Positions 1 to 64,000 of a DNA stretch of 64,000 nt are shown here, piece by piece. This stretch comes from Psychrobacillus psychrodurans (GTDB lineage Bacteria > Bacillota > Bacilli > Bacillales_A > Planococcaceae). The stretch's first letter is position 1, and every line of letters starts with the position of its first letter. The stretch is taken from NCBI GenBank assembly GCA_900114885.1, contig FOUN01000009.1:62001-126000 (forward strand), given 5' to 3'. The position numbers were made by a program, and so were the translations under genes. The notes below the pieces were generated by a model, which was not told where the DNA came from, made no database searches, and saw nothing but the letters and a program-made list of their open reading frames with translations.

Positions 1-689
1 ATAGTAACCGCTCCAAATATAATGGAAGCAACTAACATAAGAACACTACATTTATACAAATGTGGATTTTTTACTAACTGACTAAATGAATTAAACATAC
101 TTCCACCCTGCTCAGCCATTTTTGTAGGTCGGGTTTCGGCATTATTCATTTTAGTACTGTATCCAAATACTCCAGTTATGATAGCAATTGTTACCATCAC
201 TACTGCAAAGTACTCCATTCCTCCTTGCCAAATTCCTAATGCCAATAAAGGTCCAATAATACCTGGTATATAAGAAAATAAAGAATAAAGTGATATTCCC
301 TGTGAACGATCTTTTTCTGGTAGTGCATCAATAATTCCGATCTGTAATGCCATTGAAAAAAAAGCTGTTGAGACTCCTTGTAACATACGAGCAATCAAAA
401 ACCCACCAAGACCAGTTAATGTATATAATATTAAAGCAAATCCATTAATAATAAGAATAACTCTCAACACTTTTATGGGGCCATGTTTTTGAATATAATG
501 ACCTGCCCATGGTCTAAAAAACATGGTAGTAAACAAATATGCCCCCATGATCAAACCTATTGTTGTATTAGTTGCTCCTAGGGCACCCCCTTGTAAAGGA
601 ATAATAACATTTAGTATAGAATTGGCACTAAAATAAAGTAGTACCAGCAAATATAATCGTATAAATGGCCAAGACATAGCTCCACTCAC
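1..689 (-). CDS. cntE: MFS exporter, CntE-like (opine metallophore export), 3' part outside the window
   Basis: Open frame from a GTG at 689 (GGAGG about 11 bases upstream) running off the left edge; about 229 residues are visible. The N-terminus (SGAMSWPFIRLYLLVLLYF) and the stretches GATNTTIGLIMGAY, FFRPWAG, GPIKVLR and FFSMALQIGIIDALPE are typical MFS helices and loops. From memory they match Staphylococcus aureus CntE, the staphylopine exporter, closely. At least six hydrophobic segments are visible. It is the last gene of an A-B-C-D-F-E operon, 52 bases after the cntF-like gene, the same order as in S. aureus. Export of an opine-type metallophore is inferred from sequence and position. 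A generic drug/H+ antiporter is the less likely alternative. Confidence 0.82.
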   Translation of the reverse strand, partial: MSGAMSWPFIRLYLLVLLYFSANSILNVIIPLQGGALGATNTTIGLIMGAYLFTTMFFRPWAGHYIQKHGPIKVLRVILIINGFALILYTLTGLGGFLIARMLQGVSTAFFSMALQIGIIDALPEKDRSQGISLYSLFSYIPGIIGPLLALGIWQGGMEYFAVVMVTIAIITGVFGYSTKMNNAETRPTKMAEQGGSMFNSFSQLVKNPHLYKCSVLMLVASIIFGAVT

Positions 690-741
690 AAGTTTTTCTC
701 CTCCAAACTATTAAAAATTATGTACTTATGGCTTTACCTGG

Positions 742-1488
742 TTAAAACGTTATCAACGACTTTAGTAATTTTCTTGCATAGACAGATTTAACGTCCTTCA
801 AATGTTCAATTTCCACGATTTCTTCTATTTGTCCATCCTTAAAAATAATGACTCTGTCGCAAATATAAGCAGCAGCCTGTATATCATGAGTGATAAAAAC
901 ATAACTCATATTGTAGATTCTTTTTAAATCCTTGAGCAATTCAAGCACTTGTATTTGAACAGATACATCTAATGAACTGATTGCTTCATCTAATAAAATA
1001 CATTTTGGTTCTGTTGAGATAGCTCTTGCAATACAAACTCTTTGAATCTCTCCTCCTGATAACTCATGAGAATATTTGTTTCGATAAGACGAAGGCAGTC
1101 CAACTTGATTTAATAGAGTAGTAATCTTGTCTATATTCTCCTTTTTACTCTTGTTTTGAATCTTCAATGGCTCCAAGATCGCCTCTTCAACAGTAAAAAA
1201 AGGGTTAATGGAAGATTTGTAGTCTTGAAAAACAGCGCTTATATTACCTAATCTCACTCTTCTGTCTTCTACATTCATACCATCAATCAAAACCGTCCCA
1301 CAATCTGGCTTTTCAATTCCCAACATCAAACGCCCTAAAGTTGATTTACCACTGCCACTTTCTCCAATGATACCAAGACACTCTCTACTTCTACATTCGA
1401 GGCTAACATTCTTTAAAATAATCTGCCTTTCCGAAGAAAATAACCCGTTTTTTTTATAGGATTTTTGCACTTTATCAACTTTCAGCAA
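742..1488 (-). CDS. cntF: ABC transporter ATPase, CntF-like
   Basis: ATPase of the nickel/oligopeptide (Opp/Dpp/Nik) type, 248 residues. Walker A GESGSGKST (about 42-50), signature LSGGEIQR (about 143-150), Walker B CILLDEA with the catalytic Glu, and the switch His in FITHD are all present. The start is TTG at 1488, directly after the TAG stop of the preceding ATPase, with a GGGAGGG ribosome site inside the end of that gene, so the two are translationally coupled. It should pair with the CntD-like ATPase to energise the two permeases. It is shorter than many OppF proteins because the C-terminal oligopeptide extension is absent, as in NikE/CntF. Confidence 0.85.
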   Translation of the reverse strand: MLKVDKVQKSYKKNGLFSSERQIILKNVSLECRSRECLGIIGESGSGKSTLGRLMLGIEKPDCGTVLIDGMNVEDRRVRLGNISAVFQDYKSSINPFFTVEEAILEPLKIQNKSKKENIDKITTLLNQVGLPSSYRNKYSHELSGGEIQRVCIARAISTEPKCILLDEAISSLDVSVQIQVLELLKDLKRIYNMSYVFITHDIQAAAYICDRVIIFKDGQIEEIVEIEHLKDVKSVYARKLLKSLITF

Positions 1489-2301
1489 CTATTGTCCCTC
1501 CCCCATAATCCTCTTAAAGTTATTACTCAGAGCCATTCTTGTAGAAACTAGGTATTTTGTATATTCATGTTTTGCTCCTGAAAAAATTTTTTCAGTATTA
1601 CCGCTTTCAATGATTTTTCCATCCTTCATCACTAAAACTTCATCAGCAATTTTCCTTACAACACCTAAATCGTGTGAAATAAAAATCATGGAACAACCAA
1701 TTCTTTCACGTAAGTTAATAAATTGGTCAACTACTTCAAATTGGGAGATGGTATCTAGTGCTGTTGTCGGTTCATCGGCGATAATAATATCTGGCTCTAG
1801 CACAATGGCCAACGCAATCATAATGCGTTGTAGCATCCCACCCGATAACTGATGTGGATACTTATTCATAATTTCTGTAGGATTTATTAACATGACACTT
1901 TCCATGGCACTTTTCATTCTTACTTCCGCTTCGTTTTTACTCCAATCGAAATGTTCAGCAAGTGTTTCCCTTAGATGTACACCGACTACACAGGAGGGGT
2001 CGAATGCAGTCATTCCATTTTGTAGAATCATGCAAAGATTTTTTCCCCTTTTTTTTCTCAACTCTTTTGTGGAAAGTTGGTTTATGTTCTCCCCTTTAAA
2101 AATTATATCTCCCGATTGTTGAAGTGAAGTGCTGTTTAATCTCATGATTGCCCTACAAGTTACAGACTTACCACTACCACTTTCTCCTACAATCGCTAGG
2201 CAGCTTCCTGCTTTTAAATCAAATGAACTATTTTGAATGATCTTTTTCCCAGAAACTATATCCCATACCATTAAGTTTTTAACCTCTAGTATATTCTTCA
2301 T
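1489..2301 (-). CDS. cntD: ABC transporter ATPase, CntD-like
   Basis: First of two ATPases of the importer, 270 residues. Walker A GESGSGKSV (about 38-46), signature LSGGMLQR (about 154-161), Walker B IIIADEPTTALD and switch His in FISHD are visible. The start ATG at 2301 follows the TAG of the cntC-like gene immediately, with AGAGGT upstream. The Dpp/Nik/Cnt family couples ATP hydrolysis to import of metal complexes or peptides. Here the flanking CntA- and CntE-like genes point to metal-opine complexes. Confidence 0.85.
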   Translation of the reverse strand: MKNILEVKNLMVWDIVSGKKIIQNSSFDLKAGSCLAIVGESGSGKSVTCRAIMRLNSTSLQQSGDIIFKGENINQLSTKELRKKRGKNLCMILQNGMTAFDPSCVVGVHLRETLAEHFDWSKNEAEVRMKSAMESVMLINPTEIMNKYPHQLSGGMLQRIMIALAIVLEPDIIIADEPTTALDTISQFEVVDQFINLRERIGCSMIFISHDLGVVRKIADEVLVMKDGKIIESGNTEKIFSGAKHEYTKYLVSTRMALSNNFKRIMGEGQ

Positions 2302-3198
2302 CTAATTCGCTACCTCTTTTTCTCGAACCTTTACAGCAGAATAAGGAGAATTTTCTTTGTACTTATTTTTAGAGATTACTAGTTTTGGGTCTAGAGCAAC
2401 TTGAAGTGAGTCAGATAGAAAATTGAATGCCGATACCACAATGACAATCGCTAATCCGGGAGCCAACATTAATTCCGGTCTTGTGAACATAACTTCCCTC
2501 GCTTCATTCAACATCATTCCCCATTCTGGATTTGGGGCTTGAATTCCTAAACCTAAGAATGAAAAACCAGAAATTTGCAAGATCATTGATCCTATAGATC
2601 CGCTCGAAATCACTGCGATATCAGAGAAGGTAACCGGAACTATATGTTTGAAAATTATTTTAAAATCACTAATACCCGTTGCTTTAGAAAACTTCACATA
2701 ATCCAATTCGGCATACTGCATAACAGAAGTTCTAATAACTCGAGCAAACCAAGCCCATTTTATCAAAGCAAATGCAATTAGGATATTTTCAAGGCCTACC
2801 CCCAATATTCCAATAACCGCAAGCGCCATAACGTAACCAGGAAAAGAAAGCATCGTGTCACATATTCTCATAATTATTGCATCGATTTTCCCTCTAAAGT
2901 AACCAGCCAGAAAACCTAGAATGGCACCAGCTAAAACAGATATAAACAGAACAACTAAAACCCATAATACACTTGGTCGAATTCCATATATAATTCTGGA
3001 TAAAATACATCTTCCTAGATGGTCATTACCTAATAAGTGTTCCCATGAAGGTGAAGCGTATCTAAGACTCATGTTGATTTCATTAGGATCAAATGGTGCA
3101 AATAATGGTGCGAAAATACCAGCAATAATTGTGACAGCAATGATTAATAATGATATCGTAGCTAACCTATCTCTACTTAAGTTTCTCAGTATTCTCAT
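2302..3198 (-). CDS. cntC: ABC transporter permease, CntC-like
   Basis: Inner-membrane permease of the DppC/NikC family, 298 residues. It has an N-terminal TM segment (about 12-33), a further five predicted TM segments, and the cytoplasmic EAA-type loop around YVKFSKATGISDFKIIFKHI that contacts the ATPase. The extracytoplasmic loop LLGNDHLGRCILSRIIYGIR is typical of the DppC subfamily. The ATG overlaps the end of the cntB-like gene (TTTAA-ATG), so the two are coupled. It forms the translocation pore with the CntB-like protein. Confidence 0.84.
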   Translation of the reverse strand: MRILRNLSRDRLATISLLIIAVTIIAGIFAPLFAPFDPNEINMSLRYASPSWEHLLGNDHLGRCILSRIIYGIRPSVLWVLVVLFISVLAGAILGFLAGYFRGKIDAIIMRICDTMLSFPGYVMALAVIGILGVGLENILIAFALIKWAWFARVIRTSVMQYAELDYVKFSKATGISDFKIIFKHIVPVTFSDIAVISSGSIGSMILQISGFSFLGLGIQAPNPEWGMMLNEAREVMFTRPELMLAPGLAIVIVVSAFNFLSDSLQVALDPKLVISKNKYKENSPYSAVKVREKEVAN

Positions 3199-4131
3199 TT
3201 AAAGATCATTCCTTAACTTAGGATTCATAAAAGCATTAATAATATCGGAGATTGTATTAAACAAAACAAAGGCAGCTGCTAATATAAGCACATATGCTTG
3301 AATAATAGGAAAGTCTCTACCTAGAATTGCTTTCACACTTAGACTTCCTAATCCTGGCCACGCAAAAACATTTTCTATAACGACTGTACTTCCCAATATG
3401 ATAGGTATTGCCATACCAAATATTGAAATGGATACTTGCAATGAATTCCTTAATATATGCATGGTAATTTTCTTCTCAGGCAAACCGGATGCCCTTCCAT
3501 ACAAGACATAATCCTCATTTAAATTGTTTAACATGGATGATCTAATATTTCTAAAATATATACCAGCATAACTTATCGTGATAACAATAACCGGTAAGAT
3601 ATAACTGCTATACGAAACCATTCCACTTGTTGGTAATAAGTCTAATTTAACGGAGACATACCAAATCATAATTGTCGCTAACCAGTAGGACGGCATTGCT
3701 GTTAAAACAAACGAAAATCCTCTTATTGATTTATCGATTACTTGCCCTTCCTTTAACGCACAAGTAACTCCTAATAATATGGACATAAAGATAATGGCAA
3801 TAGATGAAATTAACGTTAACTTTAAGGTATTTAAGAATGCTGGACCTATCAGTGACCATACAGGTTTACCATTAATGTATGATTCTCCAAAGTCCAACTG
3901 TAAGGAGGAAATGAACCAATCAAAATAACGTAAGATAAATGGCTTATCTAGCCCCAACTCTTCTTTTGTTTGTTCTAATAATTCTTCTGTTATCTCTGGA
4001 ACACCTTGCGCTTGTAATACCACTTCAGCTGGATCTAAAGGAGAAAGATTAATTAAGACAAACGTCAAAAATGAAATGATTAAAAGTAAAGGGACGGATA
4101 CGAGGATCCTTTTAACAATATAACTTCCCAC
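3199..4131 (-). CDS. cntB: ABC transporter permease, CntB-like
   Basis: Permease of the DppB/NikB family with six TM segments, the first starting at IVKRILVSVPLLLIISF. The EAA-type loop is ASGLPEKKITMHILRNSL. The frame is open from an ATG at 4149, but the AAGGAGA ribosome site lies inside those first codons, so the GTG at 4131 is the better start (310 residues). It is 93 bases downstream of the binding-protein gene, separated by a hairpin, which is usual where the binding protein must be made in excess. Import of an opine-metal complex is inferred from the operon. Confidence 0.82.
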   Translation of the reverse strand: MGSYIVKRILVSVPLLLIISFLTFVLINLSPLDPAEVVLQAQGVPEITEELLEQTKEELGLDKPFILRYFDWFISSLQLDFGESYINGKPVWSLIGPAFLNTLKLTLISSIAIIFMSILLGVTCALKEGQVIDKSIRGFSFVLTAMPSYWLATIMIWYVSVKLDLLPTSGMVSYSSYILPVIVITISYAGIYFRNIRSSMLNNLNEDYVLYGRASGLPEKKITMHILRNSLQVSISIFGMAIPIILGSTVVIENVFAWPGLGSLSVKAILGRDFPIIQAYVLILAAAFVLFNTISDIINAFMNPKLRNDL

Positions 4132-4192
4132 AGCAAATCTCCTTTCCATTTAACTATCAAACTTTAAACATTTATTCTTTTTTGCTAGTAAA

Positions 4193-4211
4193 AGAGGGGG
4201 AAATCCCCTCT
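4193..4211 (-). terminator. Intra-operon hairpin between cntA and cntB
   Basis: A 7-bp perfect stem (AGAGGGG/CCCCTCT) with a 5-base loop, followed on the minus strand by only three T residues. It is too weak for full termination and more likely a partial terminator or 3'-end stabiliser that raises binding-protein mRNA over the rest of the operon. Confidence 0.5.
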
Positions 4212-4224
4212 CTTATTAATATTT

Positions 4225-5844
4225 TTACTTAAAGTTCATCAACTCAAATGGAAGCTCAAATTGAGTTTGCTTGAATGATATTCCTTTTAAATTTTGTGGG
4301 GCTACTACAGTGACACTTCCATTTGAAATAGGGATAAAAACTGCTTCTTCATGAACAATTGTCAAAATATCAGCGTACAATGATTTTCTAGTTTCTTCAT
4401 TTGTCGAGACCATAATTTGTTCAATTTTCTTGTAAAGTTCATCTGCATGTTCAATGCCTTTTGTCGTGTGCAAATAAGATGCCTCAGAAGTAAAAGCTGA
4501 GATTGTACTTTGTGGGTCATACGCTAGCCCCCAGGTTTGATTGAATAATAAATCATAGTCGCCGGTAGATCTTCTATTAGCTATTGAAGTTGACTCTTCA
4601 CCTATAATCTCCAGATGAAGGCCAATCTCTTCTAAAGAGGCTTGTATAAATTCAGCCTGGGTTTTTTGAGAGGAAGAATTGCTATCATAATAGAGCTTCA
4701 TAACTAATTTTTTTCCTTCTTTGGTTCTAACTTCATCTCCATTTTCTAGTTTCCATCCATCTTTTTCTAGAATATCTTTGGCTTTTTCTACATCATAGCC
4801 TCGCTCCTTTAAGTCAACATTGGCATAGTTTACATTTGGTGAAAATAGTGTATTAGCCACTGACTCTGTACCATTAAAGATATCCTTACTAATTGTTTCT
4901 CTATCAATTGAGTACCATATGGCTTCACGAACCGCTATTTCACTTATTGGATTATCTTGTTTACTGCTATTGGCTACTATCATTTTAGTGTTCATTGGTT
5001 CACTTCTTATAAGTTGATATTCTCCGGAATCGACTAATTGATTCATGGGTTCGATAGCGAGACTATCTGCTCCACGATCATCTGTAAATACAAAATTGAC
5101 TTCTCCTTTTTGTAATGCTAGCAATGTCGTTTCCCCAGCAGGAAGTACTTTTGACGTAATTTTTTTTATTTCAGGTGTTCCATTCCAGTAGTCTTCATTT
5201 GCTTCAAAAGTGGCAAATTCATCGATTTTATGTTCTGTGAGCATATATGGACCAGTACCGTTATAGCCACTTACGCCATCTTTCGTTTCCCCATTTTTAA
5301 AATCTTTTGGTGATATGAATACATAAGGTCTCGTCATAGACAATTCAGCCAAAGTTGGATAGTATGTTTCGGACAGTGCTAATTCAACTGTGAACTCATC
5401 TACTACATTCACACTTTCAATTTTTGTAGATAACTTAATCCAGGCATGCTTCTCTGCATTATTTTGTACAGCCTCAATATTTTTCTTCACTGCCTCTGCG
5501 TTAAACAGCACCCCATCATGAAATTTCACATCTTGTCTTAAAAAGAACGTGTATATTTTTCCATCTTCTGAAACTTCCCAAGACTCAGCGAGTAAAGGTT
5601 TGATCCCATCTTCCGTGTTTTCAACCAAGGATTCATAGACCATCCCTTGTGCCGGCATTGAACCAGAGTACAAATGTGGGTTCATATCATTAATATCTTT
5701 AGCAGATGCATAAACAATCTCATTTTCATTATTAGCAGAATCACCCGTTTTCTCATTATTAGAACTTTCAGCTGAGCAAGCCGCCAAAATGGATATAATC
5801 AATAATATTAAACACACTAACTTAAACTTTTTCATTAACAACAT
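4225..5844 (-). CDS. cntA: Metallophore/nickel-type solute-binding lipoprotein, CntA-like
   Basis: 539-residue SBP_bac_5 family lipoprotein with a signal peptide ending in the lipobox LAAC (Cys about 23). Segments such as KDINDMNPHLYSGSM, DGIKPLLAESWEVSEDGK, KNGETKDGVSGYNGTGPY, FTDDRGADSL and FNQTWGLAYDPQSTI agree, from memory, with S. aureus CntA over the whole length. That is much closer than generic OppA/DppA. The start is ATG 5844 (or 5835) behind AAGGGGAG. It is the first gene of the operon, about 190 bases downstream of a Zur-like palindrome. In the family it binds a metal-staphylopine type complex outside the membrane. The exact opine and metal are not deducible here. Confidence 0.85.
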   Translation of the reverse strand: MLLMKKFKLVCLILLIISILAACSAESSNNEKTGDSANNENEIVYASAKDINDMNPHLYSGSMPAQGMVYESLVENTEDGIKPLLAESWEVSEDGKIYTFFLRQDVKFHDGVLFNAEAVKKNIEAVQNNAEKHAWIKLSTKIESVNVVDEFTVELALSETYYPTLAELSMTRPYVFISPKDFKNGETKDGVSGYNGTGPYMLTEHKIDEFATFEANEDYWNGTPEIKKITSKVLPAGETTLLALQKGEVNFVFTDDRGADSLAIEPMNQLVDSGEYQLIRSEPMNTKMIVANSSKQDNPISEIAVREAIWYSIDRETISKDIFNGTESVANTLFSPNVNYANVDLKERGYDVEKAKDILEKDGWKLENGDEVRTKEGKKLVMKLYYDSNSSSQKTQAEFIQASLEEIGLHLEIIGEESTSIANRRSTGDYDLLFNQTWGLAYDPQSTISAFTSEASYLHTTKGIEHADELYKKIEQIMVSTNEETRKSLYADILTIVHEEAVFIPISNGSVTVVAPQNLKGISFKQTQFELPFELMNFK

Positions 5845-6036
5845 ATTTCTCCCCTTCAGCCTTATTAATTTGAATTAACGCGTTTTAATGAGTTAACATG
5901 ATCTAACTTAAATTACTTCCACCTTCTAGAGGATTCCAGTGGTTGTCAGTATATGAACCTATTTTTTAAGTCGAGTCATATTTTCAATCGTTTGCTCCTA
6001 TACTATTTCCAATGATCCTTCCTTATAGAGTAATAT

Positions 6037-6069
6037 AATCGTAAATAGTAATGATTACTATTTACGATT
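6037..6069. promoter_or_regulatory. 33-bp perfect palindrome with Zur/Fur-like core, upstream of cntA
   Basis: Perfect inverted repeat of 16 bp around G6053. The inner 15 bp (6046-6060) read TAGTAAT-G-ATTACTA. That is the 7-1-7 layout of Bacillus Fur-family operators and matches the Zur consensus TCGTAATNATTACGA except for one position per half. The outer arms TCGTAAA...TTTACGA repeat the Zur half-site TCGTAA. A TTGTAA at 6071-6076 could be a minus-strand -35 box, putting the operator over the promoter of the cnt-like operon. Zinc-responsive repression is inferred; in S. aureus cnt is known to be under Fur and Zur. The remainder of 5845-6374 shows no supported gene. Confidence 0.7.
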
Positions 6070-6410
6070 TACAATTGAATTATAGCATTATATTCCATAT
6101 AGTCAATTCGTAAATTTCCACTAAATACAATTTTTTGTTTCTGCTGCCGCAAAAGGACATTCTTCATAGAGAACAACATTTTAATAGTGGTGTAGAGAAT
6201 CATAAGTGAATATTACTGATAAATAACAATAATGTTGTTTGAAAACGCAAGTTTTGCTATTCGTTTATCGGACCAGATGGTGAATACTTAGTGTATTAAA
6301 TATGCTAAAATAAAGAAATTGCAATGAAGAAAGTACTTAAAGTAACGGTGTTTTTAATTGAAATATAAAAAGATGTGAGTGAGTATATGGGTGAAATGGA
6401 GACATTTAAT

Positions 6411-7205
6411 ATGAAAAACGTGTGGATAAGAATTTTAGTAGTAGTGATAATAGGCATCACCATTTGGAATTTTATAACCTACCTTAGTGATACGTTTATA
6501 GGGGAAGGATATAGTAGAACAAATCATTTTTTTATTGCTGTAATTACTTCTGCATTAACCTTTATCCTCATCCAAATAGCACTTAAAGTTGATAAAGTAC
6601 ATTGGAAATCAATCGGACAAGGAACATTCAAAACGAATATTTTTTTATTTTCACTTGGATTTTTTCTTTGGGTTGTACCTGCATCCATTGGTTTAATTAT
6701 TTGTTTAACACTAGGATGGGTTGAAGTAACATTATTTTCTGGTTTAGAAAACTTATTGTTTAGTATCTTGATTTTATTCATTACTGTATTCCTGATTGAA
6801 GCGTTACCTGAAGAACTTATTTTTAGAGGATATATTTATCGCTATCTAAATGTAGATTTTCCTCATTGGATAACGCTTATTATTCAGACATTACTTTTTT
6901 CATTTTTCGCCTATTTTATAGGGGCGATTTATTCATTCGAGCAGCTTCAATTCATTCCCGGATTTGCTCTGATACTGGGTTATCTTAGGGCGGTTTCAGG
7001 AAACATATGGACTTCCATAGGATTCCACGTTGCTATAATGACAGCAATGCAAATTTTAGGACCAATTCATAGTCACTTTGATGTAAGTGGGATGATGATG
7101 CTTCAATTTTTTGCTTTTATTTTACTTCCAAGTGCAATCGCTGCAACTGTATTATCAGTTATATTCCCAAATCATCAGTGGTATAAAAAAGAGCCTATTT
7201 TTTAA
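6411..7205 (+). CDS. CPBP-family intramembrane metalloprotease
   Basis: 264-residue polytopic membrane protein with about 7-8 hydrophobic segments. It carries the CPBP (Abi/CAAX protease-like) motif EExxxR as PEELIFRG (Glu134, Glu135, Arg139) and a later GFHVAIM segment with the second conserved His. The frame is open from GTG 6375, but ATG 6411 has the only convincing ribosome site (GGAG, 9-base spacing), so that start is used. Family members cleave within membranes or act in bacteriocin self-immunity; the substrate is unknown. The usual Asn after the last His (HxxxN) is not apparent (HVAIMTAMQ). It is alone on the plus strand, with no partner gene. Confidence 0.8.
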   Translation: MKNVWIRILVVVIIGITIWNFITYLSDTFIGEGYSRTNHFFIAVITSALTFILIQIALKVDKVHWKSIGQGTFKTNIFLFSLGFFLWVVPASIGLIICLTLGWVEVTLFSGLENLLFSILILFITVFLIEALPEELIFRGYIYRYLNVDFPHWITLIIQTLLFSFFAYFIGAIYSFEQLQFIPGFALILGYLRAVSGNIWTSIGFHVAIMTAMQILGPIHSHFDVSGMMMLQFFAFILLPSAIAATVLSVIFPNHQWYKKEPIF

Positions 7206-7303
7206 CCGTAAATTAACATACGATGATTTTTTGAAGGATATTGAATACCTATTATCTGATCGCATCACTGAATATCTTAGTTTCACCACGCATACAAAGA
7301 GAT

Positions 7304-7536
7304 TGGGACAGAAGCAGAAATTTTATTGGATAAGGAGAAACCTTTACTAAATAATGGATTTTTAATAAAACTGATTGGAATGAAGGGGCGACTCCTACGG
7401 TAATAGCGTGACACCTGAGACTACAGGCTCAGGCCACGCCCGTGGAAAGCGTCCCTGGAATGGAAATCAATTTTGTGCACAGCAAAAAACAGCATTTTTC
7501 TCACAGAGAAAAATGCTGTTTTGAGGTTCTGTCCCA
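7304..7536. repeat. MITE-like intergenic repeat with inverted ends and a 17-bp hairpin
   Basis: A 233-bp block with 10-bp inverted ends (TGGGACAGAA at 7304-7313, TTCTGTCCCA at 7527-7536). Its middle is unusually GC-rich (GGGGCGACTCCTACGG, CCACGCCCGTGG, AAGCGTCCCTGG). Near the right end is a perfect 17-bp stem (7486-7502 with 7506-7522, 3-base loop); on the minus strand it is followed by six T residues and could terminate transcription. From memory, blocks containing GGCGACTCCTACGG and CCACGCCCGTGGAAAGCGTCC recur between genes in Lysinibacillus/Psychrobacillus-type genomes. No coding potential is seen in 7206-7615. Confidence 0.65.
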
Positions 7537-7615
7537 GCCTTTTTAAAATGATAAATCTTCATAAGTGTTTCGGAAAAAGAACAATTTGAGTGTTAAAATC
7601 GTGTAATCAGCACTT

Positions 7616-7960
7616 CTAAAAACCCTTTTTATATTGTATTGCTAAGTAAATTCCACCAGCTAAAAATGTAAGCGCATATTTGAACAAGAAAAAAATGGTC
7701 CACATATAATCTTTAGGAAAAATCAGGTCACATAGAATAATTGCCCACAGCATACAGTAACTGCTTTTCAAAAAGATGCTATTCGTCCGTTCGTCTTCTT
7801 TCCCAATTTTCTTATAAAATACATAAGCAAAAATCGCACTACTCATGAGTAGTAAAAAACCAAATCCAATGAGTAAATTCCAATTTCCCGTAGAATGTTC
7901 AGCCCAGGACTTTAAAGGATAAAAAACTGCGTTAGAAATATCTGAGAAGTTAATTTGCAT
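7616..7960 (-). CDS. Small four-helix membrane protein paired with an HTH regulator
   Basis: 114-residue protein with about four hydrophobic stretches (WNLLIGFGFLLLMSSAIFAYVFY, SYCMLWAIILCDLIF, WTIFFLFKYALTF, AGGIYLAIQY) and a charged loop KKIGKEDERTNSIFLKS. The chosen ATG is at 7960, behind AAGGAAG; a GTG three codons earlier lies inside that ribosome site. It overlaps the end of the HTH gene by about 11 bases, so the two are cotranscribed. Such XRE-regulator plus small membrane protein pairs (DUF2178-like) are common in Bacillales. Function unknown. Confidence 0.7.
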   Translation of the reverse strand: MQINFSDISNAVFYPLKSWAEHSTGNWNLLIGFGFLLLMSSAIFAYVFYKKIGKEDERTNSIFLKSSYCMLWAIILCDLIFPKDYMWTIFFLFKYALTFLAGGIYLAIQYKKGF

Positions 7961-8189
7961 TTTGATCACTTCCTTTCACGTAAGTAAAAATATCGTTTAC
8001 ATCCACATTAAAAAATTGGGCAATTCGAAAGGCTAACAGCATAGTCGGTATATAATTTCCTTTTTCCATTACGAAGATGGTTTGTTTGGAAACCCCAACT
8101 TTCTCAGCTAATTCTTGCTGAGACATTCTGGCAAGTACTCGATATTCATAAACCTTATTTGTTATTGAATCACCAAAATCTTTCTTCAT
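7950..8189 (-). CDS. XRE-family helix-turn-helix regulator
   Basis: 79-residue one-domain repressor. The HTH reads EYRVLARMSQQELAEKVGVS followed by KQTIFVMEKGNYIPT, ending with a typical HTH_3 helix LAFRIAQFFNVDVNDIF. The frame extends upstream to 8300, but AGAGGTG lies six bases before ATG 8189, and the usual start of this family (MKKDFGDSITNKV) agrees. It probably controls itself and the overlapping membrane-protein gene. Length and sequence are typical of the YozG/YgzD-like group. Confidence 0.82.
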   Translation of the reverse strand: MKKDFGDSITNKVYEYRVLARMSQQELAEKVGVSKQTIFVMEKGNYIPTMLLAFRIAQFFNVDVNDIFTYVKGSDQNAN

Positions 8190-8491
8190 GACCATCACCT
8201 CTTGAATCAAATTATAAACTTTGTTTGTATAAAAGTAAAGTAAACTTATACAAAATAACGCAACACCTTTATATTTACTTAAAATACTTTGATCTAACAA
8301 AATTTAGGATTCCATCGGGTTCATATATCGATTTGGCTACACTCTTTGATCTTCATTGGTGCAATCAGATGAAAATGTAAAGTTCTATAAGTATTGGACC
8401 TCAATTAACCAGCTCAATTGTGATTTTATTTAAACAATAACTGTCTTTAAATGGTGATTCCTTGCTATAGAACACTTCTTAAATAATTTCA

Positions 8492-8528
8492 ATAAAAAAA
8501 AGCGACTAACTCATTATGAGAAAGTCGC
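8492..8528 (-). terminator. Rho-independent terminator of the chemoreceptor gene
   Basis: Minus-strand stem GCGACT/AGTCGC (8502-8507 with 8523-8528), extended by an inner CTCA/TGAG pairing and followed by eight T residues. It lies about 80 bases after the stop of the chemoreceptor gene. Nothing else is recognised in 8190-8491. Confidence 0.8.
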
Positions 8529-8610
8529 AAAATTGGACTTGCTATTGATTTCTTCAATAACAATTTTGTTCAATATTTTTTTGGGGAAAGAGCTTCTTAA
8601 CATCCCTTCT

Positions 8611-10362
8611 TTAATTCGAATACTTATTGAGCATACTGTTTAATTGGTGATTGAGGTGCGTAAGATGTTCGGCAGAATTAGCTACATTAGCAATTGCATT
8701 TATTTGCTCATCTACGGACGCATGGATTTCTTCGACAGTCGCAGCAGTTTGTTGCGATACGCTTGTGGCATTTCGGATAGCAATTGTAATATTATTATTT
8801 TCTTCAGTTACTTGTTCTAATTCGGTATTTAACGTATCTACCGCCTGTATAGTTTGGAAAATTGAAGCTGCGATATTACTGAATTCTTTTTCGGTTTTGT
8901 TAACAACTTGATTCAATTGCTCTGAATGCAGGGTAGTTTGTGACATGGCATGCACAGTCTTTTGTGTTTCTTCTGCGATACCAGTGATCATTTCTTGAAT
9001 CTGGTGTGTAGCCTTATTAGATTGTTCGGCAAGTTTTCGTACTTCGCTAGCCACTACAGCAAACCCTTTTCCATGTTCCCCTGCTCTGGCAGCTTCGATA
9101 CTAGCATTTAGTGCTAACAAATTTGTTTCAGCTGCAATGCTTTCAATTGTTTCAGTGATACGAGAAATCTCTTTCACTCGAGAGGAAAGGCTTGTTATTC
9201 CTGTATTAATGTGACTAGAAGCTTTAAGAGATTCTTCATTAGAATTTTGAAGTTGTTGCACAATCTCTCTACCTTGCTGAGTCGCTTTTTCAGAGTTTAT
9301 GGATAACTCTTTTATTACATGGCTCTGTTCATTCATAGTATTAATAGATTGTTGTAAATGATTTATCCGTTGGTTTGTGTTCTCTAAATCATTAAACTGT
9401 GTTAGTGTACCATTTGAAATTTCAGAAATGGCTTTTCCAACTTCTTCACTACTTGCAGACGTTTCTTCAGATACAGCAGATAGCTCAGTAGCTGATTCCA
9501 ATAAATTATCGCTAGTACTTTGTAAACCACTTATGAGTTGACTTAGCTGTGATGACATTTGATTGAACGCGTAACCTAATTGACCAATCTCATCCTTAGA
9601 TTCATGTAATTGACTATTTTGTAGTTGACCATTTGCAATATTTAATGCTGCAGATTTTATGTCCACTAAGAATTTAATTTTCTTTTTCGTTAGGAAATAA
9701 AAAGACAACAGACTTAGTATTGTAATGGTTATCGTGATGGCAATTAGAATATATTTCAATTTATTTAATTGGGCATAGAATTCATCTTCATAAACGGCTA
9801 TTCCAACATTCCAATCCCATGGTTCATAGTAGGTCATATACGCTATTTTATTTTTCATATCTCCATTTTCGTCCTCATCGAGATAGGTTACGAATTGTTC
9901 ATTATATGTCGTTTCATGTGCGCCTTTCACCATCTTTTCACGATTAGTGGTATCTTCTGGAATGGATTCAATTACATTTTTAGGATGTAGTTTAGTGGAG
10001 TAATCTGACCCATAAGCAACTAAATACCCTTTATCTTTATATACAAAATTAGACTTCGTGAAATCATAACCCTCTTCCGCAAGTTTGGGGCCATTAAGGA
10101 GTACACGTGCTTTTTCCTGTGCTTCGGAAAGCGTTAACTCATTACTTTCAACCTGTTCGTTTAAAGTGGTGAGTGTAGCCAAGGAACTATTTGCTATATG
10201 ACTTAAATCCAACTTTCCGCTATAAATGAGTTCATTCTTTGCTAAAAAATATCCAGTTCCACCCACGATTATAGCTGTCAATAAAATAATAGTACTGATT
10301 AGAAACAATAATTTAGTAGATATTTTATTCGTCTTTAAAAAAGATGTTTTTTCTCGTTTCAT
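8611..10362 (-). CDS. Methyl-accepting chemotaxis protein with Cache sensor
   Basis: 583-residue chemoreceptor. TM1 (about 17-40) is followed by an extracellular single-Cache (sCache_2-like) domain (about 42-195, with [10 protein letters not shown] and [21 protein letters not shown]). Then come TM2 (about 203-224), HAMP (about 225-277) and a long coiled-coil signalling domain with the conserved tip [20 protein letters not shown] (about 412-431). The start ATG follows GGGAGGAT. A SigD-type promoter lies about 72 bases upstream and a terminator follows the gene, so it is a single-gene unit. The ligand is unknown; Cache domains of this type often bind small carboxylates. Confidence 0.93.
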
Positions 10363-10433
10363 TCTTTATCCTCCCATTTCTATGAACAATTAAGTCCTAT
10401 GACCTAAGCACTATTTCCTTATATCTACTCACT

Positions 10434-10460
10434 ATATCGACAACTTTTAAAATAACTTTA
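10434..10460 (-). promoter_or_regulatory. SigD (sigma-28) flagellar promoter for the chemoreceptor gene
   Basis: On the minus strand TAAA (10460-10457), 15 bases, then GTCGATAT (10441-10434). This fits the Bacillus SigD consensus TAAA-N15-GCCGATAT with a single mismatch. Its place about 70 bases before the ATG of a chemoreceptor gene supports the call. Nothing else is recognised in 10461-10776. Confidence 0.82.
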
Positions 10461-10776
10461 CAAGGCCAAAAGTCAATTCCCATGAAATAAATTAGTTAGC
10501 AATTATTTGAATAGCTAGGAGAATATCTTTAATTACTTTAGACTTCCTTTGACAGATAATCTAACTCCGTTTTTCATCAATTCATTAAGTAATAAAAATA
10601 TTTTCACATCATTTTTCTTCAAAGATACATGTCAAAACGCGAAAAAACACCATTATATTGTTACTAGGTATTTTATACCTGTTTTCAACATAATAGTGTT
10701 ATATTAACAAATAGCAATCCCGATACAGTAATTCAGTCTCACAATTAAGGCTGCTTATCTTAAGACTGAAAAGATT

Positions 10777-11253
10777 TTATTCAATAGTGTCTAACAGCTC
10801 AACATCTACTTTTTCGGTATCTTTCCAATCATAATACCTTTCAATATGCCATTTATTTGCTAGTCTCACATAATTATTGTCTTCAATCCACTTATGTAAG
10901 TCATTATATGTTTCCTTTATTTTATAATTTGAACCTTTATGTCTCATAACAGCATATTTTTGAGCTGGTATCGTAAGAGTTACTATATCAGATGGAATAT
11001 CTGTGTATTCTTTAACTTCCACACAAACCCAGTAGCCATCTTCATCAACAGTTTCATTTTCCACGACAAATGCACCAAATTGTTCAGTTGAATTAACAAC
11101 CTGTTTAATTTCACTTAAACGGTGACTTAACTTTAATGACGCTTTGGGTATTTCAACTAAATATTGATCATTAGAACATAAAACTCGAAAACCTACTAAC
11201 CTTAATTCATCAAGCTCTTTAATAGTCTTATTTTGCATTGTTGTTTCTGACAC
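10777..11253 (-). CDS. GyrI-like / effector-binding domain protein
   Basis: 158-residue stand-alone effector-binding (GyrI-like, AraC_E_bind) domain: TIKELDELRLVGFRVLC at the start, then FGAFVVEN, GYWVCVEVKEYTDIPSDI, VTLTIPAQKYAVMRHKG and a C-terminal WHIERYYDW. Such domains bind small cationic or hydrophobic molecules. The best start is GTG 11253, preceded by GAGGGGG with 7-base spacing; the frame is open further, to 11313. It is monocistronic, between the chemoreceptor and signal peptidase genes. No DNA-binding domain is attached. Confidence 0.8.
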   Translation of the reverse strand: MSETTMQNKTIKELDELRLVGFRVLCSNDQYLVEIPKASLKLSHRLSEIKQVVNSTEQFGAFVVENETVDEDGYWVCVEVKEYTDIPSDIVTLTIPAQKYAVMRHKGSNYKIKETYNDLHKWIEDNNYVRLANKWHIERYYDWKDTEKVDVELLDTIE

Positions 11254-11404
11254 TTTATTTCCCCCTCTATAGTATGATAAATCACAGTTTCTAGAAATCA
11301 CTCCTAAATACAACTTTTACAATCCTGCGCCAACACCTCCATACGGATTGGTATTGGTTTAAATTTCTTTTAGGCTTTAGTACGAAATATTATTATTCAC
11401 TTTA

Positions 11405-11971
11405 TCATTTTATAATCTTTAAATTTTCTAGAGGTAAAAATACAATTTTTGCAGTACCCAATATTTTATCCTTCGCAACAAATCCAACACTAGGATCTCT
11501 GCTATCTGTGCTATTAAGACGATTATCACCTAGTACAAAAAAGTATCCATCTGGCACAGTTAATTCACCTAAGTTTTCATCTAATGTAAAGTCTCCAGTA
11601 AGGGTTCCCTTGCCCATCATAGCTTTCTTATATTCCTCTAAATAGGGTTCTTCGTACCTCTCACCATTAATAAAAAGTTCATCGTTCTCATAAACGATGT
11701 GGTCACCAGGAACACCAATAATGCGTTTGATGTAATTAATATCTTCTCTAGCTTCAAATACGATCACATCAAATCTTTCATACTCTACTAATTTTGGTCC
11801 AATTTTATCCACTACTACTCTATCACCATTTTCAAATGTTGGCATCATAGAAGCACCGTCTACTACAATAGGCGTAAACAGGAAATATCGAATACCACAT
11901 GCAAATAAAATTGCGATTCCTATTGCTTTTACCCATTCCAATAATTCATTTTTTTCTTTTGCTTCTTTCAC
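11405..11971 (-). CDS. Type I signal peptidase
   Basis: 188-residue S26A signal peptidase of the Bacillus Sip type with one N-terminal TM segment (about 13-34). The catalytic Ser lies in GASMMPTF (Ser41) and the Lys in YIKRIIGVPGD (Lys82); box E is GDNRLNSTDSR. It removes signal peptides from secreted proteins outside the membrane. The start is GTG 11971 with GAGGTG upstream; the 19 extra codons back to 12028 lack a ribosome site. Length agrees with SipS/SipT (about 184). Most Bacillales carry several paralogues, so this one may be accessory. Confidence 0.92.
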   Translation of the reverse strand: MKEAKEKNELLEWVKAIGIAILFACGIRYFLFTPIVVDGASMMPTFENGDRVVVDKIGPKLVEYERFDVIVFEAREDINYIKRIIGVPGDHIVYENDELFINGERYEEPYLEEYKKAMMGKGTLTGDFTLDENLGELTVPDGYFFVLGDNRLNSTDSRDPSVGFVAKDKILGTAKIVFLPLENLKIIK

Positions 11972-12108
11972 TCCTAACACCTCTTTCTCTGTAAAATATA
12001 TAGCATTTATTTGAATTAACTTATTCAATCTACCATTATTAATACCTGTTATTTAAAGCAAACTTCTGCGTTAGGTCAATATATTAGATAGAATATACCA
12101 AATTCATG

Positions 12109-13089
12109 TTAACCAATATTAGAAAATATATTTTCCAAGTCATCCCAATTCGAACCAATCCATATATTTTCTTCATTAAACCTTTTTAATGGAGAAGAAT
12201 TTCGTATTTTGGCTCGAACCCACTCTGACTCTTTCCACCAAGTTAATTTTATTGAGCGTATTAATTTTTGATGTGTAAGTGTATGGAATTCTCGATAACC
12301 TTGAACAAATGCTGAAACTGCTTCTAAATGTATTTGGCCATTGTTAACACAGCACGATAAAATAGATCTTGATATGTCAAATTCAGGATATACAAAATTC
12401 ATCCTATCAAAATCGAGAAGTGCTGAGACATTATTATCTTTAAATAAAATGTTATCTATAAATAAGTCCCAGTGACTCCAACCCTTTTCGCATTCTGAAA
12501 AAATATTCGAGTCGTTACTTTCTAAAATTTCCCTTTGTATTTCTAAATTAGAAAGCGTATTAATACATTCAAATTTAGTCGCTTCTGTCCATCTTTCATG
12601 CCAATTTTTCAGCATATTTTCCTTTGACCGAACATCCCAATGTAATGGCAACTGAAGTTTATTATTGGAATTTAATATTTTATGCATTTCTCCAATTTTC
12701 TGACCTAAACTATACATTTGTTCTTCGCTTGCTATTCCTGCCTGAATATTTCTTCCTTCACATAATTCCATCAGAACAAAACGCTCACCATATGAAGACT
12801 GTATTACATATTTTTCTTTATGTAAGTAAAGTTTAGGGCAAGGAACACCTTTACTATGTAGCATATTTTGAAGAGTTAGTGAAGTTTCTAATCCCTGTAA
12901 CAATTGTTTAGGATAGCGAGTTTTATTGTATTGTTTAACAAATAAATCGCCTATATCGGTTTTGACTTTCCATTTCAAATTCATATAACCTAATTGTATT
13001 TGAGAAAAACCTAGAATATTAAAACCAAATATACTGGTAATCGCTTCAAAAATATCGTCCCTAACATCCTTATCAATAGAACAAGTCAT
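12109..13089 (-). CDS. Aminoglycoside phosphotransferase-fold kinase
   Basis: 326-residue APH/ChoK family protein. The N-lobe includes GDLFVKQYNKTRY with the ATP-site Lys. The catalytic loop is HWDLFIDN (the HxDxxxxN Brenner motif) and the metal-binding Asp follows in LLDFDRM. The fold phosphorylates hydroxyls of small molecules (sugars, antibiotics, homoserine, choline). The substrate is not predictable, and drug resistance should not be assumed. Start ATG behind GGGGAGC. It resembles spore-associated CotS/YutH-like kinases in general layout only. Confidence 0.8.
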   Translation of the reverse strand: MTCSIDKDVRDDIFEAITSIFGFNILGFSQIQLGYMNLKWKVKTDIGDLFVKQYNKTRYPKQLLQGLETSLTLQNMLHSKGVPCPKLYLHKEKYVIQSSYGERFVLMELCEGRNIQAGIASEEQMYSLGQKIGEMHKILNSNNKLQLPLHWDVRSKENMLKNWHERWTEATKFECINTLSNLEIQREILESNDSNIFSECEKGWSHWDLFIDNILFKDNNVSALLDFDRMNFVYPEFDISRSILSCCVNNGQIHLEAVSAFVQGYREFHTLTHQKLIRSIKLTWWKESEWVRAKIRNSSPLKRFNEENIWIGSNWDDLENIFSNIG

Positions 13090-13175
13090 TAGAAGCTCCC
13101 CTTTTCACTTTCCTCGTATTATAATTTAAAATCATCTCTACTAAATTGCCATTGGATATTGGAAACAATTCTCCC

Positions 13176-13610
13176 TTATTTCACTTTTGTGTCCTTGTTG
13201 AATAACACTGTATTTGTACTAATAAAAGGAATTCCAGCTTCTATATAACTTCTAACTAATTTCCAATCGGTAATGCTATCTTTTTTAAACGTCTGAAAGA
13301 ACAAATTTGCTGTTTCAATACTCTTACCTTGTATAATCAAAGTAGCTGATAAGATAGCCATAGTTTCATTTTCTCTTAGAGGTAGAATTGAGATTACATT
13401 TATATTCCATTGAGCATTATTTTCTTTAGCAAAGCTAAAACCTTGTTCCCATCCATTTAATGATTCTTCATAACCAAAGTCAAATATATCTCCACCTATT
13501 ATTTCTCTTGCTTTATAATCACGTGATATTAATTTTTTCAAGTCCTTTAAAGATGATTCTCTCCAAATATCTAAATATATATCTAAAAATTTTGAAAATT
13601 GATTATCCAT
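13176..13610 (-). CDS. NTF2-like (SnoaL/DUF4440-type) small protein
   Basis: 144 residues. The pattern of an N-terminal helix (FSKFLDIYLDIWRESSLKDLKKLIS), then YEESLNGWEQGFSFAKEN, then three long strands (WNINVISILPL, TMAILSATLIIQ, ANLFFQTFKK) and WKLVRSYIE is that of an NTF2-like cone fold. No catalytic residues can be assigned. The start ATG follows GGAGG. It lies 86 bases upstream of the APH-fold kinase on the same strand and may be cotranscribed with it. Function unknown. Confidence 0.6.
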   Translation of the reverse strand: MDNQFSKFLDIYLDIWRESSLKDLKKLISRDYKAREIIGGDIFDFGYEESLNGWEQGFSFAKENNAQWNINVISILPLRENETMAILSATLIIQGKSIETANLFFQTFKKDSITDWKLVRSYIEAGIPFISTNTVLFNKDTKVK

Positions 13611-13812
13611 TAAAGAACCTCCTTCACGGTTGTTATAGTTACAATTCTGTATAAATTACTACTTGTTCAACATAGCTGCGTCTAAAATTGAACAAGAAAA
13701 ATGTATTGAAATAATAAATCAATGAACTTTCATTAAAGCCCATCATTTGCCAACAATTTAGGTCAAAATAATTTGCTATTAATGAAGCTGAACACAAGAT
13801 AATTTCACTTTT

Positions 13813-14229
13813 CTAAATTCTCATATCCCCAATCTTTTCAAACAGAGCTTTAGCTCTTTTATACAAACATTTAGCTAATTTAGATCTAAGAAACTCATCT
13901 AAACAGTAGAACAGACATGAAGATAGAAGAGAGGTAATAAAATAAAAATTAGAAAATAAGCTCTTGATGTCTGAAAGTAGAAATTTCCTCTCCCATCCTG
14001 TTAACAAGATTGGAATCACAACAAACAAAGCGCCTAGGAATAAGTGTATTAATAATGCACAACTTCTTCTAGATAGTCCTCTAAGTTTTTTTGTGAACTC
14101 ATAAATCAAAAGTATTGGAAATAAATATAGGACCACTACGATTGCAAAAGCAGTCTGTCCTTCGAAGAAATAGATTAACATAACCAATACACAAGTGGTT
14201 ACAGTGGTAACTAGCTTTCTAATAATCAT
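13813..14229 (-). CDS. Hypothetical four-TM membrane protein
   Basis: 138 residues with about four hydrophobic segments (LVTTVTTCVLVMLIYFF, FAIVVVLYLFPILLIYEF, ALLIHLFLGALFVVIPILL, FYFITSLLSSCLFYCL) and a basic C-terminus (RSKLAKCLYKRAKALFEK). ATG 14229 has GGAGTG at a good distance; the frame is open six codons earlier. Not recognised. It belongs to a run of three small membrane-protein genes (13.8-15.3 kb). Confidence 0.6.
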   Translation of the reverse strand: MIIRKLVTTVTTCVLVMLIYFFEGQTAFAIVVVLYLFPILLIYEFTKKLRGLSRRSCALLIHLFLGALFVVIPILLTGWERKFLLSDIKSLFSNFYFITSLLSSCLFYCLDEFLRSKLAKCLYKRAKALFEKIGDMRI

Positions 14230-14366
14230 ATTACTCACTCCACACAATAGATTATACTGATTAGTTATTTCTTCAATAGTCTTCAGAATTCCTTCTTAAA
14301 CTATATATAAAGAGCTACTTCAGATTTTTGGACTGTCATACTATTAGTTGAATTAAAAAGCGTTTT

Positions 14367-14789
14367 TCACCTTATTTCATTACGGAATTTTAAGATGGTT
14401 TGGATTGTTAATATGATGCTAAATAATATTATTAGTAAAAGTAAAATACGATCATTCTTATACAAATTAGTATCATTAACACTCAACCAAAGCATGCAAA
14501 TAAATGAGTTTAATCCGAATAGAAGTGTCCAAATAACAAGCTTTATTATCTTATAGATTCTATTCCCAATTAAATACCTAATATAAAAGTAAATAATCAA
14601 CCCCATAACTAATACCCAAAGCAATGGCTTCTTGAAAGATGAAGTTAAAGAAATTTGCTCCTCCCAAGGCATATCTATATAGATTAAGTTAAAGATATTG
14701 GTCAAATTGAATATAAAGAGAAAAACAAGAACACAAAAAAATAGAACCCATTCGCATACATAAAATAATGGAAATATAATCTTCCTCAA
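14367..14789 (-). CDS. Hypothetical four-TM membrane protein
   Basis: 140 residues with four hydrophobic segments: one at the N-terminus, PLLWVLVMGLIIYFYIRYL, IIKLVIWTLLFGLNSFICML and ILLLLIILFSIILTIQTIL. The start is TTG 14789 with AGGTAGG upstream. No family is recognised. It sits between two other small membrane-protein genes on the same strand, each separated by about 90-140 bases. Confidence 0.6.
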   Translation of the reverse strand: MRKIIFPLFYVCEWVLFFCVLVFLFIFNLTNIFNLIYIDMPWEEQISLTSSFKKPLLWVLVMGLIIYFYIRYLIGNRIYKIIKLVIWTLLFGLNSFICMLWLSVNDTNLYKNDRILLLLIILFSIILTIQTILKFRNEIR

Positions 14790-14878
14790 ACTTTTTACCT
14801 ACCTATTCTTAAAAGAATTATGGATAATAATACATGACCATTTGAACACCCTTCTTGAAGTTTAGCATCCGATAGAAT

Positions 14879-15274
14879 TTAATAGAATAATCCATTTAAT
14901 AATGACACATCTGATGGATTTTCATGTTGCGCCTTTTTCTTATTAATTTTTTTCGTTATACTCCCTATACAGCCAACAATAAACAAGAGGATTGCAATTA
15001 TTTCAAGAGGAACGAATATTAACAGAAATCCAATTCCTGCAAATCCATCTTGTGTTATGTCGCTAACAATGATTGAACCAGCAACAATGAATATAGGCGT
15101 AAAAATTATCGCTAAATACATACCCCATATCATTAGATTAAGTGACCAAGAACGTTTAAAAGTTAGAATGAAAGCCATTATAAAAAAAAATATAATAACG
15201 GATATAGAGGTTATTATTTGAACCACTCTCCTTTTATTTGCTGTCTTTTTATAAGCCTTATTTAACTTGGGCAC
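14879..15274 (-). CDS. Hypothetical three-TM membrane protein
   Basis: 131 residues with a basic N-terminus (KAYKKTANKRRVVQ), hydrophobic segments IITSISVIIFFFIMAFIL, SLNLMIWGMYLAIIFTPIFIVAGSII and IGFLLIFVPLEIIAILLFIVGCI, and a Lys-rich cytoplasmic tail. The start is GTG 15274; the ribosome site is poor, so the start is uncertain. Not recognised. Confidence 0.55.
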   Translation of the reverse strand: MPKLNKAYKKTANKRRVVQIITSISVIIFFFIMAFILTFKRSWSLNLMIWGMYLAIIFTPIFIVAGSIIVSDITQDGFAGIGFLLIFVPLEIIAILLFIVGCIGSITKKINKKKAQHENPSDVSLLNGLFY

Positions 15275-15411
15275 TCGTTTATTGAATAACTATTCGCACC
15301 TACCATTTGACTTTGGTAGTAATTTATATTCATAATACATAATTTCTCAACTCAATAGTTGTCTCCTCCTTTATTTGGATGACTTATCTAACTAACCAGC
15401 TGGCATTAATT

Positions 15412-15445
15412 GAAGAAGAAAAAAGAGCTGTAATATCAGCTCTTT
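15412..15445 (-). terminator. Terminator of the Nudix gene
   Basis: Perfect 9-bp stem AAAGAGCTG/CAGCTCTTT (15422-15430 with 15437-15445) with a 6-base loop, followed on the minus strand by TTTCTTCTTC. It sits 25 bases after the Nudix stop. Confidence 0.75.
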
Positions 15446-15470
15446 AAAATATCCGTTTATTAAAGATGAA

Positions 15471-15962
15471 TTATTTTAAAACTAGAGCATGATCAAGTAT
15501 TTCTTGATATAGTTCATTCCAGTCTTGATAGTATTCTGTTATTTCACACGGACTTATAAGAGTTCTTTCAGCAGACTCAAACTTTGCTTGGAAATCGTGT
15601 AGTCGTTCAATGTCCATACGATAGAATACTTGATAGCCTACCTTTGGGTAATTGCTACTTGCATCCCAATTTGGATTTTCATTGTGGTCAACTATAATAT
15701 GGCCTAAAAGAAAGACTTTACCTGTTACATACCCCTCTTCGTACGCCTCACGTTTTAAACAATCTTCAGATGTTTCTTCTTGTTCAATATGACCACCAGG
15801 AAAATCCCACCCTCTATGATCTAAATTAACCAAAAGTATCTTTTCTTCTTTAAAACAGAAACCGTGTACGCTTGTAATTAACTTTCTTGGCGGAAGTTGT
15901 GAATCACACTTCCAGGTTAATTTTACTTTTGAATTTCCCCAGTTCACATATTTGGTTGTCAA
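15471..15962 (-). CDS. Nudix hydrolase
   Basis: 163 residues. The Nudix box (GX5EX7REUXEEXGU) starts at GGHIEQEETSEDCLKREAYE and continues EEGY, with all catalytic Glu and Arg residues present. The motif follows LLVNLDHRGWDFP. The enzyme hydrolyses a nucleoside diphosphate linked to another moiety; the substrate cannot be told. The start is TTG 15962 with GGAAGAG upstream. It is a single gene ended by a hairpin terminator. Confidence 0.88.
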   Translation of the reverse strand: MTTKYVNWGNSKVKLTWKCDSQLPPRKLITSVHGFCFKEEKILLVNLDHRGWDFPGGHIEQEETSEDCLKREAYEEGYVTGKVFLLGHIIVDHNENPNWDASSNYPKVGYQVFYRMDIERLHDFQAKFESAERTLISPCEITEYYQDWNELYQEILDHALVLK

Positions 15963-16031
15963 TTCTTCACTCTTCCTTTAAACAGAATCTCCAGCGTTAT
16001 ACTAACTAACCTGCTTACAACTCTTTTAAAA

Positions 16032-16430
16032 TTATTGATGCCGCTCAAATGTATACAATTTGTTTTCGTCTTGTTTGAATAAAGCGATAAAGTAATCTAA
16101 TCGGTACATTGAAATGGTAGTAGTTATAAAGTGTTCAATTTTATTTTTTGCTTCATCTACATTATCTGTTGACAGTGCGATCATGCCACTATCTTCAATA
16201 GAGATTTTTTGCTTTGAGTATTGAAAAATATTGACCCATTCTCCATCGCCATGGAAACTTGCTTCAGATTGCCATACTTCTTCTCTTTTTTCAGGCATCG
16301 GAACATTAATTCCCCATTCGGTTTTATACGAATATATGATTCCAAGTGGATTTATTAAAGCAGTTTTATTCCAAATAAAAAATAGTATAACTACTAATAA
16401 GCAAAGCATAATAATTGCCAGTTTTTTCAA
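16032..16430 (-). CDS. Hypothetical membrane-anchored protein
   Basis: 132 residues with one N-terminal hydrophobic segment (LAIIMLCLLVVILFFIW) lacking an obvious cleavage site, then a soluble extracytoplasmic part (GDGEWVNIFQYSKQKI, DEAKNKIEHFITTTISMYRLDYF). The start is TTG 16430, preceded by GGGTGATG. No family recognised. It stands alone between the Nudix and NDT-like genes. Confidence 0.6.
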   Translation of the reverse strand: MKKLAIIMLCLLVVILFFIWNKTALINPLGIIYSYKTEWGINVPMPEKREEVWQSEASFHGDGEWVNIFQYSKQKISIEDSGMIALSTDNVDEAKNKIEHFITTTISMYRLDYFIALFKQDENKLYTFERHQ

Positions 16431-16639
16431 AACATCACCCTAAAATAGATGACGAATTATACTTCCAATTGTTTCTAGGATATGTAACAAACCTATTAAC
16501 GCCCTAGACTGTCTCATGACAGTGCTATTTCGCTAAAGCGCACCATTAAGGATTAAGAAAGTTGCTTCAATAACACATTTTCTTGGTTTTAAACAAACAC
16601 CTTCTCATCCTTTCCAATAGCGGATTATCACTACACTGC

Positions 16640-17038
16640 TTACGATAGTTTAAATGATTTATTGTCTATAATTTCAACTAACTCATCTAATGTTCCAAAG
16701 TATTTTTCGATTTCGGGTAAATGATAAAAGGTACTTGTTGTCTCAATATTATCTATCTCCTTGTTTGGTGAATACAGATAGATATTTTTCCCATTTCCAA
16801 TAGCAATACCTAGTTCAATGTGGCTCCCTTTACCTGCTGGTAATAAAACTACAACAAAATCGGCTTCAATTACAGCAGTTTTCTCTTGTTCACCTATCAT
16901 CTTTAATTCTTTTAATGTTGTTACATTCTCATTTACAGTCCAATCATAAGTATGGATATACCCTCTATTCTTTAAATTTTCACTAACATATCTCACCGAC
17001 TCTATATTTTTAAAGCTAGATGCAATATAAAACTTCAT
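16640..17038 (-). CDS. Nucleoside 2-deoxyribosyltransferase-like protein
   Basis: 132 residues with a Rossmann-like NDT fold: MKFYIASSFKNIESVRYVSENL at the start, an acidic residue in IEADFVVVLLPAGKGSHIELG, and the family pattern GxxxELGxAxxxGK seen as GSHIELGIAIGNGKNIYLY. In classical NDT the Glu of this motif is the nucleophile that takes 2-deoxyribose. Many short homologues have other or unknown nucleotide substrates. It is 11 bases downstream of the DinB-like gene on the same strand, so the two probably form an operon. Confidence 0.75.
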   Translation of the reverse strand: MKFYIASSFKNIESVRYVSENLKNRGYIHTYDWTVNENVTTLKELKMIGEQEKTAVIEADFVVVLLPAGKGSHIELGIAIGNGKNIYLYSPNKEIDNIETTSTFYHLPEIEKYFGTLDELVEIIDNKSFKLS

Positions 17039-17049
17039 AGTTTCTCCCT

Positions 17050-17520
17050 TTAGTGTTTAATAGTTCTATAAATTCTTTTGATGGATTCCATATGTAGTGC
17101 TTCGTGATAGAAACTGAATAGAAATGTTTCTCCAAGCGTGTGAAATGTAATGCCAGACTTGTTAGTGAAAGGTTCAGGCAATCTTTTTTGTAGATTTCCA
17201 GGTAGGGAATTTTCTATTCTTTGTTTTTGTGCAACCAGTTCATCCGAAATTGCTGCGAGTGAAGGCGGAGTTCCAATCCAATTAGCTGGTTTCGTGCCTG
17301 CACTAAAAAAGACTTCATATGCTTCAGGAAGAGCCATCTTATCTCCTGAGACACCAAATACTAGTTTTTCCTGTATATATGCAATGTGACCAAAATTCCA
17401 ACGAATATTATTCGAAAATCCTTTTGGAATAATATCTGCTAGTTCCTCGGGTATCTGTTGGATAGATTTTTCTGTTATTCCCCTTACTGTCTGCATATGC
17501 TCAAAAATTTTTTGTTCCAA
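17050..17520 (-). CDS. DinB/YfiT-like putative metalloenzyme
   Basis: 156-residue DinB_2 four-helix bundle. The three metal-ligand histidines typical of the family are visible in WNFGHIAYIQE and in FYHEALHMESI. Despite the name these are not Y-family polymerases; members include thiol S-transferases for bacillithiol or mycothiol. The exact reaction is not deducible. The start is TTG 17520 with GGGGGAG upstream. The NDT-like gene follows after 11 bases. Confidence 0.82.
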   Translation of the reverse strand: MEQKIFEHMQTVRGITEKSIQQIPEELADIIPKGFSNNIRWNFGHIAYIQEKLVFGVSGDKMALPEAYEVFFSAGTKPANWIGTPPSLAAISDELVAQKQRIENSLPGNLQKRLPEPFTNKSGITFHTLGETFLFSFYHEALHMESIKRIYRTIKH

Positions 17521-17761
17521 TCCTACTCCCCCTAATTTCGTTTAATGCTCCTGTCCTTAAATGTATTCTCCTCAATTGCTCTAAATCCCTTCTCATTTTC
17601 CATATAAAAAATGACCCCCTTTGTTGGAAGTCATTATTTTAAAGTTCTGTTTACTGTGCTATCTATTCATATTGTATCCTTTCTCCCTATTTTCTTCTAT
17701 GTAATGGTTGGGAAGCAGTTGACTAATCGCAAATTCACTTCGGACTCTAGGGGTAAATTAG

Positions 17762-18562
17762 ATGACTATCTATCTAAAGACATTTCAAGTATTTGAAAGC
17801 GTTCAAGAAATGGATACACATATTAGGTCGCATATAACGCAGAATTGTTATAAGTTAAATGATACGGATCGTACAGTGCTATCTTTGCTCGCGCAGTATG
17901 CGTGTAAATATGCTGGAGCTACTCATTTGAAAGTTGAGACAATTTCTCAAGCAATAACTAAATCGGATGCGACTGTTCGACGGACGTTGCGCAAGCTAGA
18001 AAGCCTTTATGTCATTAAGAGAATCTCAACTATTCGACGTGTGACAAAGGGTTATGGAGCTAACATTTTAATCATTTTGCCTTACGATGACCAATCGGAA
18101 ATGATCAGTCGAGTAGATTCTCAAACGTTAGTAAATCCAAGTACTGAACAGCACCTTTCGCAAGAAGAAACGTATTATTCTTTAAGCTCTAAAAAAGAAT
18201 TATTACATAATACGTATTCTAACGAAATTGTATCCTCTTCATTTTCCGTAGATAATTCTACAAATAAAAATTTGAGTACATTCTACCAACTGTTCCAATC
18301 AACTATTTTCTCGATGCTTGGAGAAGACCAAAAGACAGTAAGTCAATTATATGGTGTTTACCTTAGCCTGACTTACCGTGTTACTAATTACTTTCCTCAG
18401 CATAAGGACTTCTATGAAAAAATTGGATACCAGGCATTGACTATTTCATTGCATGCATCACAAAAGAAAAAAGTTCGTAATCTTGCAGGTTATTACGTGG
18501 GTATTTTCGAAAAAATTTGCCAAAGAGACTTGTTTAAATTCTATGCGGAGTTTGAGGAGTGA
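17762..18562 (+). CDS. Helix-turn-helix protein with winged-helix N-terminal domain
   Basis: 266 residues. The N-terminal part (about 25-105) forms a winged helix: LNDTDRTVLSLLAQYACKYA, then THLKVETISQAITKSDATV with RRTLRKLESLYVIKRI as the recognition region. The middle is Ser/Thr-rich, and the C-terminal part is helical with aromatic residues. This layout resembles plasmid/phage-like replication or regulatory HTH proteins found as chromosomal singletons in Bacillus; the function is unknown. AGGGG lies 9 bases before ATG 17762; a second ATG is at 17811. It is the only plus-strand gene between 7.2 and 24.1 kb. Confidence 0.72.
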   Translation: MTIYLKTFQVFESVQEMDTHIRSHITQNCYKLNDTDRTVLSLLAQYACKYAGATHLKVETISQAITKSDATVRRTLRKLESLYVIKRISTIRRVTKGYGANILIILPYDDQSEMISRVDSQTLVNPSTEQHLSQEETYYSLSSKKELLHNTYSNEIVSSSFSVDNSTNKNLSTFYQLFQSTIFSMLGEDQKTVSQLYGVYLSLTYRVTNYFPQHKDFYEKIGYQALTISLHASQKKKVRNLAGYYVGIFEKICQRDLFKFYAEFEE

Positions 18563-18689
18563 CCTATAGGCTTAGGCTTCAATGGTATTTCAAGTTACTT
18601 ATGCGTGACTCTCGAGAAAAGGAATTACTCCTCTTAACTAACTCTTTAGTAAAAATGCGACTGTTTCTGTTGAAACAATCGCTTCCGAT

Positions 18690-18929
18690 TTATCCTTTAA
18701 TTGACTTCAATTTTTTCTTGCTTATGAACCAAATAAATATCGTTAGAACAAGTAGTATTATCGGAGTCAAACCAACATATTTCCATTCATTATTTGCCCC
18801 TGAAAAGTAATATGCTATCGGTATGAATGTGAAAGTACTAATTATTATGAACACCCAAGACCTTTTAACAATACCCAGCATTAAAGCTAAAATTGAAACA
18901 AATAATGAAAGCTGCCATAATAATAACAT
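18690..18929 (-). CDS. Small hypothetical membrane protein
   Basis: 79 residues, almost all hydrophobic, with three predicted TM segments and a Lys-rich C-terminus (ISKKKLKSIKG). The start ATG has a strong GGAGGTG ribosome site, which supports a real gene. No family recognised. Confidence 0.65.
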   Translation of the reverse strand: MLLLWQLSLFVSILALMLGIVKRSWVFIIISTFTFIPIAYYFSGANNEWKYVGLTPIILLVLTIFIWFISKKKLKSIKG

Positions 18930-19104
18930 TTTTGCACCTCCATTTAGCTTGGTCTTTCTACAACTAATTCCTTACTTATCTACAGTATCTAAGAACATGT
19001 GAAAGAATGCCGCGTGATGTACCATAAATACGTTTAAGGATTTGACTTGGCACAGCATAATTTCTTTACTATGTCATTCCCTTTTACGGGCTGACTCTTT
19101 CCTT

Positions 19105-20358
19105 TTACTTTTTATGCCCACCAAGTAATCCTGCACGTGTTCTTGCAGTTCCTGCTTCTGTGTAAGATACTGCACGTAAAATTGCAGTAGATCCGTATTT
19201 ACTACGTAAGGCATCCATAGTTTTCCCAAGCTTTCGTTCTTTCCATTTATTTTCTTCAAACAAACTTAATTGCATCGAATACTCTGGTTCTAAATTGGTA
19301 ATCGAGATGGATAATTTCCGAACAGGACGGCGATCGTAAAATTCATCAAAGATTTGTTCACATACTTTATAAATGGTCAATGTAGCATTTGTAGGTTCAT
19401 CGATAGAACGAGAACGATTGAAACCTCCGCCAAATTCGTCTTGGCTGTACCCAACGGATAGATGTATCGTTCTACCAACCATCTCTGCTTCACGTGCACG
19501 CCTAGCAACATCCTCACACATTTCTAAAACGACTGCCATAACTTCTTTTTTACTACGATAATCCCGAAATAATATTTGACCCTTTCCATAACTAATTTGT
19601 CCTTCTGCTAGAGGTGCTCCAAGCTCAGATATATCTACTCCCCACGCATGAAAATAAAGTTGGTTTCCCATCACACCAAACTTCTCCTCGAGTAGAGATA
19701 ATGGAGTATTTGCTAATTGCCCAACCTTAAAAATCCCCATATTATTTAGAGTCTTTTGGAGACGAGAACCAATCCCCCACATTTCACTTAAGGGAGTTAC
19801 TGGCCACAATTTTTCCTGAACGTCATCATACGTCCATTTAGCAAAACCAGTTTTTTTCGCTTCTAGATCTAGGGCTAACTTAGCCATAAGCATATTAGGT
19901 CCCATTCCAACCGCACAAGGTAATTGAAATTGAGCATACAGTTCATCTTGAATACGTTTTATTGTGTTTTCAACGGGTCCCCAAAGCTTTTCTGTTCCTC
20001 CAAGATCTACGAAACACTCGTCAACACTGTATACATGAATTGATTCGTGAGGGACAAATTGGTGTAAATAGCGTGTAATTTCCATCGATACTCGAACGAA
20101 AAACTCCATTTTAGGTTCGATAAGATGTATCGAAGGATGATCTGGTATTTCAAACAAACGAGTTCCAGTCTTTACACCAAACTGTTTTTTCATAGGTGGA
20201 GATGCAGCAAGCACAATACTTCCTTTTTGCTGCAAATTTCCGATGACCGCAATCGGGGTATTCGTAACATCCAGACCTGCGTCTGCTGCTGCACAACTTG
20301 CAAAAAAACTTCGTATATCAATGCATATAATTTGCCGATTTTTTAGTCCCTCATACAT
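19105..20358 (-). CDS. Y-family DNA polymerase, UvrX/YqjW type
   Basis: 417-residue Y-family (ImpB/MucB/SamB) polymerase. The first catalytic Asp is in CIDIRSFFASCAA (about 14) and the SxDE palm motif in YSVDECFVD. A helix-hairpin-helix lies in SEMWGIGSRLQKTLNNMGI, and a C-terminal beta-clamp motif is seen as MQLSLFEE. Sequence style (SIVLAASPPMKKQFGVKTG) fits the phage-derived UvrX/YqjW group rather than DinB. It performs error-prone translesion synthesis. Two LexA-like boxes lie just upstream, so it should be SOS-induced. A second, DinB-type polymerase is encoded at 54.6-55.9 kb. Confidence 0.9.
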   Translation of the reverse strand: MYEGLKNRQIICIDIRSFFASCAAADAGLDVTNTPIAVIGNLQQKGSIVLAASPPMKKQFGVKTGTRLFEIPDHPSIHLIEPKMEFFVRVSMEITRYLHQFVPHESIHVYSVDECFVDLGGTEKLWGPVENTIKRIQDELYAQFQLPCAVGMGPNMLMAKLALDLEAKKTGFAKWTYDDVQEKLWPVTPLSEMWGIGSRLQKTLNNMGIFKVGQLANTPLSLLEEKFGVMGNQLYFHAWGVDISELGAPLAEGQISYGKGQILFRDYRSKKEVMAVVLEMCEDVARRAREAEMVGRTIHLSVGYSQDEFGGGFNRSRSIDEPTNATLTIYKVCEQIFDEFYDRRPVRKLSISITNLEPEYSMQLSLFEENKWKERKLGKTMDALRSKYGSTAILRAVSYTEAGTARTRAGLLGGHKK

Positions 20359-20377
20359 ATTATTTACTCCCTTCTAG

Positions 20378-20417
20378 GAATGTACGTTCTCTATAGTATA
20401 TTACGAACACAAGTTCT
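20378..20417 (-). promoter_or_regulatory. Two LexA-like (SOS) boxes before the UvrX-type polymerase
   Basis: GAAC-N4-GTTC at 20405-20416 is a perfect core of the Bacillus LexA/DinR operator. A second, one-mismatch copy GAATGTACGTTC lies at 20378-20389, 15 bases away. Both sit 20-60 bases upstream of the ATG, over the expected promoter (TATACT on the minus strand lies between them). SOS control is inferred. Confidence 0.78.
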
Positions 20418-20475
20418 TATTCAATGGTAAATAATAGTGTATGAAAAAACGCTCTTATCGTAGGAATGCTTTTAA

Positions 20476-21090
20476 TTATTCGAGATTAATGACAAATTCG
20501 AGACCGGTAAGGTTCTCTTTTAAATGACTCGTATACTCAGTAAAAATTAAACTTAATCCGGTTAAATCATCTGGAAGTGCTGGAGATACAATAAATTTGT
20601 GTGTAAAATGACCTTCCGATCCTCTTTTTCCAGTAGTACGACAATCAAAATTATCATTGATGTATAGATATAAAGCACCTTCAGAACGACTCCGACGCAT
20701 TTCCTCCAGAGGATCGGAAATGTTCGGGGCATCCCAATCTATAGTAAGGTATATTACACTTGCATTGTCAAACTGCCGAATGAATGTAATTGCATATAAA
20801 CGTTCATCCTTTTCAATCGCTTTCATAACTGGCAGATGTCTTCTGAAATTATTTGGTTCAACCTGTGGCCGAAAGATTTCCTCATTTCTCAATAATCCAA
20901 ATAACGAGTTTAACAAATCCTCATAAACTCCATACTTTTCCGCCCAATTGGAGATCGATTCAATTGGTGGAACACCTGGATTGTTGTTTGAAAGCTCTTT
21001 ACGTTGTTTTAAAAGTTCACATAATTGGTCATCGAGCGGCAAAAGCTTTTGGTCATAATAGTCAGATTGATTCACTTCTCTATTTTTCAT
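20476..21090 (-). CDS. Hypothetical protein with N-terminal helical domain
   Basis: 204 residues. An N-terminal helical stretch (SDYYDQKLLPLDDQLCELLKQRKELSN) looks like a chorismate-mutase-style helix but has no assignable active site. The rest is beta-rich (LYAITFIRQFDNASVIYLTIDWD, GALYLYINDNFD, LTGLSLIFTEY). The ribosome site AGGAAAG precedes the ATG. Family and function are not recognised. It lies between the UvrX-type polymerase and argS, all on the minus strand. Confidence 0.6.
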   Translation of the reverse strand: MKNREVNQSDYYDQKLLPLDDQLCELLKQRKELSNNNPGVPPIESISNWAEKYGVYEDLLNSLFGLLRNEEIFRPQVEPNNFRRHLPVMKAIEKDERLYAITFIRQFDNASVIYLTIDWDAPNISDPLEEMRRSRSEGALYLYINDNFDCRTTGKRGSEGHFTHKFIVSPALPDDLTGLSLIFTEYTSHLKENLTGLEFVINLE

Positions 21091-21430
21091 ATAAGTCTTC
21101 CTTTCCTATTTCTTCCGGTTTAACTCATTGATTTGTTCAACGGCATCATCCATATTTTCGACTCAATTACTTCGATGGAAAGATTAAATGATTTCACGGC
21201 TCAATGGCTTCGTCCAGATTTCCGATAATGAGAATTATTATGAGAAAGTCCGATTTTATTTGCAATTAGAATTGCTAAATCTGCACTATTCCCGGTTATA
21301 TTATTTTTTCTAGAAAATATGCATCCAGAGCTTTTATACTGATTCAATTATCTTTTTCAACTATCCTCCAATACGTACTACCATACTTATTCTATCTAAG
21401 GTCAATAATCCCTTCATATAGCCCTCAAAT

Positions 21431-21461
21431 AAAACAACACTCCCAAGCTTATGGGAGTGTT
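21431..21461 (-). terminator. Terminator of argS
   Basis: Perfect 10-bp stem AACACTCCCA/TGGGAGTGTT (21436-21445 with 21452-21461) and a 6-base loop, followed by GTTTT on the minus strand. It is 33 bases after the argS stop. The rest of 21091-21430 holds nothing recognisable. Confidence 0.8.
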
Positions 21462-21493
21462 CGTTAATCAAATTGTACATAGTTCTATTAGTA

Positions 21494-23173
21494 TTACATT
21501 TTCTCTGGAGCTGGTACACCTAGAAGTCGTAAGGATTCCTTCAGGACAACAGAAACTGTAAATGCGAATGCTAACTTAGAAGAAGTCGTTCCATCATCGG
21601 CTAAAATTTTTGTTCTAGCATAATATTTATTGAACTGGCGCGCAAGCAGTAAACTGAACTTTGCAATTTGAGATGGATCCGCATTATCAAATGCCTTTTC
21701 TACTACACGTGGAAAATCCTCGAGTAGCTGGATAATTGGCCAAGCTTCAACCCCAATAGAAGAAAAAGTGAATGCTTCAACCTCAAAGCTACCTTTTTGA
21801 AGCAATGAACAAATTCGAGCATTGGTATATTGTACATAAGGACCAGTTTCTCCCTCAAAGTTAAGCATCTGTTCCAACGAGAACTCAATATCATTCATCC
21901 GGTCATTTTTTAAATCATTGAAAATCACTGCACCTACTCCAACTTGTTTTGCAACTTCTTCCTTATTTTCTAATGTTGGATTTTTCTCTTCAATATTATG
22001 CTGAGCAGTCTTAATAGCATCAGTTATTACGTCCGCAAGCAATATTACTTTACCTTTACGTGTAGACATTTTTTTTCCGTCTTTGAGCATCATACCAAAT
22101 GGAACATGCACTAGATTTTTGGACCATTCAAATCCCATTTTTTCAAGTACAGAAAAAAGTTGTTTAAAGTGAAGTGTTTGTTCATTCCCCACAACATAAA
22201 ACGTTTTACACGCATGAAATGTTTGATGACGATATATAGCTGCTGCTAGATCGCGTGTCGCGTAAAGAGTCGCCCCATCTTTTTTGGTAATCAGACTAGG
22301 TGGCATATCTTCGAGTTCTACTACAAAAGCACCGTTAGATTCAATTAACAATCCCTTTTTCTTTAAGTCGTCAACTACTCTAGTCATTTTATCATTATAA
22401 AAAGCCTCCCCAGCATAAGAGTCAAAATGAACTCCTAAAAGTTCATATATTATTTGGAACTCCTTTAAAGATGCTTCTTTAAACCAATTCCATAGGGTTA
22501 GAGCCTCTTCGTCACCTTCTTCAAGTGATTTAAAAGCTGCACGAGCCTGATCATTTAAAGAATCATCTTTTTCTGCCAGATTATGAAAATGTACATAAAT
22601 CTTCAATAACTCTTCGATAGGTGCTGCAAGTATTTTCTCTTTGTTTCCCCATAATTTATAAGCAACTATCAGCTTGCCAAATTGTGTACCCCAATCTCCT
22701 AGATGATTAATGCGAAGAGCTTCATACCCATTCTTCTCCGCAATATTTGCTAAGGAGTTACCGATTACAGTTGAACGTAGATGCCCCATGGAAAAAGGCT
22801 TCGCTATATTCGGTGAGGAAAAATCGATTACAATTTTTTCATGCATGCTATTTTTACTTCCATACTTCTGTAGATCCGTCATAATAGAATGTAAAACTTG
22901 GTTTGTAACAAAAGCTTGATTGAGGAAAATATTCACGTATCCACCAGCAACTTGAACGCTAGCTATTAATTGATCCTCTAGTTTCGCACTTAACTCTAAC
23001 GCTATTTGCTGCGGAGCTTTACGAAATTTTTTGGCTAATGTAAAACAAGGAAATGCAATATCTCCTAATTCTGTCTGCTTTGGCTTTTCCAGTAACAGTT
23101 CTACTTGTTCAGCAGTCCATTCATTTTCTAAAGCAATTGAAATGACATTTGCGATTTGATTTGTCAGGTTCAT
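21494..23173 (-). CDS. argS: Arginyl-tRNA synthetase
   Basis: 559-residue class I synthetase. The N-terminal arginyl-specific domain (about 1-95) precedes the HIGH-type motif SMGHLRST (about 132). The KMSKS equivalent is KKMSTRKGK, and the C-terminal anticodon-binding DALR domain includes NARICSLLQ and KFSLLLARQFNKYYA. It charges tRNA-Arg. The frame starts at 23188, but GGGAGG sits just before ATG 23173, giving MNLTNQ. A T-box leader with a CGC (Arg) specifier precedes it. Many Bacillales have a second argS; which copy this is cannot be told. Confidence 0.95.
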   Translation of the reverse strand: MNLTNQIANVISIALENEWTAEQVELLLEKPKQTELGDIAFPCFTLAKKFRKAPQQIALELSAKLEDQLIASVQVAGGYVNIFLNQAFVTNQVLHSIMTDLQKYGSKNSMHEKIVIDFSSPNIAKPFSMGHLRSTVIGNSLANIAEKNGYEALRINHLGDWGTQFGKLIVAYKLWGNKEKILAAPIEELLKIYVHFHNLAEKDDSLNDQARAAFKSLEEGDEEALTLWNWFKEASLKEFQIIYELLGVHFDSYAGEAFYNDKMTRVVDDLKKKGLLIESNGAFVVELEDMPPSLITKKDGATLYATRDLAAAIYRHQTFHACKTFYVVGNEQTLHFKQLFSVLEKMGFEWSKNLVHVPFGMMLKDGKKMSTRKGKVILLADVITDAIKTAQHNIEEKNPTLENKEEVAKQVGVGAVIFNDLKNDRMNDIEFSLEQMLNFEGETGPYVQYTNARICSLLQKGSFEVEAFTFSSIGVEAWPIIQLLEDFPRVVEKAFDNADPSQIAKFSLLLARQFNKYYARTKILADDGTTSSKLAFAFTVSVVLKESLRLLGVPAPEKM

Positions 23174-23193
23174 GTATTTTCCTCCCATATAAA

Positions 23194-23435
23194 AAGCTCT
23201 CGTCTCTAAATAAGAGACGAGAGCTAAAATTCCCGTGGTACCACTCTAGTTGCCACAATTGTGACCGCTTTTCCGTTCTTAACGAGGTGTCTTCCCCGAT
23301 TTTCCCTACTAGACTTTCAGGACATTTCTCCAAAGTGCGGTTCATCGATTCTTCGTGTATTAGGCTCACACCATCCCTAACTCGCTTCCCAGTCTCGTAT
23401 CGACTACTCTCTTCTTCAATGAATTTAACATTATG
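23194..23435 (-). promoter_or_regulatory. T-box riboswitch leader of argS (Arg specifier)
   Basis: The minus-strand leader contains the T-box core AGAGTGGTACCACGGG near 23231-23249 and a Stem I AGTAG motif near the 5' end. A specifier stretch GAAC-CGC-ACTTTGGAG puts CGC (Arg) at 23339-23337. A terminator hairpin of inverted AGCTCTCGTCTC arms (about 23196-23225) is followed by five T residues, 20 bases before the argS ATG. Uncharged tRNA-Arg should stabilise the antiterminator. The specifier register matches the proline T-box at 50.85 kb. Confidence 0.93.
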
Positions 23436-23469
23436 ATTTTAGATATCTTACAAGAAGTTCAAAATTCTG

Positions 23470-24012
23470 TCAACTGTCTAAATCATCTTTTAAAATAGAA
23501 TACATATACAAATCATCAAATTTTCCACAAGTATATTCATAATGTCTTAGTAAACCCTCTCTTTTAAACCCCTGTTTCTCCACTAACTTTTGTGAAGGGG
23601 CATTGGCTGGTTCGATCAAGGCTTCGATTCGTTCGAATGAATAATGATTAAAACCGAACTTAATAACTGCTTCTAAGGCTTCAAAAGCAATTCCTTTTCC
23701 CCAATATTCTTTGCTTAATTCGAATCCTACCTCAGCACGGTAATTCTTTGTACTTCTATTAAGAAATCCACAACTTCCGATAACCTTTCCAGCATCTTTT
23801 AGCGTAATTCCCCATCTAATGCCAGATCCATCTTTGCGGATAGACTGATACCAACTGATTTCATCCACTGCGTCTTCTACAGATTGAAAAGGTTCCAATC
23901 CCATATGTTTTACAACATCTTTATCTGACAAATAGCGTAACATGTCAGAAGCATCCTCGTTTGTAACTTCTCTTAATAATAATCTTGATGTTTCAATAAT
24001 TGGCATAGTCAT
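23470..24012 (-). CDS. GNAT acetyltransferase (RimJ/RimL type)
   Basis: 180 residues, Acetyltransf_3 type. The start TSRLLLREVTNEDASDMLRYL is typical; acetyl-CoA motif A is GFELSKEYWGKGIAFEALEAV and motif B ERIEALIEPANAPSQKLVEK with GFKREG. It transfers acetyl to a protein N-terminus or small amine; the substrate is unknown. The start ATG is preceded by GAGGTT. It is separate from argS, which has its own leader and terminator. Confidence 0.88.
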   Translation of the reverse strand: MTMPIIETSRLLLREVTNEDASDMLRYLSDKDVVKHMGLEPFQSVEDAVDEISWYQSIRKDGSGIRWGITLKDAGKVIGSCGFLNRSTKNYRAEVGFELSKEYWGKGIAFEALEAVIKFGFNHYSFERIEALIEPANAPSQKLVEKQGFKREGLLRHYEYTCGKFDDLYMYSILKDDLDS

Positions 24013-24125
24013 TGTTAAAACCTCGATTCATTTGTAAAATAAATTTTGATTAGCAAAAGGTAAAACCCGAACCTCGAATAGAACAACCTCTACTTTGTCA
24101 TATTAACTACAAAGGAGATGATATA

Positions 24126-24356
24126 ATGCCACGAAGAAGTGACAATCAACATGTGAACCCCTCACCACATTTTGATGGTGAAATAGAAAATATATTAAAT
24201 GATCCAACAGCAACTACTGGTGCTAAAATCGGTATTCAATTGAATGCAAAAGAAGAATTTGCACAAGAAAGAAATCCATTCAACTATCTTCCAAATGAAG
24301 ATAAAGAAATGGAACCATTTGAAAAGTTAACAAGAGGTAAAAAAGTAGAAGAATAA
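24126..24356 (+). CDS. Small hypothetical hydrophilic protein
   Basis: 76 residues, charged, with no hydrophobic segment (MPRRSDNQHVNPSPHFDGEI; DPTATTGAKIGIQLNAKEEF; RNPFNYLPNEDKEMEPF). A strong AAAGGAG ribosome site 8 bases before the ATG supports expression. No family recognised. It is a single gene on the plus strand facing a minus-strand permease gene, with a shared imperfect hairpin (about 24369-24398) between them. Confidence 0.65.
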   Translation: MPRRSDNQHVNPSPHFDGEIENILNDPTATTGAKIGIQLNAKEEFAQERNPFNYLPNEDKEMEPFEKLTRGKKVEE

Positions 24357-24387
24357 ATGTTCCAAAACAAAAGCTGCAGATAACTTT

Positions 24388-25416
24388 CTACAGTTTTTGT
24401 TTTTCCTTATAAAGTAACTGCATTTTTTCTTTTAGTTGCTGTTGATTCCATTCCACAGTTTTATCAGAGACAAAAGTGACTTTCTTACGCCTCGGTATTT
24501 TCACTTGACCACTAACAGCTCGAGTATAGCCTTCTATCATCGAAGCAATGGCTAAAATGACAAGTGCAAAGCAAATAGCTGGACCGAGCGGCAACCAAGG
24601 AACTCCCTGCAAATAACGGAAGGAGGATCCAAAAAGACTTGCCCATTCATATGCAATCGATTTAGGAGGATCCGCGAACATTGGGTCATAACTGACATCT
24701 GTCCCTCCAATATACAATTGTAAAAGCCCTAAATGAGTAAAGACAACTAATGTTTCCACGACCTGCTGACCATATAAGACGAATAGCTTTTCTCGCATCA
24801 TTGGGAATAGATGTCTAGTAATAATTCGGGACTTACTTGCCCCTAGAGTTCTCGAGGCTAGAATATATTCCTGCTGATACAATAAGTTCGCCTCATTGCC
24901 AATAAGTGAAGAAACAATCGGCACTGTAATAATGGCCATTAAAACGATTTGTATGACAATACGCTCCCAGACAGTTGTGGAGAATCCTTCCATCGGCTCC
25001 CATAACACAGGAAACAAAATTAAATAAGAAAAAATAGTCATTGGTATATAATGTAGAGGATCAATGAAACTATTAATAACTGTTCGACGTTTTTGCCAAT
25101 ATGTTCCGATTGCAAATCCAATAGGCACGGCTATTAGCATACGTACCGCAGCGACACCCATAGCTGAAATAATCGTATATTTTGCACCGAGCATAATTTT
25201 TGCGAACATATCAAAGCCAAATTGATCGGTCCCAAGCGGATGAAGCCAACTTGGAGAGAGCGGTGCAGCCTCTATGACTCGCCCTTTTTCCATTATAAAA
25301 TAGGTTTGTTTTGGGTCTGGACCATTTAACCATTCAAATACAAAGCTTCCGATAAGAAAGAAAGCTATTATGAGAAAACCGAATACAAAATAAGGTTGCT
25401 TCAATAACAATTTCAT
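24388..25416 (-). CDS. ABC transporter permease, OppC/DppC-like
   Basis: 342 residues with six TM segments. The periplasmic loop has the DppC pattern LHPLGTDQFGFDMFAKIMLGAKYT, and the EAA loop is ASRTLGASKSRIITRHLFP. The start ATG 25416 overlaps the TGA of the upstream permease (ATGA), with GGAGG before it; the 14 extra codons to 25458 are not needed. It forms a heterodimer with the upstream permease. No binding protein or ATPase gene adjoins, so the rest of the importer must be encoded elsewhere. Confidence 0.83.
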   Translation of the reverse strand: MKLLLKQPYFVFGFLIIAFFLIGSFVFEWLNGPDPKQTYFIMEKGRVIEAAPLSPSWLHPLGTDQFGFDMFAKIMLGAKYTIISAMGVAAVRMLIAVPIGFAIGTYWQKRRTVINSFIDPLHYIPMTIFSYLILFPVLWEPMEGFSTTVWERIVIQIVLMAIITVPIVSSLIGNEANLLYQQEYILASRTLGASKSRIITRHLFPMMREKLFVLYGQQVVETLVVFTHLGLLQLYIGGTDVSYDPMFADPPKSIAYEWASLFGSSFRYLQGVPWLPLGPAICFALVILAIASMIEGYTRAVSGQVKIPRRKKVTFVSDKTVEWNQQQLKEKMQLLYKEKQKL

Positions 25417-26252
25417 AAAATAGTACCTCCACGGCTTGTCCGACGTAAAAAGTACCACTCAAAAAAGCTATATATTATGAACACTGGTATGAAAAAGCTA
25501 CAAACAGTTATCAAAGATAATTCTCCAGACATATGCTCGCTTAAGTGGAACATAATTCCTGGCATGTTGAACATACGCTCTAAGATGAATAAATTTGACA
25601 GCATAAACCACATCGTTTTTTTAGATTGAAAGAAAATGCTAATGATAGCGTTACGAAAAATATGTATGAGTAAAATGATAACCTTATTAAATCCAAGTGA
25701 TCTTGCTAGCTCCACATACAACTTTCTTTCTTCTGCTTCAAACGTCAGCATACTTAAGCGGTAAAGCTGAACCATCGGCAAAATCATTAAACAAAAAACT
25801 GGAAGTAGGTAGATTTTTTCTCCACCAGTAGATGCGATTGACATAAAAACACCCGTATGTCTATGGACAAAGATAACTAGTAATTGAATAAGCAAAATAA
25901 CTAGAATATCAGGTAATGACTCCAAAAAGAAAAACAATGTCTTGATTCTTTGTCGGGAACGTTCCTTAAAAAGCATAGTAATTATGGTGAATGATAAAGC
26001 GAAAATAACTGCAGCAAGCAGTGCTAAAAATAATATTTCTAGTGAGTAGAGGATATACTCCCCAATATAACTACTATAATATGTATCTAGGAAACGATTC
26101 AATGGAAAAATCACGAGTAAATGTTCCCCATATTCTCTCCACCAAAGCTCTCCTTTTTGAAAACCATTAATAAGAATTGGTAATCCGCTGATTAGTAGAA
26201 TACCGATGAATGCAACAGCTAACCTTAGCATCCACTGCATAAAACGTTTCAC
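25413..26252 (-). CDS. ABC transporter permease, OppB/DppB-like (divergent)
   Basis: 279-residue membrane protein with about six TM segments and an EAA-type loop (LARSLGFNKVIILLIHIFRNA). The DppB similarity is weak, but position and coupling to an OppC-like gene support it. The start GTG 26252 has AGGGGG upstream; the frame extends 7 codons further, through the ribosome site. Four-base ATGA overlap with the next permease. Substrate unknown. Confidence 0.72.
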   Translation of the reverse strand: MKRFMQWMLRLAVAFIGILLISGLPILINGFQKGELWWREYGEHLLVIFPLNRFLDTYYSSYIGEYILYSLEILFLALLAAVIFALSFTIITMLFKERSRQRIKTLFFFLESLPDILVILLIQLLVIFVHRHTGVFMSIASTGGEKIYLLPVFCLMILPMVQLYRLSMLTFEAEERKLYVELARSLGFNKVIILLIHIFRNAIISIFFQSKKTMWFMLSNLFILERMFNMPGIMFHLSEHMSGELSLITVCSFFIPVFIIYSFFEWYFLRRTSRGGTIL

Positions 26253-26417
26253 AAAAAATCCCCCTGTTGCCAATAAGTTATGATGAAATTATCATAACAT
26301 AGTGAAAACAAAAGATAGGTAATTTTTAGTAAATTGCAAAAGAAATTGATGGCAGGGTGAGCAAAAACTAAATCATACTGCTAGTTTGGTTTTGTTAAAG
26401 CAACTGGCACAGATACA

Positions 26418-26888
26418 TTATTTACTTACTCTCCTCCTTGCTGTATCTGTCTTCGAAACTACCTGAATATGAGAAAAAGCTTTGGAAAGTCCGTACCTTG
26501 GCATATTATTATATATAGCCTCCGATGCACTCTTTTCAATTATGTATGTTTCGTGGTAAATCCCAACACTTCCATCATCTTTAATCTTTTGGTTAAAAGA
26601 TTTCCAAGCTACAGAATGAGTTTTCCCATGAGCATATGCCTCCAAATCCTCAAAGCTCTTCCAATACTGGATCAGTGTAACTCCCCTCCAATTTAGAAGA
26701 AATTCAGTGTGAATAAATCCTAATCCAGGGTTCTGATACAATTCCTTTATCATAGGTCCCATTGCGCGAAAAACTGGTACCCACTTTGTAAATGAAAAGA
26801 TTTTATTAATACGCATGCCAATAAAAAATAAAACAAAACTCTCATCTGTACTAGCAACAAACCTACCGTTATAAATTTTCTTACTCAA
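26418..26888 (-). CDS. DUF4188-family protein (monooxygenase-like fold)
   Basis: 156 residues. The stretches GMRINKIFSFTKWVPVFRAM, FLLNWRGVTLIQYWKSFEDLEAYA and WKSFNQKIKDDGSVGIYHETY are typical of DUF4188, a dimeric alpha+beta barrel related to antibiotic-biosynthesis-monooxygenase proteins. The start is TTG 26888 behind AGGAGGGGG. The biochemical role is unknown. Single gene. Confidence 0.78.
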   Translation of the reverse strand: MSKKIYNGRFVASTDESFVLFFIGMRINKIFSFTKWVPVFRAMGPMIKELYQNPGLGFIHTEFLLNWRGVTLIQYWKSFEDLEAYAHGKTHSVAWKSFNQKIKDDGSVGIYHETYIIEKSASEAIYNNMPRYGLSKAFSHIQVVSKTDTARRRVSK

Positions 26889-27029
26889 AAAATCCCCCTC
26901 CTAATCTATGATTAAAATAATATATTGAGTATATTCTCTATTTTTTATAGGTAGTCTTCTTCAGTAAAAATTCTTCTTTATCAATAAGTTCTACATAAAA
27001 AATGTTACTCCTTCTTTATCGACTTTTAA

Positions 27030-27145
27030 TTGCTCTCCAAGCGGAAGCTTTCCGTGTGCACAACTTCTATCTCTGTGGGTCAAAAGGACGTCATTGGTCA
27101 CAGAGGGCGCCCTGCGCTCACTGGAGTCGCCACCTTGCGCGTTAT
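27030..27145. repeat. GC-rich intergenic repeat block
   Basis: A GC-rich island (GAAGCTTTCCGTGTGCAC, CTGTGGGTCAAAAGG, AGGGCGCCCTGCGCTCACTGG, AGTCGCCACCTTGCGCG) inside an AT-rich gap. It shares CTGGAGTCGCCACCTT with the block at 63.5-63.7 kb and a CTTTCCGTG motif with that at 59.4 kb. An open frame crosses it (26991-27224) but has no ribosome site. It is read as a dispersed non-coding repeat. Confidence 0.6.
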
Positions 27146-27223
27146 CAATGATGATCACTTTTAGAAAAACGGATAATTGTATATATAAGCAATTAGAAAA
27201 TGACTCAAGTAAATAAATTAACA

Positions 27224-27267
27224 AATGCCACTTACTCCAAAGTATAAGGTATTGGAGTAAGTGGCAT
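27224..27267 (-). terminator. Terminator after the SLT/SH3 protein gene
   Basis: A 16-bp stem (ATGCCACTTACTCCAA with its complement) around an 11-base loop. On the minus strand it is followed by a T-rich stretch (TTGTTAATTTATTT). It lies 76 bases after the stop of the secreted transglycosylase-like gene. Confidence 0.75.
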
Positions 27268-27342
27268 ATAAATTAACAGGATGCAGTATAGATTTTTTGA
27301 ACAATAAAAATCATTGCTAAAGGGTCATTTACTTTGTGCAGG

Positions 27343-28569
27343 TTATTTTGTAAGTAATGCTAACTTTCTTTTAGATGGTGTTTCGTATTTTACTTTTGTG
27401 GACTTTTGAACGTAACTTCCTCCACCAACACCATATAAACCACCATGATTACTCTTATAGCTATATACTCGGAACTCCTCTCCTTTTTTCAAAGGACGCA
27501 CTGTAGTTAGTGAACCGTCGTTCGCCAATTTGACTAAGTTTGTATTAGATAGAATAGTCACTTTGCCTATTTGCCCAAGTTTAAGTTCTGTTTTTCCCCA
27601 CATAACTCTTACAGGTGCACTCAACTTCTTCGTAATGTAAGCAGAGGAAATATAACCGGCTAACTTTTGATCTTCCGTCTTAACTGGATACCATACGAAT
27701 TGATTTAAACTTGTTAAAGATTGGTCAAACAAGAAATTCCCATCAATAATTAGTGTAGAGTTTTTGGATATAGATTTTGGAACAGAAGAAGTACTAGGTT
27801 TTGACCTTAAATTTACACTGTCTTCTGTTATCGATACCTTGTCGCCGATTTGAAAGTGATATGCAGAGGCATGTAGCCGATCAGTTAATGTATAATCCAT
27901 CTTACGGAATCCAATATTGTCACTACTGTTAGAATCATATTCAAAGTCAGCTGTACTAAATGGAAACTGACCTAATTTCGTATCATTCATATAACTATCT
28001 CTTTCAATAAATGAAAATACTTTTTCTTGATAGGCATTCTTATTCTTTAATCCACTAGATTTATATATTGGACTGTTAACAGGCTTTGTACCGTTATATG
28101 CCATTACAGGAAAATACCAGTTTTCGATTACTTGTGGTCCAGCATCTTTTATTTTTGGAAGATCTGTGCGATTATACATTTTACTAAGAATTTCGACGCC
28201 TACCTGTATATTGTATGTGATATCGGATTTTAATTTTTCTTGATTATAATCTAATTGATTGGTAATTTGCATAAGACCTATCCCATTATCTTTTGAGATT
28301 ATAGGCTTGCCTTTATCATCAAATTGTTTCCAATTACCATTTTCTGTTGAAGCCACGGCTTTTACTACTTCGGGCGGAATATTTGCTTCTAAAGCCGCAT
28401 TCGTAAGTAGGCAGTTTATATGCTGAAAAGTCGGGTTTTGATTTGGCTTAATTTCCCCATATGCTGAACATTTAGATGTCCATGTTGACTCGGCGGATGC
28501 TTCTTCATAAGAAAAAGATAAAAACAGTAAACAAGTTAAAAAACCTATCCATATTTTGATTGATTTCAC
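27343..28569 (-). CDS. Secreted lytic-transglycosylase-like protein with SH3b domain
   Basis: 408 residues. The signal peptide (IKIWIGFLTCLLFLSFSYEEASA) is probably cut after ASA. An SLT-type domain (about 45-195) has the catalytic Glu in ASTENGNW (Glu76) and the GLMQI motif at 98-102. A bacterial SH3 domain (about 243-315) carries DSVNLRSKPSTSS. A beta-rich C-terminal domain (about 318-390) and a basic tail follow. It probably cleaves peptidoglycan glycan strands at the cell surface. The start is GTG 28569 with GGAG upstream. Confidence 0.82.
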   Translation of the reverse strand: MKSIKIWIGFLTCLLFLSFSYEEASAESTWTSKCSAYGEIKPNQNPTFQHINCLLTNAALEANIPPEVVKAVASTENGNWKQFDDKGKPIISKDNGIGLMQITNQLDYNQEKLKSDITYNIQVGVEILSKMYNRTDLPKIKDAGPQVIENWYFPVMAYNGTKPVNSPIYKSSGLKNKNAYQEKVFSFIERDSYMNDTKLGQFPFSTADFEYDSNSSDNIGFRKMDYTLTDRLHASAYHFQIGDKVSITEDSVNLRSKPSTSSVPKSISKNSTLIIDGNFLFDQSLTSLNQFVWYPVKTEDQKLAGYISSAYITKKLSAPVRVMWGKTELKLGQIGKVTILSNTNLVKLANDGSLTTVRPLKKGEEFRVYSYKSNHGGLYGVGGGSYVQKSTKVKYETPSKRKLALLTK

Positions 28570-28686
28570 TTATTCATTCTCCATTCGTTTAATATTTTAT
28601 ACTTATCTAGTATATTTTACCATGTAAGACTAGAGTTTCACAGCCTCATTCAACTTTGCAAACTTGTAATAGAAAGAAAGTGCAAT

Positions 28687-29727
28687 TTAAGACATAAGTG
28701 ATTTATATATTTGTCCGATTATTCCTTCCATTTGATGAACACCTAATTCTGCATTCGTCATGATAACTGCCCCTTTTTCAATGTTTGGAAGTGCTACCAA
28801 CATACATTGAAATCCTACTCCCCAACCAAGTGATGTAATTTCTAAATCTATTTCGGGACCTTCTAGAAACACGCCTAATCCAGTCCAACTCCTCCCTTTT
28901 TGCGGTGTAATCATTTCTTTTGCTAACCTTTCTGAAATACCAAGCTTACTCTCTCCTCTTAGAGCATTAAGTAGTTCAAGAAGTAATCGGGCTAAATCTA
29001 AAGAAGTTGTCCATAATCCAGAAGCAGCTGGATATGGATATATAGCATAGTTTTGATCTATCAATTCACCGTTTTTATTATGTCCATAAGAAAATTCTTT
29101 TTTATCCATTTCTATTATTGTCTTTGTATTTAAATAGCTATTTCCCATTCCTAATGGCTTAAAAATTAACTCATTCACCACTTGATAAAACGGTTTTCCA
29201 ACAACATCTTCAATAAGTTGCTGCACAATACAAAAACCGGCATCTGAATAGTGAAATTCACTCTCTGGTTCACACTGGACTCTAATAGGATCTTTACAAT
29301 AAGGAGTTGTCCCGTTTAATAATTCAACCATCGAAGGAATACCTAACTCAAAATTTAGTTCTAAAAAACTCACTTCTGGGTCCTTAATTCCAGATTGATG
29401 ACTAAGTAAGTTTCTCAATGTAACGCTACTATTTTTAGTAAATTCATTTTCTGGTACTTTCCACGATACTAGTCTTTTATTTATATCTTCATCTAATTTG
29501 AGAAATCTTTCCTCTACTAGTTTTAAAGCAATCATTCCTGTTAAGAACTTGCTAATAGAACACGCACTGAAGATAGAGTTCTCATTTACTTTTCTATCGC
29601 TTTCTGCTTCTAATAAGCCGTAACTTTGTGTTCCGATAATTTGACCGTTCTCAAGCAACGCAATACTTAAACCTGGTACATTATAATGCTTCATTTGTTC
29701 TTCCATGTGGATACTTTTTAATTTCAT
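28687..29727 (-). CDS. Serine hydrolase, class C beta-lactamase-like family
   Basis: 346 residues, cytoplasmic (no signal peptide). The SxxK motif is SISK (Ser57, Lys60). The second-motif Tyr is in HYSDAG, with Asp in place of the usual Asn (YxN). The third-motif region is near the C-terminus (LGWGVGFQCM). Families of this fold include penicillin-binding esterases, D-aminopeptidases and EstB-like esterases, so resistance should not be assumed. AGGGGG precedes the ATG. Confidence 0.85.
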   Translation of the reverse strand: MKLKSIHMEEQMKHYNVPGLSIALLENGQIIGTQSYGLLEAESDRKVNENSIFSACSISKFLTGMIALKLVEERFLKLDEDINKRLVSWKVPENEFTKNSSVTLRNLLSHQSGIKDPEVSFLELNFELGIPSMVELLNGTTPYCKDPIRVQCEPESEFHYSDAGFCIVQQLIEDVVGKPFYQVVNELIFKPLGMGNSYLNTKTIIEMDKKEFSYGHNKNGELIDQNYAIYPYPAASGLWTTSLDLARLLLELLNALRGESKLGISERLAKEMITPQKGRSWTGLGVFLEGPEIDLEITSLGWGVGFQCMLVALPNIEKGAVIMTNAELGVHQMEGIIGQIYKSLMS

Positions 29728-29811
29728 ATTTATCCCCCTACATTACCTGAGTCTTAGTTTATGGTCTAAGTCCTCTTGATATCAATTGTAAAAATATACT
29801 ATTTAACTAAA

Positions 29812-30228
29812 TCATCTAATAATGTTATTACTAATTCTCATTAATTTACTTCCATTTACATCTGAAGAAAAACCAAATTTCTCGTAATACGGAATTAACC
29901 TATCGGGACAGTAAAGTTCTACTCTCTCAACATCTTTAACTTGAGGATGCTCAAGAATTCTGTTCATCAACATAGTACCAATACCACTATTTCTATAATC
30001 CTCTTTAGCAATAACATCAAATATAAATGCTCTATATAAAGTATCTGAAATTACCCTTGCGAACCCTATTAATTCTCCAGTTTTACTGTTTATCAAACCA
30101 AGTACTACAATCAACTTACTAATTTCAGGTAGTGAGCGCTTCTGTGTCCACCATTCGTTTTTAAATAAGCTATGTAATTCTTCTAATTGTATTTCATTAA
30201 ATTTCTCTACTACTATGTAATTTTCCAC
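29812..30228 (-). CDS. GNAT acetyltransferase
   Basis: 138 residues from GTG 30228, which has a strong AAGGAG site. The frame stays open 54 codons further, to 30390, but that part does not look like GNAT sequence. Motif A is RAFIFDVIAKEDYRNSGIGT (Gly-x-Gly acetyl-CoA loop); motif B is VERVELYCPDRLIPYYEKFG. The substrate is unknown. Monocistronic. Confidence 0.82.
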   Translation of the reverse strand: MENYIVVEKFNEIQLEELHSLFKNEWWTQKRSLPEISKLIVVLGLINSKTGELIGFARVISDTLYRAFIFDVIAKEDYRNSGIGTMLMNRILEHPQVKDVERVELYCPDRLIPYYEKFGFSSDVNGSKLMRISNNIIR

Positions 30229-30604
30229 TGGAACATTCTCCTTCCTTAAATATCGTTTTAAACTTTTCAGCACCTTAAAACATTCGTGCCTCACTATCGT
30301 TTTCCCTTTATTATTGTAAAAAGCCTGAATATATTGTAGGGTGATTCGATTATTCATAAAAGTATCTGGAGTCGTCACCTTCCTCTCCAATCAACGATAT
30401 TTAAAAAACGAATCAAAGAAATGAAAATCACATAAATATCTGTGGTTTTAATTGAAACAAGTAATATTAAAATAGACTCGGTTAGTTGTTAACAACATAG
30501 TTATAGTAAACCAATTTTTTCCTTAACATAACCAAAAATTTCTTACATTTTCACTTTCATTTTCTCATATTCTATATACATGGGTATCCTTGGGAGTGAT
30601 GAAG

Positions 30605-31183
30605 ATGCGTTTGATGAGAAAAGGGTTAGTTATACTAGGTGGGAGTATTTTTATAGCGTTAGGTATTAATCTATTTTTAATACCATATAAAGTGTTAGAT
30701 GGCGGTATCATCGGGATAGCCTTGATTTTAAATTATCTATGGGCTTTAAAACCAGGGTTAATGATTATTTTCTTTAGTATTCCAATCTTTATCATTGCAT
30801 GGTTTAATTATCGAGAATATTTTTATAATAGTTTACACGGGATGATCATTTCGTCTTTTTTGATTGATTTTTTTCAGCCAATTGTAGGCTTCATACATAT
30901 TGAGGCGATATATAGCTCAATTTTAGGTGGAATTTTTGTTGGTCTAGGCATTGGCTTAATGCTACGGTTTAAGACAAGTACAGGAGGCACAGATTTAGTT
31001 GCTCAGTTACTAAGTGATAAAACAGGGGTAAATGTAGGTATACTTATCTTTATTATTGATACCATCGTTGTTCTATGTGGGGGGCTATTATTGTCTGCTG
31101 ATACGTTACTCCTGTCAATTATTACAATCTTTTTTGTAGGAATTACAACTAGTTTGATAACAAGGAATATTCAAATAGTTTAA
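30605..31183 (+). CDS. YitT-family (DUF161) membrane protein
   Basis: 192 residues from ATG 30605 (GGGAGTG, 6-base spacing; the upstream TTG 30590 precedes this site). Five to six TM segments with the family pattern: GLVILGGSIFIALGINLFLIPYKV near the start, then GGIIGIALIL, RFKTSTGGTDLVAQLL and GVNVGILIFIIDTIVV. It is shorter than two-domain YitT proteins (about 280), as the cytoplasmic DUF2179 domain is absent and the protein ends after the last TM segment. Transport role unknown. It converges with msmX on a shared hairpin. Confidence 0.82.
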   Translation: MRLMRKGLVILGGSIFIALGINLFLIPYKVLDGGIIGIALILNYLWALKPGLMIIFFSIPIFIIAWFNYREYFYNSLHGMIISSFLIDFFQPIVGFIHIEAIYSSILGGIFVGLGIGLMLRFKTSTGGTDLVAQLLSDKTGVNVGILIFIIDTIVVLCGGLLLSADTLLLSIITIFFVGITTSLITRNIQIV

Positions 31184-31190
31184 AAGAAAA

Positions 31191-31215
31191 AACCGCTAAA
31201 GATTCACTTTGGCGG
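31191..31215. terminator. Bidirectional terminator between the yitT-like gene and msmX
   Basis: Stem ACCGCTAAAG/CTTTGGCGGT with a 5-base loop and one G-T pair. It has A residues on the left and T-rich sequence (CTTCTTCTTT) on the right, so it can serve both convergent genes. Confidence 0.75.
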
Positions 31216-31224
31216 TCTTCTTCT

Positions 31225-32322
31225 TTATTTAATACGTTGTTCCGTTTCTTTATCAAAGAAATGTGCTTTGCTAAGATCAAAGGCTAAGTCTATTGTATCC
31301 CCAGCTGAAATATTGAAACGCGAATCAATTCGTGCAACGAAGTTTTGATTGTTTACTTGCGAATAAAGAATAATTTCAGCACCCATTAATTCAGCAACCT
31401 CTATAGATGCATTCACCTTTGTTTCAGGAGAAAAATCTAGGAATACTTGCTCGTCATTAATATCCTCTGGACGAATACCAAGAATAATATCCTTTCCGTC
31501 ATATCCTTGCTGGCGAAGAATTTTAAGCCTACCATCCGGTACTAACAATTTTACATCATCCATCACAAAATGATTGCCAACCAACTTACCATTTAAAAAG
31601 TTCATCGCTGGAGATCCAATGAAACCACCGACGAATACATTATCTGGCTCGTCGTAAACCTCTTTTGGTGCACCAACCTGTTGAATAATTCCATCTTTCA
31701 TAACTACTAATCTAGTAGCCATAGTCATAGCCTCTGTTTGGTCATGTGTTACATAAATCGTTGTAGTTTGCAAACGGCTATGTAGCTTTTGAATTTCAGC
31801 GCGCATTTGCACACGAAGCTTTGCATCTAAGTTAGATAATGGTTCATCCATCAAGAAAACTTCCGCATCCCGAACAATCGCTCTACCTAGTGCTACACGT
31901 TGACGTTGACCACCAGAAAGAGCTTTCGGCTTACGATTTAACAGACTTTCTAATCCTAAAATTTTCGCAGCGTTATCTACACGTTTTTTAATCTCATCTT
32001 TTTTAAATTTACGAAGTTTTAACCCGAAAGCCATATTATTGTATACATCCATATGTGGGTAAAGCGCGTAGTTTTGGAAAACCATCGCAATATTACGATC
32101 TTTTGGTGGCACATCATTCACTCGTTTATCACCAATAAATAAATCTCCTGAAGAAATTTCTTCTAATCCAGCAATCATACGTAATGTAGTTGATTTCCCA
32201 CAACCAGATGGACCAACTAATACTAAAAATTCTTTATCCCGTATTTCTAAATTGAAGTTTTCTACAGAAACTACGTTATTGTCATATACCTTTTTAATAT
32301 TTACTAACTTAAGTTCAGCCAA
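31225..32322 (-). CDS. msmX: Multi-sugar ABC transporter ATPase
   Basis: 365 residues from TTG 32322 (GGGGGA upstream), the exact length of Bacillus MsmX; the frame is open to 32355 but lacks a ribosome site there. Walker A GPSGCGKST (37-45), signature LSGGQRQ (about 135), Walker B VFLMDEP, switch His in YVTHD, and a C-terminal TOBE domain (GIRPEDI, VAELMGAEI) are present. MsmX-type ATPases serve several carbohydrate importers. The GH65 operon upstream has binding protein and permeases but no ATPase, so this is the likely partner. A cre-like site overlaps its leader. Confidence 0.93.
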   Translation of the reverse strand: MAELKLVNIKKVYDNNVVSVENFNLEIRDKEFLVLVGPSGCGKSTTLRMIAGLEEISSGDLFIGDKRVNDVPPKDRNIAMVFQNYALYPHMDVYNNMAFGLKLRKFKKDEIKKRVDNAAKILGLESLLNRKPKALSGGQRQRVALGRAIVRDAEVFLMDEPLSNLDAKLRVQMRAEIQKLHSRLQTTTIYVTHDQTEAMTMATRLVVMKDGIIQQVGAPKEVYDEPDNVFVGGFIGSPAMNFLNGKLVGNHFVMDDVKLLVPDGRLKILRQQGYDGKDIILGIRPEDINDEQVFLDFSPETKVNASIEVAELMGAEIILYSQVNNQNFVARIDSRFNISAGDTIDLAFDLSKAHFFDKETEQRIK

Positions 32323-32340
32323 CCTAATTCCCCCTTGAAT

Positions 32341-32354
32341 TGTAAGTGCTTTCA
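32341..32354 (-). promoter_or_regulatory. cre-like CcpA site before msmX
   Basis: On the minus strand TGAAAGCACTTACA fits the cre consensus TGWAARCGYTWNCA with one mismatch (the central CG is CA). It lies 19 bases before the TTG start of msmX, where binding would block transcription. Catabolite repression is inferred. Confidence 0.55.
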
Positions 32355-32446
32355 TTATTACTAGAATACTATATTTTAAATTTTCAAGAAATGGGAATAG
32401 TGCACAAAGATGATGAAGAACTTAGTGTATATTGACTAAATACTAG

Positions 32447-33340
32447 TCATTTTCTAGCTAGTAATGCTAAGGATACGGTCTTCGCATCATGAAATTGACG
32501 AATATCAATCCCAGTCTTCTCAACGAAACGATCCAATCGATATTGCAAACTGTTTCGGTGCAGATGGAGGATTTTTGCTGTCTCCGAAAGATTTAAATTA
32601 CAATTGAAAAAAGTCTCTATCATTTTAATCGTCTCTTCGTCGTTTATGTACTCTTGCAATATAGTTTTAGAAATATCCAATCGCAATCCTTCTTCAGTTT
32701 GCTTTGTTAGTATGAATGGTATAGCTTCCACATAAGTCACTACCGATTTGTTTGTATAAAGGAAAACGCGTTTGGCCACATTGGTTAATGAATTGTAGTG
32801 AGGTGTAAGCTCAATAATATCCTTTTTGTATGGTCCAACAAAAAAGTTAATTTTCACATATAAATCGCTCATTAAAATATCAATTATCTGTTCGTATGAA
32901 ATGCTTTCCTCTTCCATCATTTGCTGCTCTATGATAAAACCTTCGTGCTCACTTTCCCATAAAATAGGAACCTGTTTATCAAAAAGGGCCTCTATGGCAT
33001 CTTTAAACAAGACCGGTTCAATTTGATTTTTATTAAACGCAAAATAAACAAATCGAAAAGGATTACTAGGTTTCCAATTATTATCTTCCTTCTTTAAAAC
33101 AGAAGAGAAAATAATTTCTCTCCAGTTTCTTTCTACTTCTGTTGGTGTAGGGAACTTCACGTTATACGGAGAAAGAAAAGTAGTTAATAATGAGACATCT
33201 TTGGAAGTTAGCTCATCGTTCCGTATACCAATGATTTCATCATTTTCTGTTGCAAACCATTTATAATCTAAGCCTAATTGATTCGATCCATCCTTATATA
33301 CTATTAGTGTAGAGTATATTTCCTTTAACTGTTCAATCAT
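32447..33340 (-). CDS. PucR-type transcriptional regulator (YxkF-like)
   Basis: 297 residues from ATG 33340 (AGAGGTG, 6-base spacing). The C-terminal PucR helix-turn-helix is clear: MIETFFNCNLNLSETAKILH followed by LHRNSLQYRLDRFVEKTGID. The N-terminal two-thirds have no recognised sensor domain. In B. subtilis the PucR-type gene yxkF adjoins msmX, and the same pair is seen here, which supports orthology. It may act on msmX or the sugar locus; the ligand is unknown. Confidence 0.8.
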   Translation of the reverse strand: MIEQLKEIYSTLIVYKDGSNQLGLDYKWFATENDEIIGIRNDELTSKDVSLLTTFLSPYNVKFPTPTEVERNWREIIFSSVLKKEDNNWKPSNPFRFVYFAFNKNQIEPVLFKDAIEALFDKQVPILWESEHEGFIIEQQMMEEESISYEQIIDILMSDLYVKINFFVGPYKKDIIELTPHYNSLTNVAKRVFLYTNKSVVTYVEAIPFILTKQTEEGLRLDISKTILQEYINDEETIKMIETFFNCNLNLSETAKILHLHRNSLQYRLDRFVEKTGIDIRQFHDAKTVSLALLARK

Positions 33341-33437
33341 TTGACACACCTCTTTTATTCTACTCAATGCTTGAATTCACTATGTAGAAGACTTCTCTAA
33401 ATTTTACCATAATATTTAAATAATAAGAGAAATTATA

Positions 33438-33467
33438 AAAACGCTACAGATTCTTACTGTAACGTTT
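33438..33467 (-). terminator. Terminator after the GH65 operon
   Basis: 11-bp stem with one mismatch (AAACGTTACAG / CTGTAGCGTTT on the minus strand) and a 7-base loop, followed by a T-run. It separates the sugar operon (ending at 33594) from the PucR-type gene. Confidence 0.7.
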
Positions 33468-33487
33468 GATCTTTCTCTTATTTTAAA

Positions 33488-33547
33488 TTACTTATTCCTA
33501 TTAAGTACATCAAAAGCTACTGCTCCAAGCAGAACAATACCAATAAC
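33488..33547 (-). pseudogene. C-terminal remnant of a sugar ABC permease (BPD_transp_2 type)
   Basis: A minus-strand frame reads VIGIVLLGAVAFDVLNRNK then TAA, preceded directly by an in-frame TAG. The pattern (hydrophobic GIVLLGAVAFDV, then basic residues and stop) is that of the extreme C-terminus of RbsC/XylH/GguB-type sugar permeases. No start or upstream domain is present between it and the GH65 stop at 33594. It is read as the tail of a decayed or deleted permease gene. Short length limits confidence. Confidence 0.5.
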
Positions 33548-33593
33548 CTATGAACTCGATCTTGTCTTAAGGAACAACCGTACAACCGCTATT

Positions 33594-35870
33594 TTATATA
33601 GCTTTTTTCACAAACTTACCAATTTGGAGATAAATAAGTTCCCCCATATGCGAAATGGTTAAACTATCACCTTCTATTAGCGAATAGGTTACAATACGTC
33701 TTTCTATTTTGATATTTACTGTTCTATTCTGATATAGCAAATGAAACTCAAGTGAATTCCAATTATCAGGGAGGACAGGTGCTAATGAAAGACCGCTTTC
33801 TTTCACTCTTAAGCCTGCAAAACCATATACAATTGCAAGCCAAGTCCCTCCCATATTAGCCATATGAAGCCCGTCCTTCGTATTACCATGAGTGTTATCC
33901 AAATCTAACCGAGCTGTTTTTCTAAAATATTCATAAGCTTTCGCTTTATCACCTAATTTGGAAGCCATCACACTAAATATACAGGAAGACAAGGAAGAAT
34001 CATGTGTTGTAATTTGTTCATAGTAATTATAGGAATTATTCATTGTTTCAAGATCCTGTTCATCTTCCAATAAAAAGTGCGCTAGTACTGTATCCGCTTG
34101 TTTACATACCTGATATCGGTAAAGAGTTAGTGGATGATAATTCAGTAACAGTGGGAATTTTTCTTTAGGGGTATTTGCTAAATCCCACCGATCCTTTTGT
34201 AAAAAACTATCATCCTGTGCATTGATTTTGTACTTTTCATCGTATGGCAGGTACATCTTCTCACCTGCATCAATCCACTCACTCACTTCTTGCTCAGATA
34301 AATTTAATTTATCACCCAATTGGTTTAGTAACTTGCTATCATCTTCTTTCAAAAGATTATATAACTTAGCAGCCCACAGTAAATTATGTTTTGCCATGAC
34401 ATTGGTATAGTAATTGTTATTGACTATACAAGTATATTCGTCTGGTCCTGTAACACAATCAATTCTAAAGAGTTCCTCTTTCATATGTCCCGCATCGATC
34501 CAAAGACGAGCTGTTTCAAATAAAAGTTCGGCCATATAATACTTTAAAAATTCTTCATCTTTTGTTACTAAATAATATTGAATATAACTATAGGCAATAT
34601 CTGCACTTATATGATACTGTGCTGTTCCTGCTGGGAAAAATGCTGAACTTTCTGGCCCTGTTATAGTTCTCCACGGAAATAATGCCCCTTTTTTATGTCC
34701 CATTTCCTTTGCTCTTACCCTAGCACTCTCCAAAATTGAATATCTTTGTATTAGTAAATTTTTTGCCATTTCTGGATTTGTCATTAAGAAGACCGGGAAT
34801 ATATAAATTTCAGTGTCCCAAAAATAATGCCCTTCGTATCCTTCTCCTGATAAACCTTTAGCTGAAATATTACTTTGTTGTTCTTTACCAACTGATTGTA
34901 ATAGCTGAAAAAGGTTAAAACGAATTCCTTCTTGAAGGGAATCCTCTCCACTGATTTTTACATCTGCATTATGCCAATAGTGATCTAAGTAATTCCTTTG
35001 AATTAGAAGGAGATTTTCAAAAGATATATCTTCTAGTTGCTGGTGAATAGCAAGCGCTTTGTCGACAATATCCTTTCCATGCCTTAATGTGTCCGTATAC
35101 ACATTATATTTTGTAAATTGGATTGGCTCATTTCCATTACACAAATAGGTCTCTTCCACACTGCTATCCGTTATTTTGCTGACATACTCGTATTCAACTC
35201 TATTAAGTTCAGAAGAGGTAACACAGGCAACTTCTAGCTTTGTTGCATAGGTAATATTTTTTACAATGCTAAAACTTTCATGCTGCCGTACTTCTGATAT
35301 ATGAAGTCTTGTAGCGTGACCAGAAGCAACTCTAGGATCGTTTTTATCCACAAAATTAGAAACGCTACCTTCGACAATTGAAACAATTTTAACTCGTTTA
35401 ATATTATTTACTGGTACTATTTTGACTTCTATCGCAAACAATTCTTTCGTAACAAACGAAATAAGTCTTTTAAAGTGAATTATGACTTCCTTACCTTTTG
35501 CAGATTTCCAATGAACAATTCGCTCAGAGTAGCCTGTATCCATATGCAAGTTTCTTTCTAAATGTAATATTTCCCCTTCAAATAAAGAAAATTGTTCATC
35601 ATCCAAATAGATATTTATAGTTTGTGCATCAATGACATTCAAAATTTTCTGTTGTATCTCAGGAAATGCATGTAGTTTCTCACCATAATTAATTTCAGTT
35701 TCATCATGAAAAGCATTAATATATGTACCACGAATAGAGCTATATGTACTTTTATAACCCTCTTCAAAATTTCCTCTAACACCTAGATACCCATTCCCTA
35801 AAGACAAAAGGCTTTCATTTAACAGAAGGTTTTGGTTATCTAATTCGGATCTTGTTAATTTCCATGTCAT
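33594..35870 (-). CDS. GH65 disaccharide phosphorylase (second of two)
   Basis: 758 residues, the usual GH65 layout: N-terminal beta-sandwich (about 1-260), linker, (alpha/alpha)6 barrel (about 305-680) and a short C-terminal beta domain. The substrate-pocket motif is HYFWDTE (348-354), the general acid is Glu478 in VTGPDEY, and KQADTVL follows. The family phosphorolyses alpha-linked disaccharides to beta-glucose-1-phosphate. The loop ESSAFFPAGTAQYHISADIA is not the pattern I recall for maltose phosphorylase and is nearer to trehalose or glucosylglycerol types, so the substrate is left open. It is the last gene of the operon, 11 bases after pgmB. Confidence 0.88.
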   Translation of the reverse strand: MTWKLTRSELDNQNLLLNESLLSLGNGYLGVRGNFEEGYKSTYSSIRGTYINAFHDETEINYGEKLHAFPEIQQKILNVIDAQTINIYLDDEQFSLFEGEILHLERNLHMDTGYSERIVHWKSAKGKEVIIHFKRLISFVTKELFAIEVKIVPVNNIKRVKIVSIVEGSVSNFVDKNDPRVASGHATRLHISEVRQHESFSIVKNITYATKLEVACVTSSELNRVEYEYVSKITDSSVEETYLCNGNEPIQFTKYNVYTDTLRHGKDIVDKALAIHQQLEDISFENLLLIQRNYLDHYWHNADVKISGEDSLQEGIRFNLFQLLQSVGKEQQSNISAKGLSGEGYEGHYFWDTEIYIFPVFLMTNPEMAKNLLIQRYSILESARVRAKEMGHKKGALFPWRTITGPESSAFFPAGTAQYHISADIAYSYIQYYLVTKDEEFLKYYMAELLFETARLWIDAGHMKEELFRIDCVTGPDEYTCIVNNNYYTNVMAKHNLLWAAKLYNLLKEDDSKLLNQLGDKLNLSEQEVSEWIDAGEKMYLPYDEKYKINAQDDSFLQKDRWDLANTPKEKFPLLLNYHPLTLYRYQVCKQADTVLAHFLLEDEQDLETMNNSYNYYEQITTHDSSLSSCIFSVMASKLGDKAKAYEYFRKTARLDLDNTHGNTKDGLHMANMGGTWLAIVYGFAGLRVKESGLSLAPVLPDNWNSLEFHLLYQNRTVNIKIERRIVTYSLIEGDSLTISHMGELIYLQIGKFVKKAI

Positions 35871-35881
35871 TAAATTTCACC

Positions 35882-36559
35882 TCAGCTATTTTTATCGCTG
35901 TATTTCTTTATTATTTCTTCAAAATTCAACTTAGAAGTATCTTCAACTAAATAGTTCGCTTGAGATAAATTTTCTACAGAACCGACACCAACCGAGAACA
36001 TATTTGCTTTGTTTATTGCTTCTATTCCCGCTGCTGCATCTTCAATTCCAATACACTCTTTGTAAGGGATACCAAAGTAATCTGCAGCAATTATAAACGT
36101 TTCTGGATCTGGCTTTCCCTTTTTCACTTTAGATGCATCCACAATATAATCAAAGTAACTAGAGAGTCCTAGTTTTTTTACTACATTTTTTGCATTTTCA
36201 CTTGCTGAACCAAGAGCAATTTTAATATTTTGTTTTTTAATATGCTTTAATAAATCTTCAATTCCTGGTAAGACATCTTTTTTATTTATAGATTCTGCTA
36301 ATTCTAAATAGTATTCATTTTTTTTATTGGCCAATTTCACTTTTTTCTCATTATCCAGCTTTAATAAAGAAGTATCCAACTGTAATATCAGTTCAAGGGA
36401 TTCCATGCGACTAATTCCTTTTAGTCGTTCATTAAATTGTTTGTTAAATGAGATGTTAATTCCTTCTGCAAGTTTTTTCCATGCTAAATAATGAAGTTCT
36501 GCTGTATCCGTAATAACACCATCCAAATCAAATATAAAGACTTTTGGGTACTGTGACAT
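35882..36559 (-). CDS. pgmB: Beta-phosphoglucomutase
   Basis: 225-residue HAD-superfamily mutase. The nucleophile Asp11 and acid/base Asp13 lie in FDLDGVITDT, the cap domain follows (HYLAWKKLAEG, RLKGISRMESL is the PgmB signature), then GSASENAKNVVKKLGL and KGKPDPETF with IGIEDAAAGIEAI. It converts beta-glucose-1-phosphate, the product of inverting GH65 phosphorylases, to glucose-6-phosphate. It lies between LacI and GH65 in the operon, which fixes its role. Ribosome site GGAAGG. Confidence 0.93.
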   Translation of the reverse strand: MSQYPKVFIFDLDGVITDTAELHYLAWKKLAEGINISFNKQFNERLKGISRMESLELILQLDTSLLKLDNEKKVKLANKKNEYYLELAESINKKDVLPGIEDLLKHIKKQNIKIALGSASENAKNVVKKLGLSSYFDYIVDASKVKKGKPDPETFIIAADYFGIPYKECIGIEDAAAGIEAINKANMFSVGVGSVENLSQANYLVEDTSKLNFEEIIKKYSDKNS

Positions 36560-36607
36560 TAAATCCTTCCTTTCTTGATAAATAAAGTGGAGTAGAAAAA
36601 TTTGTGT

Positions 36608-37633
36608 TTATGGAAAAATAGTCTTGACACTTCCGCGTTCTACTAATCGATGATCAATATTTACATGCTTCCGTTCCAGTTTATTTTCCATTAAGTCTTG
36701 AAGTAATTCGGCAGCCATTTTTCCTATTTCAAAAAAGTCTTGACCGATTGTGGTTAGTTGCGGTTCTGTGTAACTACTAAATATTAGATCATCAAATCCT
36801 GTAATAGATATATCCTCAGGAATTTTCAAACCAACTTCTTTTACTGCCTTCATAACTCCAAAGGCCATTAGATCGCTAAAACAAAGAAAAGCCGTAGGAC
36901 GCTTAGTTTTCAAATATTCTTTTGCTATTACATATGCTTCTTCCTCTGAAAAATCAGCATACAAAATTTCGTTGTCTTGTAACTCTACCTCATTTTCCTT
37001 ACAAGCTTCTTGAACTCCTTTAATCCGCTCTGAATTTACATAAGTTTTTTTTCTACCAGCCATTACAGCAATATCTCGATGATTTCTCTCAATTAAATAC
37101 GTTGCAATTTCTTTACTCGCTTTTACGTTATCTATCGAAACACTACCTACTAACCCGTTATTCGTTTCAGGTATAATATCAAGCACAACACAAGGTATAT
37201 TTGTATCTATCAGCTCCTTATAATATGGATCATCTACACGTATTCCCTGTAAAAGTGCACCTCCAATATTTCGCTCTCGACAGTATTGTGCATAGCTCTT
37301 TTGCTTCTGACGCTGTGAATCTATTAGGTAGATGGATAATTCAAATTGACTTGTAGTTACAGCGGTATATACTCCCTTGAATATATTAAATGCATTATTA
37401 TCTTTTTCACTATTGTTTAGAACTCCTGATGATATCAAACCAATAGTCGTTTGTTTTTTAGATGATAAGTTCTTAGCTACTAAATTAGGGGTATAGCCCA
37501 TTTGATTGGCGATTTCAAAAATTCTTTGTCTTGTTTTTTCATTTACGTCTGTATAATTATTAAAGGCTTTTGAAACAATACTCACTGATAATCCAGCAGC
37601 CTTAGCAACATCTCTTATAGTAGTCATTTTCAT
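36608..37633 (-). CDS. LacI-family transcriptional regulator
   Basis: 341 residues. The N-terminal HTH (TIRDVAKAAGLSVSIVSKAF) has a hinge helix at YTPNLVAKNLSS, followed by a periplasmic-binding-protein-like sensor domain (TIGLISSG ... DISITGFDD ... LTTIGQDFFEIGKMA). Encoded inside the sugar operon, it probably represses the operon through ACGTTT-centred palindromes around the promoter at 44.0 kb; the inducer would be the disaccharide or a phosphate ester. ATG 37633 has GGGAAGTG; a second ATG two codons later is possible. Confidence 0.9.
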   Translation of the reverse strand: MKMTTIRDVAKAAGLSVSIVSKAFNNYTDVNEKTRQRIFEIANQMGYTPNLVAKNLSSKKQTTIGLISSGVLNNSEKDNNAFNIFKGVYTAVTTSQFELSIYLIDSQRQKQKSYAQYCRERNIGGALLQGIRVDDPYYKELIDTNIPCVVLDIIPETNNGLVGSVSIDNVKASKEIATYLIERNHRDIAVMAGRKKTYVNSERIKGVQEACKENEVELQDNEILYADFSEEEAYVIAKEYLKTKRPTAFLCFSDLMAFGVMKAVKEVGLKIPEDISITGFDDLIFSSYTEPQLTTIGQDFFEIGKMAAELLQDLMENKLERKHVNIDHRLVERGSVKTIFP

Positions 37634-37704
37634 GAATCACTTCCCAATTTTAATAAGTAAACCTTCATTAAGTTCTGCCCTAAAGGTTCAAAATTCGATA
37701 ATAT

Positions 37705-38409
37705 TTAATTACTTTTATTGACTAAAGCTTTCTCTTGAATCTTCAATGTAAATCTATAAAATATAGTAAAAGATACAAAGGCACTTAATGATCCTGTAAA
37801 TAGAGGAAACATAAAAATAAGTTTGGTAACGCTTAAGTAAAGCAATAAGAAATTAATCAAAAGAACTAACAAAAATAATAAAGGACTTCCGATCGTTACA
37901 AAAAACGTGTTTTTTAATAATTCTCGAATGCTCATTTGAAAATGCACATTCAAGGAAAAAAAGTTAACTGTGCATACAAATAATACAACTCCCAAAATCG
38001 AAATTACCATAAGCAATAAATCGTTTTCATTTGCAAAAAAGTAAAAATCCATTATCCAAATAACCCAAACAAAGGTCAACATTAGACCAGCTATAGAACT
38101 CTTTTTGTAATTTGATATCATATACGAAAAATACGCTCTCATAAGTGATGGATGCTCTATCTTCAACACCCAATCCCGTGCCATTGCAAACAATCCCATC
38201 GTACTTGGGACAAATAATATAGGAACTAGAAGTATTAAGGGTACATAGTAAGCTACAAACTCTATACTGAAACTATTAACGTACAAACTTAATAGAATAA
38301 TTGCGATAGGAAGATTGATTATCAACCACAAAATATTAACAACAGAAAATCGCATAATCCATTCAGTTGTACTGTACAATGCTCCTGTAAAACCTGAAAA
38401 TCCTTGCAT
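37705..38409 (-). CDS. YesL-family (DUF624) membrane protein
   Basis: 234 residues with about five TM segments. The family features are a start with a small hydrophobic region (FTGALYSTTEWIMRFSVVNILWLI) and PSTMGLFAMARDWVLK. YesL-like proteins accompany carbohydrate ABC importers in Bacillales (for example yesL, yteU, yvdJ), with no defined biochemical role; an accessory to transport is inferred. 27 bases downstream of the MalG-like gene, ribosome site GGGAGG. Confidence 0.85.
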   Translation of the reverse strand: MQGFSGFTGALYSTTEWIMRFSVVNILWLIINLPIAIILLSLYVNSFSIEFVAYYVPLILLVPILFVPSTMGLFAMARDWVLKIEHPSLMRAYFSYMISNYKKSSIAGLMLTFVWVIWIMDFYFFANENDLLLMVISILGVVLFVCTVNFFSLNVHFQMSIRELLKNTFFVTIGSPLLFLLVLLINFLLLYLSVTKLIFMFPLFTGSLSAFVSFTIFYRFTLKIQEKALVNKSN

Positions 38410-38435
38410 TTACTAACCTCCCACAGAAATAGACT

Positions 38436-39273
38436 CTATTTGACAGCCCCTTCCCCAATACCTTTAATAATATGTTTTTGTGCAAGAACATAGAAAATTA
38501 CAACAGGAATGATTGTCAGCATCAAGCCAGCCATTGCTAAGTTCCACTGAATCGTAAATTCTCCAAAGAAATAAAAAGTAGATAGTGGGATTGTTCGAAG
38601 TCCCTTATCAGTAAGTGTTAAAGAAGGTAGTAGATAATCATTCCATATATTAATAACGTTTAAAATCATTACTGTTACTGTGATTGGTTTTAGAATTGGA
38701 AAAATAATTCTCCAGAAAACCCCAAACTTCGATGCACCGTCAATTGTAGCTGCTTCCTCTAATGTAATTGGTATAGACTTAACAAATCCATGGTATAGGA
38801 AGACGGAAATACTAGAACTAAAACCAATATGCATAAATATTAAACCTTCACGAGTATTAATCATTGGAATATGTAACGTATTAGTTATAGTGCTCATGAA
38901 TTGCATTAAAGGCATCATTAGTGTTTGGAAGGGAATAAGCATGGTTGCTATGAAAATCATGAAAATAATTTTACTTAACTTATTATCCGTTCTTGCTAGC
39001 ATCCATGCAGTCATAGAGGATAAGACAACAATAATTAGAACAGAAAGTATCGTTATATATAATGAATTAGCAAGTGCATTCAAAAAGTTCATTTTTTCCA
39101 TCGCTTCTATATAATATTGGAAGCTGAATTCTTTAGGAAGTGCTAAAACATTTTCGTATAATTCCTGTCGATTTTTAAATGAATTGACAATAATTATATA
39201 AATCGGTGATAGAAAGAAAAGCGCTGTAATGAGGAGTAAAAGCTCTTTTAAAAAATTTATAAAACTTATTCAT
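38436..39273 (-). pseudogene. Sugar ABC permease, MalG-like, with apparent frameshift near the 5' end
   Basis: Codons from 39101 down give a normal MalG-type permease C-terminal part (221 residues, EAA loop EEAATIDGASKFGVFWRIIFP). The N-terminal part that should precede it is present in the same frame upstream (KELLLLITALFFLSPIYIII, NSFKNRQELYENVLALPKEF) but ends at a stop without a start. The natural ATG (39273, overlapping the malF-like stop as TAATG, with GGGAGG) is in another frame. Removing one base in the T6A4 run (39246-39255) would join them into MNKFYKFLKELLLLIT. So this is a one-base frameshift, a sequencing error, or slippage. Reinitiation at ATG 39101 would lack TM1. Confidence 0.8.
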
Positions 39274-40148
39274 TACAACTCTACCTCCCTCTTTTTCGTA
39301 ATATAAACTTGTGTCAGAGTGATTGCTGCTACTATTAAGAAGAAAATAATTGCTTTAGCCTGACCATATCCATAATTACCATAGCCGAAGATTTCGTTAT
39401 AAATGTTCATTGCAAACATTTCAGTGGAATTTGCAGGTCCCCCGCCCGTTAATGAAAGGTTTACATCGTAGATTTTAAATGCTGATGACAGCGTTAAAAA
39501 TAGACTAATCGTAAAAGCAGGCATTAATAGAGGAAATGTAATATTTTTTAACCTTTGCAACCAACTTGCACCATCAATCATGGATGCCTCCATTACATCA
39601 TTAGGTATACTTTGTATTCCAGCGATGTAAATAATCATAATATATCCTGCCATTTGCCAAGTAAAAACGAAGACTAAAGCATATAAGGCAAAATCCATAT
39701 CAATAAGCCAATTAAAAAAAACATTTTCAAGTCCAGTTATTTGACCGATTAGTGTAAAAACATCAAGGAAAATAAACTGCCAAATATATCCTAATATTAG
39801 ACCACCTATTAAATATGGCATAAATACCATAGTACGTGCCGCATTTGATGTTCTAAGTTTTGATGTTACCAATAGTGCAAAAACAAGTCCTATTATATTT
39901 ACGGAGATAACCGCTAATATGGTGAATAGAGTCGTCTTCCATGTAGACTCAAGAAAACGTGTATCACCAAATAACTTGATAAAATTATCAAAGCCAACAA
40001 ACACTTTTGGATTGGCTGCTATACCGTCCCACTTAAAAAAGGAATAATATATTCCAATTACGAATGGAATAACTACTACTGTCAAAAAAATAATAAATAA
40101 CGGCGCCGTAAATAATAAATACCACCCTTTATTATTTTTATTTTGCAT
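39273..40148 (-). CDS. Sugar ABC permease, MalF/UgpA-like
   Basis: 291 residues from ATG 40148 (AAGGAG, 8-base spacing); the frame begins three codons earlier. Six TM segments, the first at WYLLFTAPLFIIFLTVVVIPF. The EAA loop is EASMIDGASWLQRLKNITFP, followed by the family motif SLTGGGPANSTE. Forms the channel with the MalG-like protein, fed by the adjacent binding lipoprotein and probably powered by MsmX. Confidence 0.92.
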   Translation of the reverse strand: MQNKNNKGWYLLFTAPLFIIFLTVVVIPFVIGIYYSFFKWDGIAANPKVFVGFDNFIKLFGDTRFLESTWKTTLFTILAVISVNIIGLVFALLVTSKLRTSNAARTMVFMPYLIGGLILGYIWQFIFLDVFTLIGQITGLENVFFNWLIDMDFALYALVFVFTWQMAGYIMIIYIAGIQSIPNDVMEASMIDGASWLQRLKNITFPLLMPAFTISLFLTLSSAFKIYDVNLSLTGGGPANSTEMFAMNIYNEIFGYGNYGYGQAKAIIFFLIVAAITLTQVYITKKREVEL

Positions 40149-40201
40149 GTGAAACACTCCTTTCTAATAGTTTATAAATGGATTGATTGAATAGGTAAGT
40201 A

Positions 40202-40229
40202 CTGGACACCATTTAAATGCGATGTCCAG
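40202..40229 (-). terminator. Intra-operon hairpin after the sugar-binding protein gene
   Basis: Stem CTGGACA/TGTCCAG with an inner palindrome CATTTAAATG in the loop, and no T-run. It is placed between the binding-protein and permease genes, as is usual for mRNA stabilisation that favours the binding protein. Confidence 0.45.
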
Positions 40230-40261
40230 ACTTTATTAATCTATCATCCTGACAAATTAAA

Positions 40262-41524
40262 CTATTTTACAGCGTTTTTCCAAGCATCATCTAAACTTTC
40301 TATAAATTCTTCACCAGTCATATCCTTAGATAAAAAGAATTCTTCCGCTTTTGGAGCAAAATCATTCGGAACAATATTAGCTGGATAATAATTTTGTGCC
40401 CAAGGAATTGTTTGACCACTATTGGAAGCGTTTAAAACGTCTTGAGATAGTGGATCTAAGTCATTTGCTTCAATAGTTGTAAGCGCAGGAACAAATCCAA
40501 ATTCCTCTACAATGTATCGATGCCCTGTATCACTTGTAAACATCCAATTTAAGAAGTCTTTTGCTGCTTTCGTTTCTGCTTCATCCTTTTTACCATTGAC
40601 TGCCCAGTTATTTCCTACACCAACTGCTAGTTTATCCGTACCATTTAATGGGAATGGAAGCATACCTACCTCAAAATCTACATCAAAATCTGCAAGCATC
40701 CCATAAGCCCAGTTACCTTGGTGAATCATGGCTGATTTCCCAGCTGCAAAGTCACCCACTTCTTTATCGTATGTCACATCTAAAGGACTTGGTGTGTTTG
40801 CTTTTATAGCTTCCATAAATTTACCGAACTCTTGAAATTCCTTTGTTTCTGCCATTGTTACATCACCGCTTGTTAGCTTATCGATAAATTCATAGTGATC
40901 GCTTTGTAAAGAATATGGATAGTTACTAATATGCCCAATTAAGAAATAAGCTTCTTTAGAAAGGCCAAGTCCCGTAATATCCTCTGCTTTAAACTTTTCT
41001 AAAGTGCTAACAAAAGATTCATAATCGGCAACATCTTCGGGTTTCACTAAATCTTTGTTATAAACTAAACCAAACCCTTCTACTCCATATGGGACTCCTA
41101 CGATTTTGTCTTCTACCTTTAATTCCATACCAGGAGCAATGTCCTTTGCATATTCTTCAGAAGATAAATCGGCTACGTAAGATTTCATTTTTTCAGCTTC
41201 CGTTACATTTTGAAGACTGAAAATGGATGGACCTTGATCACTGTTCAAACGAATTTGAAGCTGTTCAAAATAATCATCACCTGTTGTTCCCCATACTTCA
41301 ACTTCAACACCAGTTTCACCTGTATATTCCTTCGCAAGCGCTTCTAATTGATCGGAAATTTCAACTTTACTTTGGAAAATAGTTATTTTTTGATTTGAAG
41401 CTTCATCACTATCGCCATTGTTTTCTTTTTTAGTTCCCCCTTCATCACTGCCGCTACAAGCGGCTAGAAGCAATAGAAAAGCGATTATAAATAGACTACT
41501 AAATGTTCTTTTTTGGAACTTCAT
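40262..41524 (-). CDS. Sugar-binding lipoprotein of an ABC importer
   Basis: 420 residues, SBP_bac_1 family, with signal peptide and lipobox LAAC (Cys about 23) followed by an acidic linker. Typical family stretches: EVWGTTGDDYFEQLQIRL, GVPYGVEGFGLVYNKDLV, KSAMIHQGNWAYGMLADF, VGVGNNWAVNGK. It captures an oligosaccharide or disaccharide outside the membrane; the neighbouring GH65 enzymes suggest an alpha-glucosyl disaccharide. Ribosome site GGGGAGG. Second gene of the operon. Confidence 0.92.
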   Translation of the reverse strand: MKFQKRTFSSLFIIAFLLLLAACSGSDEGGTKKENNGDSDEASNQKITIFQSKVEISDQLEALAKEYTGETGVEVEVWGTTGDDYFEQLQIRLNSDQGPSIFSLQNVTEAEKMKSYVADLSSEEYAKDIAPGMELKVEDKIVGVPYGVEGFGLVYNKDLVKPEDVADYESFVSTLEKFKAEDITGLGLSKEAYFLIGHISNYPYSLQSDHYEFIDKLTSGDVTMAETKEFQEFGKFMEAIKANTPSPLDVTYDKEVGDFAAGKSAMIHQGNWAYGMLADFDVDFEVGMLPFPLNGTDKLAVGVGNNWAVNGKKDEAETKAAKDFLNWMFTSDTGHRYIVEEFGFVPALTTIEANDLDPLSQDVLNASNSGQTIPWAQNYYPANIVPNDFAPKAEEFFLSKDMTGEEFIESLDDAWKNAVK

Positions 41525-41585
41525 TTAAATTCCTCCCCTATGATTTGAATTGCTATAGTGAATAAAATGAAGAATCATTTTATAA

Positions 41586-43961
41586 CTACCCATTTTTATA
41601 TTCAAAATCTATATTTAGTACATCATCACACTCATAGATTTGATTATTAAGCTCAAATTCTATTTTCCTCTTATTTTCAACCTTAATAGAAAAAGTAGTA
41701 TGACTAAGTACTAATGTGATTGGCTGGTCTTGCCAGTGAATCTTAAATTTCAAATGACGCCACTGCTTTGGCAACTTCGGGGTTATCCTCAGTTTTCCAT
41801 CTACTACCCTGACTCCAGCAAAGCCAAAGACAGATGCTTTCCATATTCCGCCGATGGATGCAGCATGTATCCCCTCATCTGATGTGTCCATTCGGGGTCC
41901 TAAATCGACTTCGGTAGCTTTCCTAAACAATGAATAAGCTAAATCTTTGTCCCCAATTTCACTTGCTAGAATGGAGTGAGTTGATAGACTTAACGATGAA
42001 TCATGTAACGTTTTTCTTTCGTAATAATAGAAGTTAGCTTCTTTTACTGCATTTGACAGTGGAACGGCATCACTTATAAAAGTTTGGTTTAACAGATACA
42101 ACATTAGCAGTATATCTGCTTGCTTCGTAACTTGAATGGCATTAATTTGTTCTGAATTATAATCACGATAAATTGTTCTAAGTTTTTTTTGATTTTTATA
42201 TTTTGTTAAATCAATTTCTTTTAACGTTAAGTAAGTATCATCCTGTGGAATTACAAAATCCTCTGCGCGTGGTTGCGGCAAATATATTTTTCCCACGTTT
42301 GCTTTCCATAAAGAGTAAGCTTTTTTCATATCAAACTTCGTTGTCAGTTTTTTTAGTATGCTAGGTTTTTCTTTCATAAGTGTTTCGTAATATCGAATGG
42401 CAAGTTTCATATTAAAAAAAACCATATAATTCGTAAAAGCATTGTTGTTTACATGCTCTTTATACTCATCAGGTCCTATAACATTATTAATATGGTATGC
42501 CTGCTTGCCTTCATTCCACTCAAGTCGACTTACCCAGAAATTTGCAGTATCAAAAATTATTTCATAGCCATAGTGATTCATAAATTCCTGATCGTTAGTA
42601 ACATTAAAGTATTGATAAATTGCAAAAGAGATATCTGCTGAAATATGTTGTTCTATAAATCCGGACCAAATTTTCGTTTGTTCCCCTGTAACAATATCAA
42701 TGTCTCCTAGTTTTGGAGTTACTTCTCCGTCAGTCGGCCATGCCGACTCCCAAGGGAACATCGCACCACTAAAACCATTTTCCCTAGCCTTTTTTCTAGC
42801 ACCTTCTAAGCAGAAGTAACGGTATGTTAAAAGTGATTTTGCTACTGCTGGATTAGAAAAAGTAAAAAATGGCAGGATGAATATTTCTGTATCCCAAAAG
42901 GAGTGTCCCTTGTAACCTTCTCCACTTAATCCTTTTGCTGCAATCCCCATTCGATCATCATGGGCAGGAGCCATAATTGTTAAATGATATAGAGAGAAGC
43001 GCAGAGCAAGCAAATCATAAGGATTTTCACTATTGATCTCTAATTCGTATGAACTCCATATCCGATTATTCCATGCTTCTTTATGCAATTGAAAGTTTGA
43101 TTCATATCCTTTTATTGCACAGTTTCTTAAATCACTTAATGATTTTTCGCGGAGATGTCTAGTTGTATATTCAGTAAAATCTAAATCATTATCACGACTT
43201 GTATATACTGTCGTCAGCTTTTCTACATCCAACCTATCATTTGGCTCAAGTTTAATATTATAAGTGAGCCATACTTTTCTTCGAGCCATGTTCATTTCTG
43301 GTTCATTTATACTTTCAACACCATTCACAAAGACTTTATGAGTCGAACTGATCACCACATCTATTTTAGATTCTCTAGTTGTTTGAACTAGCTGAATATC
43401 CTTTTTATCAAATATCCTCCGTTCACCTTCTAGAAAATGCTGAGCGCCAGAATTACTCATTTGTGCATCTATTCCAGTATCAAATGAAATATGAACGGGA
43501 TCAGTTAAGCTTTTAACAAACATTTTCATGCCAATTAGATGTAAATTATCTAAAGACACAAATCGTTTAAATTCAAATTGTAAAACTTTCCCTTTTGGAG
43601 ACGTCCATACGAAGGACCTTATTAACTCTGCCGTTTTTATATTTAATTGTTTTATATAGTCCTTTGTTTTTCCAAATTCCAGGCTGAACCGATCACCGTC
43701 AATTCGAATATCTAACCGTGTCACATCCGCTATATTTGGTAATTCTGTGACTTCATTTTCTCCTGCTTTATTAAAAGTACCATTAGCAAATAAATTTCTT
43801 ACTTCTTTCATATAAGGCTCCTCTGCAGCAGAGCGCAAACCCATGTACCCATTACCAAGGTACATAATTGCTTCACTTTTCCCAAGCGAATCTGGTTGGA
43901 ATAACTCTTCAGAAACTATCCAATTTTCCAGATTTCCTTTACCACGTGAATAACTTATCAT
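41586..43961 (-). CDS. GH65 disaccharide phosphorylase (first of two)
   Basis: 791 residues from ATG 43961 (AAAGGGG upstream; the frame is open to 44066 through the promoter region). GH65 layout with pocket motif HSFWDTE (353-359), general acid Glu499 in VIGPDEYKEH, and KQADILL. It differs strongly from the other GH65 in the window, including a loop about 20 residues longer (TDGEVTPKLGDIDIVTGEQT then KIWSGFIEQHISADI). That loop resembles kojibiose/nigerose-type phosphorylases more than maltose phosphorylase, but I cannot assign a substrate. It is the first gene of the operon, so two different linkages may be handled. Confidence 0.87.
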   Translation of the reverse strand: MISYSRGKGNLENWIVSEELFQPDSLGKSEAIMYLGNGYMGLRSAAEEPYMKEVRNLFANGTFNKAGENEVTELPNIADVTRLDIRIDGDRFSLEFGKTKDYIKQLNIKTAELIRSFVWTSPKGKVLQFEFKRFVSLDNLHLIGMKMFVKSLTDPVHISFDTGIDAQMSNSGAQHFLEGERRIFDKKDIQLVQTTRESKIDVVISSTHKVFVNGVESINEPEMNMARRKVWLTYNIKLEPNDRLDVEKLTTVYTSRDNDLDFTEYTTRHLREKSLSDLRNCAIKGYESNFQLHKEAWNNRIWSSYELEINSENPYDLLALRFSLYHLTIMAPAHDDRMGIAAKGLSGEGYKGHSFWDTEIFILPFFTFSNPAVAKSLLTYRYFCLEGARKKARENGFSGAMFPWESAWPTDGEVTPKLGDIDIVTGEQTKIWSGFIEQHISADISFAIYQYFNVTNDQEFMNHYGYEIIFDTANFWVSRLEWNEGKQAYHINNVIGPDEYKEHVNNNAFTNYMVFFNMKLAIRYYETLMKEKPSILKKLTTKFDMKKAYSLWKANVGKIYLPQPRAEDFVIPQDDTYLTLKEIDLTKYKNQKKLRTIYRDYNSEQINAIQVTKQADILLMLYLLNQTFISDAVPLSNAVKEANFYYYERKTLHDSSLSLSTHSILASEIGDKDLAYSLFRKATEVDLGPRMDTSDEGIHAASIGGIWKASVFGFAGVRVVDGKLRITPKLPKQWRHLKFKIHWQDQPITLVLSHTTFSIKVENKRKIEFELNNQIYECDDVLNIDFEYKNG

Positions 43962-44003
43962 GTGACTTAAAACCCCTTTCCTAAAGCCTAAGTAAACCTT
44001 ACG

Positions 44004-44077
44004 AAAACGTTTTAGTTTTATAGAAAAAAAATACGTTTTAATGTAGAAGCCATTATGAGCATTCACAAAAAACGTTT
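44004..44077 (-). promoter_or_regulatory. Promoter with three ACGTTT-centred operators for the GH65 operon
   Basis: A minus-strand promoter candidate is TTGTGA (44068-44063), 17 bases, TACATT (44045-44040). Three CG-centred palindromes flank it: AAAACGTTTT at 44004-44013, ATACGTTTTA at 44031-44040 and AAACGTTT at 44070-44077. LacI-family repressors bind such CG-centred sites, and the operon encodes one. The placement just upstream of -35 and just downstream of -10 is what repression would need. Inferred from sequence only. Confidence 0.55.
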
Positions 44078-44093
44078 AGGTTAATAACTATTA

Positions 44094-44107
44094 TGTAAGC
44101 CCTTACA
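44094..44107 (-). promoter_or_regulatory. cre-like CcpA site upstream of the GH65 operon
   Basis: TGTAAGCCCTTACA, within a longer palindrome ATGTAAG-CC-CTTACAT (44093-44108), matches the cre consensus with one mismatch (central CG is CC). It is about 26 bases upstream of the proposed -35 box. Glucose repression by CcpA is inferred, in line with the second cre-like site before msmX. Confidence 0.55.
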
Positions 44108-44204
44108 TATTCTACTATAAATATATAATTCTGAATTGTCAATAAATTAATATTGTCTTTAGAATTATAATTAGGTATTTTTTATAACATCCAGTGATTC
44201 AATT

Positions 44205-44248
44205 CAAAAAACCTGTAGACAGTTTCGTAATCACGAATGTCTACAGGT
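44205..44248 (-). terminator. Terminator of argGH
   Basis: 11-bp stem ACCTGTAGACA/TGTCTACAGGT (44211-44221 with 44238-44248) with an inner TTCGT/ACGAA pairing, followed by six T residues on the minus strand. It lies 8 bases after the argH stop. Confidence 0.9.
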
Positions 44249-44255
44249 TCTTTTG

Positions 44256-45629
44256 TTATGCTAGTCGCGTCTTAGCTTCTGCAATTTGGATTTTCACTTG
44301 ATCGAAACCAGTACCACCCAGTGAATTTCTTCTTCTAACAGCAGCTAGTGGTGATAATACATCGTATATATCCGATTCAATCAAAGCACTTGCCTTACGG
44401 AGATCTTCAAGTGGTAAATCAAGCAGGAAATAACCACGTTGGATGCATAGGAAAACTAATTTGCCAGTTACCTCATGTGCTTCTCGGAATGGGAGTCCTT
44501 TTGCAGCTAAATAGTCGGCAAGTTCTGTGGCATTAGAAAAGTCTTTGTGGACCGTGTTGTGTAGTCGTTCCGTATGAACAACCATTGTCCGGACCATCCC
44601 TTCAAATATTTTCAATGAGCCAACTATTGTATGTACAGTATCGAACATGCCCTCTTTGTCTTCTTGCATATCTTTGTTGTAAGCTAATGGAAGTCCTTTA
44701 ATGACAGTTAACAATCCCATTAGATTTCCATAAACTCGACCGGTTTTTCCGCGGATTAACTCTGCCATATCTGGATTTTTCTTTTGAGGCATTATACTAG
44801 ATCCAGTTGAAAAAGAATCATCTAATTCAATGAAGTTAAATTCAGAGCTAGACCATAAAATAATTTCTTCAGCAAACCGAGATAAATGAGCCATCATCAT
44901 AGAAGAATTACTTAAGAATTCTATAATAAAATCACGGTCACTAACAGCGTCCATACTATTTTCATAGACATTTGCAAAACCAAGATAATTAGCTGCTAAC
45001 TGACGATCAATCGGAAATGTTGTTCCTGCAAGCGCACCTGCTCCAAGCGGTGAAATATCAATACGCTTCATTGAATCTTTGAAGCGATCTTTGTCCCGTT
45101 CTAGCATCCAAAAATAAGCCATTAAATGATGAGCAAATGAAATAGGTTGTGCACGCTGTAAATGCGTATATCCTGGTGCAAGTGTTTCTATATGCATTTC
45201 TGCCTGTGCCACAAGTGTTTGTTGAAAAAGATCGATTAGCTCAATTATTTCTCCTACTCTATTTTTTAAAAATAGATGCATATCTGTCGCTACCTGATCG
45301 TTACGGCTACGCCCAGTATGTAGCTTTCCACCAACTGGTCCGATTAAATCGATAAGCATTTTTTCCAAATTTAAGTGAATATCTTCATTTGCCACCAAAA
45401 AATCTAGCTTGTTTTCTAAAGCCAGTTTTTTTAATTGAACAAGACCACCTAAAATTGTTTGCACATCATCAGATGGTAATATATTGCAATCGCCTAGCAT
45501 TTGTACATGAGCAATACTACCGTCTAAATCTTCTATTACCAATGTTTGGTCGAATCCGATGGAAGCTCCAAATTCATCAACCCATTGTTCGGCAGATTTT
45601 TGAAATCTGCCGCCCCATAGTTTTGTCAT
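44256..45629 (-). CDS. argH: Argininosuccinate lyase
   Basis: 457 residues of the fumarase/aspartase superfamily. The signature [12 protein letters not shown] carries the catalytic Ser loop; [12 protein letters not shown] and [16 protein letters not shown] are the other two conserved regions. It cleaves argininosuccinate to arginine and fumarate, the last step of arginine synthesis. The ATG overlaps the argG stop (ATGA). Full length. Confidence 0.97.
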
Positions 45630-46834
45630 ACTTCCACCTTCTCTGCTCCCTTATTCACCATAGCGTGTACTTTTGTTGGAAGGCCCCAAAGCTCGATAAA
45701 TCCTACAGCAGAAGCATGATTAAATTCATCATCCTTTGTATACGTCGCTAACTTCTCGTTGTAAAGAGAATTAGGTGATTTACGTCCTTCTACAATTGCA
45801 TGACCCTTAAATAATTTCACTCTTACTGTTCCATTCACATATTGCTGCGTTTCTTTTAAGAATGCCTCAAGTGCAGTTCTAAGTGGAGAGAACCAAAGTC
45901 CTTCATATATAAGTTCTGTTAACTTTTTCTCCATAACTGGTTTAAAATGAGCCAATTCTTTTACTAATGTTATATCTTCTAATTCCTTATGTGCAAGTAG
46001 CAATGTATGAGCACCTGGAATTTCGTATACTTCACGTGATTTAATACCAACTAAACGATTTTCAACATGATCTATACGGCCGACACCATGTTTCCCAGCC
46101 AACTCATTTAGTTTTAATATTAATTCGTGTAATGGATACGCTACTCCATCTATCGAAGTAGGTACTCCTTTTAAAAATTCAATTTCAATTACATCAGCAG
46201 TATTTGGTGCATTTTCTAGAGACACTGTTAAATCATAAGCCTCTTCAGGTGGAGCTGCCCAAGGATCTTCTAAAATCCCACATTCATTTGCACGCCCCCA
46301 TAGGTTTTGATCGATAGAGAATGGGCTGTCTAAGTTAATCGGGATAGGGATGTTTTTTTCTTTGGCATAAGCAATTTCTTCTTCACGACTCCAACTCCAC
46401 TCACGAACTGGTGCAATCACTTCTAAATTTGGATTTAATGCTTTAATGGAAACTTCGAAACGAACTTGGTCATTTCCTTTACCTGTGCAACCATGTGCAA
46501 CTGCAGTTGCTCCAGTTTGTTCTGCAATTTCAACTAACTTTTTAGAAATCAATGGACGAGATAAGGCAGAAACTAATGGATATTTATTTTCATACCAAGT
46601 ATGTGCTTGAAGTGAGATCAGTGCATATTCATTAGCAAATTCCTCTCTTGCATCAATCATATAACTTTCGATAGCTCCAACCTCTAGTGCTTTATTTTTA
46701 ACGAATGCAAGATCTTTACCTTCTCCAACATCTAGACATACCGCTACAACATCATACCCCTCATCTTTTAACCACGTAATTGCAACCGATGTATCTAACC
46801 CGCCCGAATATGCTAACACAACTTTTTTGTTCAT
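45626..46834 (-). CDS. argG: Argininosuccinate synthase
   Basis: 402 residues from ATG 46834 (GGAGGGG upstream); the frame runs 17 codons further without a ribosome site. The ATP P-loop is [10 protein letters not shown] near the N-terminus, and [14 protein letters not shown] and [12 protein letters not shown] are further conserved parts. It joins citrulline and aspartate. Translationally coupled to argH. An ARG-box-like operator lies about 100 bases upstream, so AhrC/ArgR repression by arginine is likely. Confidence 0.97.
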
Positions 46835-46931
46835 TATATACCCCTCCAATGAATTTATATACAACTTTTTAGTATTAATATACATAATGTATCATGACTT
46901 ATGTATAAATACAACTGATTATTAATAATTA

Positions 46932-46945
46932 TTAATAATTATTCA
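46932..46945 (-). promoter_or_regulatory. ARG-box-like operator upstream of argG
   Basis: On the minus strand TGAATAATTATTAA, one mismatch from the ArgR/AhrC box TGAATWWWWATTCA. It is followed by a tandem ATTAATAATT repeat (46921-46940) and a further palindrome TGTATTTATACA (46901-46912). Arginine-dependent repression of argGH is inferred. Confidence 0.5.
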
Positions 46946-47252
46946 TCCCTTCATTAACTGTACTTGGAACTATTGCAATTGGATTACGTTTAAAAAAAGT
47001 TAGCAAGTAATTGTAGGTATTAAATATAATAATGCGAAGGTGTCCGTTATAGAGGAAATAACCCGAGTAAAATCCTATTGTGGACTAGTCACTTAATTGT
47101 TTTTCGTAAATATGGTGACTAATCATCTGGATACAGATAGAGAAGTCAACATGATTAGGTGAAGTGGTGATGGCTTAAAACTAAATATATGGGTGACATC
47201 AACTTGTTTGATAGATGCAATACGGGAACACTATATGAAAGATACAAAAAAA

Positions 47253-47293
47253 ATAGACTTATTTCACTCTATTAATTAGAGTACTAAGTCTAT
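47253..47293 (-). terminator. Terminator after the ABM-domain gene
   Basis: 9-bp stem ATAGACTTA/TAAGTCTAT with a further inner CTCTA pairing, then eight T residues on the minus strand. It is just after the stop at 47302. The gap 46946-47252 has no supported gene, apart from a short plus-strand protein-like tail ending at 47010 (see findings). Confidence 0.88.
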
Positions 47294-47301
47294 GTTTTGT
47301 T

Positions 47302-47598
47302 CTAGTATATATGCACTTTCTCAAAGTGTTCAACAACTGGGAAGGGATCGTAGTATGGATGAAGTAGTTTCTTCCATTCCTGATACTCGCTCGATTCTCT
47401 AAAACCAACTGTATGATCTTCTATGGTTTCCCAACTTACTAGCAGTAAATATTTACCTTTAACTTCCATACAACGTTGTAATTCGTGTGATATATAACCT
47501 GGCATAGTTGAAATAATTTTAGATGCTTGACGAAAAGCCTCCTCATAATTTTCATCAGTACCAGATTTAACTTGTAGCATTACTGCCTCTAATATCAT
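47302..47598 (-). CDS. Antibiotic-biosynthesis-monooxygenase (ABM) domain protein
   Basis: 98 residues, single ABM (dimeric alpha+beta barrel) domain: MILEAVMLQVKSGTDENYEE, MPGYISHELQRCMEVKGKYL, then LLVSWETIEDHTVGFRES and YYDPFPVVEHFEKV. Members are small dimeric oxygenases or haem-handling proteins; the exact reaction is unknown. AAGGAG precedes the ATG. Encoded 35 bases after the HAD phosphatase gene, probably in one transcript with it. Confidence 0.85.
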   Translation of the reverse strand: MILEAVMLQVKSGTDENYEEAFRQASKIISTMPGYISHELQRCMEVKGKYLLLVSWETIEDHTVGFRESSEYQEWKKLLHPYYDPFPVVEHFEKVHIY

Positions 47599-47633
47599 GT
47601 TAACACTCCTTTTTTTACTTCCAACTTATAGAA

Positions 47634-48299
47634 TTACCTTTGTTCTATCCTCTTTAATAGTTCAATTAAAGAGATTTCTCCCATAGAGTTTATTCGTTCA
47701 TCAAAGTTCTCAAACTTCAGATGTTTTGTAACATTATTAGGAACTATGACACAGCGAATACCTGCTTGTTTTGCTGCACTCAATCCGTTAAGAGAATCTT
47801 CAAAAACAATTGTTTCTTCACGTGACAGTCCTAAGTCTATTAATGTTTTAAGATATAGTTCGGGATCAGGTTTAATATTGCTCACATCATCTTGTGTATT
47901 GATGACTTCAAAGTACTCCATTATGTTTAGTTGAGTTAAGTACTTATGTACCCAGCTCTTTGATGAACTAGAAGCTAGTGCTATTTTAAGATTATTTTGT
48001 TTAGCTTCATCTAAATAATCTTTAACACCTTCACGTAGTATAGGTGCTTTCATCATAGTTTCGTACCTAATAGCTGCATGCTCTTCTAGCATTTCACAAT
48101 TGACGGATTCACCTGCTAGTTCCCGGAAGTAATTGTATAAAACATCATTTCCTGTCCCAATACATTGAGAATATCCTAGTAAATCTATATTTATATGATG
48201 ACTTTCATAAAAAACTTCTTTGAATGCTTCATACCATGTAGTTTCTGTATCTACAATTAAACCATCAAAATCAAATATAACTCCTTTTATCAATTTCAA
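47634..48299 (-). CDS. HAD-family phosphatase (YhcW-like)
   Basis: 221 residues, HAD subfamily IA. The nucleophile Asp10 and Asp12 lie in FDFDGLIVDTE; a four-helix cap follows, then ALASSSSKSWVHKYL (motif II), KPDPELYL (motif III) and VFEDSLNGLSAAKQAG (motif IV). It is closest in feel to B. subtilis YhcW and to beta-phosphoglucomutase-like phosphatases. It lacks the LKGxSR PgmB signature, so mutase activity is unlikely. TTG 48299 or TTG 48293 are both possible starts; the second has better spacing to GTGGGG. Confidence 0.85.
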   Translation of the reverse strand: MKLIKGVIFDFDGLIVDTETTWYEAFKEVFYESHHINIDLLGYSQCIGTGNDVLYNYFRELAGESVNCEMLEEHAAIRYETMMKAPILREGVKDYLDEAKQNNLKIALASSSSKSWVHKYLTQLNIMEYFEVINTQDDVSNIKPDPELYLKTLIDLGLSREETIVFEDSLNGLSAAKQAGIRCVIVPNNVTKHLKFENFDERINSMGEISLIELLKRIEQR

Positions 48300-48663
48300 A
48301 ACCCCACTTTCCTACTTTATGTTTTGAAATAGCTTTATGTAGCTATTTTCAAATTTCCGCCTTGTTTGCACAATTTCAATTTTATTAATATTCTTCATCA
48401 GCTCTCATTATTCCTTTTATGTCGAAAGATTATATAAAATATCAGAGATATAAAAACTGAAAAATGTCCAGTAAAATGTTCAATTGTTATAATTATTACA
48501 ATAGAAATCATCCAAATGTGACACTTTTGTGAAATGTGTATATTTTTCACAATCCGACATTCTTTGCAATATCCTTATTATACAATAATCAAGTTGCTAC
48601 ATAACCTACAAGATATACACTTCATGAGATGAAGCTAATACACACTATGGAGGAAGAAATATT

Positions 48664-48828
48664 GTGAAAAGTCAATTGCACCAAAAATCGTTATTGCTAC
48701 GAATCGAGCTAAAAAAACAGGATATGTATAAAAAGGCAAAAAGACTTGGATTTACTCATCCAATTGTCGTTACTTGCAGTCAGGAGCTGGATGAACTACT
48801 CAATAGATACCAACGAAAAGTTTCCTAA
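48664..48828 (+). CDS. Spo0E-family aspartyl-phosphate phosphatase
   Basis: 54 residues from GTG 48664 with GGAGG 10 bases upstream. It has the Spo0E hallmark SQELDELLNRY after a first helix LLLRIELKKQDMYKKAKRLG. Proteins of this two-helix family dephosphorylate Spo0A~P and delay sporulation. It is a single gene with its own terminator. About 360 bases upstream (48300-48663) are AT-rich without another gene. It indicates a spore-forming lineage. Confidence 0.85.
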   Translation: MKSQLHQKSLLLRIELKKQDMYKKAKRLGFTHPIVVTCSQELDELLNRYQRKVS

Positions 48829-48906
48829 AAATGGTATATACAGATACCTATCTTAACTTCCAATGGTTCTACAAAAACTTTGAGTAAAAACATCAAAAAT
48901 TGTTAA

Positions 48907-48945
48907 AAAAACCGATTTATCCTTTTTAAAGGAAGAGTCGGTTTT
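48907..48945. terminator. Bidirectional terminator between the spo0E-like gene and the SDR gene
   Basis: Stem AAAACCGA/TCGGTTTT with an inner CCTTT/AAAGG pairing, A-run on the left and T-run on the right, lying between two convergent genes. Confidence 0.85.
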
Positions 48946-48953
48946 TTAATGTG

Positions 48954-49706
48954 TTATTTTTTTATGAAATACTTTTTCCCAACTGTTTCGACAATTGACG
49001 GAGCCATAGCATATAGTTTACTTGTAATACTCATGTAAGAAGGAAGATTAACCTCTCTTACCGGTTCTTCAATCACTTTTTCTATAGACTCTACCACTTT
49101 TTCCGGAGCCAATAGATGTTTTCTCATACTGTTTCTATAATTACCCGTCTGATCAGCTAAATCTAGAAAGGGTGTATCAATTGGTCCTGGATTTATAGTC
49201 GTAACCTCGATACCAAATTCCTTTAGTTCCATTCGGATAGCATTTGCAAACCCGAGAATGGCATGCTTAGATGCTGCATATGCAGATGCTTTAGGAGTAG
49301 CTACTTTACCTGCTTGAGATGCAACAAATACAAAATGACCACCCCCCCGTGTTTTCATCTTTTCTGCAAAGTACTTTGTAAGCTTCATCGGTGCTAATAC
49401 GTTTACCTTAAACATTTTCTCCATATCTCGTTCATCCATATCCAATAAATAAGTAAAGGTTCCAACACCAGCACAGTGAATTACGGTATCAGGTGTACCC
49501 ATTTTTTTAAAAAGTGTATCGAAAGATTGTTCGATAGTTAAGTCCGCTTCAATTGTATGTATACCAATAGCTGATAAATTGTTTAATACATCGTTATTTC
49601 TACCAGACGCCCATATTTGATGACCAACATCATGTAGAGTTCTAGCAAGCAATAGTCCAACCCCACTTGTAGCACCCGTTATTAAAATTTTTTTAGTTTT
49701 GCTCAT
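48954..49706 (-). CDS. Short-chain dehydrogenase/reductase (YqjQ-like)
   Basis: 250 residues from ATG 49706; the frame is open 11 codons earlier. Classical SDR: NAD(P) motif TGATSGVG, CAGVG in place of NNAG, catalytic Ser in VASQAG and YAASK (Tyr, Lys). Hydrophobic C-terminus (MAPSIVETVGKKYFIKK). The substrate is unknown. It overlaps the MBL gene by 14 bases, as in the B. subtilis yqjP-yqjQ pair. Confidence 0.88.
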   Translation of the reverse strand: MSKTKKILITGATSGVGLLLARTLHDVGHQIWASGRNNDVLNNLSAIGIHTIEADLTIEQSFDTLFKKMGTPDTVIHCAGVGTFTYLLDMDERDMEKMFKVNVLAPMKLTKYFAEKMKTRGGGHFVFVASQAGKVATPKASAYAASKHAILGFANAIRMELKEFGIEVTTINPGPIDTPFLDLADQTGNYRNSMRKHLLAPEKVVESIEKVIEEPVREVNLPSYMSITSKLYAMAPSIVETVGKKYFIKK

Positions 49707-50637
49707 ATAACAAAATTCCTTTTTCATTTCGTTTTGCAATTATAAGCCCATTATCGATTAAATAATCTATTTGTCCAATTGTTTCAGAAAGTGTCAAGCC
49801 AAGTTCCTTTTCATAAACTTTTGGAAATAATTGTTTAGTTAATTCAAAAATTGTTTTTTCACCGTCATTCATCATATCTAGTACTTTAAGTGCTCGCTCT
49901 TTTTGTTTTTCTAGTCTAATTGTAACTAGTTCCTTTATATTAAATACTTCGTTACCATGACCACTATATACCTTCTCAATAGGTAGTTGCTGTATTTTTT
50001 TCAATGAAGCATTGTACTGTAGCATCGATTTTGGGCGTTCTTCTTGTGGATTTAATGGTGGCTCAATTAATGGGTTAGATGAAATTTTTTCGAGAATAAG
50101 GTCCCCACCTATTAGAACTTTAGAACTTTCAGACCAGAATGCCAAATGACTTTGTGCATGTCCTAACGTTTCGAGCACTTGGATATCAGGATGACCTGGT
50201 AGAATGTCCCCTTCACATAAATAAGTATCTAGAGAACGACTCCCTAAAAGGCTTAATGGTCTTCTCATCTTCTCCACCCAATTAAAATACTCCTCTGGAA
50301 CCCCTTCTTCTTTTAGACACTGTAAGTAAAATCGGTCATGATACTGTAGAAAATCTTCATCACGAGTCATCCATACTTGATTGTATTCATGACCAAGAAT
50401 AGTTGCTTGTTCAAATGCATCTGTCCAACCAGCATGATCGGGATGATGATGCGTTAAAACAACTTGCTCAATATCAGTAAGCTCATAGCCCGCTTCTTTT
50501 ATACCTTGTGTTAATGCGAATAATGCTTGTTCTGTTTTTGGTCCAGCATCAATTAATGTCAATGCATCGCCTTTAACTATATATGCATTGACATCCCCTA
50601 CTGCAAAGGGAGTGGGAACTATAATTTTATGTATCAT
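49693..50637 (-). CDS. MBL-fold metallo-hydrolase (YqjP-like)
   Basis: 314 residues from ATG 50637 (AAGGAG, 7-base spacing). Zinc-ligand motif THHHPDHAGW, with further ligands in LGHAQSHLAF and GGDLI, and SGHGNEV near the end. The C-terminal helical extension (about 240-314, LFPKVYEKELGLTLSETIGQ) is typical of the LACTB2-like group, whose members act as hydrolases or nucleases. Role unknown. Forms an operon with the overlapping SDR gene, divergent from the proI T-box. Confidence 0.88.
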   Translation of the reverse strand: MIHKIIVPTPFAVGDVNAYIVKGDALTLIDAGPKTEQALFALTQGIKEAGYELTDIEQVVLTHHHPDHAGWTDAFEQATILGHEYNQVWMTRDEDFLQYHDRFYLQCLKEEGVPEEYFNWVEKMRRPLSLLGSRSLDTYLCEGDILPGHPDIQVLETLGHAQSHLAFWSESSKVLIGGDLILEKISSNPLIEPPLNPQEERPKSMLQYNASLKKIQQLPIEKVYSGHGNEVFNIKELVTIRLEKQKERALKVLDMMNDGEKTIFELTKQLFPKVYEKELGLTLSETIGQIDYLIDNGLIIAKRNEKGILLYEQN

Positions 50638-50769
50638 TTGAATTCTCCTTATTAATGAATAGTCATTCATTACATTGTACTCTTATTTCGGGTTACCGTC
50701 ACGGAAATATGGTTGACTTTTTATGATAAGATGCATATAATTTCATTAATTCAGAATATAAAAGCTAAG

Positions 50770-51000
50770 ATGAAGATTAGTACATATACGATGGAGTTAA
50801 GAGAGTGAAATGTCCTGGTGCAAGTTTCACCTCCCGCTCGTTTATAGAACCTACTTCGGAGCAACTATGTAAACATGGTCGTACCTTCTCGATACGAAGG
50901 AATAAGTTGTGCTGAAAATTATCAGCAAATTTAGGTGGTACCGCGGAAAACAAGTGTTTTCGTCCTTATTGTATGGGATGAGAGCGCTTTTTTATTTTGT
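50770..51000 (+). promoter_or_regulatory. T-box riboswitch leader of proI (Pro specifier)
   Basis: T-box core AGGTGGTACCGCGG at 50933-50946. The Stem I part contains GAA-CCT-ACTTCGGAG, placing CCT (Pro) as specifier at 50850-50852. The terminator pairs 50957-50965 (TTTTCGTCC) with 50976-50984 (GGATGAGAG, allowing G-T pairs) and is followed by CGC and six T residues. Uncharged tRNA-Pro should prevent termination and switch on the proline-synthesis gene. Confidence 0.93.
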
Positions 51001-51071
51001 CCTAGTTTTAATACCGCTCTACTTTAATTAACTTTAATGGTAATCAGGTAAACTAAAGGGAGGAAAATTAT

Positions 51072-51887
51072 ATGACGAAAATTGTATTTGTAGGTGCAGG
51101 TGCTATGGCGGAGGCTATTATACATGGTTTAACAAAAGAAAAAATAATTTCACCTGAATCTATTTATGTTACGAATAAATCAGATGAAAACCAGCTTAAC
51201 TATTTAAAAGAAAGATACAATGTGCAAATTGTATGTGATCAGAAAAAAGCTCTAACTGAAGCTAATATTATTTTTCTAGCCATGAAACCAAAAGATGCAA
51301 ATGAAGCTCTTACAAGTCTGGCACCATATTTAAACAATAATACTACAATAATTTCCGTTATTGCGGGTATAAGTATACAAACCATTACAAATTCTCTGGG
51401 TAATAGACCAATTGCACGTGTAATGCCAAATACTTCTGCAGCCGTTGGAATGAGTGCATCTGCTATATGCTGGAATGAGCTTATTCCAGAAGCATCCAAA
51501 CTACCCATCATCAATCTTTTAGAATCTATTGGTTCTGTAAAGGTCGTTGCAGAAGAAGATTTACATGTTGTTACCGCACTTTCAGGAAGCGGTCCAGCTT
51601 ACTTATACTATTTTGCTGAACAGTTTGAATCCGCAGCTATTGAGCATGGTTTAAACAAGGTAGATGCTCGTCAACTATTTATACAGACGATGGAAGGTGC
51701 AACACAAATGCTGAAGAAGGGTGATGTGGAACCTGAAGAGCTACGTAGAAAAGTTACTAGTCCAGGTGGCACAACAGAAGCAGGTTTGGAACAACTAATG
51801 GAGCATAAAGTGAATGAAGCTATTTTTGCTTGTATTAATGCTGCACAAAACAGATCACGAGAACTCGGGAAACTATTTGAAACTTGA
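51072..51887 (+). CDS. proI: Pyrroline-5-carboxylate reductase
   Basis: 271 residues. Rossmann motif VGAGAMAEAI at the N-terminus, MPNTSAAVGMSASAI in the middle and the P5CR signature region SGSGPAYLYYFAE ... KVTSPGGTTEAGL. It reduces pyrroline-5-carboxylate to proline with NAD(P)H. Start ATG behind GGGAGG. A proline T-box precedes it, and its place beside the yqjP/yqjQ homologues equals that of B. subtilis proI (yqjO). Confidence 0.96.
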   Translation: MTKIVFVGAGAMAEAIIHGLTKEKIISPESIYVTNKSDENQLNYLKERYNVQIVCDQKKALTEANIIFLAMKPKDANEALTSLAPYLNNNTTIISVIAGISIQTITNSLGNRPIARVMPNTSAAVGMSASAICWNELIPEASKLPIINLLESIGSVKVVAEEDLHVVTALSGSGPAYLYYFAEQFESAAIEHGLNKVDARQLFIQTMEGATQMLKKGDVEPEELRRKVTSPGGTTEAGLEQLMEHKVNEAIFACINAAQNRSRELGKLFET

Positions 51888-51917
51888 AAAAAATAATTAT
51901 AAAGGATTTTGAAAAAA

Positions 51918-52085
51918 ATGGAAAATTCATATTTTGTTGGTTGGGGTACACTGGCGTTTATAAATGCTGGAATTGCTCAAGGTAAAAATCGAAGCGGTCT
52001 TAATTGGTTCCTACTATCATTATTAATAGGGCCTATCGCTACCGTAAGTTTAGTTATATTAGAGAAAAAAAGAGATTCCGAGTGA
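51918..52085 (+). CDS. Small two-helix membrane protein
   Basis: 55 residues (MENSYFVGWGTLAFINAGIA; KNRSGLNWFLLSLLIGPIAT; VSLVILEKKRDSE). Two hydrophobic segments with the common pattern GRSGLxWFLLSLLxGPIAT found in many short Bacillales and bacterial membrane proteins of unknown role. An AAAGGA lies upstream, and the gene begins 31 bases after proI, so it is in the same transcript. Its last codons form the left arm of the terminator. Confidence 0.68.
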   Translation: MENSYFVGWGTLAFINAGIAQGKNRSGLNWFLLSLLIGPIATVSLVILEKKRDSE

Positions 52086-52110
52086 AGTAATCCTCGCGGA
52101 ATCTCTTTTT
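52071..52110. terminator. Terminator after proI and rnz
   Basis: Stem AGAGATTCC/GGAATCTCT (52071-52079 with 52098-52106) with a T-run on the right and an A-run on the left, so it can act in both directions for the convergent proI unit and rnz. Confidence 0.85.
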
Positions 52111-53052
52111 TCATTTTAGGGGAATTAATGTACCATTAATCCAACTATATTCTTTAAAATCTTCGGCAATATAAATGGGGAAACTATATTTTTCAACTTG
52201 GCTAAGCATCTTGTTTAAGTCAGGCGGCATGAAGCGTGCACTAATATGATTAACGATTAAATGCTTAGCATTCGCTTTTTCACAAACCTCCGCTGCATCC
52301 ACTATAGTAGAGTGCCCATAAAGTCGGGCAAGCTCAGCAGTTTCAATATCGAATGTTCCTTCGTGGACGACGATATCTGCATTTTCACTTAACCATATAG
52401 AGTTGTCACAGTATTTTGTGTCCCCTAATATCGTTACTTTAAATCCCTCTTTTGGAGCACCAGTTACTTCCTCACTCTTCACAACTTTTCCATCTGGAAG
52501 TAACACATCATGCCCTTCTTTCAATTGTTTTAGTAAAGGTCCCCTTGGAACTCCTAAAGCATCTGTTTTTTCAATATAGAGTTCAGGTGCAAGGGCTTTT
52601 TGTTTGACAGTATATCCGAAGCAGGGCACTACATGCTCTAATAGTTTAGCCTCTACAATAAATTCTTCATCTTCAAAAACAACGCCTTCTTCAATCTCTA
52701 TAATTGTTAAGGGATATTTCACATGAGTTTTGGAAACAGACAGGGTTACTTCTATCCAATTTTTCAACCCTGTTGGTCCATAGATTGTAAGAGGTTCTAG
52801 ACCACCTAAAAAAGAACGGGATCCTAGCAAACCAGGTAGCCCATATATATGATCTCCATGTAAATGTGTGATAAAAAGCTTTTCCAGTTTACGAGGTTTT
52901 AGAGTCGTATGTAAAATTTGATGCTGAGTAGCTTCCCCACAATCAAACATCCAAAAAGAACCTCTCTCCTCTAATAGTTTCAATACAGTAGAAGTCGTAT
53001 TACGCTGTTTCGATGGCATTCCTGCACCAGTACCTAAAAATAATAATTGCAT
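52111..53052 (-). CDS. rnz: Ribonuclease Z
   Basis: 313 residues. MBL-fold tRNA 3'-endonuclease with the HxHxDH motif in ITHLHGDHIYGLPG and the N-terminal GTGAGMPSKQRNTTS typical of RNase Z. An inserted flexible arm (about 150-185) and HEGTFD, HSTIVDA and NHISAR ligand motifs follow. It removes 3' trailers from tRNA precursors that lack CCA. Length agrees with Bacillus Rnz (307). Located beside proI and dinB as in the yqj region. Confidence 0.95.
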   Translation of the reverse strand: MQLLFLGTGAGMPSKQRNTTSTVLKLLEERGSFWMFDCGEATQHQILHTTLKPRKLEKLFITHLHGDHIYGLPGLLGSRSFLGGLEPLTIYGPTGLKNWIEVTLSVSKTHVKYPLTIIEIEEGVVFEDEEFIVEAKLLEHVVPCFGYTVKQKALAPELYIEKTDALGVPRGPLLKQLKEGHDVLLPDGKVVKSEEVTGAPKEGFKVTILGDTKYCDNSIWLSENADIVVHEGTFDIETAELARLYGHSTIVDAAEVCEKANAKHLIVNHISARFMPPDLNKMLSQVEKYSFPIYIAEDFKEYSWINGTLIPLK

Positions 53053-53173
53053 ATTTACTCACTTCCTTTGTTCAATAGGACATATTGTAATTATAAGTCT
53101 ACCCCTAAATTCCATGTATGTAAAAAACAAAACTGCTAACAATAATTAAACAATCAAAAGGAGTCCATAACTT

Positions 53174-54619
53174 ATGAAATTAGAGACATTGATAAAGCCT
53201 TTAGGCATTAACATAAGTAAAGAAGTCGAGTCTATTGAAATAGATGGACTTGCTTTTAACTCTGCAAAGGTAGAGAAAAATTTCATATTCGTGGCCATTT
53301 CAGGAACTCACAAAGACGGACACGAGTTTATACAGGATGCAATCTCAAATGGAGCTTGCGTTGTCGTTGGTGAAGAAAATCTCTCATCTATTGGTGTGCC
53401 TTATATTCAAGTATTTAATTCAAGAAAAGCGTTAGGTTTGTTAGCAAATGTATTTTATGAAAACCCGACTCAACACAAGATAATGATTGGAATTACCGGA
53501 ACGAATGGAAAAACAACTACCTCTTATATGTTAAAGCATATTTTAGAATCCGCAGGTATTTCGTGTTCTTTATTTGGGAGTATTTGCACTATTATCAATG
53601 GTGTTGAAAACATATCTACACATACAACTCTTGATGCTTTAACATTAAATCAGCTTATGGCTACTAGTAATGATCGTGCTATCATAATGGAAGTGTCTTC
53701 CCATGGTTTGGCTCAGGCTCGCGTCGAGGGTCTACGATTTGATTATTGTATTTTTACTAATTTAGAGCATGAGCATCTAGATTACCATGAAAATATGGAA
53801 TCCTACTATTTGGCTAAGCAATCATTATTCAACTATTTAAAACCGAGTGGAATTGCCGTGATCAAATCCGACTCAATATGGGGAGAACGGCTTTGTGAGT
53901 ATGTCTCTTCACTGAATAGAGAAATTATTAAAGTAAATGGGACAGATCCTACACATATCATAAGTAATGAATCGTTAGTGTTGAATAAGCGACATCCGCT
54001 GGGCTATTCGATTAATAATCTTATGAAAGGTAAACACAATTTAGAAAATGCTGCACTTGCTTTTTCGACAGCAGTCTCTTTAAATATCGAACCATTAGAT
54101 ATTGAGAATTCATTGCAACATTTTAGCGGAGTTCCAGGTAGATTCGAAATGTTTCAACATCCAAATGGAGCAAACTTCATTGTGGATTATGCTCACACTG
54201 GAAATGCTTTTTCTCACATTTTAGAAACCGCTAACTTATATAATCCCGAAAGAATAGTGCATGTTTTTGGTTTTAGGGGAAATAGAGACGTCCAAAAAAG
54301 AAGTAATATGATACAGATTTCTTTAAATAATTGTCACACATGTATATTAACTTTTGATGACTTAAATGGTGTACCAACTCAACAAATGATAGAAGAACTC
54401 ACTTCATTGGATCCGATGAATAAATGTGTGATTATTCCAGATCGAACTTTAGCTATTCAGTACGCATGGGACCTTGCTCAGTATAATGACTTAATCGTTA
54501 TTACTGGTAAAGGAATTGAAAATTATCAACAAAAATTTGAATTACCTACTTTATCTGATTTACATACATTAAATTATTTGAACGATTCGTTTGTACATCA
54601 GAACCAATACTATTTATGA
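53174..54619 (+). CDS. MurE-like Mur ligase without the DNPR substrate motif
   Basis: 481 residues with the three Mur-ligase domains. The N-terminal UDP-sugar domain has SGTHKDGHEFIQDAI, the ATP-binding centre starts with P-loop GTNGKTT (109-115) and has EVSSHGL and FTNLEHEHLDYHENM, and the C-terminal domain starts after VPGRFE with VDYAHTGNAF. Where DAP- or Lys-adding MurE has a DNPR/DDPN-type motif, this protein reads TFDDLNGVP. So it is probably a paralogue with another amino acid or acceptor, not the housekeeping MurE. AAAGGAG precedes the ATG. Its 3' end overlaps dinB by 10 bases. Confidence 0.85.
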   Translation: MKLETLIKPLGINISKEVESIEIDGLAFNSAKVEKNFIFVAISGTHKDGHEFIQDAISNGACVVVGEENLSSIGVPYIQVFNSRKALGLLANVFYENPTQHKIMIGITGTNGKTTTSYMLKHILESAGISCSLFGSICTIINGVENISTHTTLDALTLNQLMATSNDRAIIMEVSSHGLAQARVEGLRFDYCIFTNLEHEHLDYHENMESYYLAKQSLFNYLKPSGIAVIKSDSIWGERLCEYVSSLNREIIKVNGTDPTHIISNESLVLNKRHPLGYSINNLMKGKHNLENAALAFSTAVSLNIEPLDIENSLQHFSGVPGRFEMFQHPNGANFIVDYAHTGNAFSHILETANLYNPERIVHVFGFRGNRDVQKRSNMIQISLNNCHTCILTFDDLNGVPTQQMIEELTSLDPMNKCVIIPDRTLAIQYAWDLAQYNDLIVITGKGIENYQQKFELPTLSDLHTLNYLNDSFVHQNQYYL

Positions 54620-55857
54620 TGGTCATGGTCATCTAAAAAGTCTTTACTAAAACTTGTTTTTGATTCCAATGAAGGTTTCTTTTTTAATTTCATACCACGT
54701 TTAATACTATTTTCTCCGAATTTCCCTTGCAATTGTTCCACAAGCTTTAATATTGGCTCTTCTTTAGCATGTTCTTCAAAATTAAAAATAGATAGTTGTT
54801 CGACTGATTCTCCTTTATCATAGACATTGTTCACTGTTACACCTAGTAAGCGAACTGGATCCCCATTCCAAGAAGCTTGAAATAGATCTAATGCTAATTG
54901 ATTTATTTCTTGTTCTTTATAGAGACGGTTAGTTACAGTTTTACTTCTTGTTTTGTTTTTCCAATTAGCGTCACGTATATGTATCGTAATGGACCGTCCA
55001 GCTAGATTTTTGGCATCAAGTCTAGCAGCTACTTTTTTCGATAAACGAATAAATACTTTTTCAAGGTCCACTATATTCGTTTCATCAAATGGCAGTGTAG
55101 TTGAATTCCCAACACTTTTCGTGTCATATATTGATTCAGGATCTACCTCCCTATTATCAATCCCATTCGCCCGATTTTGAAGCCGGACTCCATTTTTCCC
55201 AAGTTTTTCTTTTAGTAAATTAGGACTTGCACTTGCTAGATCTCCTATAGAAATAATACCAATCGTTTCTAATTTTTTTGCAGTACTCTCCCCAATTCCA
55301 TGCATATCTATTACTGGGAGTGGCCATAAGATTTCATTTACTTGTCTTTTCCGCAAAACAGTTATGCCCATAGGCTTTTTTAGATTGGATGCCGTTTTCG
55401 CAAGAAACTTGTTAGGGGCAATACCAATGGAACAAGGCAAATCTAGCTCTCGTATAATGCGATCCTGAATAGATCTTGCAAAACTCACTGCATCGTTGTT
55501 CATATCAACTTCCGTTACATCCATATACCCCTCATCTATCGAAACAGGCTCTACAAGATGTGTATAGGACCTTAAAATTTCGAATATTGCTTTAGAAGCG
55601 ATTCGGTAACGTTCAAAATTTGGAGGTAATAATATCAGTTCAGGACATTTTCGTTTAGCCTCCCACACGGACATTGTTGTATACACCCCTCTAGCCCTTG
55701 CTTCATAAGAGCATGTAACTAGTATTCCCCTTCTCTCTTTAGGATTACCTGCAATTGCAATTGCTTTCCCTTTTAACGAGGGGTCATGTGCTTGTTCGAC
55801 TGATGCATAAAAGCTATTCATGTCTAAATGAAATATAATCCTATGTTTTCCCGACAA
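54610..55857 (-). CDS. dinB: DNA polymerase IV (Y-family, DinB/PolY1)
   Basis: 415 residues from TTG 55857 (GGAGGG upstream). The first catalytic Asp is in HLDMNSFYASVE; the palm motif SIDEGYMD has Asp-Glu; a helix-hairpin-helix lies in DMHGIGESTAKKLETIG. The beta-clamp motif is EQLSIFNF near the C-terminus. Translesion polymerase. It corresponds to B. subtilis yqjH by neighbourhood. No LexA box was seen upstream, in contrast to the UvrX-type gene at 20 kb. Confidence 0.95.
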   Translation of the reverse strand: MSGKHRIIFHLDMNSFYASVEQAHDPSLKGKAIAIAGNPKERRGILVTCSYEARARGVYTTMSVWEAKRKCPELILLPPNFERYRIASKAIFEILRSYTHLVEPVSIDEGYMDVTEVDMNNDAVSFARSIQDRIIRELDLPCSIGIAPNKFLAKTASNLKKPMGITVLRKRQVNEILWPLPVIDMHGIGESTAKKLETIGIISIGDLASASPNLLKEKLGKNGVRLQNRANGIDNREVDPESIYDTKSVGNSTTLPFDETNIVDLEKVFIRLSKKVAARLDAKNLAGRSITIHIRDANWKNKTRSKTVTNRLYKEQEINQLALDLFQASWNGDPVRLLGVTVNNVYDKGESVEQLSIFNFEEHAKEEPILKLVEQLQGKFGENSIKRGMKLKKKPSLESKTSFSKDFLDDHDHHK

Positions 55858-56193
55858 TTTACTTCCCTCCTTTTCTTTATCTATAGATTTAAACTTAGAA
55901 TGACAACAGTATACAATTTAATATTATAAATCTACTCGATATTGAATTGTGAATTCTTCGTATAGAAATTCCTGCTCCTTCACTTACTGATATGGAAAGT
56001 TTAGTGAAAGAGAAAAAAAGTAAATATGAATTTATTATAAGAATAACTATGAATACCTTGCAATTTTGAATGTATATATTTATAAAACATCGCTGTGTTT
56101 AAAAATTTAGTAATCTCAGTACATAAGTTTACAAAGATAATAATATAAATTATATTAGAGACTTTACATTTTTCTAATTCTATACAAATTATA

Positions 56194-56208
56194 ACTGAAA
56201 ATTTCAGT
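56194..56208. promoter_or_regulatory. 15-bp perfect 7-1-7 palindrome before the COG0523 operon
   Basis: ACTGAAA-A-TTTCAGT, 90 bases upstream of the GTPase start. The 7-1-7 architecture is that of Fur-family operators, but the half-site differs from Fur, Zur and PerR boxes. It may be an operator of a metal-type regulator. The remainder of 55858-56297 is AT-rich without a gene. Confidence 0.4.
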
Positions 56209-56297
56209 CAGAATGTAAATACTAATGCAACACAGGATAAAAGCATATAATTAACAATTACAATATAAGATGCTTTAACAAGGAAGGGAGAGGTTTA

Positions 56298-57272
56298 ATG
56301 GGAACCCCTACTAAAATTCCCGTTTACATTTTAGGTGGATTTCTTGGAAGTGGAAAGACAACTGTATTGCTGAAAATGCTAGAACATTGTAAAGAAAAAG
56401 GTCAAAAACCTGGGATAATACTAAATGAATTAGGCAGCGAAAACGTGGAGGGACATTTGTTTGAAGGCAGAAAAGTATTTGAACTCTTAGATGGTTGTAT
56501 TTGCTGTACCATTCAAGATGATTTAAAAGAAACAATGAATATGTTAATAGAAGAAATGAACAGAAGTTCCTTGGACGTTTTATTCATTGAAGGAACTGGT
56601 GTGGCAAACCCACTGGAAATACAAGAAGTCCTGTTGGGTGATCCATATATAGACCAGTTTGAAATCATGTCTATTATAACGGTACTTGATGCCAGTAATT
56701 ATTTGGAGTATCAAAGTTTTTTTACGAGTTCAGCAGAAGTCAGGAACTTAATGAAAGAACAGATTATTTGTGGAAGTCTCTTACTCTTAAACAAAACAGA
56801 CCTGATCCACTTTAAACAACTTGAGAAAGTTATAAACAAAATAGAAGAAATAGCCGGAAAAGACAAAGAAATAATACCTTGTACAAATGGTATAGTCGAC
56901 CCGAAAATACTTTTTGATAAGAGGTTTCAGTCTTTCTCTATCAATCCGCTTCAAACAGATATTAACTCTCATCATCATGATCATCATTCTACTGTGTTTG
57001 CATTTAAGTTGGAGGGTATCCCATCATTACCCAAAAAAACTTTTGAAAAATGGTTTAAAGAACTTCCAAGCAACGTTCTAAGAGGGAAAGGGTACATTCA
57101 AATAGAAAACTCTAGTGATCTACTGAGTTTTCAACTTGCTTCAAAGAAAGTTAAATTTATACCTGTACCTTTCACTAATAATAAAAAAACCGTCATCATT
57201 TTGATTGGAACAGACCTTCATAATGAAGATTTGAACAATCATTTTAAACTATTATTAGAGGGAGTATTATAA
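56298..57272 (+). CDS. COG0523-family metal-chaperone GTPase (CobW/YciC type)
   Basis: 324 residues. Walker A GGFLGSGKTT (13-22), the COG0523 metal-site CxCC in GCICCTIQDD (Cys67, 69, 70), Walker B LFIEGTGVANP and base motif NKTD. There is a His/Asp-rich stretch SHHHDHHS and a C-terminal CobW_C domain (VLRGKGYIQIE). The family delivers Zn, Co or similar metals; YciC/ZagA of Bacillus is Zur-controlled. The next two genes are YcgR/YcgQ-like, also zinc-linked, so zinc allocation is the best inference. Confidence 0.9.
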   Translation: MGTPTKIPVYILGGFLGSGKTTVLLKMLEHCKEKGQKPGIILNELGSENVEGHLFEGRKVFELLDGCICCTIQDDLKETMNMLIEEMNRSSLDVLFIEGTGVANPLEIQEVLLGDPYIDQFEIMSIITVLDASNYLEYQSFFTSSAEVRNLMKEQIICGSLLLLNKTDLIHFKQLEKVINKIEEIAGKDKEIIPCTNGIVDPKILFDKRFQSFSINPLQTDINSHHHDHHSTVFAFKLEGIPSLPKKTFEKWFKELPSNVLRGKGYIQIENSSDLLSFQLASKKVKFIPVPFTNNKKTVIILIGTDLHNEDLNNHFKLLLEGVL

Positions 57273-57328
57273 ATCCTCTATAAATTTTTACGGAACTTAC
57301 AAATTTTTAGAGATTCGGAGGATAAACC

Positions 57329-58333
57329 ATGAGAGGTCAAGGAATTTCAACATGGAAGGAAACTGCGATTACAGTAATATTTGGCGTAATTGTTTTTTCT
57401 TTTATAGCTGCAGATTATATACAAATACATTTTGAAATTCCTAAGGTTTGGCTTAATGCTGCTACAATTTTTTTAAGTATAGTTTTAGAAGCATTACCTT
57501 TTGTCTTTTTAGGTGTATTTGCATCAGCTTTAATTCAAACTTTTGTTTCTGAAAATACTATTCAGAAACTGATTCCCAAAAATCCTTTAATTGCAATTAT
57601 ACCTGTTGCATTATTAAGCGCATTATTTCCAGTATGTGAATGTGCTATTATTCCAGTTGTAAGAAGATTAATAAAAAAAGGGATGCCATTACACTTGGGT
57701 GTTATTTTTATAGTTGGATCCCCTATATTAAATCCAATTGTTTTTGCTTCTACTTATTATGCATTCCAATCTACACCGGGTATTGCGTATGCTCGAATGT
57801 TCCTAGCTCTAACATTAGCTATACTAATTGGTTTCTTAATTCACCTCTTTTATCGAAATCACAATCAATTAAAATGGACAAAAAATGAATTTTTGGATAG
57901 TTCAGTTTGGGTAAACGAAAAGAAAAGCTCAAAATTAAAAATATTAATGTTTAATGCAAGCGATGAATTTTTCGATATGGGGAAATACTTAATTTTCGGA
58001 ACAATTTTAGCTAGTCTATTTCAGACATTTTTCGATAGAGAGATTTTGGTTAGTCTTGGGGCAAACGATATAGTAGCCCCTCTAGTAATGATGGGTCTTG
58101 GATTTATTTTATCTCTATGTTCAGAAGCGGATGCGTTTGTGGCCTCTTCTTTTGCACATACATTTTCTACAGGGTCACTACTGGCATTTCTAGTATACGG
58201 ACCAATGTTAGATATTAAAAGTTCTATAATGCTATTTGCATACTTCAGAACTAAATTTGTGATTGGCTATATGATTATTATTACATTATCCGTGTATGCG
58301 ATAATTTTAGTTTTCCAATATTTATTTTTGTGA
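57329..58333 (+). CDS. UPF0718/DUF318 permease (YcgR-like)
   Basis: 334 residues with about eight TM segments in two repeats. Family motifs: ALLSALFPVCECAIIPVVRR, KGMPLHLGVIFIVGSPILNP, and in the second half LGFILSLCSEADAFVASSF and GPMLDIKSSIML. The ribosome site is CGGAGGAT. It is followed by the DUF1980 partner with overlapping ends. In B. subtilis the ycgR-ycgQ pair belongs to the Zur regulon. Transport of zinc or another metal is inferred. Confidence 0.88.
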   Translation: MRGQGISTWKETAITVIFGVIVFSFIAADYIQIHFEIPKVWLNAATIFLSIVLEALPFVFLGVFASALIQTFVSENTIQKLIPKNPLIAIIPVALLSALFPVCECAIIPVVRRLIKKGMPLHLGVIFIVGSPILNPIVFASTYYAFQSTPGIAYARMFLALTLAILIGFLIHLFYRNHNQLKWTKNEFLDSSVWVNEKKSSKLKILMFNASDEFFDMGKYLIFGTILASLFQTFFDREILVSLGANDIVAPLVMMGLGFILSLCSEADAFVASSFAHTFSTGSLLAFLVYGPMLDIKSSIMLFAYFRTKFVIGYMIIITLSVYAIILVFQYLFL

Positions 58334-58341
58334 GGTGGAGT

Positions 58342-59211
58342 ATGCAACAAGAGAGAGATTATGGTTTTCATATATTATTAAGAGGTATTATATTGATTGG
58401 TTTTTTTCTGCTTACTTTTAAGTTGGCTTTGACTGGAGATATCGAATACTATATTGCACCAAAAATGATACCCTTCTCTTACTTTGCTATAGGTGTTTTA
58501 TTGATATTAGCAGTAATACAAATTTGGAGAAGTGGTTCCAAGAATAAGATGGATCTTTTCTGTAATTGTGGTTTTGATCATAATAATAGCTCGTTCCTCC
58601 AAAGTGGTTTTATTTATTCTTTATTTTTTTTACCTATATTAATTGGATTTTGGTTTCCAGATACGATTATGGATAGTTCCATTGTCGCAAATAGAGGCAT
58701 CAACTATGGTTTAAATTCGTCCTTACATCAGACAGAATTTGGCGGGGATTCTTCAGCACTTTCTGAAAATAGTGACATAAGCTATTTGGATGAAGGAAAC
58801 ACGGTTTATAATAATAGATTAGAGCTAAAGAATGAACTACTTAATAACCCGAAAATCATTGTAAAAGATGAATTTTATTTGGATACTTTAGATATTTTTG
58901 TTAATGATTTAAATTCATTTATCGGAAAAGAAATTGAGATTATGGGTTTTGTCTATAAGGAGCCTGACTTAAAACCAGATCAATTTGTTATATCACGAGT
59001 GGCAATTGCTTGTTGTGTAGCCGATTCTTCTGTATTTGGAACTATAGCCACAACGGATATATCTCACCCAGTAGTCATGGATGAATGGATTAAAGCAACT
59101 GGAATCTTGGCGAAAACAAATGTAGATGGCCAAGATTTACCAAAATTACAAATTAAAAAGATAGAACGAATTGAACAGCCAGAGGACCCATATGTATATA
59201 TTCCCTACTAA
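58342..59211 (+). CDS. TIGR03943/DUF1980 permease-associated protein (YcgQ-like)
   Basis: 289 residues from ATG 58342, next to AGGTGGAG; the frame also has a GTG at 58330 inside the previous stop. Three TM segments lie in the first 115 residues. A long extracytoplasmic part has the DUF1980 pattern GKEIEIMGFVYKEPDLKPDQ, VISRVAIACCVADSSVFG and WIKATGILAK. Partner of the preceding permease. The Cys pair (ACCVAD) and HN-rich loop CNCGFDHNNSS may bind metal. Confidence 0.86.
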   Translation: MQQERDYGFHILLRGIILIGFFLLTFKLALTGDIEYYIAPKMIPFSYFAIGVLLILAVIQIWRSGSKNKMDLFCNCGFDHNNSSFLQSGFIYSLFFLPILIGFWFPDTIMDSSIVANRGINYGLNSSLHQTEFGGDSSALSENSDISYLDEGNTVYNNRLELKNELLNNPKIIVKDEFYLDTLDIFVNDLNSFIGKEIEIMGFVYKEPDLKPDQFVISRVAIACCVADSSVFGTIATTDISHPVVMDEWIKATGILAKTNVDGQDLPKLQIKKIERIEQPEDPYVYIPY

Positions 59212-59384
59212 CACATGAAGCATTTAAATCAATAGCCTGAAAAGGAATTCAGTAGCATAAAAAAATATAAAACAATGAACTATGTATTTTGGTCGCACAA
59301 AATTATAATTCTTGCACTTCATTTAATAAAGAATGGTTAAAAGACGCCTAGTCCTTTCTTAACATAACCTAGAAATGCTGTTGA

Positions 59385-59502
59385 TTGTAGCAAAGGTCGG
59401 ACGCTTTCCGTGGGCACGTCTTCAGCCGCTTCCTTTGCTCCTACGCAAGCTCGTCGCAAAAAACTCGCCCGTGAAAAGCGCCCACATGAAACAGTATTCA
59501 AG
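59385..59502. repeat. GC-rich intergenic repeat block
   Basis: GGTCGGACGCTTTCCGTGGG, ACGTCTTCAGCCGCTTCC, CTACGCAAGCTCGTCGC and CTCGCCCGTGAAAAGCGCCC form a GC-rich island with inverted CGCTTTCCGTGGGC / GCCCGTGAAAAGCG ends inside AT-rich sequence. It is related by motif to the blocks at 7.3 and 27.0 kb. No ORF is supported in 59212-59577. Confidence 0.6.
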
Positions 59503-59529
59503 GAGAATTTTTATATACTTTCTTATCAT

Positions 59530-59557
59530 TAAAAAAAGGTAGCTATATAAGCTACCT
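59530..59557 (-). terminator. Terminator of the mce-yqjD-yqjE-cheW operon
   Basis: Stem AGGTAGC/GCTACCT (59537-59543 with 59551-59557) and a 7-base loop, then seven T residues on the minus strand, 21 bases after the CheW-domain stop. Confidence 0.85.
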
Positions 59558-59577
59558 CACTTAACTAAAACATGAAA

Positions 59578-60063
59578 CTAGTTATTAATAGTTTCTTCTT
59601 TCTTTACTTCTTCAACATATGTTTGAATATCTTCAAAACCTTCTAATGAACTAACTAATATAGAAGCATCTACAATTGTAATCATTCGATTTTCTAGGTT
59701 TGCAACAGCTGTGAAATAACGTGTTTTCGTATAATTTACTAGACCAATTTGCTTTAGATTGTCCTGATCAATATCCAGAATCTCTTTCGCTTCTTTCACA
59801 AGAAGGCCAACCGTCATATCTTCAGTATGCATAGTAACTACTCTTGCTAACTCTTGATCAATACCGCTACGATTATACAAAACTTGTTCGAAATCGATTA
59901 TTGGCACTAGCTCTCCTCGAATCTTCATCAAACCAATTAAATAATCTGGCAAGTGCGGTATTGGGTTTACATGCTCTAATTTCTCAATGGAGACTACATG
60001 TTCAATTGAAACTGCATAATCTTCATTTCCACATTGAAATACTACTACTTTTTCATTGCTCAA
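59578..60063 (-). CDS. Stand-alone CheW-domain protein
   Basis: 161 residues from TTG 60063 (AGGAGG, 8-base spacing). The GTG at 60072 lies inside that ribosome site. CheW fold: VVFQCGNEDYAVSIEHVVSI, IPHLPDYLIGLMKIRGELVP, IIDF, and a second half GLLVKEAKEILDID, NRMITIVDASIL. It should couple chemoreceptors to CheA. No CheV receiver domain is present. Unusually it follows a peptidase gene by 16 bases in a metabolic operon. The acidic C-terminal tail (VEEVKKEETINN) is odd for CheW. Confidence 0.88.
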   Translation of the reverse strand: MSNEKVVVFQCGNEDYAVSIEHVVSIEKLEHVNPIPHLPDYLIGLMKIRGELVPIIDFEQVLYNRSGIDQELARVVTMHTEDMTVGLLVKEAKEILDIDQDNLKQIGLVNYTKTRYFTAVANLENRMITIVDASILVSSLEGFEDIQTYVEEVKKEETINN

Positions 60064-60079
60064 CAAAGTCACCTCCTAT

Positions 60080-61192
60080 TTATTCTGCCGCTACTAAAAC
60101 GATCTCTACTATTAAATCGGCTAGTTTCTCTAATTCTTCAATAGGCATGCGTTCATTTGTTGTATGAATTTCTTCATACCCTACAGATAAGATAACAGTA
60201 GGAATACCAAATCCAGCAATAACATTCGCATCACTGCCACCGCCACTAGTCTTAATCTCAGCAGTCCTTCCAATTCGCTCTACTGCACGTTTAGCAACCT
60301 GTACAACAGAATGGTGTTCTTCAAAATGGAAGCCTGGGTACATTAATTGTGTTTCAGTTACCGCTTTACCTCCAAATTTTTCAGCTGTTTCTGCAAATGT
60401 TGCTACCATATGTGCAACCTGCGCATTAAGTTTATCTTTATTGATCGAGCGTGCCTCAGAAAGAATATGCACTTCATCACAGACGATATTAGTTGCTTGT
60501 CCACCTTCAAATCGACCGATATTAGCAGTCGTTTCAGCATCTAATCTTCCTAACTTCATAGCAGAAATAGCTTTTGCAGCTAAAGTTATGGCAGAAATAC
60601 CTTTTTCAGGAGCCACTCCAGCATGAGCAGTTTTTCCAGTAATAGTTGTCCACAGCTTAGATTGGAAAGGCGCAGCTGTTACAATTCCACCGACAGTCCC
60701 ATCACTATCAATCGCATAGCCATATTTTGCAGTTAGTAAAGAAGCATCTAATTCTTTTGCTCCTACTAGACCACTTTCTTCTCCAGCGGTAATAACAACT
60801 TGTATATCTCCGTGCTCGATAGATTGCTCTTTCAAACGACGCATAGCTTCAAATAATGCGGCTATTCCAGCTTTATCATCAGCTCCTAAAATTGTAGTTC
60901 CATCCGAATATATATAGCCATCTTCTTTTATTACAGGTTTAATCCCTTTTCCAGGTACAACAGTATCCATATGAACCGTAAAGTATATTGGGTCTACGTT
61001 TGGATTAGATCCCTTTAGAGTTGCGATTAGATTTCCAGCTCCGTGACCATTTCTAGTAGCAGAATCATCTTCAATAACAGTAAATCCAAGCTGTTCTAAT
61101 TTACTTTTTAAAATAGGTGCAATTACTCCCTCATACTTTGTTTCAGAATCTATTTGAACTAGCTCTAAAAATTCATCTATTAATCGACTCAT
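60080..61192 (-). CDS. M20-family peptidase, PepT/YqjE-like
   Basis: 370 residues of the M20B group. Zinc ligands lie in VHMDTVVPG (His, Asp), LGADDKAGIA, and TAGEESGLVGA (general-base Glu, ligand Glu); the SGGGSDANV and YEEIHTTNERM parts complete the site. A dimerisation domain lies at about 180-290. Likely an aminotripeptidase. It follows the carboxylase gene by 14 bases, in the same order as B. subtilis yqjC-yqjD-yqjE. Confidence 0.92.
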   Translation of the reverse strand: MSRLIDEFLELVQIDSETKYEGVIAPILKSKLEQLGFTVIEDDSATRNGHGAGNLIATLKGSNPNVDPIYFTVHMDTVVPGKGIKPVIKEDGYIYSDGTTILGADDKAGIAALFEAMRRLKEQSIEHGDIQVVITAGEESGLVGAKELDASLLTAKYGYAIDSDGTVGGIVTAAPFQSKLWTTITGKTAHAGVAPEKGISAITLAAKAISAMKLGRLDAETTANIGRFEGGQATNIVCDEVHILSEARSINKDKLNAQVAHMVATFAETAEKFGGKAVTETQLMYPGFHFEEHHSVVQVAKRAVERIGRTAEIKTSGGGSDANVIAGFGIPTVILSVGYEEIHTTNERMPIEELEKLADLIVEIVLVAAE

Positions 61193-61206
61193 TTAAAAGT
61201 CTCCTT

Positions 61207-62754
61207 TTATAATGGAATATTACCATGTTTTTTGTTTGGTCTAGTTTCTTTCTTATTACGCATCATTTCTAATGACTGAATTAACTTAATACGTGTTTCT
61301 CGAGGGTCAATAACATCATCGACCATTCCCATTGAGGCCGCTACATATGGATTTGCAAATTTTTCACGGTATTCCTCAATCTTTTCCGCACGTACTGCTT
61401 CAGGATCATCACTTTGAGCAATTTCACGTGCAAAAATTATATTGGCAGCTCCGTTTGGCCCCATAACTGCTATTTCCGCATTAGGCCATGCAAAAACAAC
61501 ATCTGCCCCAATAGACTTGGAGTTTAGAGCAACATAAGCACCTCCGTATGCTTTTCGTAAAATAACTGTTATTTTAGGAACGGTTGCTTCTGAATAAGCA
61601 AATAATATTTTAGCGCCGTGGCGAATAATTCCACCATGTTCCTGTTTAATACCTGGGAAGAATCCAGTTACATCTTCAAACGTAATGATTGGGATATTGA
61701 AGGAATCACAAAAACGAATAAAACGTGCAGCTTTGTCTGAAGAGTCTATATCTAATCCTCCAGCCATTACTTTTGGTTGGTTACAAACTAGACCAACTAC
61801 CTCGCCTTTAATACGAGCTAGACCAATAACTATATTTTTAGCAAACTCCTTTTGCACTTCTAAGAAAGAATCTGTATCAACTATCTGTTCAATAACCTTT
61901 CTAACATCATAAGGGCGGATTGCCTCATAAGGAACGATATCTGCTAATTCAGAACGGTAATCATCTTCTTCTACTACATCAGCTAAAGGAGCTTTTTCTT
62001 CATAGCTTTGTGGTAGATAACTTAATAGCAGACGGACACTTTCTAATACTACCTCTTCAGTCTCCCCACGGAAATGTGCATTTCCACTTATAGTATTATG
62101 TACTTTCGATCCACCCAGATCTTCGGCAGAAATTTTTTCTCCGGTAACTGTTTCTATTACTTTAGGACCTGTGATAAACATTTGGCTAGTTTCATCTGTC
62201 ATAAACACAAAGTCAGTTATAGCAGGTGAATACACAGCTCCACCAGCACATGGACCTAAGATTACAGAAATTTGAGGTATAACGCCGGAATATATGGCAT
62301 TACGATAAAAAATTTGTCCGTATCCATCTAGTGAAACAACGCCTTCTTGAATACGAGCACCACCGGAATCGTTTAACCCAATAAACGGCGCTCCATTTTT
62401 TGCTGCTAAGTCCATTACGTTCGCAATTTTAAGTGCATGCATTTCTCCCAAAGCTCCACCAAAAACTGTGAAATCTTGTGAGAATAGATAAATTGGACGA
62501 CCATTCACTTTCCCGTAACCAGTTACGACCCCATCTCCAGGACCTTCTTGCTTGTCCATTCCGAAGTCTACTGTACGGTGCTTGATAAAAGGGTTTAACT
62601 CTACAAACGAATCTTTGTCTACTAGTAATTCAATACGTTCACGAGCAGTCAACTTCCCTTTTTCATGCTGCTTTTCTATCCGTTCATCTCCGCCACCAAG
62701 TTCGATTTTACGTTTACGATCATATAAATCATTAATTTTTTCATAAATATCCAT
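61207..62754 (-). CDS. Acyl-CoA carboxylase carboxyltransferase (YqjD-like)
   Basis: 515 residues with the two crotonase-fold halves of propionyl/methylmalonyl-CoA carboxylase beta subunits: GGGDERIEKQHEKGKLTARE at the start, GALGEMHALKI, NDSGGARIQEGV, LGPCAGGAVYSPAITDF, and in the second half DVTGFFPGIKQEHGGIIRHG and ILRKAYGGAYVAL. Coupled by 2 bases to the epimerase gene. No biotin-carboxylase or biotin-carrier gene is in the operon, so it either uses subunits encoded elsewhere or acts as methylmalonyl-CoA decarboxylase/transcarboxylase. Confidence 0.93.
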   Translation of the reverse strand: MDIYEKINDLYDRKRKIELGGGDERIEKQHEKGKLTARERIELLVDKDSFVELNPFIKHRTVDFGMDKQEGPGDGVVTGYGKVNGRPIYLFSQDFTVFGGALGEMHALKIANVMDLAAKNGAPFIGLNDSGGARIQEGVVSLDGYGQIFYRNAIYSGVIPQISVILGPCAGGAVYSPAITDFVFMTDETSQMFITGPKVIETVTGEKISAEDLGGSKVHNTISGNAHFRGETEEVVLESVRLLLSYLPQSYEEKAPLADVVEEDDYRSELADIVPYEAIRPYDVRKVIEQIVDTDSFLEVQKEFAKNIVIGLARIKGEVVGLVCNQPKVMAGGLDIDSSDKAARFIRFCDSFNIPIITFEDVTGFFPGIKQEHGGIIRHGAKILFAYSEATVPKITVILRKAYGGAYVALNSKSIGADVVFAWPNAEIAVMGPNGAANIIFAREIAQSDDPEAVRAEKIEEYREKFANPYVAASMGMVDDVIDPRETRIKLIQSLEMMRNKKETRPNKKHGNIPL

Positions 62755-62756
62755 AA

Positions 62757-63167
62757 TTACTTCTCTCCCCCGGTTTTGTCGACTAATTCATAAAGTACTC
62801 CATGAGATGCTTTTGGATGTATAAAAGCTACCTGAGCACCATGGGCACCAGCTTTTGCAGTCTCTTGTATAAGCCGAACTCCCTTGTCTTTCAGCTCATC
62901 CAAACGCTGCTGTATACTTGTAACGCCAAAAGCTATATGATGAATACCTTCACCTTTTTTTTCGATAAATGAATGAATCGTACTTGTATCATCGATTGGT
63001 TGAAGCAATTCTAAATGGACATTGCCGCTATCAATAAAAGCTACACGAACTTTTTCTGATACAACATCTTCAATATGTACTAGTTTTAACCCCAATGTAT
63101 CTATGTAATATGGAAGAGAGTCTTCAATACTTTTTACAGCAATACCAATATGATCAATTTTCTCCAT
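62757..63167 (-). CDS. mce: Methylmalonyl-CoA epimerase
   Basis: 136-residue VOC (glyoxalase-fold) protein with two beta-alpha-beta-beta-beta modules. IDHIGIAVKSIEDSLPYYID gives the first metal His; VHLELLQP, IHHIAFGV and GVLYELVDK give the other ligands. It interconverts R- and S-methylmalonyl-CoA. First gene of the minus-strand operon with the YqjD-like carboxyltransferase, which supports propionate/methylmalonyl-CoA metabolism. Corresponds to B. subtilis yqjC. Confidence 0.93.
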   Translation of the reverse strand: MEKIDHIGIAVKSIEDSLPYYIDTLGLKLVHIEDVVSEKVRVAFIDSGNVHLELLQPIDDTSTIHSFIEKKGEGIHHIAFGVTSIQQRLDELKDKGVRLIQETAKAGAHGAQVAFIHPKASHGVLYELVDKTGGEK

Positions 63168-63291
63168 TTTTACACCCCTTTTGTAAAACGCTTACCTTTT
63201 CCTATTGTACCTATTTCAAAAAAAAATCTCTACCTCTTGTGCATTTTTATGTTTTTGTTAAAATAAAGGTACAAGCTAAAGGAGAGAAATT

Positions 63292-63387
63292 ATGCGCAAC
63301 CAAACATTTCGTAAAATTGTTGTTTATTTAATGATTTTTGTAATGGTAATGTCTACATTACTATTCGGTCTAAGTTTCGTCCTTTAA
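63292..63387 (+). CDS. prli42: Stressosome-associated peptide Prli42
   Basis: 31-residue single-TM peptide starting MRNQTFRKIVVYLMIFVMVM and ending STLLFGLSFVL. The basic N-terminus followed by one hydrophobic helix matches the Prli42 family, conserved in Firmicutes, which anchors the stressosome (RsbR/S) to the membrane in Listeria. It has AAAGGAG 6-7 bases before the ATG and its own strong terminator. Too short for most gene finders. Confidence 0.85.
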   Translation: MRNQTFRKIVVYLMIFVMVMSTLLFGLSFVL

Positions 63388-63395
63388 GAAATAAT

Positions 63396-63440
63396 AAAAA
63401 CCAGCGAAAGCATATATATGTTTTCGCTGGTTTTTTATTT
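63396..63440 (+). terminator. Terminator of prli42
   Basis: 14-bp perfect stem (AAAAACCAGCGAAA / TTTCGCTGGTTTTT, 63396-63409 with 63422-63435), 12-base loop, T-run continuing into TTTATTTTC. It lies 9 bases after the stop. Confidence 0.92.
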
Positions 63441-63519
63441 TCTTTTAAGAAAAGTATATAAAAATCATGAACACTGTGTTTATGATAATTAAACAAATGA
63501 ATAATACCGCAATGATTTA

Positions 63520-63710
63520 CTTTTCAGGCGTTACAAAGGAACGAAGGCTAAGAGCGCCACATCTTGTGGCAAAGCCTTCGTGACCAACATCCTGTTGGCC
63601 TCCGCGGGGTGAGCGATGAGCCATCACCGTCGCTTACGCGTCGATGTGATGACTCATCTGTCTCACTCATCCGCTGGAGTCGCCACCTTTCACTTCAATC
63701 AATGAAATGA
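63520..63710. repeat. GC-rich intergenic repeat block
   Basis: A GC-rich island with nested inverted repeats (for example GATGAG..ATCAC at 63628-63640 with GTGAT..CTCATC at 63647-63658, and GGCAAAGCCTTCGTGACC). It shares CTGGAGTCGCCACCTT with the block at 27.1 kb. No supported ORF in 63441-64000; the last 290 bases are ordinary AT-rich sequence in which I see nothing. Confidence 0.6.
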
Positions 63711-64000
63711 GTAGCACCCAACAAGAAGAGTCAGCATAGCTTATCGCTTAGATAAGAGTATTCAATGTTAATAAAGTGATAAAACCATCTGCTAAATTTG
63801 GGATGTTATTCTGTAATGAAGGGTGAAGAAAGTAAATTTCCTTTTACCAGTGGAAATAAAGAAAAATAGAAAGTGTCCTCTGAAAAAGAAGAGCAATAGC
63901 GTATGAAATTGTATCTTCGAGAGCTTGCTTTATAAATAGAAGAGTGTCTGTTCTCTAGTTATTCAAAAAATGCATTAATCTGTTTCTAGAAATTGTAGAA

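What the first reader, a model, noticed from the sequence alone, without database searches (positions are those of the whole stretch)
1..5844. Complete cntABCDF-E opine-metallophore transport operon without visible synthesis genes
Gene order and sequence match the S. aureus staphylopine uptake/export operon. The three synthesis genes (cntK epimerase, cntL aminobutanoyl transferase, cntM opine dehydrogenase) that normally precede cntA are absent: the upstream 530 bases are non-coding and the next gene is an unrelated CPBP protease. The strain either carries cntKLM elsewhere (possibly left of the window) or imports metallophores made by others. Keeping the exporter CntE argues for synthesis somewhere.
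Basis: partly seen in the sequence, partly recalled or inferred. Interest (0 to 1): 0.75.

Follow-up and report, generated by a model that had tools for sequence, protein, structure and literature searches.

The report
Metallophore importer-exporter operon stripped of synthesis
A bacterium carries the pumps that take up and expel a zinc-carrying molecule but has cleanly lost the genes that make it, so it probably lives on molecules made by neighbours, and the same loss with the export pump kept is seen in other bacteria too.

Summary
Window 1-5844 (minus strand) carries cntA-B-C-D-F-E; cntE runs 487 nt past the left edge and is intact (391 aa). cntKLM are not beside it, and CntM, CntL and CntK were not found in the genome (4.0 Mb, 99.96% complete). 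New here: the 5' region is a deletion scar. Promoter and Zur-box sequence that precedes cntK in Sutcliffiella/Peribacillus/Metabacillus runs directly into the last ten codons of cntM and the cntM-cntA spacer. So the operon had cntKLM and lost them, keeping its promoter. The state recurs: 19 of 80 named relatives' loci lack cntKLM nearby and CntM genome-wide; a tree needs 13-14 changes (at least 11-12). cntE, the last gene, is present in 18 of those 19 (the other contig ends first), unbroken in 17, with dN/dS about 0.12 in two cntKLM-less sister pairs. 'Exporter kept, therefore synthesis somewhere' is thus not supported; use of others' metallophores is the better reading. Most likely mechanism (inferred): Zur-derepressed import of foreign staphylopine-type metal complexes, with CntE expelling the emptied carrier for reuse or detoxification. 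CntA-based cheating is already reported in Staphylococcus; the kept exporter and the scar are what I add.

The parts
1..689 (-). cntE, MFS opine-metallophore exporter (5' part; gene continues 487 nt left of the window, 391 aa in all, intact)
   Evidence: NF047574 412.1 bits, cut-off 235; rest in L001:19514-20000
742..1488 (-). cntF, second ATPase (by position)
   Evidence: ABC_tran 109 bits; no CntF-specific model over cut-off; 82-83% to the same-position gene in L055-L057
1489..2301 (-). cntD, ATPase
   Evidence: NF047578 472.1 bits, cut-off 380 (also NF047576 468.3, cut-off 385)
2302..3198 (-). cntC, permease
   Evidence: NF047573 499.5 bits, cut-off 440
3199..4149 (-). cntB, permease
   Evidence: NF045469 Opp1B 502.8 bits, cut-off 380; follows cntA in 80 of 80 loci
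4225..5844 (-). cntA, metallophore-binding lipoprotein
   Evidence: NF047575 973.6 bits, cut-off 800; 620 bits to S. aureus CntA structure 5YH8
5948..6013 (-). stretch homologous to the end of cntM plus the cntM-cntA spacer of cntKLM+ relatives
   Evidence: 79% over 68 nt to L055, E 9e-8, 50.0 bits; best of 100 shuffles 32.8
5984..6013 (-). relic of the last cntM codons (IGNSIGAND-stop; L055 reads IGKSIGTKQ...)
   Evidence: frame seen; alignment
6014..6015 (.). deletion junction where cntK, cntL and nearly all of cntM are missing
   Evidence: boundary between the two homologous stretches
6016..6116 (-). stretch homologous to the region upstream of cntK of cntKLM+ relatives
   Evidence: 78% over 73 nt to L056 (E 5e-11, 60.8 bits) and 76% over 94 nt to L059 (E 2e-10); best of 100 shuffles 33.7 bits
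6037..6069 (.). perfect 16-1-16 palindrome holding a Zur-type box TAGTAATCATTACTA
   Evidence: similar boxes before this genome's cobW/zagA-like, rpsN-like and znuA-like genes
6079..6106 (-). sigma-A-type promoter TTGACT-16-TATAAT
   Evidence: best-scoring of 30 promoter-like sites in L002, 11 of 12; the number 30 is not above shuffles (34.8), but this site aligns with relatives' cntK promoters

Best explanation
This is a cnt operon, probably Zur-controlled, that lost its three synthesis genes by a deletion from just before cntK to about a dozen codons before the end of cntM, so that the cntK promoter and operator now drive cntA directly (the scar shows this). Under zinc shortage the cell makes CntABCDF and imports metal complexes of staphylopine-type metallophores made by other bacteria (inferred). 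CntE then expels the emptied metallophore, which returns the borrowed carrier for another round and/or prevents its toxic build-up (inferred). That is why the last gene of the operon, whose loss would harm no downstream gene, is kept without synthesis (retention and purifying selection shown in relatives; role inferred).
For: Scar. No CntM/CntL/CntK found in own genome. Recurrence: 19 of 80 named loci without cntKLM nearby and without PF10100 in the genome; 13-14 changes on the ABCDF tree, at least 11-12 forced by starred branches. cntE in 18 of these 19 (L113 ends at its contig edge), unbroken in 17; dN/dS of cntE 0.117 (L060/L064) and 0.123 (L087/L103), pairs in which both members lack cntKLM. 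CntA not relaxed in cntKLM-less rows (median relative rate 0.91 against 0.97); the window differs at 3 of 270 columns that are 95% conserved in cntKLM+ rows. Zur-type box within 350 nt of cntA in 20 of 20 cntKLM-less loci, window included, at up to 3 mismatches; 0-9 of 200 mononucleotide shuffles as good. CntM of cntKLM+ relatives has Asp at the keto-acid position in 13 of 13 rows examined, pyruvate type by the rule in PMC7438024. Literature: cntE loss makes staphylopine accumulate and is toxic (PMC9598555 passages); the growth defect of the pseudopaline exporter mutant is suppressed when synthesis is removed (PMC5719457 passages); uptake followed by export of a metallophore is proposed for P. 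aeruginosa (PMC11481552 passages).
Against: No transport was measured; nothing shows which metallophore, if any, is bound. CntE evolves slightly faster in cntKLM-less rows (median relative rate 1.11, n=19, against 0.96, n=58; p 0.0015, rows not independent), which could mean weaker constraint or a changed substrate (CntB and CntD also rise a little, p about 0.02). In pair L087/L103 cntE has the highest dN/dS of the six genes. P. oceani (L125) has cntE split by a frameshift. CntA of cntKLM-less rows departs from the cntKLM+ consensus at a median of 7 of 270 conserved columns against 2.5 for cntKLM+ rows (consensus made from the latter), and residue 319 is Ser in 57 of 60 cntKLM+ but 9 of 20 cntKLM-less rows. 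In an even draw of 398 class genomes the state is rare: 2 of 42 genomes with CntA over cut-off lack PF10100. The window's Zur box has 2 mismatches to the Bacillus consensus (recalled), and such sites are not above the reversed-pattern control in this genome (32 against 46).
Confidence: 0.6

Rival explanations
1. The strain still makes an opine metallophore with enzymes encoded elsewhere or in an assembly gap, and cntE exports it as usual.
For: CntE is normally the exporter of a self-made metallophore; the assembly has 47 contigs; one relative with a cntKLM-less locus (L111, genome G426) carries a CntM and an adjoining CntL-like gene elsewhere, and G434 (L133) has a CntL-like protein of 156 bits without PF10100.
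Against: CntM, CntL and CntK not found in a 99.96% complete genome; the scar shows that the operon's own copies are gone. Of the 19 cntKLM-less genomes without PF10100, 15 have no CntL-profile hit at E<=0.001, three have partial hits of 21-38 bits and one (G434) the 156-bit hit.
Confidence: 0.08
2. cntE is a leftover under no or little selection; only the importer works (plain cheater).
For: CntE evolves a little faster in cntKLM-less rows and is frameshifted in L125.
Against: dN/dS 0.117 at dS 0.43 (importer genes of the same pair 0.086-0.163) and 0.123 at dS 0.47 (importer genes 0.052-0.112) in two pairs whose members both lack cntKLM; unbroken in 17 of 18.
Confidence: 0.15
3. The operon now handles another ligand, for example plant nicotianamine or metal-amino-acid complexes, or CntE a different substrate.
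For: Staphylopine is described as distantly related to plant nicotianamine (PMC5719457, abstract start in listing); some carriers' names suggest soil or plant sources; CntE relative rate up; residue 319 of CntA less fixed in cntKLM-less rows.
Against: CntA rate not raised; the window keeps 267 of 270 conserved columns, and no column cleanly separates the two groups.
Confidence: 0.17

Closest known systems
Staphylococcus aureus cntKLMABCDFE (staphylopine) operon
   Same: Order A-B-C-D-F-E, four Cnt-specific models over cut-off, zinc-responsive promoter (PMC9598555 passages)
   Different: No cntK, cntL, cntM; the cntK promoter is fused to cntA
Staphylopine 'cheater' Staphylococcus lugdunensis (PMC12709192, passages and section 7 read)
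   Same: CntA without synthesis genes, other species' metallophore presumed used
   Different: The parts I read count cntE with the synthesis genes (cntKLME) and do not say whether S. lugdunensis keeps it; here cntE is kept, in several genera, with a deletion scar in the window
Bacillota opine zincophore clusters, cluster 1 of Morey & Kehl-Fie (PMC7438024, Results read)
   Same: Same transporter types (dipeptide/oligopeptide-type ABC plus MFS) in Bacillaceae and Paenibacillaceae
   Different: That survey was seeded with CntM and so cannot see operons that lost cntM
Pyoverdine recycling and pyochelin import/export in Pseudomonas aeruginosa
   Same: Import of a metallophore coupled to later export of the carrier
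   Different: Different pumps, and the organism makes the compound itself (pyoverdine recalled; PMC11481552 passages seen)

Membership tests
CntABCDF-E opine-metallophore transport system | CntA-type, not NikA-type, binding protein | tested here: met
   973.6 bits, cut-off 800; 620 against 379 bits to CntA and NikA structures; only 1 of 19 genus genomes, the own, passes the cut-off
CntABCDF-E opine-metallophore transport system | CntC, CntD and CntE over curated cut-offs | tested here: met
   499.5/440, 472.1/380, 412.1/235
CntABCDF-E opine-metallophore transport system | CntB and CntF specific models | tested here: inconclusive
   CntB matches only Opp1B over cut-off; CntF-position protein passes no specific cut-off; positions and identity to relatives fit
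CntABCDF-E opine-metallophore transport system | binds and imports an opine metallophore-metal complex | not testable with these tools
   needs binding or uptake assay
opine zincophore biosynthetic gene cluster (PMC7438024: CntL next to CntM with import and export genes) | CntM (PF10100) | tested here: not met
   0 of 1 own genome, 0 of 19 genus; found in 52 of 398 class genomes
opine zincophore biosynthetic gene cluster (PMC7438024: CntL next to CntM with import and export genes) | CntL (NAS-like) | tested here: not met
   none at E<=0.001 in the own genome; 356-445 bits in 4 of 4 controls; one search gave one 15.7-bit fragment with four stops at E 0.0098
metallophore cheater (uptake without synthesis) | importer present, synthesis genes absent from the genome | tested here: met
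   (CntK without positive control)
metallophore cheater (uptake without synthesis) | grows on a foreign metallophore | not testable with these tools
   needs culture
Zur regulon | Zur-type operator at the promoter | tested here: inconclusive
   33-bp palindrome just after a sigma-A-type promoter, core like the boxes before this genome's cobW-like, rpsN-like and znuA-like genes, but 2 mismatches to the recalled consensus and no excess of such sites over the control; no binding test

The most novel reading that the evidence does not exclude
Non-producers as a distinct, repeatedly evolved lifestyle with a dedicated borrow-and-return pump: cntABCDF imports foreign opine metallophores and CntE, no longer an exporter of a product, is kept by selection as a recycling or detoxifying pump, so that these bacteria reuse stolen carriers and give them back to the medium rather than only consuming them.
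Probability: 0.45. Interest if true: 0.7.

Novelty: new variant of a known kind. Interest (0 to 1): 0.52.

Why it matters
Opine zincophores are usually discussed as made and reclaimed by the same cell, and the two surveys I saw started from CntM (PMC7438024) or from known staphylococcal synthesis genes and receptors (PMC12709192). A recurrent class of operons that keep both pumps and no synthesis separates two possible jobs of CntE (export of product, disposal of imported carrier) by natural experiment, and makes the question whether CntE recycles the metallophore directly testable. It also shows how a producer can become a cheater by one deletion while keeping the promoter of the lost genes.

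Tried and rejected
Protein-level search for cntKLM fossils upstream of cntA with ORFs of L003-L030: no significant hit; the relic appeared only in DNA comparison with close relatives. Rfam on L002: no match. tRNA in window: none. Flanking CPBP protease gene as a marker of an empty site: found in 1 of 19 genus genomes (own), so no empty site could be shown. GC content as a sign of foreign origin: operon 35.0%, rest of window 34.1%; third-position GC of cntABCDF 28-31% against 25.7% median of 31 long host frames; weak, not used. A common substitute synthesis gene near cntKLM-less operons: none seen to recur among the up to 6 genes upstream and 4 downstream compared; what recurs near some are zinc-starvation genes (names by eye). 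CntA columns separating the two groups: none clean. dN/dS: cntD failed for all four window pairs and cntA for one, four genes failed for L088/L133, and L095/L108 gave three of six. G375, at first taken as a further case, is the same genome as L127 (90 of 90 sampled 40-mers). The paper search (20 of 32, 12 of 26, 15 of 163, 12 of 37, 10 of 15 and 5 of 5 papers listed) showed no title or abstract start on cntABCDFE operons without cntKLM outside Staphylococcus; the library lacks most subscription papers.
Full report
What is there. On the minus strand of window 1-5844 lie six ORFs in the order cntA, cntB, cntC, cntD, cntF, cntE. CntA, CntC, CntD and CntE pass the curated cut-offs of their NCBIfam models; CntB reaches only the generic Opp1B model and the CntF-position ATPase passes no specific cut-off. 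CntA matches S. aureus CntA structures with 620 bits and NikA with 379 bits (the S. aureus origin of 5YH8/5YHE is recalled). The window is G000:C23:62001-126000 of a 4.0-Mb, 47-contig, 99.96% complete genome. cntE is cut by the window's left edge; with 487 nt from L001 it is an intact 391-aa frame.

No synthesis genes. tblastn with CntK, CntL and CntM of relatives finds nothing at E<=0.001 in the 20 kb left of the window or in the 64-kb window. PF10100 (CntM) is absent from the own genome and from all 19 genomes of the genus searched; in an even draw of 398 genomes of the class the same search finds it in 52, 49 over cut-off. A CntL profile finds nothing in the own genome at E<=0.001 (one search gave one fragment of 15.7 bits at E 0.0098 with four stops), and gives 356-445 bits in the four cntKLM+ controls. 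A CntK query finds nothing at E<=0.01, without a positive control. CntA over cut-off occurs in 1 of 19 genus genomes, the own.

The scar. Compared with 57 cntKLM+ loci, the 530 nt upstream of cntA show two homologous parts. Window 6116-6016 matches the region upstream of cntK: 78% over 73 nt in Sutcliffiella horikoshii L056 (E 5e-11, 60.8 bits) and 76% over 94 nt in Peribacillus L059. Window 6013-5948 matches the end of cntM and the cntM-cntA spacer: 79% over 68 nt in Metabacillus arenae L055 (E 9e-8, 50.0 bits) and 76% over 67 nt in L056 (E 2e-4). The best of 100 dinucleotide shuffles gave 33.7 and 32.8 bits; the interior of cntKLM gave at best 26.5 bits (E 1.0), i.e. nothing. The relic reads IGNSIGAND-stop where L055 reads IGKSIGTKQLK-stop. 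So cntK, cntL and nearly all of cntM were deleted, and the cntK promoter (TTGACT-16-TATAAT, 6106-6079) with its palindromic operator (6069-6037) now stands before cntA. In Paenibacillus harenae (L066) parts of cntL and cntM remain, one with a stop: another decay, differently placed. In the other cntKLM-less loci the same comparison gave no cntM relic; what matched was mostly the box-bearing promoter or spacer.

Zinc control. The operator core TAGTAATCATTACTA resembles boxes before this genome's CobW/ZagA-like GTPase (TCGTAATCATTACTA), an S14-type ribosomal protein (ACGTAATTATTACGA) and a ZnuA-like protein (ACGTAATCATTACTA) (gene names by eye from the translations, consensus recalled). Against: as a set, sites with up to two mismatches are not more frequent than the reversed control (32 against 46), and the two other one-mismatch sites do not lie at zinc genes. 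In 20 of 20 cntKLM-less loci, window included, a box with up to 3 mismatches lies within 350 nt of cntA, reached by 0-9 of 200 mononucleotide shuffles each. CobW-like genes lie near cnt in L058, L060, L061 and L064 and S14-like genes in L060, L064 and L070 (by eye); a complete nine-gene operon on a Priestia plasmid lies beside S14 and type B L31 genes.

A recurrent state. A scan seeded with window CntA kept the best 80 of 151 relatives, so it is biased towards this CntA. In 57 loci cntKLM precede cntA, in two (L102, L126) they are divergent, in L066 they are decayed, and in 20 none is seen in the flank held. PF10100 is absent from 19 of these 20 genomes; L111's genome has a CntM elsewhere. Of the 19, 15 have no CntL-profile hit at E<=0.001; G434 has 156 bits, G429 38, G420 23 and G415 21 bits. 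On a tree of 83 ABCDF rows the 20 cntKLM-less rows (19 plus window) need 14 changes, at least 12 forced by starred branches; for the cntKLM+ group 14 and 11; counted as a two-state trait without L111 and L066, 13 (quick tree, SH-aLRT only). The count cannot tell loss from gain; the scar shows loss for the window. The window nests with L055, L056 and L057, all cntKLM+, at 98*, at 86% identity to L055. In the even class draw 40 of 42 genomes with CntA over cut-off have PF10100; the two without are the own and G375. G375 proved to be the genome of L127, already among the 19; it keeps cntE.

The exporter. Of the 19, cntE is found in 18 (L113 ends at its contig edge) and unbroken in 17; L125 is split by a frameshift. 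In two sister pairs in which both members lack cntKLM, dN/dS of cntE is 0.117 (dS 0.43; importer genes 0.086-0.163) and 0.123 (dS 0.47; importer genes 0.052-0.112). For the window itself against L055, L056 and L057, cntE gives 0.093, 0.064 and 0.087, but that covers time before the loss as well. Since cntE is the last gene, its loss would harm no downstream gene. Against full constancy: its relative rate is a little higher in cntKLM-less rows (1.11, n=19, against 0.96, n=58, p 0.0015, rows not independent), as are those of CntB and CntD (p about 0.02), while that of CntA is a little lower (0.91 against 0.97, p 0.001).

The receptor. The window's CntA keeps 267 of 270 columns that are 95% conserved in 60 cntKLM+ rows. 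cntKLM-less rows depart at a median of 7 of these columns against 2.5 (maximum 25) in the cntKLM+ rows from which the consensus was made; the clearest difference in the body of the protein is residue 319, Ser in 57 of 60 against 9 of 20. I had no coordinates of the binding pocket; the one contact named in PMC12709192, N448 of S. aureus, is variable in both groups (mapping by the alignment).

Mechanism. Shown: deletion, loss of synthesis, conserved CntA, retained and constrained cntE in relatives. Inferred: under zinc shortage the operon imports others' opine-metal complexes. The lost CntM was probably of the pyruvate type, since 13 of 13 CntM rows examined (of 14 loci asked for; L110 has none; about 60 were at hand) have Asp in a YxGDTR motif, which I take to be position 150 of S. 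aureus CntM by alignment to a staphylococcus-like row (numbering recalled; rule from PMC7438024). CntE then returns or disposes of the emptied carrier. This fits reports that staphylopine build-up without CntE is toxic and not only by chelation (PMC9598555 passages; the primary papers were not read), that a double mutant without synthesis suppresses the growth defect of a pseudopaline-exporter mutant (PMC5719457 passages) and that P. aeruginosa may import and then expel a metallophore (PMC11481552 passages).

What is known. Staphylopine cheating, CntA without synthesis genes, is reported for S. lugdunensis (PMC12709192, section 7); the parts I read group cntE with synthesis. The CntM-seeded survey PMC7438024 (Results) would not see these operons. 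In the listings of six searches I saw no paper on cntABCDFE without cntKLM outside Staphylococcus; most listings were capped and the library lacks most subscription papers. Verdict: a real feature, a new variant of a known kind.

Noticed in passing
L066 (Paenibacillus harenae), upstream of cntA: Fragments of cntL and cntM, one with a stop: a producer operon caught while decaying (described only).
   Followed up: partly
L102 and L126 (Paenibacillus arenilitoris, P. naphthalenovorans), from about 6.7 kb: cntKLM lie divergently from cntA-F-E instead of in front of it in the same direction.
   Followed up: no
G434:C22:58614-59339 (genome of L133, P. solanacearum): A CntL-like protein (156 bits) in a genome without PF10100: possible nicotianamine-type synthase without opine dehydrogenase.
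   Followed up: no
G426:C45:189663-191745 (genome of L111, P. turpanensis): A CntM with an adjoining CntL-like gene away from a cntABCDFE operon that has no cntKLM beside it.
   Followed up: no
L184 (Priestia sp. J2 plasmid pA): A complete nine-gene cnt operon on a plasmid, next to type B L31, S14 and permease genes: a zinc island that could move between species (typed non-mobilizable by PLSDB).
   Followed up: partly
L058, L060, L061, L064, L070: cntKLM-less cnt operons lie near CobW/ZagA-like, S14-like or permease genes, a zinc-starvation neighbourhood (by eye).
   Followed up: partly
L125, 15047-16214: cntE of Paenibacillus oceani (cntKLM-less) is split by a frameshift: the one exception among 18, or a sequencing error.
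   Followed up: no
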